Part shown: positions 1 to 47,478 of the stretch, piece after piece
How the letters are laid out: each line of letters opens with the position of its first letter
Numbering within the stretch: the first letter of the stretch is position 1
Assembly: GCA_003141955.1 (NCBI GenBank)
Contig: PLOC01000070.1
Location: 1-47,478 of the forward strand
From: Chloroflexota bacterium
GTDB lineage: Bacteria; Chloroflexota; Limnocylindria; Limnocylindrales; CSP1-4
Direction: 5' to 3'
DNA: 47,478 nucleotides
Made by a program: the position numbers and the translations under genes
The notes under the pieces: generated by a model
The model's input: only the letters and a program-made list of their open reading frames with translations
Database searches by the model: none
What the model was told of the DNA's origin: nothing

Positions 1-18
1 GACAAGAAGCTATGGGAT

Positions 19-954
19 CTAGCCCCGATCGAGAAGTTCCAGGGCCGGCGCCAGGCTTTCGAGGGATTCGATGGTGATCGGGTCGACGATGAGCTGCACT
101 TCGGCCACGCCGGCGCGGGCATAGGCGCGCAACTCCTGAGCGATGGCCTTCGGCGGGCCCTGTAGCGGGTTCGGGGTCCTGTCGAGCGTGCCGTCGCCCT
201 GGCGTCGCCCCGTGCCACCCGGCATTCGCACGAGAACCACCACCGTGGCTTCGACCGTGGCAGGGTCGCGGCCGGCCGTGGTGCAGGCGGCGGCAACCCT
301 GGCCAGCAGCGGCGCCACGCCGTCCGGGCTGTTGCGAGTCTCAGCGTGCCAGACGTTCCACGACTTCACGTACGGCAGAGTGATGTTCAGCATCCGCTCG
401 CCGATGGAGCCGATCATGAGCGGCGGGCCGCCCGGCCTGGACCGCGGCACGAGTTGGCAGTCGCGGGCGCTGAAGTACGTGCCCGCGAAGTCGATCTCGC
501 CCTCGGCCAGGAGCGTTCGGATGATCGTGAACGCTTCCTCGAAACGAGAGATTCGGTGGTCGAACGGCACGCCGTAACCGCGGAACTCGGCCTCGTTCCA
601 GCCAGCTCCCAGTCCCAGGATCAACCGGCCGCCGGAGATCTCATCGACCGTGGCCGCCTTCTTGGCCAGTACGGCGGGGTTGTAGAACCCGACCGGCGTC
701 ACCAGGGGCCCGAGCGTCACTCGCGACGTGATCGCCGCGGCGGCGGCCAGGACGCTCCAGGCGTCCCACGGCGCGTCGGCCGTGCCGTCGGCCAGGTGGT
801 ACAGGAAGTGATCGCCCGTCCATATCGAGTCGAAGCCCAGCGCCTCGATCCGCCGGATCATCGCGGCCAGCTCCGGCCAGCGCACCGGGCGCTCGATCTC
901 GGGCAGCTGAACCCCGACCCTGAGCGGGCGCCGTCCCTGAGTGGTCGTGTCCAT
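19..954 (-). CDS. LLM-class (luciferase-like, F420-type) oxidoreductase
   Basis: A 311-residue TIM-barrel flavin/F420 oxidoreductase of the luciferase-like monooxygenase class. Family hallmarks seen: an N-terminal strand with VGVQLPE, then GFDSIWTGDHF (about residues 39-49), the central TSRVTLGPLVTPVGFYNPAVLAKKAATVDEIS block and GRLILGLGAGWNEAEF, which precedes the bulge region of the active site. Many relatives use reduced F420 rather than FMN, but the cofactor and substrate cannot be read from sequence alone. The ATG at 954 lies 6 nt after a TAGGAT -10 element and has no ribosome-binding site, so the mRNA is probably leaderless. It is transcribed alone; the upstream neighbour is separated by 79 bp. 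Confidence 0.9.
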   Translation of the reverse strand: MDTTTQGRRPLRVGVQLPEIERPVRWPELAAMIRRIEALGFDSIWTGDHFLYHLADGTADAPWDAWSVLAAAAAITSRVTLGPLVTPVGFYNPAVLAKKAATVDEISGGRLILGLGAGWNEAEFRGYGVPFDHRISRFEEAFTIIRTLLAEGEIDFAGTYFSARDCQLVPRSRPGGPPLMIGSIGERMLNITLPYVKSWNVWHAETRNSPDGVAPLLARVAAACTTAGRDPATVEATVVVLVRMPGGTGRRQGDGTLDRTPNPLQGPPKAIAQELRAYARAGVAEVQLIVDPITIESLESLAPALELLDRG

Positions 955-960
955 TCAGCA

Positions 961-966
961 ATCCTA
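961..966 (-). promoter_or_regulatory. -10 element of the LLM oxidoreductase gene (leaderless)
   Basis: TAGGAT read on the minus strand, ending 6 nt before the ATG at 954. No good -35 hexamer is visible 16-18 bp upstream. The spacing matches several other genes in the window. Confidence 0.5.
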
Positions 967-1033
967 GCGCCGCGGCGGGGTCGCGGCCCGGGACAGCCGG
1001 GTCCGCGCGGGCACGGCGGCCGGGCAGCGCAGC

Positions 1034-1486
1034 CTACTGCGCGCCGAAGAGCGCCTGCAACCAGGACTCGAGCGGGCTCTGCGGCTGGGAGACAACCTGC
1101 GGGTTGATGCCGGTCGAGCCCGGCGCGTCGGCAGGCAACGGCGGCGCCGCCGGATCGATCGTGAACGGGATCTCGCGAGGCGAGCCGAGCAGGTAGCCCC
1201 GCGCCGCGAAGTCGATGAAGCCCGTCTGCTGGATCACCTTGAGCTCGGCCTGGAGCGAGTCGATCTCGCGCACTTCCGCGGCATTGCGTGCTCTCATCGC
1301 ATCGACCTGATCTGCGGCGGCTGCCGCCTCACCCACCTGGTGAGCGAAGACGCCGACCAGCCACAGGCAAACCAGCCCGGCCACTATCACGGCCAGCTTG
1401 CGTCGGGAGAGTCCGAGCGACGGACGGGCCTCGGCGGAGGCCCGCGCCTCCTGCTCCGCGTAAGGGTCCACTTCGTTCCGTCGCAT
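1034..1486 (-). CDS. FtsB/DivIC-like septum-formation initiator protein
   Basis: A 150-residue single-pass membrane protein. It has a short basic cytoplasmic N-terminus, one membrane helix (about residues 28-49, LAVIVAGLVCLWLVGVFAHQ), and an extracytoplasmic coiled coil (about 50-85). A segment reading FIDFAARGYLLGSPREIPFTI follows, resembling the post-coil region of DivIC/FtsB proteins of high-GC bacteria, and then a Pro-rich tail. Such proteins join FtsL and FtsQ in the divisome. The ATG at 1486 was chosen over an upstream in-frame start because a consensus promoter ends 7 nt before it. The family match rests on architecture and the motif after the coil, so function is likely rather than certain. 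Confidence 0.72.
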   Translation of the reverse strand: MRRNEVDPYAEQEARASAEARPSLGLSRRKLAVIVAGLVCLWLVGVFAHQVGEAAAAADQVDAMRARNAAEVREIDSLQAELKVIQQTGFIDFAARGYLLGSPREIPFTIDPAAPPLPADAPGSTGINPQVVSQPQSPLESWLQALFGAQ

Positions 1487-1493
1487 TTCGAGA

Positions 1494-1522
1494 ATCGTAG
1501 CTGGCAGCAGCTGACGTGTCAA
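1494..1522 (-). promoter_or_regulatory. Consensus promoter of the FtsB-like gene (leaderless)
   Basis: TTGACA (1522-1517), a 17-bp spacer and TACGAT (1499-1494). The ATG at 1486 begins 7 nt after the -10, so transcription should start at or next to the start codon. This is the best sigma-70-type promoter in the window. Confidence 0.85.
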
Positions 1523-1545
1523 CCGAAACACATGCTTGCCCACGC

Positions 1546-1554
1546 TGCTAGACT
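1546..1554 (+). promoter_or_regulatory. Extended -10 promoter of mrfA
   Basis: TGC followed directly by TAGACT (1549-1554), divergent from the FtsB-like promoter. The expected start near 1561 gives a leader of about 35 nt carrying GAGG 8 nt before the ATG at 1596. Confidence 0.55.
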
Positions 1555-1595
1555 CTGTCCAGGATTCGCACGGACGTTCTGTTTGAGGTGCGGGC

Positions 1596-3914
1596 ATGCG
1601 CTACTACCAGTCGGCCGGGGTTGAGCGGGTGCTGGCCCAGATTCTGGCCGAACCGTCCCTTTCGAGTGGCGTGGTCCATCGGGCCACGATCTCCGCCAGG
1701 CCTGCAGATCTCGTGCCGATGCCGGACTGGCTGGATCGGCGGATCGTCGCCGGCCTGGGATCCCGCGGCATCACCAGCCTTTACCGTCATCAGGCGGAAG
1801 CGGTCGAGGCGGTTCGCGCCGGGCAAGATGTCGTCGTCGTCACGCCGACGGCTTCGGGCAAATCGTTGTGCTATCTCGTCCCGACGCTGCAGGCCCTGGC
1901 GGATGACCCCACGGCCCGGGCGCTGTACCTCTTCCCCACCAAGGCGCTGGGTCAGGATCAGGTCGCGGAGCTGGGGGAGCTGAGCCGCGCCGCCGGCCTC
2001 CGGATCAACGCCTCCACGTACGACGGCGACACGCCGAACCAGATCAGATCGGCCATCCGATCGGCCGGCCAGGTGGTCGTGACGAACCCGGACATGCTCC
2101 ACGCCGCTATCCTGCCGCACCACACCAAATGGTTTCAGCTGTTCGAGCAGCTGCGCATAATCGTCATCGACGAGCTGCACACATACCGCGGCCTGTTCGG
2201 CAGCCACGTCGCCAACGTCCTGAGGCGGCTGCTGCGGATCTGCGCCCACTACGGTTCGCACCCGGTGATCGTGTGCTGTTCGGCCACGATCGGCAACCCC
2301 GCGGAGCTGGCAGCCGCCCTGACGGGACGGCAGCCGCGCCTGGTGGACCGCAACGGCGCCCCATCCGGCGAGCGCCACGTCCTGATGGTCCAGCCGCCCC
2401 TCCTGGACCCGGCCACCGGAGCGCGTGGCTCGGCGCTGACGCTGGCCACTCGCTGGGCCCTGCCGTTCCTGCGCGCCGGCCGCCAGACCCTCGTCTTCGG
2501 CCGGTCGCGGATGGGCGTGGAGCTGATGCTCTCGACGCTCCGCGAGTCGCTGCGACTCGGCGACGGGCCACGGAGCCGCGTCCGTGGATATCGGGGCGGA
2601 TATCTGCCAACGGAGCGTCGGGCGGTTGAGCGCGGCCTGCGCGACGGGGAGCTGCTGGGCGTGGTCAGCACGAACGCCCTGGAACTGGGCGTGGACGTCG
2701 GCCAGCTGGACGTGGCCATCCTGGCGGGCTATCCGGGCTCGATCGCGGCCACGTGGCAGCAGATGGGTCGCGCCGGACGGCGGCAGGACACGAGCGTCGC
2801 GGTCCTCATCGCCGGCGGCGGTCCGGTGGATCGGTACGTCGTCGAGCATCCGGAATTCCTGCTCGCCTCGGCACCGGAGGAAGCGCGCCTGGACCCCGAC
2901 AACCTGCACGTCCTGCTGGCCCATCTCAAGGCGGCCTGCTTCGAGCTGCCGTTCGAGCCCGGCGAACTGTTCGGTACCGCCGCGGCGGAGCCGCTGCTCG
3001 CCTTCCTCGGCGAAGAGGGTCTGGTGCGCCGCGCCGGCGACGACCGCTGGTACTGGTCGAACGAGAACTTCCCGGCGTCCTCGGTCTCTCTCCGGGCGGC
3101 GGCGGAGGAGAACGTGGTGATCATCGACACGACACCGGACCGGCCGCGCGTCATCGGCGAGATCGACATCTTCGCCGCCCAGACGCTCGTCCACGAGGAC
3201 GCCATCTACATCCACGAGTCCACGCAGTACCACGTCGATCGGCTGGACTGGGACGAGCGCAAGGCCTATGTCCGCCGCGTCGACATCGACCACTACACCT
3301 ACGCCGACCGGGCGGTCACCCTCAAGCCGCTGGAGACGTTCGACGCGGCGCCGGCCGGCGGCGGGAGCCGGGCCCACGGCGAGGTCATGGTCTCGAGCCT
3401 GGTTTCCATGTTCAAGAAGCTCAAGTTCGGGACGGACGAGAACCTGGGCTGGGGGCCGGTCCACCTGCCGGAGATCGAGCTTCAGACAACGGCCTACTGG
3501 CTCATGGCCGGCGAGGCGGCGCGGGGGTGGCGGCGGGCGGACCTGGACGTCGCCCTGCTGGGTGTCGGCCGGGCGATGCAGGCGGTCGCGGCAGTGCTGC
3601 TCATGGTCGACCCGCGCGACCTGGGGCTGGTGAGCCAGGTTCGATCGCCGCACAACCAGGAGCCGACGGTCTACCTGTACGAGTGCGTGCCCGGCGGCGT
3701 GGGCCTATCGGAGCGGCTCTTCGAGCGCCACGACGGGCTTGTCGCGGGCGCGGCCGAGTTGATCGCAGCGTGCGATTGCGCGAGCGGGTGCCCGGCCTGC
3801 ACCGGGCCGCGGCTGGAGCCCGATGTGGATGCAAAAGCGCTGGCGTTGCGGCTGCTGCGGGCGCTGACCGCGGAGCGGACGGCGGACGGCGCCGCCCCGA
3901 CGGCGGCCGCCTGA
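1596..3914 (+). CDS. mrfA: MrfA/YprA-type superfamily 2 helicase with C-terminal Zn-binding DUF1998
   Basis: A 772-residue 3'-5' type DExH helicase. Seen: Walker A TPTASGKS (about residues 82-89), Walker B DELH (191-194), SATIGNP motif III, and a helicase C domain with LGVVSTNALELGVDVGQLD and QQMGRAGRRQD. The DUF1998 region ends in a Cys cluster CDCASGCPAC (about 725-734) that binds zinc in relatives. Bacillus subtilis MrfA (749 residues) works with the exonuclease MrfB to repair mitomycin C adducts outside the UvrABC route. Here the mrfB homologue follows 3 bp downstream, so the same two-protein system is likely. The start has GAGG 8 nt upstream. Confidence 0.92.
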   Translation: MRYYQSAGVERVLAQILAEPSLSSGVVHRATISARPADLVPMPDWLDRRIVAGLGSRGITSLYRHQAEAVEAVRAGQDVVVVTPTASGKSLCYLVPTLQALADDPTARALYLFPTKALGQDQVAELGELSRAAGLRINASTYDGDTPNQIRSAIRSAGQVVVTNPDMLHAAILPHHTKWFQLFEQLRIIVIDELHTYRGLFGSHVANVLRRLLRICAHYGSHPVIVCCSATIGNPAELAAALTGRQPRLVDRNGAPSGERHVLMVQPPLLDPATGARGSALTLATRWALPFLRAGRQTLVFGRSRMGVELMLSTLRESLRLGDGPRSRVRGYRGGYLPTERRAVERGLRDGELLGVVSTNALELGVDVGQLDVAILAGYPGSIAATWQQMGRAGRRQDTSVAVLIAGGGPVDRYVVEHPEFLLASAPEEARLDPDNLHVLLAHLKAACFELPFEPGELFGTAAAEPLLAFLGEEGLVRRAGDDRWYWSNENFPASSVSLRAAAEENVVIIDTTPDRPRVIGEIDIFAAQTLVHEDAIYIHESTQYHVDRLDWDERKAYVRRVDIDHYTYADRAVTLKPLETFDAAPAGGGSRAHGEVMVSSLVSMFKKLKFGTDENLGWGPVHLPEIELQTTAYWLMAGEAARGWRRADLDVALLGVGRAMQAVAAVLLMVDPRDLGLVSQVRSPHNQEPTVYLYECVPGGVGLSERLFERHDGLVAGAAELIAACDCASGCPACTGPRLEPDVDAKALALRLLRALTAERTADGAAPTAAA

Positions 3915-3917
3915 GTC

Positions 3918-5249
3918 GTGGACGGGACGCGTCTCCAACGCCGCCTGACCGACCTCCGGCGCGATCGTGAGGCGACCGGACGCGCTGCCACCGCGCGGGC
4001 AGAGCGCTCGGGCGAGGGGGATCCGGACATCCGCCGGACGATCGCCTCCATCGTCGCCGCGGCCGATTCGTTCGGGCCGCCACAGCCAGTTTGGCGCGAC
4101 GTGGGTCCGGTGGATCCCGCATCGCTGGCGCGCCGCCTGGCCGCGGGCCTGGATGGCGATGCCATCGAGACGCCGCGCGGCTGGTATGTCCGCCGCGAGC
4201 TCCGGCCCGTCTATCTGCCGGTCGATCGGTATCGGCTGGCCGGCCTGCCGGGGATGCCGCCGCCCTCCACTCCCCTTCTCTGCCTGGACACCGAGACGAC
4301 GGGCCTGGGCAGCGCCGCCGGCACGGTCGCCTTCCTGATCGGCCTGGCGTGGTGGGAGGGCGATCGGCTGCGACTGCTGCAGCTGGCCCTGCCGGACCAC
4401 TCGGAAGAGGGCGCCCTGCTGGACGCCCTCCGGGCCGAGACACCCGGGAACGCCTGGCTCGTGACCTACAACGGCCGAAGCTTCGACTGGCCGCTGCTCG
4501 AGACGCGGTTTCGGATGAACCGCGACCGGCCGCCCGCGACCGACGGCCACCTCGACCTGCTGCTGCTGGTTCGGCGGCTCTTCCGCCACCGCCTCCCGGA
4601 CGCCCGCCTGCAGACCGTGGAGCGGCATCTCCTGCGCCGCCATCGCGCCCCGGACATCCCCGCGTCGGAGATACCCGCCATCTACCACTCGTTCCTGCGC
4701 GGCGGGCCCGTGGGACCGCTCCGCGTCGTGGCCCGCCACAACGCCGAGGACGTGGTGACGCTCGGGCGGATCCTGGCGCACCTGGAACGCGGCTACGGCA
4801 TCGGCGAGGTGCGGCGCTGGGCCCCCAAGGGCGATCTCGTGCGCCTGGCGCGGCTCTTCCGCCACGAGGGTCGGGTCGACGAGGCGGCGGCGTGCCTGGA
4901 AATCGCCGGCGAGGGGGTCGACGGCGGCGATCCGGAGGTGGCGCTCGCCACGGTCGAGCTGGCCCGGCTGTTGCGCCGCGCGGGTCGGGTCACCGAGGCG
5001 GGCGTCGCGTGGAGCCGCCTCGTGACGGCCCCGGGGCCGCTCGCGGCGCTGGGCTGGATCGAACTGGCGAAGGAACGCGAGCACCGCGAGCGCGACCTGG
5101 CGGGGGCGTGGGCAGCCACGGACGAGGCTCTCCTGGCGCTGTACCGCAGCCGGGGGCATGGGCAGGCGGCGTTGCGGCGCGGCCTCGAGGCGGACCTGGC
5201 GGGTCGCCGAGCCCGGCTGGCGCGCCGGCTCGATCGCGCGACGATCTAG
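3918..5249 (+). CDS. mrfB: MrfB/YprB-type DEDD exonuclease with TPR-like C-terminus
   Basis: A 443-residue RNase H-fold exonuclease. Exo I is DTETTG (D124, E126), exo II lies in YNGRSFDWP (about 184-192) and exo III in HNAED (H274, D278). These would supply the metal-binding acidic residues. Note that exo III has His and Asp four positions apart, as in the YxxxD layout, rather than the usual Hx4D. After about residue 300, helical repeat-like segments resemble TPR units, as in B. subtilis MrfB. The GTG start lies 3 bp after the mrfA stop with only a weak ribosome site, so translational coupling is likely. The pair probably degrades damaged DNA strands opened by MrfA. Confidence 0.87.
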   Translation: MDGTRLQRRLTDLRRDREATGRAATARAERSGEGDPDIRRTIASIVAAADSFGPPQPVWRDVGPVDPASLARRLAAGLDGDAIETPRGWYVRRELRPVYLPVDRYRLAGLPGMPPPSTPLLCLDTETTGLGSAAGTVAFLIGLAWWEGDRLRLLQLALPDHSEEGALLDALRAETPGNAWLVTYNGRSFDWPLLETRFRMNRDRPPATDGHLDLLLLVRRLFRHRLPDARLQTVERHLLRRHRAPDIPASEIPAIYHSFLRGGPVGPLRVVARHNAEDVVTLGRILAHLERGYGIGEVRRWAPKGDLVRLARLFRHEGRVDEAAACLEIAGEGVDGGDPEVALATVELARLLRRAGRVTEAGVAWSRLVTAPGPLAALGWIELAKEREHRERDLAGAWAATDEALLALYRSRGHGQAALRRGLEADLAGRRARLARRLDRATI

Positions 5250-5312
5250 CTCCGCGGAGTTCCCGCGGTCGAATACGACAGCCCGGGCGTAGTCGCATCA
5301 CAACCCGGACGG

Positions 5313-6272
5313 CTACTGCGGCTGGCGCTTCGGCACGTCCTGCCCGGCAGCGGCGATCGTCGAGCCGAGCCGGGCAGTCACCTGCGCCCCAGTGGGCACT
5401 CCCGCGAGACCGGCGCCCTCCACGGCGCATGATCCGGCGGCCGCGGCGAAGCGAAGAGCCCGCGACGTGGCCACTTCCCCATAGAGCAGCCACGCGGCCA
5501 TGAGCGCGGCCAGGAACACGTCGCCCGCGCCGGTCGGGTCGACGACCTTCGGAGCCGGGATTGCCGGATAGCGAATGAGCCGCGTTTCGCGCATGGCCAG
5601 ACCGCCGCGATCGCCCGCGGTCAGGACGACCGTCGCCCGAGGGGTGAACGCGCGCAGCTCTGGAAGGCCCACGCCGGGTGCCACGTCGTCCACGCTGACG
5701 CAGACCAGGCCGGCCGCCGCCAGCAACCGCGACGGCGCTGGGTCCACCCGCTTCACCCAGCCGTCGGCGGCGAACTCGCGCAGCAGCCCCTGCCAGCCGA
5801 CCGCCACGCACGCGTCCTCTCGCGCCGCGGCGAGGCCCGCCCACTCCCCTCCCACCTCGCCGGCCACCGGCCCGAGCAGCCAGCCCCGCGCCCCGCGCCA
5901 CTCCGCCGGCAGCGCCGCGGCACGCACGGCGTCCCCCTCCGAGTGCCAGCGCTGGCGGCGATGCCCGTCTCGCTCGATGTTCTCGAAGACCGGTCCGTGC
6001 TCGAGCGGCACCCGGTGCACCAGAACGCCGGCCGTCTCGAGCGAGTCCAGCTCGATGGCATCGGCGGCCGGTCCATCGACCCCAATCACGCAACCCACAC
6101 GCAGACCGAGCCTGGCCGCTGCGAGCGATCCGTACGCCACGGCGCCGCCCAGCCGCCAGCCGCGCGGATCGTCCGAAGTGACGTCCCGCGAAGCGGCCCC
6201 AACGACGATCAGATCGGGACGATCGCCCGAACCCCCGGTCGACCCGTCGTATACTCCGTCCGCTTCCGACAT
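5313..6272 (-). CDS. PfkB/ribokinase-family carbohydrate kinase
   Basis: A 319-residue PfkB-family kinase. The N-terminal signature region (VVGAASRDVTSD...GGAVAYGSLAAARLG) and the C-terminal DPTGAGDVF motif are both present. The catalytic base is the Asp of GAGD (about residue 250) and the adjacent loop forms the anion hole. These enzymes phosphorylate sugars or nucleosides with ATP; the substrate cannot be assigned. The ATG at 6272 has a strong GGAGGGG ribosome site. The divergent gene at 6296 starts only 23 bp away, so the promoters of both must lie inside each other's coding sequence. Confidence 0.85.
   Translation of the reverse strand: MSEADGVYDGSTGGSGDRPDLIVVGAASRDVTSDDPRGWRLGGAVAYGSLAAARLGLRVGCVIGVDGPAADAIELDSLETAGVLVHRVPLEHGPVFENIERDGHRRQRWHSEGDAVRAAALPAEWRGARGWLLGPVAGEVGGEWAGLAAAREDACVAVGWQGLLREFAADGWVKRVDPAPSRLLAAAGLVCVSVDDVAPGVGLPELRAFTPRATVVLTAGDRGGLAMRETRLIRYPAIPAPKVVDPTGAGDVFLAALMAAWLLYGEVATSRALRFAAAAGSCAVEGAGLAGVPTGAQVTARLGSTIAAAGQDVPKRQPQ
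6250..6255 (+). promoter_or_regulatory. Candidate -10 element for the acidic-protein gene
   Basis: TATACT lies inside the PfkB coding region, 40 bp before the GTG at 6296. No convincing -35 is seen. It is the best candidate because the intergenic gap is too short for a promoter. Confidence 0.35.
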
Positions 6273-6295
6273 GCACCCCTCCCTGGAGTCGAACC

Positions 6296-6652
6296 GTGTT
6301 CTTCTACGAGCTTCGCGAAGGCGACGACGACATCTTCGCCGACGTGCTCCTTGTTCGCGAGGAGGAAATGGAGGCGGACGACTTCTTCGAGCTGGTGCAG
6401 GAGATCCGGCGGCGGGTGCAGGACACGTTCACCCAGGACACGCTGATCGAGGCCATCGCCGAGGAGCTCGAGCGCGACCACGCCTTCATCCCGATCTCCG
6501 ACGACCGTCTTTCGGCGTCGGTCAACGTCTCCAAGCTGGACGATGAAAACTACCTGGCCAGCATCGACTCCGACGATGACGACGATCCCGACGCGCCGGA
6601 CTACCGCGGGATCTTCCTCGACCTCCCCCGCGAGGGGTTCCTCCCGAACTGA
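6296..6652 (+). CDS. Small acidic protein of unknown function
   Basis: A 118-residue, very acidic soluble protein with no membrane segment. It begins with GTG, preceded by GGAG 8 nt upstream. The N-terminal half is helical with alternating acidic and hydrophobic residues (DDIFADVLLVREEEMEADDFFELVQEIRRRV). A run of five Asp lies near residue 93, and the end is DYRGIFLDLPREGFLPN. Codon use fits the neighbours. I do not recognise the family. The conserved-looking tail and good start suggest a real gene, conserved in relatives. It is divergent from the PfkB kinase and convergent with ychF. Confidence 0.72.
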   Translation: MFFYELREGDDDIFADVLLVREEEMEADDFFELVQEIRRRVQDTFTQDTLIEAIAEELERDHAFIPISDDRLSASVNVSKLDDENYLASIDSDDDDDPDAPDYRGIFLDLPREGFLPN

Positions 6653-6979
6653 CCCGGTCGGGGTCAGGGCGCCGAACCGAGCCTGGGCGAGGTGCCGTTC
6701 TTGCCCAACTTCAGCCTCGGAGATGCTAAGCAAGGGCGCCGCAGTCGAGCAGCGCCGTCGGGGCTGACCGCCGGCCGATCCACGCTGCTGTCGGGCACCG
6801 CGAGCCGCCGTGAAGGGCCATTTGGACCCGGCGCGGACCCATCCCCTCCCTTAGCACCGCCCCGGACGAAGATGGGCAACGACTGCGCGCCAGAGCCCGG
6901 CGGGCCACCCGGCAGCGCCGGCCAGCCACCCGGCTGAACCGTCGGCGGGCCGGCGGCCGGCGCGCCACCACGCGGCGCC
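6653..6979. other. Convergent intergenic region, no gene seen
   Basis: This 327-bp stretch lies between two converging genes. Its reading frames show no family match, no plausible ribosome site and a composition dominated by GC-rich near-palindromes (for example around 6930-6970, rich in CCGGC and GCCGG). Those could form hairpins that end transcription, but no U-tract follows. Confidence 0.5.
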
Positions 6980-8083
6980 CTACTTGCTGAACAGGATCTC
7001 GACGACGTCCCCGTCGTGGACCAGGTAGGTCTTGCCCTCTGAGCGCAGCTTGCCGTGCTTGCGGGCCTCGGCCATCGTCTTGAGCGCCAGCAGATCCTCG
7101 TAGGGCACGACCTCGGCGCGGATGAAGCCGTGCGCCAGGTCCGTGTGGATCGCGCCGGCCGCGTCGACCGCGTTCGAGCCGTCGGGGATCGGCCAGGCTC
7201 GGACCTCGTCCGGCCCGGCAGTGAGGAACGAGATCAGCCCGAGCAGCCGGTAGCTGAGCCGGATCACCCGGTCCAGGCTTGACTCCTTCAGGCCGAGCTC
7301 GTCCATGAAGATGACCGCCTCTTCGGGCTCGAGCTCGCCCAGCTCCATCTCGATCTTGGCAGACAGAGCATCCACCAGCGCCCCGGCGTGCCCGTAGCGC
7401 CCCGCGATCCCGGCCACGATCTCCGCCTCGCGCGGAAGATCCGCCTCGCCGACGTTGAGCAGGACAAGGACCGGCTTCTGGGTCAGGAAGCGGAAGCCGC
7501 GGATCGACTTCTCCTCGTCGGGGGTCAGGCCCTGGCTGCGCAGCGGCCGCCCCGCCGCCAGCGGTTCGTGAAGCCGCTGGAGCAGAGCCAGCTCTCGATC
7601 GTTCGCTTCGCGCTCCGCAGCCGTCCCGTGGTGGCCGCTCGCCCTGAGCCGCTCCAGGCGCTTCTCCATGACCGAAAGGTCGGCGAGCGTGAATTCGAGG
7701 TCGAGCCGTTCGAGATCGCGCCATGGGTCGACCGCACCCTCGGGGTGCGGGACGGCCGGGTCTTCGAACGCCCGAACCACATGCAGGAGGGCGTCCGCCT
7801 CGCGCAGGCGGGCCAGCTGATCGGCTGGCAGCTCTTCGGTTCCGACCCGGCCCTCGGTCGATGCGGGCGGCGCCGGCAGATCGAAGTAGGTGACGTCGGC
7901 GTGAACGATCTTCTTGGGCTTGAAGATCTCGGCCAGTCGATCGAGCCGCTCGTCAGGGACTTTCACGGTCCCGACGTGCAACTCCATGCCGCCGTAGCCG
8001 CCGGTCTGGGCGTGGCCCCGGGTCAGAGTGTTGAAGACGGTCGTCTTCCCCGAGCCGGCCAGCCCGACGATGGCGATCTGCAT
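6980..8083 (-). CDS. ychF: YchF-family ATPase (Obg-related), divergent P-loop
   Basis: A 367-residue TRAFAC-class P-loop protein. G1 is GLAGSGKTT (residues 7-15) in place of the usual GLPNVGKST. G3 is DLPAPP, and the G4 position reads NVGEAD, matching the NxxE form that makes YchF prefer ATP over GTP. A coiled-coil insert (about 125-190) and a C-terminal TGS domain ending KTYLVHDGDVVEILFSK complete the YchF layout. Relatives bind the ribosome and respond to oxidative stress. The ATG at 8083 was chosen because GGAGGAGG lies 10 nt upstream and the family starts with MQIAIVG; a longer in-frame start at 8125 adds nothing conserved. Confidence 0.87.
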   Translation of the reverse strand: MQIAIVGLAGSGKTTVFNTLTRGHAQTGGYGGMELHVGTVKVPDERLDRLAEIFKPKKIVHADVTYFDLPAPPASTEGRVGTEELPADQLARLREADALLHVVRAFEDPAVPHPEGAVDPWRDLERLDLEFTLADLSVMEKRLERLRASGHHGTAAEREANDRELALLQRLHEPLAAGRPLRSQGLTPDEEKSIRGFRFLTQKPVLVLLNVGEADLPREAEIVAGIAGRYGHAGALVDALSAKIEMELGELEPEEAVIFMDELGLKESSLDRVIRLSYRLLGLISFLTAGPDEVRAWPIPDGSNAVDAAGAIHTDLAHGFIRAEVVPYEDLLALKTMAEARKHGKLRSEGKTYLVHDGDVVEILFSK

Positions 8084-8125
8084 CTGCTGGTGGCCTCCTC
8101 CGCGTGGCGCTGTCGCGCCGTACAC

Positions 8126-8131
8126 ATGCTA
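8126..8131 (-). promoter_or_regulatory. -10 element of ychF
   Basis: TAGCAT on the minus strand in the 78-bp gap before ychF gives a leader of about 36 nt that carries the GGAGGAGG ribosome site. No clear -35 is seen. Confidence 0.45.
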
Positions 8132-8161
8132 GCGGACAGCAGGCGCTCAGTCGCCCGTCGC

Positions 8162-9199
8162 TCAGTATCCGGCCGCCGGATCCACCAAGTAGTTGAGCGG
8201 CGCCCCCGAGCAGTAGAGGCGCAGGTTGTCACAGAAGACATCGAGCGCGCGGTCCAGGACGGCCTTGCTCGACCAGCTCGTGTGGGCCGTCACGATGCAG
8301 TTGGAGAAGCGGTAGAACGGCGAGTTCTCGGGCAGCGGCTCCTCTCGGAAGGCGTCGAGGATCGCGCCGCCGAGCGGTCCGTCGCGCAGCGCCCGAATCA
8401 GAGCCCGTTCATCGACCAGCGCGCCGCGGGCCACATTGATCAGCCAGCTGCCGGGCTTCGCCCTGCACAGCACCTCGTCGTTGATCACGCCTTCCGTGGC
8501 GGCAGTGAGTGGCAGCGCCAGCACCACGAAGTCCGAGACGGATAGCAGCTCGGGCAGCGCCTCGAGCCCGCCCAGGACCCGCACACCGGCGGGCGTCTCA
8601 CCCACTCCGACCCGCCGTCGAATCGCGACAATCCTCGGTCCGAAAGGAGCCGCCAGCCTGGCGACCTCGCGGCCGATCCCGCCCAGGCCCACCAGGCCGA
8701 TGGTCGTCTCGGCCAGCTCGACCGCCTGGATCGGCTGCCAGGTCCGTTCGCGCTGCAGCTCGAGCAGCGCCGGCAGACGCCGGCAGGTCGACAGGATCAT
8801 CGTCATCACATACTCGCCGATCGGCTGGTCGAAGACGCCCCGACCGTTGCTGATCGTCAGTCCACGCAGGCAGACCACCGGCGTGAGGATAGCCTCGACG
8901 CCGACGGACACCGAATGGATCCAGCGCATCTTCGACGCCCGGCCCACGAATCGATCCAGCGCGTCCCCACCGAGCGACCAGCCGCGCATCAGGACCTCGA
9001 CCTCGCCGACCGGCTCGTCGGCGACTCCTTCCGCGGATACCGGAATCAGCCTCGATCCGGGTGCCGCATCGAGGATCTTCTGGCGCATCGCGTCGAAGGC
9101 GTCGCGACCGGTGAGCACCGGGCTTATAGCGATGGCCAGCGGCGAACCGCCCGGACCGTGCCCCGGCCCCACGACTCCGGTGACGTTCTGCGCGCTCAT
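8162..9199 (-). CDS. D-2-hydroxyacid dehydrogenase (NAD-binding)
   Basis: A dehydrogenase of the D-isomer 2-hydroxyacid family. Seen: Rossmann motif GLGGIG, the catalytic-Arg segment NVARGALVDE, the catalytic-His segment TAHTSW and the substrate loop SVSVGVEAI near the middle. It should interconvert a 2-keto acid and a D-2-hydroxy acid with NAD(P)H; the substrate is not predictable. Two starts compete. The ATG at 9199 has GGGGAGG upstream and is preferred. An ATG at 9268 would add 23 poorly conserved residues but overlaps the upstream stop as ATGA, which would fit coupling. It is last in the murI-metalloprotease run. Confidence 0.87.
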   Translation of the reverse strand: MSAQNVTGVVGPGHGPGGSPLAIAISPVLTGRDAFDAMRQKILDAAPGSRLIPVSAEGVADEPVGEVEVLMRGWSLGGDALDRFVGRASKMRWIHSVSVGVEAILTPVVCLRGLTISNGRGVFDQPIGEYVMTMILSTCRRLPALLELQRERTWQPIQAVELAETTIGLVGLGGIGREVARLAAPFGPRIVAIRRRVGVGETPAGVRVLGGLEALPELLSVSDFVVLALPLTAATEGVINDEVLCRAKPGSWLINVARGALVDERALIRALRDGPLGGAILDAFREEPLPENSPFYRFSNCIVTAHTSWSSKAVLDRALDVFCDNLRLYCSGAPLNYLVDPAAGY

Positions 9200-9264
9200 T
9201 CCCGCCTCCCCTGTGCCGGAACCACCTGGAAGCATTCCCGACGCGCCGGCGCATCCTCCGTCAA

Positions 9265-10539
9265 TCATGGCTCACGGCTCGATCCCGGCGCCGGCAGAAC
9301 CCGAGCCACCCACAGTGACGGCAGATCGATTTCCTCCGGCCGGGGCAGGGTCTCCGGGCCGCGCCACAGAGCCCGCAGAGCCTCGGCTCCGCGAGCGCGC
9401 GCGATGGCGGCCACGAACGCCTCGCCCTGCCTGTACTGCTCCATCTTGAGGTCCAGACCCGTGACTCGCATGATCGCCCGCTCGCCCCCCGTCGACTGCG
9501 CTCGCCTGGCGTGGAAGCGCTGACTGATTCGCTCGACATCCGGCACCAGGTCGCGCCCGACCTCATCCATGACGTAGTCGCCGAAGCCCTCCAGCAGGCT
9601 CATGACGGCCTGGATCTCGCGGAACTCGCGCCGCTGGTCCTCGCCCATCAGCCCCTCCATCCAGTGCTCGCCCGGGCTCTTGCCTCGGAGGGAGCGACCC
9701 AGCCGCGTCACGGCTTCGCGGCTGAGAAGCGACACGCCTGACGAGAGCGACGTCAGCTGCCGTTCGAGGCGCTCGGCCAGGTACGGCCGGAGCCACGGAT
9801 GCGCCTCGAATTCGAAGGCATGGGTGGTCTCATGCAGGGCGATCCAGGTCCGAAACGGGTTGAGGGGCACGCCCAGGCTCTCCGCGGTCCACCTGATGTT
9901 CTCGTCCAGGAAGAGCAGGCGTCCGGGCGTCGATTCGGCCGAGAGGATCGCCAGGTCGTACTGGCCCAGGACCCGCTGGCCGAGAAAGCCCAGCAGGTAG
10001 CCGAACTGTCGGGTGGAGACGGCTCGATTGGCGATCGCCATCGATGCCTTCACGAAACCGGAGCCGGGAGGCAGGACCTGATCCAGAAGGTCTCCTTCTA
10101 TCTTGCCGATCAGGCCGCCGAAGGTCGTGACGTTGGCACGCACCCAGTCTTCACGGGCGACGACGGCGCTGCGCTCGACTATGCCGGGCAGCTCCGTCCC
10201 AAGCGCGGCCCCCAGGGCGGGCACGATCTCCCGCATGGCCGCCGCGTACACCGGCTCGGCGGCCGCGAGCTCGTACAGGGTCAGCGTTCCCCGGGATCTG
10301 CGGACTCGATCGACGGCCACGCGCTCCGCCACTCGCCAGTCGATGAGGCCTCGCCGCGCCGAGCGCTCCATGCGCCGGCCCATGACAGTTGCGGCGGCCC
10401 CCAGCGCGGCGCCGATCAGGAAGCCGGCCTGCAGGAATGCGTCCCGTCGCCAGCCGGGGCGACCCGAGCCGCCCGAGCCGCCCGACGACCTTTGTCGCGA
10501 CGAGGCGGGCTCACGCCCCCGGTCCGGCCGGTCGCTCAC
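9265..10539 (-). CDS. Zinc-dependent metalloprotease, DUF2342/F420-associated family
   Basis: A 424-residue protein with the zinc site HETTHAFEF (about residue 235 onward) and a helical all-alpha body. It matches the family often labelled coenzyme F420 biosynthesis-associated, found in Actinobacteria and Chloroflexota. One hydrophobic segment (about 35-53, FLQAGFLIGAALGAAATVMG) may anchor it. The role of the family is not established; the link to F420 is by co-occurrence only. The GTG start overlaps the murI stop (GTGA) with GGAG upstream, so it is co-translated with murI. An LLM-type oxidoreductase lies 8 kb away in the same window. Confidence 0.85.
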   Translation of the reverse strand: MSDRPDRGREPASSRQRSSGGSGGSGRPGWRRDAFLQAGFLIGAALGAAATVMGRRMERSARRGLIDWRVAERVAVDRVRRSRGTLTLYELAAAEPVYAAAMREIVPALGAALGTELPGIVERSAVVAREDWVRANVTTFGGLIGKIEGDLLDQVLPPGSGFVKASMAIANRAVSTRQFGYLLGFLGQRVLGQYDLAILSAESTPGRLLFLDENIRWTAESLGVPLNPFRTWIALHETTHAFEFEAHPWLRPYLAERLERQLTSLSSGVSLLSREAVTRLGRSLRGKSPGEHWMEGLMGEDQRREFREIQAVMSLLEGFGDYVMDEVGRDLVPDVERISQRFHARRAQSTGGERAIMRVTGLDLKMEQYRQGEAFVAAIARARGAEALRALWRGPETLPRPEEIDLPSLWVARVLPAPGSSREP

Positions 10540-11474
10540 GACACTCCGATCTGGCCCGCCCCTGCAGCTTCCAGGTCGACCGCTTCTATGTCGGGGAACT
10601 CCTCACCGAACATCCGCTCCGCGACAGCCCAAAAGGCGGCCACGTCGCCGGTTGTCAGCTGGTGGTGCGTGGCCGCGGCGAGCGTCTCGTTGGGCGACTC
10701 GTGGCCGGCCATGCCCGCATCGGCGGCCGTGCCTCGGGTAGTCCCGGGCGCCTCCAAGCCGTTGACTGACAGCAGCTCCGCCAGCGAGGAGGCCGTCGCC
10801 GTGGCCGAATCGACGATCGCCATGCTGTCGCCAACGCAGCCGCGCAGCACTCCCGCCAGCAGCGGGTAGTGGGTGCAGCCCAGCAGAAGAGTGTCGACGC
10901 GGGCGGAGGGCGGCAGCGGGAAGATGAACTCGCCGTCCTCGTTCCGCTCCCCCAGGAGCGGGGCGAGCGCCCGGCGGACCGCCTCCTCGACTTCCGGGCC
11001 GGAGAGACGCCCGGCCTCCACGAGAGGCACAAGCGCCGGAGTAGCGTGCTCGTACACCTCGATGGCTGGGTTTTCGTCCTTTATGGCGTTGAAGTACGCG
11101 CGCGAGCGGACCGTCGCCGGAGTCGCGATGACGCCGACCCGGCGCGTTCGCGTGGCCAGCGCCGCGGCCGCCGCCCCCGGCCGGACGACGCCCAGGACCG
11201 GCAGGTCGTAGCGGCGCCGGAAATCGCCCAGGGCCACCGAAGTGGAGGTGTTGCAGGCCACGACGAGTGCCTTCACGTCGCGCCGCACCAGCGCATCGAG
11301 CGCCTGGACGCTGAAGCGCCGAACCTCGTCGTCGGTGCGGACGCCGTAGGGGGCGCGGGCGTTGTCGCCGAGGTAGACGGTCGATTCGAAGGGCAGCCTG
11401 CGCAGGATCTCGCGCAGGACGGTCAGGCCGCCGACACCCGAGTCGAAAACGCCGATGGGACGTGGGTCGGACAC
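10536..11474 (-). CDS. murI: Glutamate racemase
   Basis: A 312-residue enzyme that converts L- to D-glutamate for peptidoglycan. The N-terminal motif IGVFDSGVGGLTVLREI holds the first acidic site. The catalytic cysteines are C74 (VACNTST) and about C200 (LLGCTHYPLL). It is about 45 residues longer than typical MurI. The excess is a C-terminal stretch after SVNGLEAPG that carries a helical DVAAFWAVAERMFGEEFPDIEAVDLE end, typical of the high-GC forms. It starts at GTG with a TGAGG ribosome site, 4 bp after the CpaE-like gene stop, and overlaps the metalloprotease start. Confidence 0.95.
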   Translation of the reverse strand: MSDPRPIGVFDSGVGGLTVLREILRRLPFESTVYLGDNARAPYGVRTDDEVRRFSVQALDALVRRDVKALVVACNTSTSVALGDFRRRYDLPVLGVVRPGAAAAALATRTRRVGVIATPATVRSRAYFNAIKDENPAIEVYEHATPALVPLVEAGRLSGPEVEEAVRRALAPLLGERNEDGEFIFPLPPSARVDTLLLGCTHYPLLAGVLRGCVGDSMAIVDSATATASSLAELLSVNGLEAPGTTRGTAADAGMAGHESPNETLAAATHHQLTTGDVAAFWAVAERMFGEEFPDIEAVDLEAAGAGQIGVS

Positions 11475-11478
11475 GGCC

Positions 11479-12621
11479 TCAGTGTCTCACCGGAGCCCCG
11501 GCCGTGCGTCCGGCGATCGTCGCCGCCACACGGCGCACGTCCCGACTGACCGCGGCCTCGGGGCTGGCGACCACGAATGGCATGCCCTCGTTGTTCGCCT
11601 GGACAACGAGGCGACCATCGGAGACCACCTCGAAGTCGGGCCTTCGACCCAGCGCCCGGGCCAGCTCGTCGCGGCTGATGCCGCCGCTCGAGTCGGCCCG
11701 GTTGACCAGGTAGTGGACCTTCTCGGCGGTGTAGCCGATCGACGCGAAGGCCTCCCCCACGGCGACGGTGTTGTGGATGGTCGTGAAATCGTAGGTGACG
11801 ATCGAGAGGATGACGTCGCACGCGTCCAGGAACGCCAGCGTGACCTCCGAGAGGACCGTCGGGGTATCGATTACCACGGCCTGGTACAGGCGGCGCAGGA
11901 TGGAGATCGTCTTCTCGACGTCCCGCACGGTGACCATCTCCGCCATCTCGACGCGCGGCGGAGCGAGCAGGATGTCGATGCCCGCCGGGTCGCGCCACAT
12001 GACGTCGCGCAGGTCCGACTCCTGGACGCGATCGGTCGGCAGGTCCAGGATCGAAGGCACGTCGTCGGGGACCTTCAGCAGCGCCCGCAAATCGCCGTAC
12101 TGGAGGCTGCCGTCGAGCAGGGCCGTGGAGACGCCGAGCTGACTCAACGACACCGCCAGGTTGAATGCGATCGTGGTCTTGCCGACACCGCCCTTGGGCG
12201 AGAAGACCGAGACGACGCGGCATGCACCCGAGGCCCGAGACTGGCGGTCGGTCATGACGTGGGCCAGCGTGTTCACCAGCTCGAAGCCGCTGAACGGGAG
12301 CGTCAGCACCGCGTCGATGCCGCGATTCGGGTCGCGCGCCAGGGGGTGCTGGGGCACGGTCAGGACCACGACCGGGATGTCCAGCCCCGAGTCGCGCAGC
12401 TTTTCGATGAGCTGGGGCCCCTTGACCTTGCCCTGGAGCAGCAGGTCGACCATGACGACGTCCGGGCGGAGCTGCCGCGTCGCCTCCACGACTTTCGAAC
12501 CGTCGGTGAAGACTTCCAGCAGCTTCACCTGCGATTGGATGCTCAACAGGTTGCGGACGTGCTGACTCACCTGCGGAACATCTTCCGCCACGAGCAGTCG
12601 GATGGAGGTGGTGGTCGCCAC
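11479..12621 (-). CDS. CpaE-like protein: receiver domain fused to ParA/MinD ATPase
   Basis: A 380-residue fusion. The N-terminal receiver (about 5-125) has ED at 13-14 and the phosphorylatable position D59. The conserved Lys of the usual KP pair is replaced (L108-P109), so normal phosphorylation signalling is doubtful. The C-terminal half is a deviant Walker A ATPase, KGGVGKTT (143-150), with IDTPTVLSEVTLAFLDACD as Walker B. CpaE proteins position Tad/Flp pilus machinery, but no tad genes are nearby. The neighbours (MurI and a metalloprotease) suggest an envelope or localisation job. The GTG start lies 7 nt after a TATAGT -10, so translation is probably leaderless. Confidence 0.83.
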   Translation of the reverse strand: MATTTSIRLLVAEDVPQVSQHVRNLLSIQSQVKLLEVFTDGSKVVEATRQLRPDVVMVDLLLQGKVKGPQLIEKLRDSGLDIPVVVLTVPQHPLARDPNRGIDAVLTLPFSGFELVNTLAHVMTDRQSRASGACRVVSVFSPKGGVGKTTIAFNLAVSLSQLGVSTALLDGSLQYGDLRALLKVPDDVPSILDLPTDRVQESDLRDVMWRDPAGIDILLAPPRVEMAEMVTVRDVEKTISILRRLYQAVVIDTPTVLSEVTLAFLDACDVILSIVTYDFTTIHNTVAVGEAFASIGYTAEKVHYLVNRADSSGGISRDELARALGRRPDFEVVSDGRLVVQANNEGMPFVVASPEAAVSRDVRRVAATIAGRTAGAPVRH

Positions 12622-12628
12622 GTGTCCG

Positions 12629-12637
12629 ACTATAGCA
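12629..12637 (-). promoter_or_regulatory. Extended -10 promoter of the CpaE-like gene (leaderless)
   Basis: TGC (12637-12635) and TATAGT (12634-12629) on the minus strand. The -10 overlaps the TAG stop of the upstream methyltransferase gene. The GTG start at 12621 follows after 7 nt. Confidence 0.6.
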
Positions 12638-13460
12638 AGGAAGCGGGGACGGTCCTCCCCCGCGTCCGCGCTATAAGGATGGCCCGTTCGTCATGGTTGA
12701 CCAATGGCTCCAGATCGTATGAGCCTGCCAGGATCTCCACGATCAGGCCGGCATCCTCCGCCATCCCGGACAGCTCGTCGGGGGCCAGCAGTCTCAGTCG
12801 ATCCCGTCGAATCCAGCGCCGCACGGGCCCGCCCTGCGCCCCCTCCTCGTAGATCGCGGTCAGCTCGACGTGGCCGCGGGTCGGCTCGTGCTCTGCGCTC
12901 GCGGTCTTCGTCACAAGCAGGTCGGTTTCGGGGTCGGTTCGGGCGTACTCCAGGCTAAGGCGCCCGTCGTAGCGGGCCAGCTCGTGCGCGGCCGGCAGCC
13001 ACACGTCAACGACTGCCACTCCGCCGGGGGCGAGGTGGCGGGCCATCGTCTCAAGAGCCGCCTGCTGTTTGTCGCGGGAATCGAGCAGCAGGATGGAATT
13101 AAGGGCGAGCACGGCAAGGCCGAACCTGGGACTGCCGGGGAGGTCGAGGCCGACCAGGTCCCCTTCGACGAGGTGGACTCGACCGGGCACGTCGGGCTCG
13201 GCCGTAGCCGTCTGCTCGATCCTGCGACGAAGGCGAGCCAGCATGGCCGGGTCGACGTCGACCGCGGTGACCTCGTAGCCGGCCCGAGCCAGCGGGACGG
13301 AGATCCGCCCCGATCCTGCGGCGAGCTCCAGGATCGGACCGCCCGTCCGGGCCGCCAGTGCAAGGTACAGGTCAAGGTCGCCGGGATCGTCGATCAGATC
13401 CACGTCGTACAAGCGCGCCAGGGCGGCGGCGGTGCCGGCTTCGCCACGCAAGTCCGTCAT
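12630..13460 (-). CDS. Class I SAM-dependent methyltransferase
   Basis: A 276-residue Rossmann-like methyltransferase. Motif I is ILELAAGSGRISVPLARAGYEVTAVDVDPAML (about 39-70). FGLAVLALNSILLL and the GGVAVVDVW segment follow, in the order seen in methyltransferase domains 11/25. The substrate is unknown. The ATG at 13460 lies 7 nt after a TACCCT -10-like element and lacks a ribosome site. It ends 8 bp before the CpaE-like start, so it may be co-transcribed, though that gene also has its own promoter. Confidence 0.85.
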   Translation of the reverse strand: MTDLRGEAGTAAALARLYDVDLIDDPGDLDLYLALAARTGGPILELAAGSGRISVPLARAGYEVTAVDVDPAMLARLRRRIEQTATAEPDVPGRVHLVEGDLVGLDLPGSPRFGLAVLALNSILLLDSRDKQQAALETMARHLAPGGVAVVDVWLPAAHELARYDGRLSLEYARTDPETDLLVTKTASAEHEPTRGHVELTAIYEEGAQGGPVRRWIRRDRLRLLAPDELSGMAEDAGLIVEILAGSYDLEPLVNHDERAILIARTRGRTVPASLL

Positions 13461-13467
13461 CGGGTAC

Positions 13468-13473
13468 AGGGTA
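13468..13473 (-). promoter_or_regulatory. -10-like element of the methyltransferase gene (leaderless)
   Basis: TACCCT on the minus strand, 7 nt before the ATG at 13460. It is a weak hexamer on its own, supported mainly by matching the spacing seen at other genes. Confidence 0.4.
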
Positions 13474-13518
13474 GCGCCCCGCCACGCCGGCCGGAGGGAG
13501 CGAACGCGAAACCCGGCA

Positions 13519-13893
13519 TCAGCGCTCGGCCGAGAGGATCATCTCAGCCAGGACGACCAGCGCCGCGACAAAGATCGCGATCGGGAGGCTCAGCACGCCC
13601 TGGATCCGGAGCGCCACCAGAATCGCACCGACCATTGCCACCCAGGCCCCCCGCCTGATCGCCCGCGACCAGTCCCCTCGGAAGGCGATCCGACGATGGC
13701 GGGCGAACGCGGCCAGCCAGAAGAGCGGAACCGCGGTCACGCCGCAGGCGAGGCCGATGGCCCCCGCCCCCACCAGACCGCTGGTTGGGTTCTCCCGCGG
13801 ATAGGTGGTCGTCACGACCGCGAAGACCACCGTCCATGCGGCGATGGCCAGGAGCACGAAGAAGTAGTTGCCGGTCCGATCGCGCAGATCCAT
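13519..13893 (-). CDS. Small integral membrane protein of unknown function
   Basis: A 124-residue protein with four predicted membrane helices: about residues 10-28, 38-62, 83-98 and 102-120. There is a positive cluster (RHRRIAF...WSRAIRR) between helices 2 and 3. I do not recognise the family; it looks like small membrane proteins of Chloroflexota with no assigned role. The ATG at 13893 (MDLRDRTGNYFF) is chosen over a GTG at 13902, because a TAGACT -10 abuts that GTG and a transcript from it would begin 2-3 nt before the ATG. Confidence 0.7.
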   Translation of the reverse strand: MDLRDRTGNYFFVLLAIAAWTVVFAVVTTTYPRENPTSGLVGAGAIGLACGVTAVPLFWLAAFARHRRIAFRGDWSRAIRRGAWVAMVGAILVALRIQGVLSLPIAIFVAALVVLAEMILSAER

Positions 13894-13902
13894 TTCTCGC
13901 AC

Positions 13903-13908
13903 AGTCTA
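13903..13908 (-). promoter_or_regulatory. -10 element of the small membrane protein gene
   Basis: TAGACT on the minus strand, 9 nt before the ATG at 13893. The predicted leader is 2-3 nt at most. Confidence 0.5.
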
Positions 13909-13976
13909 GGGTCCCGATCTACCGGCCAGGCGCCGCAGACCGCGGCGAGATGCAGGCGGCGATCGATGGATTCGGG

Positions 13977-14822
13977 CTAGGGGTCGCGACGAGCGCGGAG
14001 GCCGAGCGCTCGCGGCAGGTCCGTCACGCGATCGACGACGAGATCCGGGCGCTCCCCGCCTGGAAACTCGGCGACCGGAAGAGGTGAGTCCTCCGGCCTG
14101 ACTCGCACCCAGGCGGCCCGCCAGCCAACTCCGTGCGCCCCGGCAACGTCCGCCCCCAGATCGTCGCCGACGTGGAGAAGCCGCGGACCAGACGCAACGT
14201 TGAGTGCCGTGGCCGCGGCCCGGAAGATCTCGGGCCGCGGCTTGATGACCCCCACCCGCTGCGAGATGACCACGGCGGAGAGGTGCGGAGACCAGCCTGC
14301 GGCCTCGATGAACCGCTCCACGGCCACCGCGATCGGCCAGTTCGACAGGATCGCCACGGGGTATCGCGCGGCCAGCGTTTCCAGCAGCGGGCCTATCTCC
14401 GGGGGGACGGGCGTCAGGCGCACGAATGCCGATGCGTAATCCTCCAGCACCGCCTCGACTTCATCCGGGCTCGACCAGCTCGCTGCCTCGGCGTCATCCC
14501 AGCGCTGCTCCTCCGGCGGGACCGAGTGGCCGCGAAGCCTTGCCAGCACCCGTGCCACCCGGACGTCCATGTTCGCCTCGCGACCCTGTGGAACCTCCTC
14601 CGAGAGTTGCCGGGACCGCTCCTCGATCCAGACACGTTCGAACCGGTCGCTGGCGAAGCCCCACGTCGCCGCGGCCCGGGCCGCGGTATCCGACAGCACG
14701 CCACCCATCGAGGCGCTCGGGAACGCTACGAGGGTGTTCCCGAAGTCGAGCGTGATGGCCTCGATCGCCTGGCCGAGATCCACCACTCCCGCGTCTCGCT
14801 GCCGCTCCTCCGAGTCGGTCAT
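13977..14822 (-). CDS. HAD-superfamily hydrolase
   Basis: A 281-residue haloacid dehalogenase-like hydrolase. Motif I is ITLDFGNTLV, in which the second Asp of the usual DxDxT is Gly, as in many HAD members with DFGxTL. Motif II is AILSNW, motif III the Lys of GVIKPRPEIF, and motif IV GDDLGADVAGAHGVGW. This layout fits a phosphatase of subfamily IA with a helical cap (about 45-135). The substrate is unknown. The start ATG overlaps the stop of the upstream helicase-nuclease as ATGA, so the two are translationally coupled; whether it acts with that enzyme is not known. Confidence 0.85.
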   Translation of the reverse strand: MTDSEERQRDAGVVDLGQAIEAITLDFGNTLVAFPSASMGGVLSDTAARAAATWGFASDRFERVWIEERSRQLSEEVPQGREANMDVRVARVLARLRGHSVPPEEQRWDDAEAASWSSPDEVEAVLEDYASAFVRLTPVPPEIGPLLETLAARYPVAILSNWPIAVAVERFIEAAGWSPHLSAVVISQRVGVIKPRPEIFRAAATALNVASGPRLLHVGDDLGADVAGAHGVGWRAAWVRVRPEDSPLPVAEFPGGERPDLVVDRVTDLPRALGLRARRDP

Positions 14823-17800
14823 TTCGCAGCGCTCGATGGACAGATGTCGCGGAAGGCGCAGTAGCCGCAGGCGATGTACTCCGGGGTGGCATCGAAGTTC
14901 AGCGCCCTGATGCCGGCCGCCGCCTGGCGGATCGACGAACGCGCCTTCTCGAGCCGCTTCTCCTCCACCTCCACTCGCCCCACCAGCCCCGACTCGAGGA
15001 ACCAGAGCTGCAGCGCATCGGGCAGCCGGCCCGACTCCGCCTGAAAAGCCATGGCGTAGATCTGCAGCTGCAGCGAGTCGCGCGCCCGCTCTTTCGCCTT
15101 CGCCGGATCCCGCACGTCGCTCGACTTGTAGTCGGTGATCGTGACCCGTTCCGGATGCAGCCCGGGCAGCGCAGGCGAGACGACGTCGGCGTGCTGGCGC
15201 TCCTCCGCCCCCTCGCCGGCCGGTCCGGCTTGACCGTCCTCGCCCTGCGGCAATCGCTCGATATCCACGCGGTCCATCCGACCACGGATCCGGTCGCCGT
15301 CGAGCAGGAAGCTAAACTCGCGCTCCACGTAGGCCGGCACCACCGCCGCCGGCAGCAGTTGCCCTTCACGGAACCGGCGCAGCGCGGCCCGACCCGCCGC
15401 CAGGCGCGCCTCCTCGTGTTCACGCGTCAGGAACCCCTCGTTCGACCACGCCCGCTCGAACGCCATGTCGAGCTCCTCCTCGCTCATCAGGTAGCCCTTC
15501 GCCTGGCGGCGGTGGAACTCCTGCACCGCCTGGTGAAGCGCCGAGCCGTAGACGATCGAGTGATGGGGAGCGATGGGCACCCGCAGGACGTGGACGTACT
15601 TGTACTTGAGCGGGCAGGTCAGATAATCGTCCACCTGGTAGAAGCTCAGCGTGAGCGGACCCTCGACCGCACCCCGCCCGGGCTCGGCCGCGGCAGCCTT
15701 CGGCTCGAACGACGCCAGCCGTTCCAGCGGGGACTGGGCGCCATCGGCGGAGGTTCGGCCCGCCGTCGAGGCCGCCGCAGGCAGATCGAGCGCCTCGAGA
15801 ACGAACTGGGAGACGCGCCGCGCCCGGCGGCCGCCGTAGTCGGCGGCGTGGCTCAGAAACAGCTCGTCGCGGGCGCGGGTCATGCCCACGTAGAAGAGCC
15901 GCCGCTCCTCCTGGAGACGGGCGTCACCCTCGGGCAGGACTTCGTTGACCAGCTCGGTGGGCAGGCCCAGTGGGTCCCGCCGCGTCCGGGCGGGGAAACG
16001 GCCATCCACGAGGCCGATCATGAAGACCACGGGGAACTCGAGCCCCTTGGCCTTGTGCACCGTCAGAACCGCCACCGCGTCGGCGTCCGGATCCACCTCG
16101 GCCGTGGCCGGGTCGTCACCCGCGTCGATGAGGGTCTGCAGGTGGCCGGCCACGAAGACGACCCGATCGTCCGCCAGCAGGTCGGACTGCGAGCGGACGA
16201 TGTCGAAGAAGCGGGCGATGTTCTGGAGCGCCTCCTCGGCCGCGACGGATTCCGTCGACGCCAGCGTCGAGAGCAGGCCGCTCCCGCGCAGGAACTGGTA
16301 CAGCACCTCGCCGGCCGCCCGCTCGTGAGCCAGCTCGGTGTAGCGCCGAATGTCCCCGACCAGTCGCTCGAGGAGTCCCCGCGTTTCCGGGGCGAGTCGC
16401 AGCAGCCCCGGTTGCCGGGTCACCTCCTCCATCACGTCCCACAGCGAGCGGTTGCGTCGCCGCGCGGCATTGACGATGACAGTGAGGTCCTCGCCGCCCA
16501 GGCCGTACACCTCCGAGGCCGCCAGAGAGTACAGGTCGACGCTCGAGGAGAGATCGGCGATACAGCGCAGGAAGGCCAGCAGCAGCCGGATCTCGGGCCG
16601 CGAATACAGCCCCGACGTCCCCGAGAAGCGCCACGGCACGGCAGCGAGGTTCAGCGACCGAAGAACCGGGTCCGCGTCGGCGTTGGCGCGGACGAGAACC
16701 GCGAATTCCTTCGGGCGGGCGCCCGCCGCGACGCGGCCGGCGATCTCGCGAGCGACCCAATCCGCCTCCTCAGAGCCTGTGGCGAAGGCGAGGTGCCGGA
16801 CTGGCCGCTCGTCGCCGCGCCGCTCCGGGATGAGGCGCTTGTCTATCCCGTTGCGAAACTCGAGGCGGTCAGGGTCGTTGAATCGAACGAGTCGGTAGCT
16901 CGCGTCGAGGATCGGCGCACGAGACCGGTAGTTGCGTCGCAGCACGACCTGGCGGCAGCGCGGGTGGCGCCGCTTGAACTCCAGGATGTTGCTGATCGCG
17001 GCGCCACGGAACTTGTAGATCGACTGGTCGTCGTCGCCGACGACCACGACGTTGCCGTGCGTGGCGGTAAGCAGCTCGACGAGCTCCGACTGGGCGCTGT
17101 TCGTGTCCTGGAACTCGTCCACGAGGACGTAGCGGAATCGACGCTGCAGCTCCCACCGAGCGGCCGGCGATTCGCGCAGCAGCCGAAGAGACACGCTCAC
17201 CTGGTCCCCGAAATCGATGAAGCCGGCCCGCGTGAGCAGCTCCTGGTAGCGCGCGAAGGCTCGGGCGAGCTCACCCTCACGTCTCGCCCGCTCGCGCAGC
17301 GCCTCGACCTCGTCGGCGGCCTTCTCGCCCGTCCCCGCCGCCTCGGCTGCCTTTGCCAGACCCGCCGCGAAAGCCAGGTACGACTGCGGGCTGACGTCCT
17401 CGTCCTTGCAGCGAGAGAAGAGGCCGGCCAGGGCGCTGAGGAAGCGCGTCGGATCGCCCAGCGGCCGGTATTCGTCCAGCTCGAATTCGAAGAGCCGTTC
17501 GCGCAGGAAGATCACGACCTCGGGCCGTGTGAGCACACGCGTGTCGGTCGGCAGCCCGAGTTCCAGGGCGAACTCTCGCACGACCCGGTCGCCGAAGGCG
17601 TGGAAGGTGGAAATAACCGCATCCGTGTACCCATAGGGCACGAGCTGGTCCACTCGCGCCTGCATCTCCTCTGCGGCCTTGTCCGTGAAGGTGAGCGCCA
17701 GGATCTCGGAGGGGCGGGCGCGCCGCGTGCCAATGAGCCACGCGATTCGGCGCGTGATGACCTGCGTCTTGCCGGTCCCCGCGCCGGCCACCACCAGCAG

Positions 17801-17977
17801 CGGCCCCTTGTCATGGCAGACCGCGCGCCGTTGCTCGGCGTTGAGGCCGGCCAGCAACGATTCGACGCCGGACGGACCGGTTTCTTCCGGAAGCGTTTCC
17901 GGGGGACCGCCCCAGACGGGAATCTGCTCCAGACGGGCAGGTTCTCGCAGCCTGGTCTTGTGGTTGGGTCGAGGCAT
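14819..17977 (-). CDS. UvrD/PcrA-type helicase fused to Fe-S PD-(D/E)XK nuclease
   Basis: A 1052-residue superfamily 1A helicase-nuclease. Seen in order: Q-motif region LNAEQRRAVCHDKGPLLVVAG, Walker A AGAGTGKT, Walker B VDEFQDTN, QSIYKFRGA, and motif V/VI LTVHKAKGLEFPVVF followed by EERRLFYVGMTRAR. A RecB-like nuclease domain follows with VTITDYKSS. It is framed by an Fe-S cysteine set: one Cys in YLTCPLKYKYVH and three in CGYCAFRDIC near the end, as in AddB and AdnA/AdnB nucleases. It probably processes double-strand ends, but no partner subunit is in the window. The downstream HAD gene overlaps its stop. Confidence 0.93.
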   Translation of the reverse strand: MPRPNHKTRLREPARLEQIPVWGGPPETLPEETGPSGVESLLAGLNAEQRRAVCHDKGPLLVVAGAGTGKTQVITRRIAWLIGTRRARPSEILALTFTDKAAEEMQARVDQLVPYGYTDAVISTFHAFGDRVVREFALELGLPTDTRVLTRPEVVIFLRERLFEFELDEYRPLGDPTRFLSALAGLFSRCKDEDVSPQSYLAFAAGLAKAAEAAGTGEKAADEVEALRERARREGELARAFARYQELLTRAGFIDFGDQVSVSLRLLRESPAARWELQRRFRYVLVDEFQDTNSAQSELVELLTATHGNVVVVGDDDQSIYKFRGAAISNILEFKRRHPRCRQVVLRRNYRSRAPILDASYRLVRFNDPDRLEFRNGIDKRLIPERRGDERPVRHLAFATGSEEADWVAREIAGRVAAGARPKEFAVLVRANADADPVLRSLNLAAVPWRFSGTSGLYSRPEIRLLLAFLRCIADLSSSVDLYSLAASEVYGLGGEDLTVIVNAARRRNRSLWDVMEEVTRQPGLLRLAPETRGLLERLVGDIRRYTELAHERAAGEVLYQFLRGSGLLSTLASTESVAAEEALQNIARFFDIVRSQSDLLADDRVVFVAGHLQTLIDAGDDPATAEVDPDADAVAVLTVHKAKGLEFPVVFMIGLVDGRFPARTRRDPLGLPTELVNEVLPEGDARLQEERRLFYVGMTRARDELFLSHAADYGGRRARRVSQFVLEALDLPAAASTAGRTSADGAQSPLERLASFEPKAAAAEPGRGAVEGPLTLSFYQVDDYLTCPLKYKYVHVLRVPIAPHHSIVYGSALHQAVQEFHRRQAKGYLMSEEELDMAFERAWSNEGFLTREHEEARLAAGRAALRRFREGQLLPAAVVPAYVEREFSFLLDGDRIRGRMDRVDIERLPQGEDGQAGPAGEGAEERQHADVVSPALPGLHPERVTITDYKSSDVRDPAKAKERARDSLQLQIYAMAFQAESGRLPDALQLWFLESGLVGRVEVEEKRLEKARSSIRQAAAGIRALNFDATPEYIACGYCAFRDICPSSAAK

Positions 17978-18034
17978 GCCTCTAGGATCGCCGGCGCGGT
18001 GACATCTCGCGTGTCACGACGTGCGGCTTCCCCG

Positions 18035-18802
18035 TCAGGCCGTTGGCGCTGCAGAGCCCGTTTCGGTCGCCGCGGGCTCCGTTTCGGACGTCGAAACGAC
18101 CGCGGGAGCGGCAGACGCTGCGGCGGACGGCCCGGCATCGGCCGACGGCCCGGCATCGGCCGCGGCCGGCTTTGCCGGGCGGCTCGGTTTGGCCGCGCCA
18201 CCGGGGGGGCCGGCTGCCTTGGTCCGACCGGCCGTCTTGCCGGAGGGTCCACCGGCAGAGGCGGCCTTGGACGCGCGAGCCGTTGTCGCTTCCCCGCCCT
18301 GGGAGACAGCAATCTCCACCGCCTGGGCTTCCTCGGCACCAAGAGTCGTCTCCGACTGGCCGTCGAATACGGCCTTCGCGTACACACGTGTACCGGTCCG
18401 CGAGTGGAGGCTCGTGATCACGAAGCCGTCGTTGTTGGCATCGAGGATTGCCAGCGCGAAGCTCTGGTTGCCGCCCGTGTCATCGAAGGGGTTGAAGCGC
18501 ACGATGCCCAGACGACCGAAATGCAGCCTCGCCCCGCCCTCGAGGATGGCGGTCCGTGCGATCACCTCGTCGAGGTCGTGGCCCACGCGGATCACCGTGT
18601 CCAGGTGCGTGGCCAACACGCCCTCGAGACTCTGGCCGTCGGCGCCCTGCGTCAGGTCGTCCAGGCGCTCGCTGAGCAGAGCGATCCTTCGCGACTGGAT
18701 GAACAACATGAGGATCATCAGGACCAGAACGACGCATCCGACGACGATGACGACACCTATGACGCCCAGATGCGTGGACACGAAGTTGTTGAGTTGCGAC
18801 AC
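18035..18802 (-). CDS. DUF4446 membrane-anchored protein with Ala/Pro-rich tail
   Basis: A 255-residue protein. One N-terminal membrane helix (about 9-33, LGVIGVVIVVGCVVLVLMILMLFIQ) is followed by a coiled linker. The DUF4446 domain comes next (about 50-165) with RTAILEGGARLHFGRLGIVRFNPFDDTGGNQSFALAILD and GFVITSLHSRTGTRVYAK. A low-complexity Ala/Gly/Pro tail carries the imperfect repeat GPSADAGPSA. The role of the family is unknown. The GTG at 18802 is preferred because GGAGG lies 5 nt upstream; an ATG at 18841 would precede the membrane helix with 13 unconserved residues. Confidence 0.83.
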   Translation of the reverse strand: MSQLNNFVSTHLGVIGVVIVVGCVVLVLMILMLFIQSRRIALLSERLDDLTQGADGQSLEGVLATHLDTVIRVGHDLDEVIARTAILEGGARLHFGRLGIVRFNPFDDTGGNQSFALAILDANNDGFVITSLHSRTGTRVYAKAVFDGQSETTLGAEEAQAVEIAVSQGGEATTARASKAASAGGPSGKTAGRTKAAGPPGGAAKPSRPAKPAAADAGPSADAGPSAAASAAPAVVSTSETEPAATETGSAAPTA

Positions 18803-18827
18803 ATCGACCTCCACTCGGCTCGCGGCG

Positions 18828-18833
18828 AGTCTA
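18828..18833 (-). promoter_or_regulatory. -10 element of the DUF4446 gene
   Basis: TAGACT on the minus strand predicts a leader of about 19 nt containing the GGAGG ribosome site. Confidence 0.45.
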
Positions 18834-18892
18834 CCAGCCACGACGGCAGGGCGGCTCGTGGACGCTCGAGTCCCCGCCGAGGGCGATCGGGA

Positions 18893-18901
18893 TGCTATGC
18901 T
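18893..18901 (+). promoter_or_regulatory. Extended -10 promoter of the small basic membrane protein gene
   Basis: TGC followed by TATGCT (18896-18901). A start near 18908 would give a leader of about 34 nt with CGGAGG in it. It is divergent from the DUF4446 promoter. Confidence 0.5.
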
Positions 18902-18941
18902 CGACAGGCCATCGAACGATCACCGGAGGCCCCTCACTAAC

Positions 18942-19334
18942 ATGGCCAAGCGCACCCGCGGCTCGAATCGATCCGGCCAGCGGCACCAAGACAAACGTTC
19001 TTCGGCTCGCCAGCAGCCGCGACCCGCGAGTCGACCCGGCCAGGGCCTTTCGGCGGCTGAGGAAGCGCGCGCAGCCGAGCTCGAATCCCAGATCGTGGCC
19101 CAGGAACGCGCCGCCCAGCAGCCCGCCGGGCGCTCGCGCGACCGTTCGCGCGTAACCGACTTCGATCCCGCCGGACGACCCCGCGGCCAGAGCCCGCTGG
19201 CGGTCCGCGCGGCCGAGGAATACGGCTACGTGAGCCGCGATGTCCGCCGGATCGTGCGCGTCGGCGGCACCATGGTCGGAATCCTGGCCGTCTTCTACGT
19301 CCTGATCGACATCCTGCACGTCATCCAGACCTGA
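18942..19334 (+). CDS. Small basic protein with C-terminal membrane anchor
   Basis: A 130-residue protein. The first 85 residues are hydrophilic, rich in Arg, Gln, Ala and Ser, and probably disordered. A short conserved-looking segment EYGYVSRDVRRIVRVGG comes next, then a single C-terminal membrane helix (about 108-126, TMVGILAVFYVLIDILHVI). The EYxYVxxDxRRI...G segment before a last helix is seen in small unannotated proteins of related genomes, but no function is known. GGAGG lies 13 nt upstream of the ATG, longer than ideal. Confidence 0.72.
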   Translation: MAKRTRGSNRSGQRHQDKRSSARQQPRPASRPGQGLSAAEEARAAELESQIVAQERAAQQPAGRSRDRSRVTDFDPAGRPRGQSPLAVRAAEEYGYVSRDVRRIVRVGGTMVGILAVFYVLIDILHVIQT

Positions 19335-19348
19335 CGCGCCGGCGGGCG

Positions 19349-21778
19349 TCAGCCCGGCTCGGCCGCGCTGCCCGAGGCCCCGTCCTTTCGACCGTCGCCC
19401 GCCCGCGAAGCGGACCGATCCAGCGCCCGGCGCACAGCCTCGGCCAGCTGACGGGCATCGAACGGCTTGGCCAGCACCGACCCCGCGGCCGCGGCCCCGC
19501 TGATCTCCCCTTCGCGGTCGCGCGGATAGCCGGACATGAACAGCACGGGGAGTCCCGGCTGGCGAGCGGTGAGAACCGCGGCGATCGTGGGCCCGTCGAG
19601 CTCGGGCATCACGACATCCGAGAGCAGCAGATCCAGAGAAGCTCCGAGCGCGGTCGCCTCATCGACGGCCCCCTTGGGGCCGGTCGCCACGACCCGGTAG
19701 CCTTCGGCCTCGAGGGCCCGCTTGCAGAAGTCCCGCACCGCCGGCTCATCCTCGACCAGCAGGACCGTCTCATCGCCGTGGCGCGACGATCTCGGCGGCA
19801 CGGCCTCCGCGGCCGAGGCGATGCCTTCGCTCAGGGGCAGGTCCACCTGGAAGCGCGACCCGACTCCGACCTCCGAGTGGACGTGGATGTGGCCGCCCAT
19901 CTGCTCGACTATGCCGTACACGGTGGCCAGGCCCAGCCCCGTGCCGTGCCCCACGTTCTTGGTCGTGAAGAACGGCTCGAAGATCCGCTCCATGACCTCC
20001 GTCGCCATCCCGAACCCAGTGTCGACAATCTCGATGCGGGCCGACGGCCGGTCGGGCCGGCCGGTCCCGCTCACCGGATCCGGGTGGAGCAGGCCGGTGT
20101 TCAGCCTCAGTTCGCCGCCGCCCGGCATCGCATCGCGGGCGTTCACTACCAGGTTCATCACCACCTGATCCAGCTGGCTCGGATCGGTTTCCACGAAACC
20201 GAGGCGCTGATCCAGCGTAACCTCGAACTCGATGTCCTCGCCCAGCAGGCGGCGCAACATCGGCACGAGGGCGCCGATTCGGTCGTTCAGCTCGATCCTC
20301 TCGACGGATCGGGGAGCGCGCCTGCCGAACGCCAGAAGTTGCGCGGTAAGCTCCGTCCCCCGCGCACCGGCCCGCCGGACTTCCTGCGCGTCGGCCCCCC
20401 GCTCATCGCCTTCGAGGGACGCCACGAGCAGGTCGGCGTAGCCGTTGACGACGGTGAGCAGGTTGTTGAAGTCGTGGGCAACGCCACCCGCCAATCGGCC
20501 CAGAGCCTCCATCTTGGAGGCCTGACGAAGCTGCTCTTCGAGTGCCTTGTGCTCGGTGATGTCCTCCACCGTGATGACGGCCATGGATGGCGCCCCATTC
20601 GAATCCCGGACCGCACCGACGTGAACTCGTGCCCAGACCAGGGCCCCATCCTTGCGGATGTAGCGCTGGACGAGCTCGTAGCTCTCGACCCGCCCGTCGA
20701 ACAGGTCCGCGAGCGCGCGCCGGCCGACCTCTCGATCGGCTTCATGCGTGTACTCGAAACCTGTCAGCTTCGCCAGCTCATCCTGCGTGAAGCCCAGCAG
20801 CCGGTGGAAGGCCGCGTTGCTCTCCAGCGACCGGCCCTCCCGGTCGGCCAGCATCATACCGATCGCGGAGTCGTCGAAGATCGCTCGCATGCGCGCCTGG
20901 CTCTCCGCCGTGGCGCTCTCGGCGGCAACTCGTTCGCTGATATCGTGGGTGATGACCTCCATGGCCGGACGCCCGCCGAAGACAACCGGCTTGGCCGCTA
21001 CCTCGACATCGAACTCGGTCCCATCGCGGCGAAGGTGACGCTCTCGCGACGGCTCGACGGCGCCACCCTTCTTGAGGATCCCGGCGACCCGCTCGCGGAT
21101 GGCATCTCTTTGGGACGGGGCGACGAAGTCCCACACGCCGAGCCCCAGCAGCTCCGCCGGATCGCCGCCGCCGTAGAGACTGGCCGCGGCGCGGTTGGCG
21201 AACACAACGCGACCGTCCTGGTGAACTGCGACAGCCTCTGGGAGCAGATCGAGAAGGGTCTCGTAGCGAGCCTCCGTCTCCGCAAATGCCAGAGCCGCGC
21301 GCTTGCCGCGCGTCGTTTCCGATCCCCTCGCCACGATGAACGAGATCGCCTCCGTAGCCGCGACGAACTCCGCCGTCCAGGCGATGCGGGCTCTGCGGCC
21401 ATCCTTGCGGACCCACTGCGAGAAGAACGAGACCATGCGCTCCTGACCAGAAACCAGGCGATCGAGGGCCGCCTGGGCCTCGACGCGGAACCTGGGCCGA
21501 AGCCGCATGAGATCCAGGAGCGCCTTGCCGGATACCTCGGCGAAAGGAATCCCCGAGCTTTCCTCGCAGCGGCGGTTCCACAGCAGCAGTGAGCCGTCGG
21601 TCCGCGCCACGACAACCAGCGAGTCGACGACATCGATGATCGCCCTCAGCGTTGCGACGTTTCGGGGCGTGAAGCCCGCGGCAGCATCATCGACGCCGGA
21701 CGGCCCGGAGGGCGCGGACCGCCCTGGCGGCGCGGAGGGCGCGGAGCGGTCGCTTGGGCGGGAGTTCGGGATCGCCAT
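19349..21778 (-). CDS. Hybrid sensor histidine kinase with three PAS domains and a receiver
   Basis: An 809-residue soluble kinase. A Pro/Ser-rich N-terminus leads into three PAS domains (about 42-155, 170-285 and 292-415). A HisKA-type helix carries the phosphorylatable His in GGVAHDFNNLL (about 435). A HATPase domain has the N box, IVDTGFGM and GTGLGLATVYGIVEQMGG. A C-terminal receiver (about 668-790) has VEDE, the phospho-acceptor in LLSDVVMPELDG (about 720) and LAKPF. No transmembrane segment is seen, so it senses a cytoplasmic cue. No separate response regulator is nearby. TAGAGT lies 9 nt before the ATG, with GGAG between them. Confidence 0.93.
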   Translation of the reverse strand: MAIPNSRPSDRSAPSAPPGRSAPSGPSGVDDAAAGFTPRNVATLRAIIDVVDSLVVVARTDGSLLLWNRRCEESSGIPFAEVSGKALLDLMRLRPRFRVEAQAALDRLVSGQERMVSFFSQWVRKDGRRARIAWTAEFVAATEAISFIVARGSETTRGKRAALAFAETEARYETLLDLLPEAVAVHQDGRVVFANRAAASLYGGGDPAELLGLGVWDFVAPSQRDAIRERVAGILKKGGAVEPSRERHLRRDGTEFDVEVAAKPVVFGGRPAMEVITHDISERVAAESATAESQARMRAIFDDSAIGMMLADREGRSLESNAAFHRLLGFTQDELAKLTGFEYTHEADREVGRRALADLFDGRVESYELVQRYIRKDGALVWARVHVGAVRDSNGAPSMAVITVEDITEHKALEEQLRQASKMEALGRLAGGVAHDFNNLLTVVNGYADLLVASLEGDERGADAQEVRRAGARGTELTAQLLAFGRRAPRSVERIELNDRIGALVPMLRRLLGEDIEFEVTLDQRLGFVETDPSQLDQVVMNLVVNARDAMPGGGELRLNTGLLHPDPVSGTGRPDRPSARIEIVDTGFGMATEVMERIFEPFFTTKNVGHGTGLGLATVYGIVEQMGGHIHVHSEVGVGSRFQVDLPLSEGIASAAEAVPPRSSRHGDETVLLVEDEPAVRDFCKRALEAEGYRVVATGPKGAVDEATALGASLDLLLSDVVMPELDGPTIAAVLTARQPGLPVLFMSGYPRDREGEISGAAAAGSVLAKPFDARQLAEAVRRALDRSASRAGDGRKDGASGSAAEPG

Positions 21779-21838
21779 GCGGGCTCCACTCTACCCCGCC
21801 GAGTGGCCGGACGCCCAGCCGGATGGCCGGGCGGCGAG

Positions 21839-21844
21839 TAGCAT
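21839..21844 (+). promoter_or_regulatory. -10 element of rarA (leaderless)
   Basis: TAGCAT, 6 nt before the ATG at 21851, with no ribosome-binding site between them. Confidence 0.55.
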
Positions 21845-21850
21845 CCGGTC

Positions 21851-23347
21851 ATGGCCGCACGCCGCCCCAGCAGAACAGGCTCTTCGAGCCAGCAGCCGAT
21901 CTTCGCACCTCCGCCGGGCCGCCAGCCGCTGGCCGCCCGGATGCGGCCGCGTACCCTCGACGAGGTCGTCGGCCACGACCAGCTGATCGGCGAACGCGGA
22001 GCGTTGCGTCGCGCCGTCGAACGCGGTCGCCTCGGCTCCATCCTCCTCTGGGGACCGCCCGGCAGCGGCAAGACCAGCCTGGCTCGCGTCCTGGCCGATG
22101 CCGTCGGCGCTCAGCTGGTCACGATCTCGGCCGTGATGAGCGGCGTTGCCGAGGTGCGTGCCCTCGTCGTCGAGGCGCGTGACCGGCTTGCCCTCAACGG
22201 CCGTCAGACGATCCTCTTCATCGACGAGATCCACCGCTTCAACAAGGCCCAGCAGGACGCGCTGCTCCCGCATGTCGAAGAAGGGACCGTAACGCTCGTG
22301 GGTGCCACGACGGAGAACCCGTACTTCGAGGTGAACTCGGCGCTGCTCTCGCGCCTGCGGGTCTATCGCCTGGAACCCCTGACCGACCGGCAGGTGGCCA
22401 CGGTGGTCAGGCGCGCCCTCGCGGACGAGGAGCGCGGGCTGGCCGGCGGTCTGGGACCGGCGGGTGGCGTATCCGTCGGGGACGAGGCCTTCGAGCACCT
22501 CGTCAGCCTTTCCGCGGGAGACGCCCGCCAGGCCCTCAACGTCCTCGAAGGCGCAGTTTCGATCGCGGAGGCCGAGGGTTCTCGCGACGAACAAGGCCAC
22601 GTCGTGCCCAGGCTGGCCGCCGTGGAGGCGGCTGCCCAGCAGCGCGTGCTTTCCTACGATCGAGCCGGCGATGGCCACTTCGACACCGTCAGCGCCTTCA
22701 TCAAGAGCATCCGCGGCAACGACCCGGACGCCGCCCTGTACTGGCTGGCCGCGATGATCGCCGCCGGGGAAGATCCCCGCTTCATCGCCCGGCGTCTGAT
22801 CATCTCCGCCTCGGAGGACGTGGGCTTGGCCGATCCGCGCGCCCTGGAGATCGCGGTCGCGGCGGCGCAGGCGCTCGACTGGGTCGGGCTTCCGGAGGCC
22901 CAGTACGCCCTGGCTCAGGCGACCGTGTTCTTGGCCGCGACCGCGAAGAGCAACGCCGCGGGTCGCGCCTACTTCGCCGCGATGGACGACGTCCTGAGCC
23001 ACGGGTCGCTGCCCGTGCCGGCGCACCTCCGCTCGAGCGGGCCCGGCCGGCGCAATTACCGCTACCCGCACGACTACTCCGGGGACGACGTGGCGCAGCA
23101 GTACCTCCCCAGCGAGCTGGCCGATCGCCGCTACTACTTCCCAGGCGACGAGGGCGCGGAGAGCAAGATCCGCGAGCGGTTCGAGAGGCTGCGCGAGGCC
23201 CGTCGCGATCCGCCCACGCGCAAGCGCCCCGTCGAGGGACAGACACAGGGGGATCCGATGGCCACGGGGTCTGAAGGGATGCGCCGTCGCCAGGCGAACC
23301 TGCGCGAGCTGGCCGACGAGGAGCGCCGGGACGCCGGCGGGGAGTGA
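21851..23347 (+). CDS. rarA: Replication-associated recombination protein RarA (MgsA)
   Basis: A 498-residue AAA+ ATPase of the RarA/MgsA/WRNIP1 family. Seen: [14 protein letters not shown] near the N-terminus, Walker [10 protein letters not shown] (about 59-67), Walker [10 protein letters not shown], sensor 1 GATTENP and sensor 2 [11 protein letters not shown]. The MgsA C-terminal domain has [25 protein letters not shown] and [13 protein letters not shown]. It acts at stalled replication forks and interacts with SSB in relatives. It is longer than E. coli RarA (447 residues), mostly by a charged C-terminal tail (from about 455). Transcription appears leaderless. Confidence 0.95.
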
Positions 23348-23720
23348 TCGGCCTCCGATACCGCCCATCGGCCGCCCGGCGGGCCCGCGGCCGCCGGCGA
23401 GTGGTGCCGCCGCACTCCGGATAGGCCGCCGTACCGACCCGTTTGCCCGCCCGGCCTGACTGAATTACCTCATGTGAGGTATTGCGATCAGATCAGGCCG
23501 GATCAGAGTCTGCGCTGGGAGTCGTAAAGGCGACCGGCTTGAGACCCCAGGCGCTCCGTGAAGCGCTCCGGCAGAACCAGATCTCCAGCGCGGCGCTGTA
23601 GACGTCGAGCAGCCACACGGATGCAACGAATCTGACACGGCCGGCGCGGTGCCGCCGGTACAGATTCCCACCGGCCAGCCGAATACTCCGGTGCGTCCTT
23701 TCCAATTACTGGGGAGCGCA
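23348..23720. other. Intergenic region with a palindrome, no gene assigned
   Basis: This is a 373-bp stretch. The only strong feature is an inverted repeat centred near 23472. Reading frames on the minus strand (23465-23800) are open but have no ribosome site or recognisable motif, and they cross the start of the next gene. No riboswitch consensus was recognised. Confidence 0.5.
23463..23482. promoter_or_regulatory. Palindromic operator-like site
   Basis: TACCTCA and TGAGGTA are separated by 2 bp, and one more pair matches outside a mismatch. The two-fold symmetry suits a dimeric repressor. It could instead be a short AT-rich hairpin 115 bp after rarA. The protein that might bind it is unknown. 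Confidence 0.45.
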
Positions 23721-24128
23721 ATGTCTCGTGCGTATGCTGTCGCGCCCGGTAGCGCGAACGCTCCGTATCGGGGATCCGCGCAAGCTACGAGAACCTCCAC
23801 CCCAAGAGTGGAGAGCCGCCCGCGGCGGCCTTCGGAATTCTGCTACCTCGAACGCGCTCTCCTCCTGTGGCCCCGGCTCGATCGGGCCAAGCTGCGCAGG
23901 GTCGCCGGCGACCCCGCCCGGATCGCCGAAATGGTCGAACGGCGGACCTCGCAGCCGTACGACGTGATCCTGGCGATGTTGACCAGGCAGACGGATAGGC
24001 TGATCTCCCCGACCGAGGAGTCCTCCGGCTTCGATTCGGGTCGCTCCGAGGCCGCCCGAATGTCTCTGCGCATCGTCCGCAGCGAGGAAGGCACCCAGAT
24101 CGAGATTCAGGATCTGCTGCCTGCGTAG
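23721..24128 (+). CDS. Small soluble protein of unknown function
   Basis: A 135-residue protein with a hydrophilic N-terminus of about 35 residues. A compact helical region follows (FCYLERALLLWPRLDRAKLRRVAGDPARIAEMVERRTSQPYDVILAMLTRQ, about 40-92), then a tail ending in strands RMSLRIVRSEEGTQIEIQDLLPA. The ATG at 23721 is supported by GGGGAG 7 nt upstream; an earlier in-frame ATG at 23649 has none. I do not recognise the family. Its coding pattern fits a true gene, and it stands alone between rarA and the toxin-antitoxin pair. Confidence 0.65.
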   Translation: MSRAYAVAPGSANAPYRGSAQATRTSTPRVESRPRRPSEFCYLERALLLWPRLDRAKLRRVAGDPARIAEMVERRTSQPYDVILAMLTRQTDRLISPTEESSGFDSGRSEAARMSLRIVRSEEGTQIEIQDLLPA

Positions 24129-24342
24129 CTCGCGTCGACGACCGTCCCGGCGTCGCCTCGACATCTCGCGCGGCCAGTTCGACGCTGTTGCCGCGGCCAG
24201 ACGCGGCAGAGCCGGCTCGCCAGAACCTGCGGCAGGAGCTCGTCTCGGGTGGATCTGCGCGGTTCGCTGGCGATCCGGCTCTACGAAGGGGGCGTCGGGG
24301 TCGACCTGCCCGACTTGAGCGCCCGCCGGCGGCGGCGGTGCG
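24129..24342. other. Unassigned gap downstream of the toxin gene
   Basis: The 214 bp hold no supported gene. On the plus strand a short frame from 24251 reads as a plausible protein fragment (GSLAIRLYEGGVGVDLPDL) but soon turns into an Arg-rich GC run. It might be a relic of a decayed gene. Confidence 0.3.
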
Positions 24343-24756
24343 TCAGGGCTCCAGGTCCAGGGCCCGGACGTGTCGCGTCTGGAAGATGGCGATCGGCCGG
24401 CGGTCGAAGGCGGCAACGCGCGTGATACCCAGGCGCTCGGCCGTGGCGACCAGAACGGCATCCGTGAGGCGGGGCCGGTACTCCATGGTCTCGCGGAGCA
24501 GTTCCGCGGCCCGTGCCAGATCGGCCTGAGTCGGGGCCACCACCCGCACCGCCCCGCTCTGGATCGACTCGAGCAGCGCCAGCGTCGCTCGCAGCCCCAG
24601 TTCGCGCTGCAGCAGCAGGTCCACCTCGCCCAGCGTCAGCGCCCCGATCATGAGCGGCTCGTTGACCCGTCCGAACCAGGCCAGAGCGGCGCGGTGATTG
24701 AGGTCCGACTGGTCCGCCGCGGCCAGGATCGCGCTCGAATCGAGAAGGACGGCCAT
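24343..24756 (-). CDS. PIN-domain toxin (VapC-like)
   Basis: A 137-residue PIN ribonuclease. The acidic metal-binding residues are in place: D6 (LLDSSA), E44 (TLGEVD), D99 (RLTDAVLV) and D118 (AFDRR). VapC-like toxins cleave tRNA or rRNA and are held inactive by the antitoxin made from the gene just upstream. Here 3 bp separate the antitoxin stop from this ATG, the usual antitoxin-first order. Target RNA is unknown. The gene ends in LDLEP, with 214 bp of unassigned DNA after it. Confidence 0.9.
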   Translation of the reverse strand: MAVLLDSSAILAAADQSDLNHRAALAWFGRVNEPLMIGALTLGEVDLLLQRELGLRATLALLESIQSGAVRVVAPTQADLARAAELLRETMEYRPRLTDAVLVATAERLGITRVAAFDRRPIAIFQTRHVRALDLEP

Positions 24757-24759
24757 GGC

Positions 24760-25011
24760 TCAGGTCTCCTCCGGTCGGGGCCGCTGGCCGGCCTCTCGGC
24801 GTGCAATCCCCCGCCCGTCGAGCGAAAGCCGCCCGTGGTCGCTGCGCCCGACCGCCAGAAACGGCAGATCGGGCGTGGTGTCGTTCGTCTCGAGATGCGC
24901 CTCCAGGGCGGCCGTGATCACCGACGTCTTCGTCACGCCCGTCCGAGCCGCAAAGCGGTCGAGCCGCTCGAGCAGGTCCGCGTCCATCAGGATCGTCGTC
25001 CGCTTCAGCAT
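24760..25011 (-). CDS. Ribbon-helix-helix antitoxin
   Basis: An 83-residue protein. The first 45 residues fit a CopG/RHH DNA-binding fold: the strand KRTTILMD, helix ADLLERLDRFAARTG and helix TKTSVITAALEAHLE. The C-terminal half is charged and should bind and inhibit the PIN toxin encoded 3 bp downstream. It probably represses its own promoter together with the toxin. The start ATG sits inside an AT-rich patch with repeats of ATATG 10 bp apart. Confidence 0.87.
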   Translation of the reverse strand: MLKRTTILMDADLLERLDRFAARTGVTKTSVITAALEAHLETNDTTPDLPFLAVGRSDHGRLSLDGRGIARREAGQRPRPEET

Positions 25012-25030
25012 ATGCGGTCATATATACCAC
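25009..25030 (-). promoter_or_regulatory. Promoter/operator of the toxin-antitoxin pair
   Basis: TATATA (25026-25021) is a likely -10, 9 nt before the ATG at 25011. Over it lie two direct ATATG copies at 10-bp spacing, the second formed by the start codon region. RHH antitoxins bind such short repeats on one face of the helix. The AT-richness is unlike the surroundings. Confidence 0.5.
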
Positions 25031-25055
25031 ACTGGCGCTAGCCGGCAGCGCCCCG

Positions 25056-25061
25056 TAGCAT
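25056..25061 (+). promoter_or_regulatory. Candidate -10 element of the serine operon
   Basis: TAGCAT, the same hexamer as at rarA and ychF, in the divergent gap. A start near 25068 would leave a leader of about 32 nt with GAGG before the GTG at 25100. Confidence 0.45.
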
Positions 25062-25099
25062 CCGCCCGTCGTCCTGCAACCCCGCATGAGGTGGAACCC

Positions 25100-26266
25100 G
25101 TGAACCGCTTCGAGGCCAACCTGCGCATACCCGGCCCCACGTCGCTCCCAGACGCCGTCCGCGAGGCCGGCGCCCGCCAGATGGTCAACCACCGGGGTCC
25201 GGAGTTCGCCACCCTTCAGAACAGCATCATCGCCCGCCTGAAGACCTTCTATAAGACCGAGAACGACGTTCTGATCGTCACCGCGGCCGGCACAGGCGGC
25301 CTCGAGTCGGCCATCGTCAGCTTCCTCTCCCCCGGCGACAAGGTCCTGGCCGTCACGATCGGCGCCTTCGGCGACCGCTTTGCCAAGATCGCCTCGGCCT
25401 ACGGCGCGGACGTCACCAGGCTCGCCTTCGAGTGGGGCAGGGCCGCGGATCCCGAGAAGGTCCGTGAGGCCCTGAAGGCCGGCGGCCCGTGGAAGGCCGT
25501 CCTGATGACCCAGAACGAGACCTCCACCGCCGTCACCAACCCGATAGAGGCGCTGGCCAAGGTCGCCCACGGAGTCGCGCCCGAGGCCCTGGTCCTCGTC
25601 GACGCGATCTCGGGCCTGGGCGCCGTCCCGTTCGAGACGGACGCCTGGGGCCTGGACGTTGTCGTCAGCGGCTCGCAGAAGGCCTGGATGGTCGCCCCAG
25701 GCCTCAGCTTCGTCGCCGTCTCGCCGCGCGCCTGGGAAGCGGCCGCAACGGCGAAGATGCCCAAGTTCTACTTCGATCTGCTCGCCCACAAGACCAGCGC
25801 CGAGGCGGGACAGACGCCGTGGACCCCGGCCGTGGCGGTCATGTTCCAGCTCGACGTCGCCCTCCAGCTGATGGAGCAGGAGACTCTCGCCGAGATCTGG
25901 AAGCGCCACGCGGCCGTCGGCGCTGCGGTTCGCGCCGGCCTGGAGACCCTCGGATTCAAGCTCCTGGCCGACCCCAAGTTCGCGTCGGACACGGTCACCG
26001 GCGCCTGGATTCCCGAAGACCTCGACTGGAAAGCCTTCAACGGCAAGCTCCGCAAGTACGGCCTCATCGTTGCCGGCGGCCAGGGCGCCCTCAAGGGCAA
26101 GATCTTCCGAATCGGGCACCTCGGCCACGTCACGATCCCGAACATCCTGAACGCGATGGCGGTCCTCGAGGAGACGCTCATCGAGCTCGGTCGACCCGTG
26201 ACTCCTGGCGCGGCCGTGGCCGCCGCCCAGGTCGCCGCCCTCAAGTCCCTCGGCCTGACCAGGTAA
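25100..26266 (+). CDS. Class V aminotransferase (alanine/serine-glyoxylate or phosphoserine type)
   Basis: A 388-residue PLP enzyme of fold type I, class V. Seen: the N-terminal RIPGPTSLPDAVREAG with RQMVNHRGPEF, LIVTAAGTGGLESAI, the PLP-binding Asp in LVDAISGLGAVPF, and the Schiff-base lysine K194 in SGSQKAW. By sequence it falls with alanine-glyoxylate aminotransferases, yet serA begins 10 bp after its stop. That placement suggests it converts 3-phosphohydroxypyruvate to phosphoserine in place of SerC. The GTG at 25100 has GAGG 8 nt upstream; an in-frame GTG at 25091 would add three residues. Confidence 0.9.
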   Translation: MNRFEANLRIPGPTSLPDAVREAGARQMVNHRGPEFATLQNSIIARLKTFYKTENDVLIVTAAGTGGLESAIVSFLSPGDKVLAVTIGAFGDRFAKIASAYGADVTRLAFEWGRAADPEKVREALKAGGPWKAVLMTQNETSTAVTNPIEALAKVAHGVAPEALVLVDAISGLGAVPFETDAWGLDVVVSGSQKAWMVAPGLSFVAVSPRAWEAAATAKMPKFYFDLLAHKTSAEAGQTPWTPAVAVMFQLDVALQLMEQETLAEIWKRHAAVGAAVRAGLETLGFKLLADPKFASDTVTGAWIPEDLDWKAFNGKLRKYGLIVAGGQGALKGKIFRIGHLGHVTIPNILNAMAVLEETLIELGRPVTPGAAVAAAQVAALKSLGLTR

Positions 26267-26276
26267 GGAGCATCCG

Positions 26277-27860
26277 ATGAAGATCCTCGTTGCGGAGCCA
26301 CTGGCCAAGCAGGGCATCGAGATCCTGCGAGCCCATCACGAGGTCGACGAGAAGATCGGCCTCTCGCCCGAAGAGCTCGCCGCCATCATCGGCGAGTACG
26401 ACGCCCTCTTGGTGCGCAGTCAGGTCAAGGTTACGGCCGAGATCCTGGCCCACGCCACGCGCATGATCGTGATCGGCCGGGCCGGCGTCGGTGTCGACAA
26501 CGTCGACCTCGAGGCCGCCACCAGGGCCGGCATCGTGGTCGTCAACGCCCCGACCGGCAACACCATCTCGGCCGCCGAGCAGACGATCGCCCTGATGCTG
26601 GCGCTCGCCCGCAAGACCGCGGCCGCGGACGCCTCGATGCGAAGGGGCGAATGGAAGCGGAGCTCCTTCACCGGCGTCGAGCTGCGCGGCCGCACCCTCG
26701 GCATCATCGGCCTGGGCAAGATCGGCCAGGCCGTGGCCGACCGCGCCCGCGGCCTCGAGATGAACATCATCGGCTACGACCCCTTTGTGACCGCGGACCA
26801 GGCCGCCCTGCACGGCATCAACCTGGTCGACGTCGAAACGATCATCGAGAAGGCCGACGTTATCACCGTCCACGTGCCGCTCAACAAGGCGACGCGGGGA
26901 ATGATCGGGCCCGATCAGATCTCCAAGCTCAAGCCGGGCGTGATGCTCGTCAACGTCGCTCGTGGCGGCGTCTACGACGAGGCCGCAGTCGCCGCCGGAC
27001 TCGCCGAGGGCAAGATCGCCGGCGCCGCATTCGACGTCTACGAGACTGAGCCTCCGGTCGACTCTCCCATTCTGACCGCACCGAACACGGTCCTGACCCC
27101 GCACCTCGGCGCTCTCACCGCCGAGGCCCAGCTGCGCGTGGCGGAGGAAGCCTGCGAGCAGGTCGTCGACGTCCTGGCCGGCCGATCGGCCCGCTACGCG
27201 GTCAACGCCCCGCTGCTCACCCCCGAGACGGCGCGCGCGATCGCCCCGTATCTGCCTCTCACCGAAACGCTCGGGCGCATCGGCGCGCAGTACTTCCGCG
27301 GCGCGGCAAAGGCCCTCACCGTAGACGTGGCCGGCGATCTGGCCAACTACGACGTTTCCCAGCTAACCGCGGCCGCTCTCCGGGGCATCCTCGAGAACGC
27401 CACGAGCGAGCGGGTCAATCTCATCAACGCCGGCTTCCTGGCCAGGAACCGGGGCCTGACGGTGAACGAGCGCAAGACCAACGACGCCGGCACGTTCGCG
27501 TCGCTGGTGACGCTGACGCTCGAAGGCGACACCGGCAAGGCCGTTGTGGCCGGCACGATCGCCAACGGAGAGCCCCGCCTGGTCCGCATCGACGACAATT
27601 GGCTCGACATGGCGCCGACGCCGCTGATGCTCGTCACACGCCATCAGGACAAGCCTGGCACCATGGGCCGAATCGGACTCATGCTCGGCGAGGCGGACGT
27701 GAACATTAGCGCCATGCACCTGGCTCGCACCGCGCCCAGGAAGGACGCCCTGATGCTTCTGGCCATCGACGACGAGGTCCCCGACGCCGTGGCTGCGGCC
27801 ATCCGGAACCACCCGGCGGTCCTCGACGTCTGGGTCATCCGGGCCGCCACCGACCGTTGA
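26277..27860 (+). CDS. serA: D-3-phosphoglycerate dehydrogenase with ACT domain
   Basis: A 527-residue long-form PGDH that starts serine synthesis by oxidising 3-phosphoglycerate. Seen: Rossmann motif GLGKIGQAVADRA, catalytic segments NVARGGVYDE (Arg), Glu in YETEPP, and His in TPHLGALTAEAQ. An intervening ASB domain (about 315-445) and a C-terminal ACT domain (about 450-525, LVTRHQDKPGTMGRIGLMLGEADVNISAMHL) follow; in relatives the ACT binds serine for feedback control. AAGGAG precedes the ATG. The stop overlaps the next gene's start (TTGA). It is flanked by the aminotransferase and a phosphatase-fold protein. Confidence 0.96.
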   Translation: MKILVAEPLAKQGIEILRAHHEVDEKIGLSPEELAAIIGEYDALLVRSQVKVTAEILAHATRMIVIGRAGVGVDNVDLEAATRAGIVVVNAPTGNTISAAEQTIALMLALARKTAAADASMRRGEWKRSSFTGVELRGRTLGIIGLGKIGQAVADRARGLEMNIIGYDPFVTADQAALHGINLVDVETIIEKADVITVHVPLNKATRGMIGPDQISKLKPGVMLVNVARGGVYDEAAVAAGLAEGKIAGAAFDVYETEPPVDSPILTAPNTVLTPHLGALTAEAQLRVAEEACEQVVDVLAGRSARYAVNAPLLTPETARAIAPYLPLTETLGRIGAQYFRGAAKALTVDVAGDLANYDVSQLTAAALRGILENATSERVNLINAGFLARNRGLTVNERKTNDAGTFASLVTLTLEGDTGKAVVAGTIANGEPRLVRIDDNWLDMAPTPLMLVTRHQDKPGTMGRIGLMLGEADVNISAMHLARTAPRKDALMLLAIDDEVPDAVAAAIRNHPAVLDVWVIRAATDR

Positions 27861-28708
27861 ACTCCTCTCTGCGGGATGCGGAGCGGTCCTCAGGGGCCGC
27901 TCCGCTCATTCCAGAAGGCCTCGACGCGATCCTGGTGCTGCTCCGGCACGGCCAGACCCAGTTCATCGTCGAGAAGCGCTTCCAGGGCCAGATGGAGGCA
28001 CCGCTGACTCGCCTCGGCGAGCGGCAGGCCGAGCTGGCCGGCGAGCGGCTCGCACACCCTCATGCCGCGCCTCCGCTGCCGATCCCCGATACTCCGCCCT
28101 TCGCCATCGTCCACTCCCCGTTGGGTCGGGCGCTCCGCACCGCGGAGCTCGTGGCCGGGGCTATGGACGCCGCCGGCCGCGCCACTCCCCCACTCCGCCC
28201 CGATGCGGGATTCCTCGAGATAGCCCAGGGCGAGTGGGAAGGGCTCACGGACACGGAGATCAAGGCCCGCTTCGGCGAGTCGCTGGCCGCGTGGCGGCGC
28301 TGGCCGACCCGCTTCCACGCGCCCGGCGGCGAAAGTCTCGAGCAGGTCCGAGCGCGTGTCGAAACCTCGCTGGCAGTGATCCTGGCGGAGCTGGCCGATG
28401 GGACGCCCCGCGGAACGCTGGATCGACACCAGGTCCTCGGTTACGCGGATACGGCCCATGAGAGCCCGCGCTGGTCGCTGATCGTCGGACACGGCGGAGT
28501 CTTCCGAGTCGCCGTCTGCGCCCTTCTCGGCCTTCCGGCGGCGCACTTCTGGAACTTCGACTTCGGCCTCGCCGCCATCTCGGTCGTCGAGATCCGGGCC
28601 GGTCGCGCGGTTCTGCGTGCGGTGAACCTGGACGAGCACCTGGGGCGGGAGGATGGCGCCGTTTCGGCCGAGTCACCACTGGAGCGCAGCCAGTCGGGCG
28701 CGCTGTGA
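27857..28708 (+). CDS. Histidine-phosphatase (phosphoglycerate-mutase-like) protein, candidate phosphoserine phosphatase
   Basis: A 283-residue member of the histidine phosphatase superfamily. The phospho-acceptor His lies in LLRHGQTQF (about residue 31). The first-half Arg is within HSPLGRALRTAEL, Glu in EIAQGEWEGLTDTEI, and the second catalytic His in VGHGGVFR. Its position directly after serA, with an overlapping TTGA start, makes it a good candidate for the metal-independent phosphoserine phosphatase type known from Hydrogenobacter. A mutase or broad phosphatase role is possible. A later GTG start near residue 27 would remove part of the core strand, so the TTG at 27857 is kept with some doubt. 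Confidence 0.82.
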   Translation: MNSSLRDAERSSGAAPLIPEGLDAILVLLRHGQTQFIVEKRFQGQMEAPLTRLGERQAELAGERLAHPHAAPPLPIPDTPPFAIVHSPLGRALRTAELVAGAMDAAGRATPPLRPDAGFLEIAQGEWEGLTDTEIKARFGESLAAWRRWPTRFHAPGGESLEQVRARVETSLAVILAELADGTPRGTLDRHQVLGYADTAHESPRWSLIVGHGGVFRVAVCALLGLPAAHFWNFDFGLAAISVVEIRAGRAVLRAVNLDEHLGREDGAVSAESPLERSQSGAL

Positions 28709-28722
28709 GGCCGGCGCCGGCC
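28709..28722. repeat. 14-bp perfect palindrome after the serine operon
   Basis: GGCCGG followed by CG-CC arms form a perfect self-complementary 14-mer starting one base after the stop codon. It lies between convergent genes and may help end transcription, though no U-tract follows and the hairpin loop would have to open inside the palindrome. Confidence 0.35.
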
Positions 28723-28775
28723 GGGTTCGTCGCCCGCGCCCTGAGCGAGCCCGTACCCCGCGGCCGCCGTCGCCC

Positions 28776-31217
28776 TCAGCTACGCCTAGCTCCGCCCTTC
28801 GGCGGACGCTTGGGACCGCGACCCGGGACGCGGAAGACGAGCCTGAGCAGGGCCTGGCGAATCCGACGCTGGGCCGCGGCCAGGGAGATGAGCCGGTCTG
28901 TCGGCAGGTGCCGCCGGCCGTAGACGACCTCGACCTGCGCGGTCGCCACCTCGCCCAGGGGATCTCGTGCTCGCGGGACCAGATCGGCGAGCATCCCGGT
29001 GTACTCGTACACGGTCTGCGTTGGCAGCGGCCTGTAGCCAAGCCTGCTGGCCGCCCGGACGATGCCCCGGTACACGGTCTCGGGACCCTCCAACCGGCGC
29101 GGCCGGCGCCGCCATACGACCAGGAGCGCCAGCAGGACCACGAGAACGATCACGGCCGTAAGGACCATCAAGCTGGAGCCGCCGTTGTCGGTGGATCCGG
29201 GCGACGCCGAGCCGCCGGCGCCACCGTGCCGTGGCGTCACATCCTGAACGCCGGTGCCGGAGCTCGACGGAGACGGCGACGGAGTCGGCGAAGCCGTGGT
29301 CGCGCTACCAACTGGGAGCTCGGTCGGCTGGCCCACCGAGCCCCCGGTCGGATCGAATGGGATCCAACCGAAGCCCGGGAAATAGACCTCAACCCAGGCG
29401 TGGCGCTGCTGCCCGGTCACGTCGACCGTGTTCGTGGCCTTGTCAAAGGAGCCCGACAGGTACCCCTCGACGTAGCGGGCGGGATAGCCCTCCATCCGCA
29501 TCAGCATCGTCATCGTGGTGGCGTATTGCTCGCAGAAGCCCTTCCTGAACGTGGCAAAGCAATCGACCGTGCTGAGCGAGGCGCATGCCAGGTCCGAGAT
29601 GTTGGTGTCGTAGGTGAAGTTGCTGGGATCGCGCAGGTACTCCTGGATGGCGCTCGCCGCGTCATAGGCGTTCGTGAAGTGCCCCGTCTTCGGGTCGACG
29701 GCCACGCCGTTGACTTTCGCCCACGCCTCGATCCAGGTCAGCAAGCTCTGCCCCGCGGCACCCACCAGGTCCGCGCCCTGTGTGTACCGAGCCAGAAGAG
29801 CGGGCGGGTAGTCCGTGCCGGCGTGCGACAGCTGCCACCCAGTAAGCCCGCCGCCTTTGGGATCCAGATTCGGAACGAACGAGATCACGCTGTAGGTCGT
29901 GGCATCGGTGGGGAACCAGACAACGTCAGAATCCTGAGGCGAGCCGCCTACGAGAACGCGAGTGACCTGAACGCTCGCCGACGCGGGCTCGTTGGCCACC
30001 AGGAGGTGACTCAGCGACGCGTCGCGAACCTGGACCGTGTACGTGAACGTGATTCGGCCCGCGGTGTCCGGCGCGACTTGATCGAGAGTCCCGTCGTTCA
30101 ATGAGACGTCGGGCTTGAGGACGCTCTGCCAACCTGCGCTCGCCGACCAGCCGGTCGACATGAAGTCGTCGTACGAGATCACACGCCAGTGGGTGTTGAG
30201 TTCGCCCTGCGGCATCTGGATGGTCAAGACAACGGCGCCGGACGCGCTGAACGACGACCCGATGACTGTCGAGCTTGCGAAATCGGCGCCCTGGCTGAAA
30301 CGGCTCTTGCTCCCAGTAGGCAGATAAGTGCTGATCCATGTCGCGAGATCGTGGAAATTGCCACCAAACCCTGACCAGGCATTGGCCAGCGGGGCCGAAC
30401 TGGCGACCGTCGTCAGGATCAATGCGCCACATATCGCCGCCGAGGCGAAACTGAGACCGCCCTGGAGTCGCGGTCCGTTGAGGTCGCCCCCACGCCAGAT
30501 GCGGTGCCGCTGCAGCGTCGTGCGCTCATCTGCGGCATGAGCCTGCAGCAGCAGCACCATTGCGGCGGCGCTGAAGAGGACCAGGGCCGGGAACTGATTC
30601 TGGTCCGTGAGCGCCATGTTCGCGAGCAGGACGACCGCCATCAGCAGAACACCGTTGATGGCGCGGTGGTACCCAAAGACGTCGTAGGAAGCGGCCTGCG
30701 CAGTCCCCCAGACGACGATGCCGATGATCAGGCAGAAGTGCCCGTACTGAGTGGTGGAGATCTGGTGGCGCCAGGTCAGATCGAGATAGGCCTGGGCCAC
30801 GGAGGTCGCGGCGGCCTGGAACCACCCCGCCAGACCCGGGGTCGCGCCCAGCGGAAGTGGAACGACCGAGCCCACGACCTCGATCAAGACGAAAGCTCCG
30901 ACGGCCGCGCCCGTGACCTGGGCGAGCCACGGGGCGACCTCGACGCGGGAGCTGATGTAGCCCCACACGACGGCGGCGAGCCCGATCCAGATGACGAAGC
31001 TCGTCAGGTCGTCTCGCCCGAGGATCCACCGGGCGTCTGCGATCGACCACGCCGTCGTGCCGGCCATCATCAAGACCAGCGCCAGGCTCAGCCAACCCTC
31101 GTCCGGGCGTAACCGTTCCACCAACCCGCCCAGGATGCCGGGGTCGTCGAATCCGCGATCCCAGGCTTGCGACCGCAACTCGCCTGCTGGCTGCCGCGGC
31201 ATCGACCCCGCGGTCAT
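28776..31217 (-). CDS. Membrane transglutaminase-like protein (DUF3488/TgpA type)
   Basis: An 813-residue protein. The N-terminal part has about six membrane helices (from about residue 45 to 250). A long extracytoplasmic region follows, with a transglutaminase core: catalytic Cys in KGFCEQYATTM (about 562), His in QRHAWVEVYFPGFGW (about 605) and Asp in FDPTGG (about 623). Then come a Ser/Thr/Pro linker, one more helix (about 685-705) and a cytoplasmic DUF4129-like tail. TgpA-like proteins work at the envelope. The ATG at 31217 overlaps the DUF58 stop (ATGA), giving the classic MoxR-DUF58-transglutaminase operon. Its exact substrate is unknown. Confidence 0.92.
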   Translation of the reverse strand: MTAGSMPRQPAGELRSQAWDRGFDDPGILGGLVERLRPDEGWLSLALVLMMAGTTAWSIADARWILGRDDLTSFVIWIGLAAVVWGYISSRVEVAPWLAQVTGAAVGAFVLIEVVGSVVPLPLGATPGLAGWFQAAATSVAQAYLDLTWRHQISTTQYGHFCLIIGIVVWGTAQAASYDVFGYHRAINGVLLMAVVLLANMALTDQNQFPALVLFSAAAMVLLLQAHAADERTTLQRHRIWRGGDLNGPRLQGGLSFASAAICGALILTTVASSAPLANAWSGFGGNFHDLATWISTYLPTGSKSRFSQGADFASSTVIGSSFSASGAVVLTIQMPQGELNTHWRVISYDDFMSTGWSASAGWQSVLKPDVSLNDGTLDQVAPDTAGRITFTYTVQVRDASLSHLLVANEPASASVQVTRVLVGGSPQDSDVVWFPTDATTYSVISFVPNLDPKGGGLTGWQLSHAGTDYPPALLARYTQGADLVGAAGQSLLTWIEAWAKVNGVAVDPKTGHFTNAYDAASAIQEYLRDPSNFTYDTNISDLACASLSTVDCFATFRKGFCEQYATTMTMLMRMEGYPARYVEGYLSGSFDKATNTVDVTGQQRHAWVEVYFPGFGWIPFDPTGGSVGQPTELPVGSATTASPTPSPSPSSSGTGVQDVTPRHGGAGGSASPGSTDNGGSSLMVLTAVIVLVVLLALLVVWRRRPRRLEGPETVYRGIVRAASRLGYRPLPTQTVYEYTGMLADLVPRARDPLGEVATAQVEVVYGRRHLPTDRLISLAAAQRRIRQALLRLVFRVPGRGPKRPPKGGARRS

Positions 31218-32443
31218 GCCAGCACCGTCCCGAGATCGTCGCCAGCCGCGACTTTGCACGCCTTGAGGTCGTATTCGGCCAGGGCGAAACGGAGCGCTCG
31301 CCGCTGCATCGACTCGCCACCGGGCTCGTCGCCCACACCGCGCCGTCCCGGTTGACCGGCCCGCTCATAGCTGGCCGCGTCGAGGGTCACGACCACCGCG
31401 GCAACGCCCCTGCTCCGCAGCGCCGCCAGCGCCCGGATCCACGATCGGTCGAGCGAGGGGGTCACGACTACGGCCGTCATTCCGCGCCGCAAACGGGGCA
31501 GGCCTGCGAGCAGCACTTCGCCCAATGGCGAATGACCGTCGCCGTCGACGGCCGCCAGCAGCGCCATGATCTTCAGTCGCTGGCGCGGGCCCCGGTCTGC
31601 CGGGATCGAGACGAGCCGATGCCCGCTGATCGTCACGCCCACAGCCCGGTTCTCGACGATCGCGTCGTGGACGATGGAGGCCGCCACTCGGAGCGACTCC
31701 TCGACCGTCGAAACGTCACCCTCTCCGCACTGCACGGCGGTCTCCAGATCCACGAAGAGCCACACGTCGGCGGTCTGTTCCAGGTCGAATTCCTTGACCT
31801 GGATCTCGCCCAGGCGAGCGGTGCTGCGCCAGTGGATTCGGTTGAAGCTGTCGCCCGGGGCGTAGGGCCGGACGGTGGTGGCCAGCGGAGTCGTCTGGAG
31901 CGTCCGCTCCGGGGCTGAGTGCGTACCCTCAAGGTTCGCGTTCGGCAACCGCCATCTCGGCAGGGGCACCACGCGCGGAAACACGGTGACGACCGTGGGC
32001 CGGCCTACCGTGGCGGCCGCTTCGAAGAAGCCGAACGGATCGCCCGTCCGCACGACCATCGGCTCGATTCGGTACGTGCCCCGCCTCGTCAGCGGCACGA
32101 TCGCGACCCAGGATCGCTGAGCCCACGAGCGCAGGCCAAGGGCGCGGCCGGGGAGCGGCACTGGCAGATCAGTCGGGTTGTAGACCTCCAGCCACGGCTT
32201 GGGCAAACGGCTGGTGTTGGAGATGCTGTACGTGGTCCGGAGATCGTCCCCGACGTGGCCCTGGCGATGATCCACGCGATAGCCGGCCTCCAGATCCGCA
32301 AGGCCGAAGCGAGTGAGAACGTAGCTCCCGCCCACGGCAAGAAGCCCCAGGTAGACGACGTAGAAGAGGAACGGCAACCCGGTCGAGAACGCGGCAAGCA
32401 TCAGAACCAGCGCCACGACCAGGAACTGAAGCCGCCGGATCAC
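31214..32443 (-). CDS. DUF58 (vWA-like) protein
   Basis: A 409-residue protein with two N-terminal membrane helices (about 5-45). A beta-rich region (ISNTSRLPKPWLEVYNPTDLP) follows, and then the DUF58 core with YAPGDSFNRIHWRSTARLGEIQVKEFDLEQ and a vWA-type strand VWLFVDLETAV. DUF58 proteins are partners of MoxR ATPases and are thought to act with transglutaminase-like membrane proteins. The GTG start lies 21 bp after the MoxR gene stop; its end overlaps the next start by four bases, so all three genes are one transcription unit. Confidence 0.92.
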   Translation of the reverse strand: MIRRLQFLVVALVLMLAAFSTGLPFLFYVVYLGLLAVGGSYVLTRFGLADLEAGYRVDHRQGHVGDDLRTTYSISNTSRLPKPWLEVYNPTDLPVPLPGRALGLRSWAQRSWVAIVPLTRRGTYRIEPMVVRTGDPFGFFEAAATVGRPTVVTVFPRVVPLPRWRLPNANLEGTHSAPERTLQTTPLATTVRPYAPGDSFNRIHWRSTARLGEIQVKEFDLEQTADVWLFVDLETAVQCGEGDVSTVEESLRVAASIVHDAIVENRAVGVTISGHRLVSIPADRGPRQRLKIMALLAAVDGDGHSPLGEVLLAGLPRLRRGMTAVVVTPSLDRSWIRALAALRSRGVAAVVVTLDAASYERAGQPGRRGVGDEPGGESMQRRALRFALAEYDLKACKVAAGDDLGTVLA

Positions 32444-32464
32444 GACGCTTTGCCCTTCTCGACG

Positions 32465-33496
32465 CTAGCGGGCGGGGCTGCCGCTCGCGCCCCTCCGGAC
32501 CGCGGCCGTGCCATCCCGCACGTCCGCCCTCTCTCCTCGGCGGAGGGAAGGAGCCGCCCGGCCAGGATCCACGGCCACGCTTTCTAGCAGCTCGGCCACG
32601 ACCTGGCGGGGGTCGATGTCGTGCATCGACGAACTCGTCTTGATGATCAGGCGGTGAGCCAGGCAGGACTCGGCCAGAGTCTTGATGTCGTCGGGGATGA
32701 CGTAGTCACGACCGGCCAGCGCCGCCAGCGCCTGGCCCGTGCGGTACAGGGCCAGCGAACCACGCGGCGACGCGCCCAGGTAAACGTCCGGGTGGGTGCG
32801 GGTGGCGTTGACCAGCCGGACGATGTAGTCCGCCACGCTCGGATCGACGTAGATCTCGCGCACACCCTTCTGGAGCGCAAGCAGATCCTCGACCGACAGG
32901 ACCTCCTTGAGATCCTCGAGCGGGTGGGTGATCTTCTGCTGATCGAGGATCGTCTGCTCGTCGGCCTGGCTCGGGTAGCCCAATCGGATGCGGAGCATGA
33001 AGCGATCGAGCTGGGCTTCCGGCAGGGCGAACGTACCCTCGTATTCGATCGGGTTCTGTGTGGCGATCACGAGGAACGGCTCCGGCATCGCGTAAGTCGT
33101 GCCATCGATCGTGGCCTGATGCTCCTCCATGCATTCGAGCAGGGAGGACTGAGTCTTGGGCGTGGCTCGGTTGATTTCGTCGGCCAGGACGACCTGGGCC
33201 ATGATCGGGCCCGGCCGGAACTCGAACTCCTGAGTCCGCTGGTTGTAGATCGAAAGGCCCGTCACGTCCGACGGGAGAAGATCCGGCGTGAACTGGATGC
33301 GGCGGAAGCTGCAGCCGAGGCTGCGGGCCACGGCCTTGGCCAGCATCGTCTTGCCCGTACCGGGCACATCCTCGATCAGCAGGTGACCCCGGCACAGCAG
33401 AGCGACCAGCGTCAGGCGAACTTCCTGCCTCTTGCCGACGATCACGCGTTCGACGTTGGCCGCAACTCGCTCGCCGGTCTCTTGAATGCTCGTCAT
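32465..33496 (-). CDS. MoxR-family AAA+ ATPase
   Basis: A 343-residue chaperone-like AAA+ ATPase. Seen: Walker [32 protein letters not shown], Walker [30 protein letters not shown], sensor 1 [14 protein letters not shown], and the Arg finger and sensor 2 region [10 protein letters not shown]. MoxR proteins help mature or load metal into partner proteins bearing vWA domains, here the DUF58 product just downstream. The ATG is preceded by a purine-rich GGGGGAGAAGAGAG site. A TAGTAT -10 candidate lies about 100 bp upstream. Confidence 0.95.
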
Positions 33497-33875
33497 CGGG
33501 CTCTCTTCTCCCCCTCAGAGGTTCGTTGATGATCCGCGAGCGAGTCGCAGAGTCGGTTTCCGGCCATGGCCCCTTCCAGGAACCCCTGGGGGACGCAACA
33601 TACTACGCCCAGACGGCCTGCCGCTAGCGCGTGTGACCGACGCCGGTACGTCCTGCGGTCGCCTGCAGGGGGCGGTCGCCAACCGGGTGCTCGACACCGG
33701 TTGCGAGTAGCCATATCCTGGCAGCCTTGCGAGTCGCCTTGCAAAAAGCGGGACCTTCGGATTCCGCCATGAGTACGAGCAGGGCGGCTCACTGGGCCGG
33801 TACAACGGCGTACCCTCCACGGGCGAGCGCACGGTTGACAGCGCTCGGAACTGACAAAGGACATCGGAGCACCAG
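33497..33875. promoter_or_regulatory. Divergent intergenic region between moxR and the Zn-ribbon gene
   Basis: A 379-bp stretch with no gene. It contains TAGTAT (33605-33600, minus) as a candidate -10 for the MoxR operon. An imperfect hairpin with CAACCG/CGGTTG arms lies near 33677-33703. A TTGACA at 33835-33840 on the plus strand has no clear -10 after it. GGAG lies 8 nt before the ATG at 33876. Confidence 0.45.
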
Positions 33876-35762
33876 ATGCGCGAACTCACCGACTCGTATT
33901 GCGAGCGGTGCGGCACCTGCTACACCTTCGGTCCGAGCCCCGCCAAGGGGTCGTCGCTGAACGGTGCGCGCCTCCTGGCGAAGGGCCTGAAGAACTTCGT
34001 CATGACCGACGGAACGTCGATGGACGAGGCCATGGCCGCGGCCCGCATCGACGTCACGAAGGACGAGTCGTCGCGCGTGACCGAGGAGTTCCATCGCACC
34101 TTCAACTTCTGCATGACCTGTCGCCAGTATGCCTGCGAGAAGTGCTGGAACGAGAACCAGAGCGCGTGCCTTTCGTGCGCTCCGCTGTGGGACCAGGAGC
34201 CGGTCGCGCCGCAGAACCATCTCATCGTTCGCACGCCCGTCTCTCGCCAGGATCTCGGAGGTACCGCGAAAGCTCCCTCTTTGGCGGACCTCGCGCCGAG
34301 GCCCGCCGGCTCTCCGGATGCCGTGCCCTGGCCCGACGCGGATCCGCTGCCCGGGCGGACCTCCCCTCGCCCCGTCGGTGATGGCCACGGCCTCCTGGAG
34401 ACGGCACCGGCCATTCCAGTTGCGCAGGCCGCGCCTCTGTCGCAAGTTGCCGCGTACTCTCCCGTGGAGCCGCCCAGGCCGGAGCCTGCGGAGCAGACGG
34501 AGCCGCCGGCGCGTCCGCTGCCCCGCCCACAGCCCCAACCTCGGCCCCAGCAGCCCCGCGAGCCCGCCAGAGTCTCGGAGGAAGAGCGGTCGGCGGCCCA
34601 GCAACTGCGGGCTCAGTCGCAAGCCTGGAAGTCGGGCGATGACGGCTGGACCCTCTGGCCCCTGAGCGACGAGCCCGCCAACGCCGAGATGACGCTCACT
34701 CCGGAGGAGCTCCGTCTTATCGAGGCGCAGCTGCGCCACGCTCCGTCGCAGGATGAACCTGATACCCCGGCCATTCGGGCCGGAGACACCGACGTCGAGG
34801 CATTCACGCCGTCTCACACGCTCGCCGAGGACGCGGCTCGTGTGACCGAACCCAAACCGGCTCACCGGCCCGAGCCGGAACGGCCGTTACAGGGCGCCTG
34901 GGAGCCCGAGACACCCGCCCCGAGGAAGGGGCCCTCGTCCGACTTCGACTTGCTGGGTTCGCTCCGACATCCGATCGAGCTGCCGCAGCCGCACGCCGAG
35001 TCCGAGCCGCACGCCGAGTCCGCCATCGGCCGCCTGCTGGGTCACCGGGCCACGGCAGACGCCACTCTCCACGAATCGGCGCCGAGGACACCCAGGCCCG
35101 CCAAAGCGCCCCGACAGAGAGGCACGGAACCCACGCCGTGGCCGGCGGCGACGCAATGGATCGACCGCCCGATCGAGCGCCACGACTGGTGGGCCGACAC
35201 AGATGCTGCCGCCAGCGACAGAGAGGCACCCGCCGACGCAGTCCCGCCCGCAATTCCGGAGCCAAGCGCGGCGAGGGCAGAGGTTGAGAGTCGTGTCGCC
35301 GCGGCCTCCGCGCCGATCGTTTTCGCAACGCTCGCACCCGAGCCCGAGCGAGAAGCCGAACCCGTCCGGTCCACCGAGCCCGAGCCCGATCAGGCGACGC
35401 TAGCCCAGCAGCCGCTGTTCACCATGCCGCCGGTATCCACCGACCGCTGGGCCGCGACCAAACCCGACATGCCTTCCCCGGCCCCGGTCGCTCCGTGGCC
35501 GCCGGTCGGCGCCCGGTGGCCATCCCAGGCCAGCCCGACTGCGCTGTGGCCCCTTCCCCAGGCCGACGTCCCATCGTCATTTGTGGCCGCCGGCCGGGTC
35601 GAGCAGGCCGAGATGCCGGAGTCGCCTCTCGTGGCCGCCCTCTGGGCCGAGTCGGCTCAGCGGGTGCTGGACCGCGGCACCGTCCGCGTCTGCCACAGCT
35701 GCGCTTTGCCGGTTTCGACGCAAGCCCGCTACTGCCGCCGCTGCGGTACCCGGCAGGGCTGA
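33876..35762 (+). CDS. Large zinc-ribbon protein with disordered Pro/Ala-rich middle
   Basis: A 628-residue protein of unknown function. The N-terminus holds several Cys pairs: YCERCGTC (about 8-15), then FCMTCRQYACEKCWNENQSACLSC (about 80-104), enough for two zinc sites. A long Pro/Glu/Ala-rich low-complexity region (about 120-590) follows; it includes an 18-bp tandem duplication encoding PHAESE at 34989-35024. The C-terminus is a zinc ribbon, VCHSCALPVSTQARYCRRCGTRQG. No membrane helix is seen. Such double-ended zinc proteins may act as scaffolds, but that is a guess. It converges with a set of three smaller zinc or DNA-binding genes. Confidence 0.8.
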   Translation: MRELTDSYCERCGTCYTFGPSPAKGSSLNGARLLAKGLKNFVMTDGTSMDEAMAAARIDVTKDESSRVTEEFHRTFNFCMTCRQYACEKCWNENQSACLSCAPLWDQEPVAPQNHLIVRTPVSRQDLGGTAKAPSLADLAPRPAGSPDAVPWPDADPLPGRTSPRPVGDGHGLLETAPAIPVAQAAPLSQVAAYSPVEPPRPEPAEQTEPPARPLPRPQPQPRPQQPREPARVSEEERSAAQQLRAQSQAWKSGDDGWTLWPLSDEPANAEMTLTPEELRLIEAQLRHAPSQDEPDTPAIRAGDTDVEAFTPSHTLAEDAARVTEPKPAHRPEPERPLQGAWEPETPAPRKGPSSDFDLLGSLRHPIELPQPHAESEPHAESAIGRLLGHRATADATLHESAPRTPRPAKAPRQRGTEPTPWPAATQWIDRPIERHDWWADTDAAASDREAPADAVPPAIPEPSAARAEVESRVAAASAPIVFATLAPEPEREAEPVRSTEPEPDQATLAQQPLFTMPPVSTDRWAATKPDMPSPAPVAPWPPVGARWPSQASPTALWPLPQADVPSSFVAAGRVEQAEMPESPLVAALWAESAQRVLDRGTVRVCHSCALPVSTQARYCRRCGTRQG

Positions 35763-35792
35763 CATCTCCCCCGCGCCGATCATCGTCGGACG

Positions 35793-36035
35793 CTAGTCGT
35801 CGAGGTCTTCGAACAACCCGGGCTGCAGGTCCTCGCCGTGGACCGTGCCGTGCGGTCGCAGCAGCGACCGGACCTGGGCCTTTCGCACGAAGCGCCGGTT
35901 GCCCAGCTTGATGCTCTGGAGCTGGCCGGTCCGGGCCCACCGGCCGATGGTATCGGTGGTGAAGCGGACATTCGAAGCCGCGAGCAATTCGGCCGCCTCC
36001 GAAAGGGAGATCCAGTCGGTCGGTGGTTTCGACAT
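35793..36035 (-). CDS. Small helix-turn-helix (MerR/excisionase-like) DNA-binding protein
   Basis: An 80-residue protein with a winged helix-turn-helix of the excisionase/MerR type: WISLSEAAELLAASNVRFTTDTIGRWARTGQLQSIKLGNRRFVRKAQVRSLL. It has an acidic tail (GLFEDLDD). It could bind DNA as an accessory regulator. No integrase or phage gene is near, so an excision role is unlikely. The ATG lies 3 bp after the stop of the FmdB-type gene, so the two are co-transcribed. Confidence 0.82.
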   Translation of the reverse strand: MSKPPTDWISLSEAAELLAASNVRFTTDTIGRWARTGQLQSIKLGNRRFVRKAQVRSLLRPHGTVHGEDLQPGLFEDLDD

Positions 36036-36038
36036 CGG

Positions 36039-36365
36039 TCAGTCCGAGCCCTTCTCTGCCGACGGCGCCGACTGCGCCGACGATGCCGACGCGTCGGACG
36101 AGCCAACGGTCGACCCGCCGGAACCGGAACCCGCCTCCGATGCAGCGCTCGACCCGGGATCCTTTGGCCCAACCTTCGCAGGCTTTGCCGTGGCCCGATC
36201 CTTGCGGGCCCAGCCGGTCCCCTTGAAGTGGACCGTGGGCACGCCGAACGTCTTCTTCATCGGCGCGCCGCACAAGGGGCAGGCATCCGGGCCGTGAGCG
36301 TGAAGGGAGTGCATGATCTCCATCTCGTGGCCGCAGCTTGTGCAGACGTAGTCGTAGGTGGGCAC
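36039..36365 (-). CDS. FmdB-family zinc-ribbon protein
   Basis: A 108-residue protein. The first 45 residues are the FmdB/CxxC_CxxC_SSSS ribbon: MPTYDYVCTSCGHEMEIMHSL and CPLCGAPMKKTF, with four Cys for zinc. A VHFKGTGWARKD segment and a Ser/Ala/Gly-rich disordered tail follow, as is usual in this family. It was once linked to formamidase regulation, but the family's role is unclear. The GTG start has GGAGAG 4 nt upstream and lies 18 bp after the preceding gene. Confidence 0.9.
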   Translation of the reverse strand: MPTYDYVCTSCGHEMEIMHSLHAHGPDACPLCGAPMKKTFGVPTVHFKGTGWARKDRATAKPAKVGPKDPGSSAASEAGSGSGGSTVGSSDASASSAQSAPSAEKGSD

Positions 36366-36383
36366 GGGGCTCTCCAGGCGCCG

Positions 36384-37106
36384 CTAGGTGCGGGTCATGC
36401 GCATGCCGCACTTGGGGCAGTAGAAAGCCCGCACGTGCGCGGAGTTGAAGCCGCAGTGGGCGCAAACCAGGCCGTCCGCCTTGGTGCCGGTGACTGGTCG
36501 CTCCACAGCCACGATTCCCAGGGCGTGCCGGTCGGCCGCGATGTTGCCGAACAGCCCGGCCAGGATCCGCGACGCATTCCGATCCGTATCGCCGCGCGCG
36601 CCCTTCCCACCCCAGCCGACGACGGCGCGAACGATCATATCGCCGTTCATCTCGTCCCAGTGCGACGCGACACCGCCGACGATGGCGTTGTACTCCGGGT
36701 ATCCGGAGGTATCGAGCTCACCGTCCAGGAGACCACCCACGAACGTGTCGAAGGCCAGATCGATCGCATCGACGGACTCCAACACGACGAGGGCGTGGCG
36801 CGTGACGGGCAGCCGCTTGCGGTGGTAGGTGAGCCACTCAGCGGCGTCGGGCATGCGAACGATGAACGGGGCCGCCTCACCGAACTCGACCGGGTACGGT
36901 TCCGCGAGCTCCGGCTCGCCCTGCACGTAGCCGTCGAGCATCCGCGCCAGCCGAGCGACGGCGCTGGGACCGGTCTTGATGCGGACACTCTCGCTGCTCT
37001 TCGCCGAGTACGAGAGCTTCAACACGAAGTCCTGTGCGGGGACTTCTTCAACGGCTGGCGGTGTGTTGACCTGGGCGGACTTCTTGGTCTTCCGGAAGAG
37101 CGGCAC
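36384..37106 (-). CDS. Protein of unknown function with C-terminal zinc ribbon
   Basis: A 240-residue protein. The first 190 residues look globular alpha/beta, with YSAKSSESVRIKTGPSAVARLARMLDGYV, ALVVLESVDAIDLAFDTFVGG, and RNASRILAGLFGNIAADRHALGIVAVE. The last 30 residues are a ribbon CAHCGFNSAHVRAFYCPKCGMRM. The family is not recognised. It heads a run with the FmdB-like and helix-turn-helix genes. GTG start with GAGG 8 nt upstream. Confidence 0.78.
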   Translation of the reverse strand: MPLFRKTKKSAQVNTPPAVEEVPAQDFVLKLSYSAKSSESVRIKTGPSAVARLARMLDGYVQGEPELAEPYPVEFGEAAPFIVRMPDAAEWLTYHRKRLPVTRHALVVLESVDAIDLAFDTFVGGLLDGELDTSGYPEYNAIVGGVASHWDEMNGDMIVRAVVGWGGKGARGDTDRNASRILAGLFGNIAADRHALGIVAVERPVTGTKADGLVCAHCGFNSAHVRAFYCPKCGMRMTRT

Positions 37107-37140
37107 GGTCGTCCCTCGAAGGTGTGGCGAACCTGCACGT

Positions 37141-37146
37141 ATCCTA
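37141..37146 (-). promoter_or_regulatory. -10 element of the three-gene zinc-ribbon run
   Basis: TAGGAT on the minus strand; transcription from about 37134 would give a leader of 28 nt containing the GAGG site of the first gene. Confidence 0.45.
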
Positions 37147-37243
37147 TCGTGCGCCGACGCCGTTTGCGCCGGTACGGTCGCGTGTCCGAGTGGCGCCGAA
37201 TGGGGCGTTGCGCTCTCTGAAGCGGCGATCTGGGCCGCAACGG

Positions 37244-40051
37244 CTAGCCGCTGACCCGTTCGGCGAGCCTCGCCACCAGTTCCTCCAGCTCGGCCGCTCG
37301 CGCTTTCGCGCCGTCAACCACTGCCGGCGGCGCCTTGGAGATGAACGCCTCATTGGCGAGCCTGGCGCGGGCGGCGGCAAGGAGCCCCTGCGCCTCGGCC
37401 AGCTCGCGTTCCAGGCGGGCGCGGTCGCGCTCGTCCTGGGCCTCGTCCCGCGCCGCCGGACGGACCACGGCCTCGATCTCGCCGGCGATCACCGAGAGGC
37501 CGCCGGCCACTCCCCGCCGAACCGATTCGGGGCTCAGCTCGCGGCCGAGGGGCTTCGCCCGCGCCAGTCGCTCGATCGCCGGCCGAAGCACCTCGAAGGT
37601 GGGCCCGAGCGACTCGGGCACGTAGACGTCCAGGGGCAGCCACGCGGCCGGCTCGATGCGGGCCTCGGATCTCGCGTTGCGCACCGCCCGCACCAGGTCG
37701 ATCAGGGCGGCCACTTCCATCTCGGCGGCCGCGTCGGCGGCATCGGCATCGATGGTCGGCCAGTCGGCGACGATCAGCAGGCTCGGGTCCTGAGCCCCGT
37801 GGGGAAGCCGCTCCCAGATCGTCTCGGTCACGAAGGGCATGATTGGATGGAGGAGCCGCAGGTACGTATCGAGGACCTCGACCAGCGTCCACCAGGTGGC
37901 TTCGCGTTCGTCCACGCCGAGGCGCTCGTCTCCGAGGCGAATCTTCGCCAGCTCCACGGCCCAGTCGCAGTACTCGTTCCAGATCGCCTCGTAGAGGATC
38001 TGGCTGGCGTCACCGAACCCGTACAGGCTCATTGCCTCGTCCACCGCGGCCACCGTCGCCGCAGCCCTCGAAAGGATCCAGCGGTCGGCCGGACCCACTT
38101 TGTCGCGCGCCGGCAGTTCCCTCGGCGCGCCCGCTGGAATCGAGGCCGGACGCGCGCCCAGGACGAACCGGGCCGCGTTCCAGAGCTTGTTGGTGAAGTT
38201 GCGGGCGTTCTCGAGCTTCTCGGCGCCCAGCCGGGAGTCGTTGCCGGGCGCCGTGCCGTTGACCAGGGCAAAGCGCAGCGCGTCGGCGCCTACCTCCTCG
38301 ATCGTCTCGAGCGGATCGACGGAGTTGCCCTTCGTCTTGGACATCTTCTGGCCGTACGGGTCGCGGATCAGGCCCGACAGGTAGACGGTGTGGAAGGGCG
38401 CCTGGCCGGTGAGGTGAATGCCCAGCATCATCATCCGGGCGACCCAGAAGAAGATGATGTCGTAGGCGGTCTCCATGACCGAGCCGGGGTAGAAACGCTC
38501 GAAGTCGCGCGTCTTCTCCGGCCAGCCGAGGGTCGAGAACGGCCACAGGCCCGAGCTGAACCAGGTGTCGAAGATGTCCTCGTCCTGGCGCAGGTCGGCG
38601 GCCGGACGGGCGCAAACCTCGCAAGCCGCCGGCCCGGCCAGGTCGGCCGTCACCGTCGTGTGGCCGTCCGGGCAGTACCAGGCCGGGATGCGGTGGCCCC
38701 ACCACAGCTGGCGGCTCACGTTCCAGTCGCGCATCTCGGTCATCCAGTGTTCCCAGACCTTGACGAAGCGCTCCGGCAGGATCTGGGTCCTGCCCGAGCG
38801 GGTCGCCTCCAGGGCAGCTGCCGCGAGCGGCGCCACGCGCACGAACCACTGCGTCTTGAGCCGCGGCTCCACCACGTCGTCGGAGCGCTGGCAGCGGCCG
38901 AGGAGCATCTCGTGGGCCTTGATCGACTCCAAGTCGCCGCGGGCTTGCAGGGCTTCCACGATCTGGCGGCGGGCCTCGTAGCGATCAAGCCCGGCGAATT
39001 GCGCGCCGTTCTCGTTGATGCGGGCGGCGTCGTCGAGCACGGTGATGATCACCAGGCCGTGGCGCTTGCCCGTCTCGTAGTCGTCCTGGTCGTGGGCGGG
39101 GGTGATCTTGACCGCGCCGGTCCCGAAAGCCCGATCCACCACCGCGTCGGCGATGATCGGCACCGCGCGATCGACGAACGGGATCATGGCCTGGCGGCCG
39201 ACCAGGGCGGTGTAGCGCGGATCCTCCGGGTTCACGGCCACGGCCGTGTCGCCCAGGAGCGTCTCCGGGCGCGTCGTGGCCACCGCGATCCAGGCGTTCG
39301 GATCGGGGGCACTGGTCTTCTCGTCGATCAGGTGATAGCGCATCGTCCATAGGCTGCCGGTCGTTTCGCCCGGAATGACCTCCAGGTCCGAAACGCTGGT
39401 CCGGCAGCCGGGGCACCAGTGGATGAGGGCCTCGGTCCGGTATGCCAGGCCTTCGCGATAGAGGCGCAGGAAGGCCTCGCGCACGGCGCGCGCGGATACC
39501 TCGTCCATCGTGAAGCGGAGACGCGTCATGTCCAGGGAGGCGCCGACCCGTCGCTGCTGGCCCAGGATCGTCTGCCGTGTCTCGCGGACGAACTCCCACA
39601 TCGCCTCGAGGTACTTCTCGCGGCCGAGGGTCTGTCGCGTCTCGCCCTTCTTCGCGAGAAGCTTATCCAGGACGTACTGCGCGGCGATCGAAGCGTGGTC
39701 CAGGCCGGGCAGGAAGAGCGCCGGCCGGCCCTGCATTCGGGCGTGCCGGGTCATCAGATCCTCGACCGTGGAGCGCTGGGCATGGCCGAGGTGCAGCGAA
39801 CCGGTCACGTTTGGCGGCGGCTGGATGATGACGAAGGGCTGCTTGCTCCAGTCGGCGCGCGAGCCCTTGCCGTCGGGATTGAAGACGTCGGCGTCGAGCC
39901 AGCGCTGGTAGATGGCGTGCTCGACCTCGCCGGGCCGGTATGCCTTCGCCAGCTCCGTCTCGCCGGCCGCGCGGCCCCGGTCGGCCGCGCCGCCGCGATC
40001 GGCCGCGCCGCTGCTTCCCCCCGGCTTCCGCGTCTTCGCACCGTCCGCCAT
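37244..40051 (-). CDS. valS: Valyl-tRNA synthetase
   Basis: A 935-residue class I synthetase that charges tRNA-Val with valine. Seen: HIGH-type motif LHLGHAQRS within PPNVTGSLHLGHA, the editing (CP1) domain with TTRPETLLGDTAVAVNPEDPRY, KMSKTKGNSVDP as the KMSKS loop, an anticodon-binding helical domain, and the C-terminal coiled coil typical of ValS ending in LEELVARLAERVSG. The ATG at 40051 has GGAG 6 nt upstream; a TTG at 40066 is in frame but lies within that ribosome site region. Its transcript begins with a T-box leader. Confidence 0.97.
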   Translation of the reverse strand: MADGAKTRKPGGSSGAADRGGAADRGRAAGETELAKAYRPGEVEHAIYQRWLDADVFNPDGKGSRADWSKQPFVIIQPPPNVTGSLHLGHAQRSTVEDLMTRHARMQGRPALFLPGLDHASIAAQYVLDKLLAKKGETRQTLGREKYLEAMWEFVRETRQTILGQQRRVGASLDMTRLRFTMDEVSARAVREAFLRLYREGLAYRTEALIHWCPGCRTSVSDLEVIPGETTGSLWTMRYHLIDEKTSAPDPNAWIAVATTRPETLLGDTAVAVNPEDPRYTALVGRQAMIPFVDRAVPIIADAVVDRAFGTGAVKITPAHDQDDYETGKRHGLVIITVLDDAARINENGAQFAGLDRYEARRQIVEALQARGDLESIKAHEMLLGRCQRSDDVVEPRLKTQWFVRVAPLAAAALEATRSGRTQILPERFVKVWEHWMTEMRDWNVSRQLWWGHRIPAWYCPDGHTTVTADLAGPAACEVCARPAADLRQDEDIFDTWFSSGLWPFSTLGWPEKTRDFERFYPGSVMETAYDIIFFWVARMMMLGIHLTGQAPFHTVYLSGLIRDPYGQKMSKTKGNSVDPLETIEEVGADALRFALVNGTAPGNDSRLGAEKLENARNFTNKLWNAARFVLGARPASIPAGAPRELPARDKVGPADRWILSRAAATVAAVDEAMSLYGFGDASQILYEAIWNEYCDWAVELAKIRLGDERLGVDEREATWWTLVEVLDTYLRLLHPIMPFVTETIWERLPHGAQDPSLLIVADWPTIDADAADAAAEMEVAALIDLVRAVRNARSEARIEPAAWLPLDVYVPESLGPTFEVLRPAIERLARAKPLGRELSPESVRRGVAGGLSVIAGEIEAVVRPAARDEAQDERDRARLERELAEAQGLLAAARARLANEAFISKAPPAVVDGAKARAAELEELVARLAERVSG

Positions 40052-40070
40052 CGCTCGCTCCGTCAATCAA

Positions 40071-40101
40071 GCGACCCGCTCGTCCAGCGGACGAACGGGT
40101 C
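40071..40101 (-). terminator. Attenuator hairpin of the valS T-box
   Basis: Two 13-nt arms (with one G-U pair) and a short loop form a very stable stem. GCTTGATTG follows in place of a U-run, and the ribosome site is only 11-12 nt further. It may act by termination without a strong U-tract or by blocking ribosome access. Confidence 0.65.
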
Positions 40102-40320
40102 GTGGTACCACCTGCTGGTTCGGCTTCACCCGGCGCCGGTCGTCCCGGCCGCCATGTTTGGCGTCGCCCTCTGGGCGCGCTATCGGGCGCCTCCCGCACA
40201 ACTCGCGAGCTACGTTCGCGCCGTTCCGACTGCGGGGCTTTCAGCCTCGCGCCTTTCGGCGCGGGTCCCGCTCTCTGATCGCCGGATGGCGGCGCTACTC
40301 CTCTCGGTCAACGCCGTGAA
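40071..40320 (-). promoter_or_regulatory. T-box leader RNA (Val, specifier GUA) controlling valS
   Basis: The T-box sequence AGGTGGTACCACG is at 40113-40101 on the minus strand; its UGGU would pair with the NCCA end of uncharged tRNA. Upstream, Stem I shows the AGTA/GAA loop-E pair (40297-40294 with 40217-40215), the AGAGAG bulge motif, and a specifier GUA (valine) at 40213-40211 in GAAC-GUA-G, framed by GCGCCG/CGGCGC arms. Downstream a 13-bp hairpin (40101-40071), whose 5' arm overlaps the antiterminator's 3' side, is the alternative structure. It lacks a clear U-tract. Confidence 0.9.
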
Positions 40321-40327
40321 CGCACCG

Positions 40328-40336
40328 ATCGTAGCA
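40328..40336 (-). promoter_or_regulatory. Extended -10 promoter of the valS T-box transcript
   Basis: TGC (40336-40334) followed by TACGAT (40333-40328) on the minus strand, in the 3' part of the gap. The predicted start is near 40321, just upstream of Stem I. Confidence 0.6.
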
Positions 40337-40348
40337 CAGGGTTCGTCA

Positions 40349-41833
40349 CTATCCGGTCGGCGTCGACGTGGGCTGGCTCGTTGGCGCTGGAATCACCGAA
40401 GACGGGGTCGTCGAAGGCGAAGCAGCCGCTGGGGGCGTTGGCGGTGGAGTGATCGTGGCCGCGGGCCGAAGCGATCCCTGTACGGCCCGACCGGATGTCG
40501 CTTGCCCGAAGAAGAGCCGACCGCCACCGGCGTATAGGACGCCATCCGGAAGCAGCCACGCCTGGCCGCCGCCGGGCAGGCTGCCGATGTCGCCACCCTG
40601 ATCGAGCACGCGCCAGTGACCGTCGCCAACGCTGACGTAGAAGGTGGTGTTCCAGCCATCGGCAACCAGGATGTGCCGCCCGTCCGCGAGGGCCTGGAAC
40701 GGGAACGAGCCGCTCGTCCATAGTGGGGCTTGGTCCTCATCGAGGGTCCAGCTGACGCCGTCCGATGAATGCAGACCCAGGCTATCGGACCCAAGCAGAC
40801 CCAGATAGATCCCCATGTCGAGCGTCTGGCCATTGGGCAGCGTGGGCGAGATCCGTGACCACGTGAATCCATCGCCGGAAGCCCAGTACTCAAGGGTGCT
40901 CTGGTCGCCAAGCCTGGCTTCCCCCAAGGCCATGTAGCCCGAGGGTATCCGAACCACCTGCAGATCCAAGCTCTTCGACATGTCGTCGGGGGTGGACGCT
41001 TCGCGCCAGTTGATGCCGTCGGTGGTGACGTAGAGCAGCTTGGGATCGGTAACGTCCGCGCTGGTCGGGGCTGGAACGCAGATCACTGCACTCTCAGATG
41101 AGGTCGTCAGGCTCATCACGGACCCAGAGAACGGCAACAAGGAGGATGTCCAATCGACCCCGTTAGTCGAGGTCCAGATCCTGCTCGAGGTCAGGCACGG
41201 CCCCGCCGCGGTCTCATCGCACGAAGCGACGGGCTGCGAGAAAGCGAGCAGCTGGCCGCCCAGCGCCCCGAGGTATGGGACGTATTCAGGGCCGGAGACA
41301 CGGCTCCAGGACCGCCCATCAATAGAGGTCCACACCCCAGAACCGGTGCTCGCCGCCAGTCCGCCCGGCCACGCCACGACGGTGCCACTGCCGATGCTGG
41401 TCTCCCAGGGGTCTTTGGAGAATAGCCCGCCGGAGGTGGCGGTGATGTCGTGCCACTCGATGCCGGTCCACTGCTCGTTGGCCGGAACAGACCTGGCGGC
41501 AGCTTGCGAGGCGGCGACAGGTTCGGCGTAGCGCTGGGCAGCCAGGAGGACACAACCGGCGAGGGCCACGACGAGCGCCGCGACAATTCCAGCCATGACC
41601 TTGAGATGCAACCGGCCAGGCGCCAGAACCGGTTGCATGGCTGCCATCGAGGTGGGTCGGGTCGGTTTGACAGCGCCTCGGCCGAGGCCGGCAAAACGAG
41701 AAGCCGACACAGGATGCGCTTCTGGGAGCTGATGCAAGTAGTGATTGAGGGACCGTGCCACCGGCGGCTGTGGATCGGCCCCGATGTTCCGGAGCCGTCG
41801 CTCGAGCTCCTCGTCGGAATCGAAGCGGCTCAT
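40349..41833 (-). CDS. Membrane partner of ECF sigma factor with six propeller-like repeats
   Basis: A 494-residue protein. The N-terminal 75 residues are cytoplasmic and helical (DEELERRLRNIGADPQPPVARSLNHYLHQ). One membrane helix follows (about 78-98). The outer part has six repeats of the form W-S-x-D-G-x-x-W at about residues 168, 220, 269, 317, 355 and 400, resembling Asp-box repeats of beta-propellers. A Thr/Pro/Ser tail ends it. The ATG overlaps the sigma factor stop, so it is probably its anti-sigma factor or sensor, although no zinc-type anti-sigma His/Cys motif is seen. The outside signal is unknown. Confidence 0.85.
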   Translation of the reverse strand: MSRFDSDEELERRLRNIGADPQPPVARSLNHYLHQLPEAHPVSASRFAGLGRGAVKPTRPTSMAAMQPVLAPGRLHLKVMAGIVAALVVALAGCVLLAAQRYAEPVAASQAAARSVPANEQWTGIEWHDITATSGGLFSKDPWETSIGSGTVVAWPGGLAASTGSGVWTSIDGRSWSRVSGPEYVPYLGALGGQLLAFSQPVASCDETAAGPCLTSSRIWTSTNGVDWTSSLLPFSGSVMSLTTSSESAVICVPAPTSADVTDPKLLYVTTDGINWREASTPDDMSKSLDLQVVRIPSGYMALGEARLGDQSTLEYWASGDGFTWSRISPTLPNGQTLDMGIYLGLLGSDSLGLHSSDGVSWTLDEDQAPLWTSGSFPFQALADGRHILVADGWNTTFYVSVGDGHWRVLDQGGDIGSLPGGGQAWLLPDGVLYAGGGRLFFGQATSGRAVQGSLRPAATITPPPTPPAAASPSTTPSSVIPAPTSQPTSTPTG

Positions 41834-42378
41834 CGAGAAGCCTCCCTGGTCTGGCGATCCAGTTCGTATCGGAGGGCGCGGAGCGCGTAGTGGAGCCTCG
41901 ACTTGACGGTGCCGAGTGGCAGCTCCAACCGTTCAGCTATCTCCTCGAGGGACAGGTCCCGCCAGAATCTGAGCGCGAGCAGCGTCTGATGGTCCGGACT
42001 GAGGGTCGCCACGAGGCGCCCAACCTCGTCGCGAGCCAGAGCGGCGCGAAACGGATCGGCCGTCCTGATCTCGTTGCCCATCTGCTCATCCAGCGGCAGC
42101 GGCCGTATCCCCTTGCGATCCCGCAACCGGTTCTTGCAGACGTTGACGACGATCCGATCGAACCAGGAACCAAAACTGCTGCGATCGCGCAGTCTCGGCC
42201 AGGCCAGCCAGGCCTTGAGGATTGCCTCCTGCGTGGCGTCTTCGGCCTCCGAGGCGTCCCGCAGGAGGAAGCCGGCCAACCGGTACGCACCCGGCAGTTC
42301 CGGCTCGGCGAGATGGATGAACGCCGCGGACATCTCCTCGGCCGCCGTCCCAATCAGCACCCTGAGCGTCCCCTCCAT
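41830..42378 (-). CDS. ECF RNA polymerase sigma factor
   Basis: A 182-residue sigma-70 family ECF factor. Region 2 (about 25-95) has AYRLAGFLLRDASEAEDATQEAILKAWLAWPRLRDRSSFGSWFDRIVVNVCKNRLRD. Region 4 (about 125-175) has LSPDHQTLLALRFWRDLSLEEIAERLELPLGTVKSRLHYALRAL, a clear helix-turn-helix. No C-terminal extension is present. It would direct polymerase to promoters like the one in front of this gene. GGAG lies 8 nt before the ATG; the stop overlaps the membrane partner's start. Confidence 0.95.
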   Translation of the reverse strand: MEGTLRVLIGTAAEEMSAAFIHLAEPELPGAYRLAGFLLRDASEAEDATQEAILKAWLAWPRLRDRSSFGSWFDRIVVNVCKNRLRDRKGIRPLPLDEQMGNEIRTADPFRAALARDEVGRLVATLSPDHQTLLALRFWRDLSLEEIAERLELPLGTVKSRLHYALRALRYELDRQTREASR

Positions 42379-42425
42379 TCGTTCGACTCCATTCTCGGCG
42401 ACCCTTCGACCGCGACGTGCATCCA

Positions 42426-42450
42426 GACACGGCCCGGGTTGAAAAGGTTC
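42426..42450 (-). promoter_or_regulatory. ECF-type promoter of the sigma factor operon
   Basis: GAACC followed by TTTT at 42450-42442 on the minus strand, then CGTGTC (42431-42426), spaced 14 bp after GAACC. This is the AAC-plus-T-run and CGT form that ECF factors use. It suggests self-activation; the leader is about 40 nt. Confidence 0.6.
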
Positions 42451-42625
42451 GATGGAGTCCCAGCGGAGAGACTACTTGAGCAGCGAACAGCAGACACGAC
42501 CAAGCCCTTGGCCCGGATTGGCAGCCCGAACGCATCGACCGCTCAGTGCAGTAGCCCGTACGTGACCGCCCGCCACCGCCGGTCCCCGTAGCTTGGGCGC
42601 GACGCCCCGGCTGCGACTCGACCGT

Positions 42626-42631
42626 TATGCT
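42626..42631 (+). promoter_or_regulatory. -10 element of the FAD/Fe-S dehydrogenase gene (leaderless)
   Basis: TATGCT ends 6 nt before the ATG at 42638. No ribosome site lies between them. Confidence 0.6.
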
Positions 42632-42637
42632 CAACCG

Positions 42638-45589
42638 ATGCCAGACCCGACCGCGACCCCGGCAGCCACCAGCGGCCCATCCACCGCCCTGCTTGCCGGC
42701 CGCGAATCCCTTGCCGCGGACCTGCGCGCCCACGTCCGCGGCGAGGTCCAGTTCACCGCGGGCGACCGGGCCCTGTACTCCACCGATTCGTCCAACTACC
42801 GCCAGCTGCCGATCGGCGTCGTGCGCCCGCTCGACACCGAGGATCTTGCGGAGGTCATCCGCGTCTGCCGCGACCACGAGGCGCCGCTCACGCTCCGCGG
42901 CGGCGGCACGAGCCTGGCGGGCCAGGCCACCAACCGGGCCGTCGTGGTGGACGTCTCGCGCCACCTCAACCGCATCGTCGAGCTGGACCCGGAACGGCGC
43001 CTCGCCCGCGTCGAGACCGGCGTGATCCTCGACGACTTGCGCGCGGCGGCGGAACGCCACCACCTGACCTTCGGGCCGGACCCTGCCACGCACGACCGCT
43101 GCACCCTGGGCGGCATGCTCGGCAACGACTCGTGCGGCGCCCACTCGATCATGGCCGGGCGGACGAGCGACAACGTCGAGTCGCTGGACGTGCTCACCTA
43201 CGACGGGCTGCGTCTGACGGTCGGCCGGACAACGGACCAGGAGCTGGAACAGATCTGCGCGGAGGAGGGACCGCGGGGCGAGATCTACCGCTCCCTCCGC
43301 TCCCTCCGGGATCGCCACGCGGCGCTGATTCGCCGGCGCTACCCAAAGCTGCCCCGCCTGGTCTCGGGCTTCGCGCTGCAGGCGCTTCTCCCGGAGAACG
43401 GTTTCGACGTCGCCCGCTCGCTGGTGGGCACCGAAGGCACCTGCGTCACGATCCTGGAGGCGACTGTTCGGCTCGTCGCCAGCCCGCCCGGTCGGGCCCT
43501 GCTTGTTCTCGGCTTCCCGGACATCTTCACGGCGGCCGATCGAGCGCCTGAGATCATGACGGCCGGACCGATCGGCCTGGAGGGGTTCGACGACCGATTG
43601 GTCGAGGCCTGCCGGCGCAAAGGGCTGAACCAGGCGGCGATCGAAGATTTGCCGGAGGGCGGCGGCTGGCTGCTGGTCGAATTCGGCGGCGAGACAGCCC
43701 GTGAAGCCGAATCGAAGGCGCGCGGGGCTGCCGGGCGTTTCGGCGGCCGCGGGTCGGCCCGCGTGGTCGGCGACGCAGCGAAGCAGCAAGCCCTCTGGAC
43801 CCTGCGCGAATCTGCCGTGGGCGCCACGGCCGTGGTCCCCGGCAAGCCTTCCACGTATCCCGGCTGGGAGGATTCGGCCGTCCCGCCCGATCGGCTGGGC
43901 GCCTACATGCGCGAGCTCGACGCGCTGATCCGCAAGTTCGGGTTCGAACGCACCTTCTACGGCCACTTCGGCGACGGCTGCGTGCATCTGCGCTCCGAAT
44001 TCGACTTTCGCACGCCCGAGGGTTTGCGCGCCTTCCGCTCCTTCATCGAGCAGGCGGCCGACCTGGTCGTCCGGCACGGCGGCTCTCTCTCGGGCGAGCA
44101 CGGCGACGGCCAGGCACGGGCCGAGCTGCTGCCGCGCATGTTCGGGCCGGAGATGGTGGGGGCGTTCCGCGAGTTCAAGTCGATCTGGGATCCGCGCGGG
44201 CGAATGAACCCGGGCAAGGTCGTGGATCCCCTGCCCCTGGACGCGGACCTGCGACCCGCCCTGGCGCTCGCCGACCCCAGGACGATCTTCGGCCTCCCCG
44301 ACGACGGCGGCTCGCTGGCTCGGGCCGTGGCGCGGTGCGTCGGCGTGGGCAAGTGCCGCCGCGAATCGGGCGGGGCCATGTGCCCGACCTTCCAGGCCAC
44401 GCGCGAGGAGCGCCACTCCACCAGAGGGAGGGCCCGCCTGCTGTGGGAGATGCTGGAAGGCGAGGCGCTGCCCGACCTGTGGCGCAGCGATGCCGTTCTC
44501 GAGGCCCTAGACCTGTGCATCGCCTGCAAGAGCTGCAGGAACGATTGCCCGGTCGGGGTGGATGTCGCCACGTACAAGGCGGAGTTCATGGCCCATCACT
44601 ACGCCCACCGATTGCGGCCGCGGGTCGCGTACTCCATGGGCCTGATCCACTGGTGGGCGCACCTGGCGCAGATCGCGCCGGGCCTGGCGAACGCCGTCGG
44701 CGCCGCGCCGGGGATTGCCGGGCTGGCGAAGCTCGTAGCCGGCGTGGACGGGCGGCGGTCGCTACCAAGGTTCGCGGACCGGCCCTTCCGCCGGCAGCTA
44801 GCGGAAGGAGTCGCGGACCTGGGCGGCGCTCGGGAGGCCGGCGACCGGCGCGTCGTCCTGTTCGCGGACACCTTCACCGACGGCTTCGCGCCCTCGCAGG
44901 GGCTCGCGGCGGTGCGAGTCCTTCAGGCCGCCGGCTTCACGGTCGAGGTTCCGCGGGCCAACCTGTGCTGCGGCCGCCCGCTCTACGACCGCGGCTTCCT
45001 GCGCCAGGCCCGCCGGCTGCTCGGCCAGATCCTCGATGCCTTTGACCCTGAGCTGGACTCGGGCGTGCCGGTCGTTGTGCTGGAGCCGTCGTGCGAGGCC
45101 GTCTTCCACGACGAACTCGTGAACCTGTTCCCCGCGGACCCGCGCGCGCGGCGGCTCGACGCGATGGCCACCGGCCTCGGCGCGTTCGTAGCGGCGCACC
45201 CGGCCGAGTTCGCTGATGCTTTGCCGGGCCGCCTCACCGCCCCGACCGTCCTTCACGGGCACTGCCACCAGAAGGCGACCGTGGGAATGGCGGCCGAGGA
45301 GGCGGCCCTGCGGTCGATCGGCCTGGCGCCGGCCCAGCCGGAACCCGGTTGCTGCGGCATGGCCGGCGCCTTCGGTTTCGAGCGCGGTGAGCACTACGAG
45401 CTATCGCAGAAGATCGGCGAGCGAGCGCTGCTGCCGGCGGTCTGCGCCGCCGCACCCGAAGCCTTGCTCGTCGCCGACGGCTTCAGCTGCCGCGAGCAGA
45501 TCGCCCAGTCCGGCAGCCGGCGCGCCCTTCACCTCGCCGAGGTGCTGGAGATGGCGCTCGCGCCTACCACCGGCGCGGACCGCCGCTGA
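42638..45589 (+). CDS. FAD-linked oxidase fused to Fe-S/CCG domains (D-lactate/D-2-hydroxyglutarate dehydrogenase type)
   Basis: A 983-residue YdiJ-like fusion. The first half is an FAD-binding domain with LTLRGGGTSLAGQATNRAVVVDVSRH, GTCVTILEA and the C-terminal FAD-oxidase motifs HFGDGCVHLR and SGEHGDGQARAELL. The second half has an Fe-S region (CVGVGKCRRESGGAMCP and CIACKSCRNDCPVGVDV) and two CCG domains, with CCGRPLYDRGF and CCGMAGAFGFE. Such enzymes oxidise D-2-hydroxy acids such as D-lactate, glycolate or D-2-hydroxyglutarate and pass electrons to the Fe-S part. It starts at the ATG 6 nt after a -10; a cupin gene follows. Confidence 0.94.
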   Translation: MPDPTATPAATSGPSTALLAGRESLAADLRAHVRGEVQFTAGDRALYSTDSSNYRQLPIGVVRPLDTEDLAEVIRVCRDHEAPLTLRGGGTSLAGQATNRAVVVDVSRHLNRIVELDPERRLARVETGVILDDLRAAAERHHLTFGPDPATHDRCTLGGMLGNDSCGAHSIMAGRTSDNVESLDVLTYDGLRLTVGRTTDQELEQICAEEGPRGEIYRSLRSLRDRHAALIRRRYPKLPRLVSGFALQALLPENGFDVARSLVGTEGTCVTILEATVRLVASPPGRALLVLGFPDIFTAADRAPEIMTAGPIGLEGFDDRLVEACRRKGLNQAAIEDLPEGGGWLLVEFGGETAREAESKARGAAGRFGGRGSARVVGDAAKQQALWTLRESAVGATAVVPGKPSTYPGWEDSAVPPDRLGAYMRELDALIRKFGFERTFYGHFGDGCVHLRSEFDFRTPEGLRAFRSFIEQAADLVVRHGGSLSGEHGDGQARAELLPRMFGPEMVGAFREFKSIWDPRGRMNPGKVVDPLPLDADLRPALALADPRTIFGLPDDGGSLARAVARCVGVGKCRRESGGAMCPTFQATREERHSTRGRARLLWEMLEGEALPDLWRSDAVLEALDLCIACKSCRNDCPVGVDVATYKAEFMAHHYAHRLRPRVAYSMGLIHWWAHLAQIAPGLANAVGAAPGIAGLAKLVAGVDGRRSLPRFADRPFRRQLAEGVADLGGAREAGDRRVVLFADTFTDGFAPSQGLAAVRVLQAAGFTVEVPRANLCCGRPLYDRGFLRQARRLLGQILDAFDPELDSGVPVVVLEPSCEAVFHDELVNLFPADPRARRLDAMATGLGAFVAAHPAEFADALPGRLTAPTVLHGHCHQKATVGMAAEEAALRSIGLAPAQPEPGCCGMAGAFGFERGEHYELSQKIGERALLPAVCAAAPEALLVADGFSCREQIAQSGSRRALHLAEVLEMALAPTTGADRR

Positions 45590-45607
45590 CGAGGTGACGG
45601 CGGGCCC

Positions 45608-45636
45608 TTGATCGGGCACTTGCCGACTGCCACGAT
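45608..45636 (+). promoter_or_regulatory. Promoter of the cupin gene
   Basis: TTGATC (45608-45613), a 17-bp spacer and CACGAT (45631-45636) with TGC just before it. A start near 45643 gives a leader of about 16 nt that includes GAGG before the ATG at 45659. Confidence 0.55.
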
Positions 45637-45658
45637 GGGCGACGGAAAGAGGTGTGCG

Positions 45659-46042
45659 ATGGCCTACTTCGAAGATGTCATCGAGATGGCGAAGCACAAC
45701 ACGCTGTTCCGGAAGGTGCTTGCGACCGGCGCGCATAGCCAGGTAGTCGTGATGAGCCTCGCGCCCGGAGAGGAAATCGGCGAAGAGGTTCACGCCGACG
45801 TCGACCAGGTCCTCGTCTTCGTGACCGGCGTCGGCGATGCCGTGATCGAGGGCAAGAAGACGCCGATCGGCCCCGGCTGGCTCGTCCAGGTGCCCGCCGG
45901 CGTGCGCCACAACTTCATCAATACCGGGCCCCAGGACCTGCGCCTGTACACCGTATACTCGCCGCCCGAGCACGCCCCGGGGACCGTCCATCGAACCAAG
46001 GCGGACGCCGACGCCGCGGAGGTCGCCGAGCACGCCCACTGA
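45659..46042 (+). CDS. Cupin-domain protein
   Basis: A 127-residue single-domain cupin. The two cupin motifs appear as EEVHADVDQVLVFVTGVGDAVIEG (about 41-64) and GPGWLVQVPAGVRHNFINTG (about 70-89); His residues in both may bind a metal. The tail is rich in Ala and Glu and contains AEVAEHAH. The ligand is unknown. GAGG lies 6 nt before the ATG. It comes just after the dehydrogenase but has its own promoter. Confidence 0.88.
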   Translation: MAYFEDVIEMAKHNTLFRKVLATGAHSQVVVMSLAPGEEIGEEVHADVDQVLVFVTGVGDAVIEGKKTPIGPGWLVQVPAGVRHNFINTGPQDLRLYTVYSPPEHAPGTVHRTKADADAAEVAEHAH

Positions 46043-46276
46043 CGGCGCCATCGAGCCAGCAGCCACGGCAAGTTACAGATGTTCGACTGACTCGAACGCG
46101 CTGCGCCGTTCAGATGCCTTACGCACGACCCGGAGGCCGGCTTTCGGCGCGCCAGCGGCGCCCCCCAAACGTTCTTCGTTATCTCGGCCTCGAATCCTCT
46201 CACCCCGACCGATACGGCAACGCCAGCGTGGGCCAGTGTGCGCCAATGTCACTAGCGGCTCACACGAGCCAACCCG
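46043..46276. other. Convergent intergenic region with repeat copy A
   Basis: Apart from the repeat, the 234 bp hold no supported gene. A minus-strand open stretch (down from 46203) lacks a ribosome site and runs into the cupin gene. Confidence 0.4.
46225..46259. repeat. 35-bp dispersed repeat, copy A
   Basis: Matches copy B (47018-47052) at 32 of 35 positions, same orientation, 793 bp apart. It starts 17 bp past the stop codon of the exported-protein gene. Internal core GTGTGCGCCAATGTCAC is identical in both. Confidence 0.75.
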
Positions 46277-46969
46277 CTAGGAGGGGACGGCCGACGCCGA
46301 CGCGCCCGGTCCGACCAGTACTGGGCCGACCCAGATATCGGCTTCCACCACAATCGCCTGGCGGCACCGGTGGAGAATGGCGGTTGGGCAGGCGCTGGCT
46401 CTGGGGTCGTTGACGTGGACGCGCAGCACCTGGGGCGACACCTCGTTCCAAGCCCCGGCGACGGAAGGAACGTTGGCACCCACCACGAGCTGGAGGTATG
46501 AGCTGACGAGCTGCGGCGGGTAGGACGGGGAGTCTTGGAGAAGCCACCCGTCGAGGCAAGGGGGCACTAACGGGTTGGGAGGCTCCAAGTTTGCCAGACA
46601 GTCGGACTGTACGAAGATCAGGAAGCCGCCGATCAGGAACGATGTGTCGCCAGGTACCAATGCCGCGTGGGCACTGATACCGTTCCCGCGAAAGACCGGA
46701 ACGCCGTCCAGAACGCGAGGCAGACCGTCTGGCCACGGTGTCGAGTCGGTTGAAGACTCGTCTGCACTGGGGGTCATGGCGAAGGAGACGAGCGAGGCCC
46801 CGGCTGCGATCGAGAGCGTCGGGTTGGGCAGGCTAACAACGCGGGGGCTGTCAGTGGGGCGTGATGCGGCGGGCACGACGTAGCCCGTCGCGACTAGAGC
46901 TGCAGCCCCGACGAGGAGAAGTGCGGTCAGGACGACCGCGCCAAGCCTCGGACTGAAGTGATCGCGCAT
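46277..46969 (-). CDS. Exported/membrane-anchored protein of unknown function
   Basis: A 230-residue protein. It has an N-terminal membrane segment (about 10-32, VVLTALLLVGAAALVATGYVVPA) after a short basic start, so it is either secreted or anchored. The outer part has several Cys (SDCLAN, PPCLDG, SACPTA, HRCRQ), possibly disulphide-forming, and the strands AIVVEADIWVGPVLVG. The family is not recognised; no catalytic motif is seen. The ATG at 46969 has GGGAG 6 nt upstream; a TTG at 46975 is less likely. Promoter elements lie in the second repeat copy upstream. Confidence 0.72.
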   Translation of the reverse strand: MRDHFSPRLGAVVLTALLLVGAAALVATGYVVPAASRPTDSPRVVSLPNPTLSIAAGASLVSFAMTPSADESSTDSTPWPDGLPRVLDGVPVFRGNGISAHAALVPGDTSFLIGGFLIFVQSDCLANLEPPNPLVPPCLDGWLLQDSPSYPPQLVSSYLQLVVGANVPSVAGAWNEVSPQVLRVHVNDPRASACPTAILHRCRQAIVVEADIWVGPVLVGPGASASAVPS

Positions 46970-47012
46970 GGCCAACTCCCTGGCAGGTCTGAGAGCTGCG
47001 CCCTACCAGATG

Positions 47013-47039
47013 ACTCTAGCATGGGCGAGTGTGCGCCAA
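47013..47039 (-). promoter_or_regulatory. Candidate promoter of the exported-protein gene
   Basis: TTGGCG (47039-47034), a short 15-bp spacer and TAGAGT (47018-47013) with TGC before it. It overlaps repeat copy B. Copy A has the same -35-like part but not the -10. Confidence 0.45.
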
Positions 47040-47052
47040 TGTCACCAGCGGC
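47018..47052. repeat. 35-bp dispersed repeat, copy B
   Basis: Second copy of the repeat at 46225-46259. It lies 36 bp past the stop of the lipoprotein gene and overlaps the promoter of the next gene. Confidence 0.75.
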
Positions 47053-47088
47053 GGCAGCCTTGGCTGGTCGGAGTCACTCCTCGTCAGC

Positions 47089-47475
47089 CTACGATCTGGC
47101 TGCGGTCTGGCACGGCGTACCGACGGGCGCCGGGCCATAGCTCATCGGCAAGGGCCCGATCATGACGCCGCGCCCGCGAATCAGCAGCACTTGTGGCAGG
47201 CTCGACACAGACAAAGACGCCAGCGTCTCCCCGTCGTTCGCTCGGACGACGACGCTCCACGGCAGGCCCGGCAGCGAGCCACCGGGCGCGAGCGTCTTCC
47301 CGTTGCCGCACGGAACGACGGCGACCACTTTCCCGGCCACGAGCACAGACACGTCGGGCCCATCGACATTCACGACGTGTAGTGAAATGGGTTCCGCTGG
47401 CGGCGAGGTGGCGGCTGTCTGAGTGCAGCCCGCGAGCATGAGTGCGACCGCGAGTAGCGCCAGGACTCTTGGCAC
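47089..47475 (-). CDS. Small lipoprotein of unknown function
   Basis: A 128-residue lipoprotein. The N-terminal signal MPRVLALLAVALMLAGC ends in a lipobox, so the Cys at about 17 would be lipid-modified. The mature part is beta-rich, with ISLHVVNVDGPDVSVLVAGKVVAVVPCGNGKTL and PWSVVVRANDGETLASLSV. The end is PLPMSYGPAPVGTPC. The GTG start is 4 bp from the window edge, so upstream signals cannot be seen and a longer form is possible. It may be co-transcribed with the next exported-protein gene. Confidence 0.75.
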   Translation of the reverse strand: MPRVLALLAVALMLAGCTQTAATSPPAEPISLHVVNVDGPDVSVLVAGKVVAVVPCGNGKTLAPGGSLPGLPWSVVVRANDGETLASLSVSSLPQVLLIRGRGVMIGPLPMSYGPAPVGTPCQTAARS

Positions 47476-47478
47476 CGA

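Follow-up and report, generated by a model that had tools for sequence, protein, structure and literature searches.

The window, a stretch of 47,478 nucleotides that takes up its entire source contig in a 2.8-Mb genome, encodes an ECF sigma factor and an overlapping partner that is very probably a membrane anti-sigma factor with a beta-propeller as its sensor (Table 1). Its binding and inhibition of the sigma factor are what we infer from the gene organization, the predicted fold and the near-exclusive link between the partner's cytoplasmic module and sigma genes. The two genes would form a self-inducing, surface-sensing unit. The partner's short N-terminal helical module would keep the sigma factor inactive at the membrane, which the partner would span once, displaying a seven-bladed propeller outside. 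Recognition of an external ligand or partner by the propeller would cause the module to free the sigma factor, through intramembrane proteolysis or a change of shape, and the freed sigma factor would transcribe its own operon from a GAACC...YGTC promoter. The genome has M50 site-2 protease genes, but so does each of the control genomes, which makes proteolytic release no more than plausible. A public protein from a 'Chloroflexi bacterium' MAG from a fen is 100% identical to the 494-aa partner.

Table 1. Features of the sigma/partner operon, and partner heads by contig in the same genome
Feature	Position	Strand	Basis
ECF sigma factor, 182 aa	41830..42378	-	Pfam Sigma70_r2 and Sigma70_r4 over cut-off
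Sigma region 2	42112-42306	-	Pfam Sigma70_r2
Sigma region 4	41869-42009	-	Pfam Sigma70_r4
Partner, 494 aa, putative propeller-headed membrane anti-sigma factor	40349..41833	-	
ATGA overlap, sigma stop/partner start	41830..41833	-	ORF coordinates
ECF-type promoter GAACCTTTTCAACCCGGGCCGTGTC	42426..42450	-	Conserved 5' of sigma in relatives
-35 element GAACCTTTT	42450-42442	-	Part of ECF-type promoter
-10 element YGTC (here TGTC)	42429-42426	-	Alignment with relatives
N-terminal cytoplasmic module, residues 1-40	41714..41833	-	Model helices, module profile
Membrane helix, residues 77-101	41531..41605	-	Hydropathy 2.81, model helix
Predicted seven-bladed beta-propeller, residues 122-452	40478..41470	-	Two AlphaFold2 models, fold matches
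Repeat motif 1, SIDGRSW, residues 170-176	41306..41326	-	Motif scan
Repeat motif 2, STNGVDW, residues 222-228	41150..41170	-	Motif scan
Repeat motif 3, TTDGINW, residues 270-276	41006..41026	-	Motif scan
Repeat motif 4, SGDGFTW, residues 319-325	40859..40879	-	Motif scan
Repeat motif 5, SSDGVSW, residues 356-362	40748..40768	-	Motif scan
Repeat motif 6, variant SVGDGHW, residues 401-407	40613..40633	-	Motif scan
Pro/Ser/Thr-rich tail, residues 455-494	40352..40471	-	Alignment with G037 and G044
SxDGxxW propeller heads	C73 (the window), C82, C1		
Asp-box/BNR propeller heads	C39 (twice), C75, C37, C56		
Kelch propeller heads	C56, C12, C5, C25		
Other partner heads: NfeD, DsbA plus LysM, FecR domain (C57), RskA_C, many without match			

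The sigma protein matches Pfam Sigma70_r2 (1.2e-15, residues 25-89) and Sigma70_r4 (8.5e-16, residues 124-170) and exceeds the cut-off of the sigma70-ECF superfamily model TIGR02937. With regions 2 and 4, a length of about 180 residues and no region 3, it is an ECF (group IV) sigma factor. The 4-bp overlap with the partner described in the initial annotation is confirmed, the partner's ATG lying within the ATGA at the sigma stop. The operon is flanked downstream by valS and upstream by a divergent FAD-linked oxidase gene, both named from sequence. At the same valS locus in genome G050 the pair seems to have been lost, and a 46-codon remnant of the partner's C-terminal tail, 89% identical, is found there (L007:1501-1638, minus strand). 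In genome G042, a propeller gene with a membrane helix and without the cytoplasmic module is located just upstream of a sigma-propeller pair (L013:1444-2703, plus strand) and is perhaps a tandem duplicate acting as a decoy or co-receptor.

The operon had been described as preceded by an ECF-type promoter with a GAACC-type -35 element and CGTGTC as the -10 element. The promoter (GAACCTTTT...CGTGTC) is present and conserved in relatives, and its -35 element stands as described. The -10 element is shorter than proposed: the window's TGTCTGGA aligns with CGTCTGGA of the relatives, so the leading CG of CGTGTC does not belong to the conserved part here, which is YGTC. Upstream of their sigma genes, relatives carry TGAACCTTT, followed after approximately 12 more bases by CGTC. 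The strict form of the promoter is found ahead of 24 of 43 sigma genes (versus 0.0005 in shuffled sequence), and many of the remaining pairs in this set have variants such as GAACAAA...CGTC. The conservation of GAAC...YGTC upstream of sigma in relatives is that of a putative autoregulated promoter with an AAC-type -35 element.

The regulon search also scanned the upstream regions of the genome's other sigma genes for the promoter. The initially proposed form (GAACC-N-CGTGTC) yields 15 sites compared with 2 for a reversed control. The strict pattern has three occurrences in 2.8 Mb: ahead of this operon, ahead of the paralogous pair on contig C82, and within a repetitive coding region (C43:44285), where the match is likely due to chance. 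A conserved promoter whose strict form occurs only three times supports autoregulation, and the search suggests that the regulon is very small and possibly consists of the operon itself.

No Pfam or NCBIfam model matches the partner above its cut-off, and the partner's domain order is read from hydropathy and structure prediction. A single membrane helix is located by both methods (residues 79-97 by hydropathy, with slightly wider limits in the model). The short cytoplasmic helical part reported earlier is likewise recovered as two helices within residues 1-40 (5-19 and 27-34), predicted by AlphaFold2 with low confidence (pLDDT 55-69), and residues 36-78 are unordered in the model. A zinc anti-sigma motif is indeed absent, with no HxxxCxxC and no Cys ahead of the membrane helix. 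Together with the gene overlap and the conserved pairing with a sigma gene, the predicted topology of cytoplasmic N-terminus, membrane helix and outer domain agrees with the membrane anti-sigma organization that had been proposed. A search of the N-terminal module profile against the PDB returns chance-level matches only and no kinship to anti-sigma factors of known structure, and the RsgI N-terminal domain has no Pfam match in 19 family members at E 0.01.

The gene order and single membrane helix also match sigma regulators of the FecR type, and one partner elsewhere in the genome (C57) contains a FecR domain. A dual regulator of this kind would hold the sigma factor yet be needed for its activation, with the released cytoplasmic piece helping the sigma factor and deletion of the partner silencing the regulon. 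However, FecR has no match in the window's partner, and ORF inspection finds no TonB-dependent receptor gene adjoining it; we regard a FecR-like role as improbable.

For the outer part, six Trp-ending repeats spaced 38-52 residues apart had been noted. These are retained as five exact matches to [ST]x[DN]GxxW and one variant, with Trp-to-Trp spacings of 52, 48, 49, 37 and 45 residues. A chance origin of the repeats is ruled out, given five exact motifs against a maximum of 2 (mean 0.04) in 20,000 shuffles of the repeat region. AlphaFold2 run with 19 homologues models residues 122-452 with pLDDT values mostly of 83-95, loops excepted, and the outer domain modelled alone has a mean pLDDT of 83.8 and a pTM of 0.83. 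In both models the outer part is confidently predicted to form a closed propeller of radial four-stranded blades, the outcome set in advance as a test of the proposed fold.

The number of blades differs from the six first suggested. Read in order, the strands of both models fall into seven four-stranded sets, so the propeller probably has seven blades. The six motifs are positioned between strands 3 and 4 of blades 1-6, and the seventh blade (residues 424-446) has no motif and is completed by an N-terminal strand (124-129); blade 5 is the poorest-formed in the model. Propellers dominate the structure comparison. XusB, GH74 xyloglucanases and a number of single-domain propellers match best, with Z up to 15.8. 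Blade number makes little difference to how well the propellers align, so these PDB matches alone leave six versus seven undecided. A sequence profile of the outer part finds Asp-box propellers, namely a DUF6242 protein, Sialidase B, SorCS2 and HCF136. This distant relation in the profile search does not extend to membership of the BNR/Asp-box family, as Pfam BNR_2 scores 14.7 bits against a cut-off of 31.4, and the window's motif SxDGxxW is one residue shorter than the canonical Asp-box SxDxGxxW.

In genomes G037 and G044, the partner extends into a second tandem propeller (L005:1480-3888, plus strand, and L006:1204-2925, minus strand, respectively). The Pro/Ser/Thr-rich tail of the window's partner aligns with the linker to this second propeller, so the window's form may have lost it.

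The link between the partner and sigma factors is assessed with an N-terminal profile that covers the cytoplasmic part plus the membrane helix and was built from 18 relatives. All nine profile matches below 1e-5 in the window's own genome are sigma partners, carrying SxDGxxW, Asp-box (three), kelch (two) or other heads. Across 400 Chloroflexota genomes, all 22 matches below 1e-8 lie directly behind a sigma ORF whatever their outer domain; six of these were training loci, and the other 16 are also all behind sigma. Among propeller genes outside the training set, 25 of 28 with the module are adjacent to a sigma gene; for those lacking it the figure is 2 of 44 (Fisher p=7e-14). A neighbouring sigma gene therefore goes with the cytoplasmic module, not with the propeller. 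This is the pattern expected of an anti-sigma module. It indicates a functional linkage; binding and inhibition of the sigma factor by the module would be a further step. A Mantel test of sigma against N-terminus gives r=0.41, a value confounded by the difference in length between zinc-type and short modules.

The same comparison bears on the reading in which the propeller protein is an output of the sigma factor, a binding protein or adhesin anchored in the membrane and switched on by it. The promoter and operon structure are also compatible with such a role, and related propellers lacking the module mostly begin with lipoprotein-like signal sequences, so the fold is also used outside signalling. 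Against this, adjacency to sigma tracks the module instead of the propeller, and the same module occurs beside sigma genes on kelch, Asp-box and other heads, which leaves the output reading highly improbable. A merely secreted product is ruled out by the module's linkage to sigma and by the module-less propellers without sigma. The window's own genome also has three free-standing propellers of the window's type, with lipoprotein-like signals and no sigma gene nearby (L171 on C98, L201 on C94 and L202 on C43).

The putative anti-sigma arrangement is expanded in this genome. Of its 35 sigma region-2 matches, 33 are accompanied by a neighbouring partner ORF, which in 22 cases sits at an offset of exactly -4. 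At least 12 pairs are propeller-headed, with propellers of three sequence types (Table 1), and only a minority of partners are of the zinc type. Heads differ between close sigma paralogues; after that of C82, the sigma factor nearest to the window's belongs to an NfeD-headed partner. The partner on C20 (L050:1264-2850, plus strand; -4 offset) leads from a short N-terminus and membrane helix into a protease-like NfeD1b/NfeD protein that contains additional membrane helices. The partner on C81 (L064:1334-2524, plus strand) has a DsbA/thioredoxin-like domain plus LysM outside its membrane helix, which suggests redox or cell-wall sensing.

Such variety of heads also helps to evaluate what the propeller would recognize. 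Propellers commonly bind proteins, and the flanking valS and divergent oxidase genes hint at no ligand. The propeller of the putative anti-sigma factor could dock an envelope protein or protease and relay its state, with no direct sensing of a small molecule or glycan. This variant is unlikely, as the operon encodes no candidate docking partner and heads this diverse on one module speak more for differing inputs than for a shared scaffold.

With module-less copies counted throughout, 64 of 107 genomes in the family have window-type propellers, as do 78 of 177 in the class. For the phylum the figure is 24 of 400, and all but one of these 24 genomes fall in the same class. No relatives were found on plasmids.

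The initial annotation considered a propeller-bearing anti-sigma factor a little-known design. This is consistent with the literature searched, in which no propeller-headed anti-sigma factor was found described, although this is weak evidence with the main ECF re-classification, an ECF evolution study and the RsbN study outside that search. The pair is no isolated oddity, as the dozen or more pairs counted above indicate. ECF/anti-sigma pairs as such are known, and what appears to be new is the combination of a propeller head with a short two-helix module, expanded within one clade. The propeller-headed pairs look to be a sizeable group of environmental sensors that has received little description. 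To our knowledge, what most ECF systems sense is unknown. Because the outer head varies (SxDGxxW, Asp-box or kelch propellers, NfeD, DsbA) on a common short module, the signal side would be separable. The heads could be expressed alone for ligand screens, and the promoter is short and well-defined enough for reporters. The proposed design would also suggest a role for many of the approximately 33 sigma factors in a 2.8-Mb genome from an uncultured wetland lineage.

Several known systems share parts of this design. As in the membrane-anchored class I factors RseA, RsiW and RskA, the partner gene follows that of the sigma factor and encodes predicted cytoplasmic N-terminal helices, one membrane helix and an outer sensor. 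Class I anti-sigma domains average 101 aa (PMC7406223) and combine a bundle of three helices with a fourth one (PMC4598750), whereas helix is predicted over about 40 residues of the window's module, which shows no detectable kinship to them in sequence. The layout also resembles that of the class II factor CnrY, whose helices embrace its sigma factor (PMC4598750) and which likewise has a short cytoplasmic part with two helices (predicted here, at low confidence) and one membrane helix. The likeness is one of layout, with no sequence relation found, and CnrY senses through a separate protein, CnrX, whereas in the window's partner the sensor and the anti-sigma module would be parts of one protein. 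In the RsgI/SigI systems of Firmicutes, the outer part of the anti-sigma factor acts as the sensor (B. subtilis, PMC10202637); the window's family has propeller heads instead and no RsgI_N match.

Propellers are also known in other signalling settings. PknD of Mycobacterium tuberculosis combines one membrane helix with an outer six-bladed propeller sensor and feeds a sigma-factor pathway (PMC3322341), but on the cytoplasmic side it has a Ser/Thr kinase that targets an anti-anti-sigma factor, and no direct anti-sigma module. Hybrid two-component systems of Bacteroidetes use an outer sensor of predicted seven-bladed propellers for glycans (PMC3243724); their output is a phosphorelay, where that of the window's pair would be a sigma factor. 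Lastly, ECF57 sigma factors carry C-terminal WD40-like repeats (PMC8999054) that are fused to the sigma factor itself, whereas the window's propeller forms the predicted outer part of a separate membrane partner.
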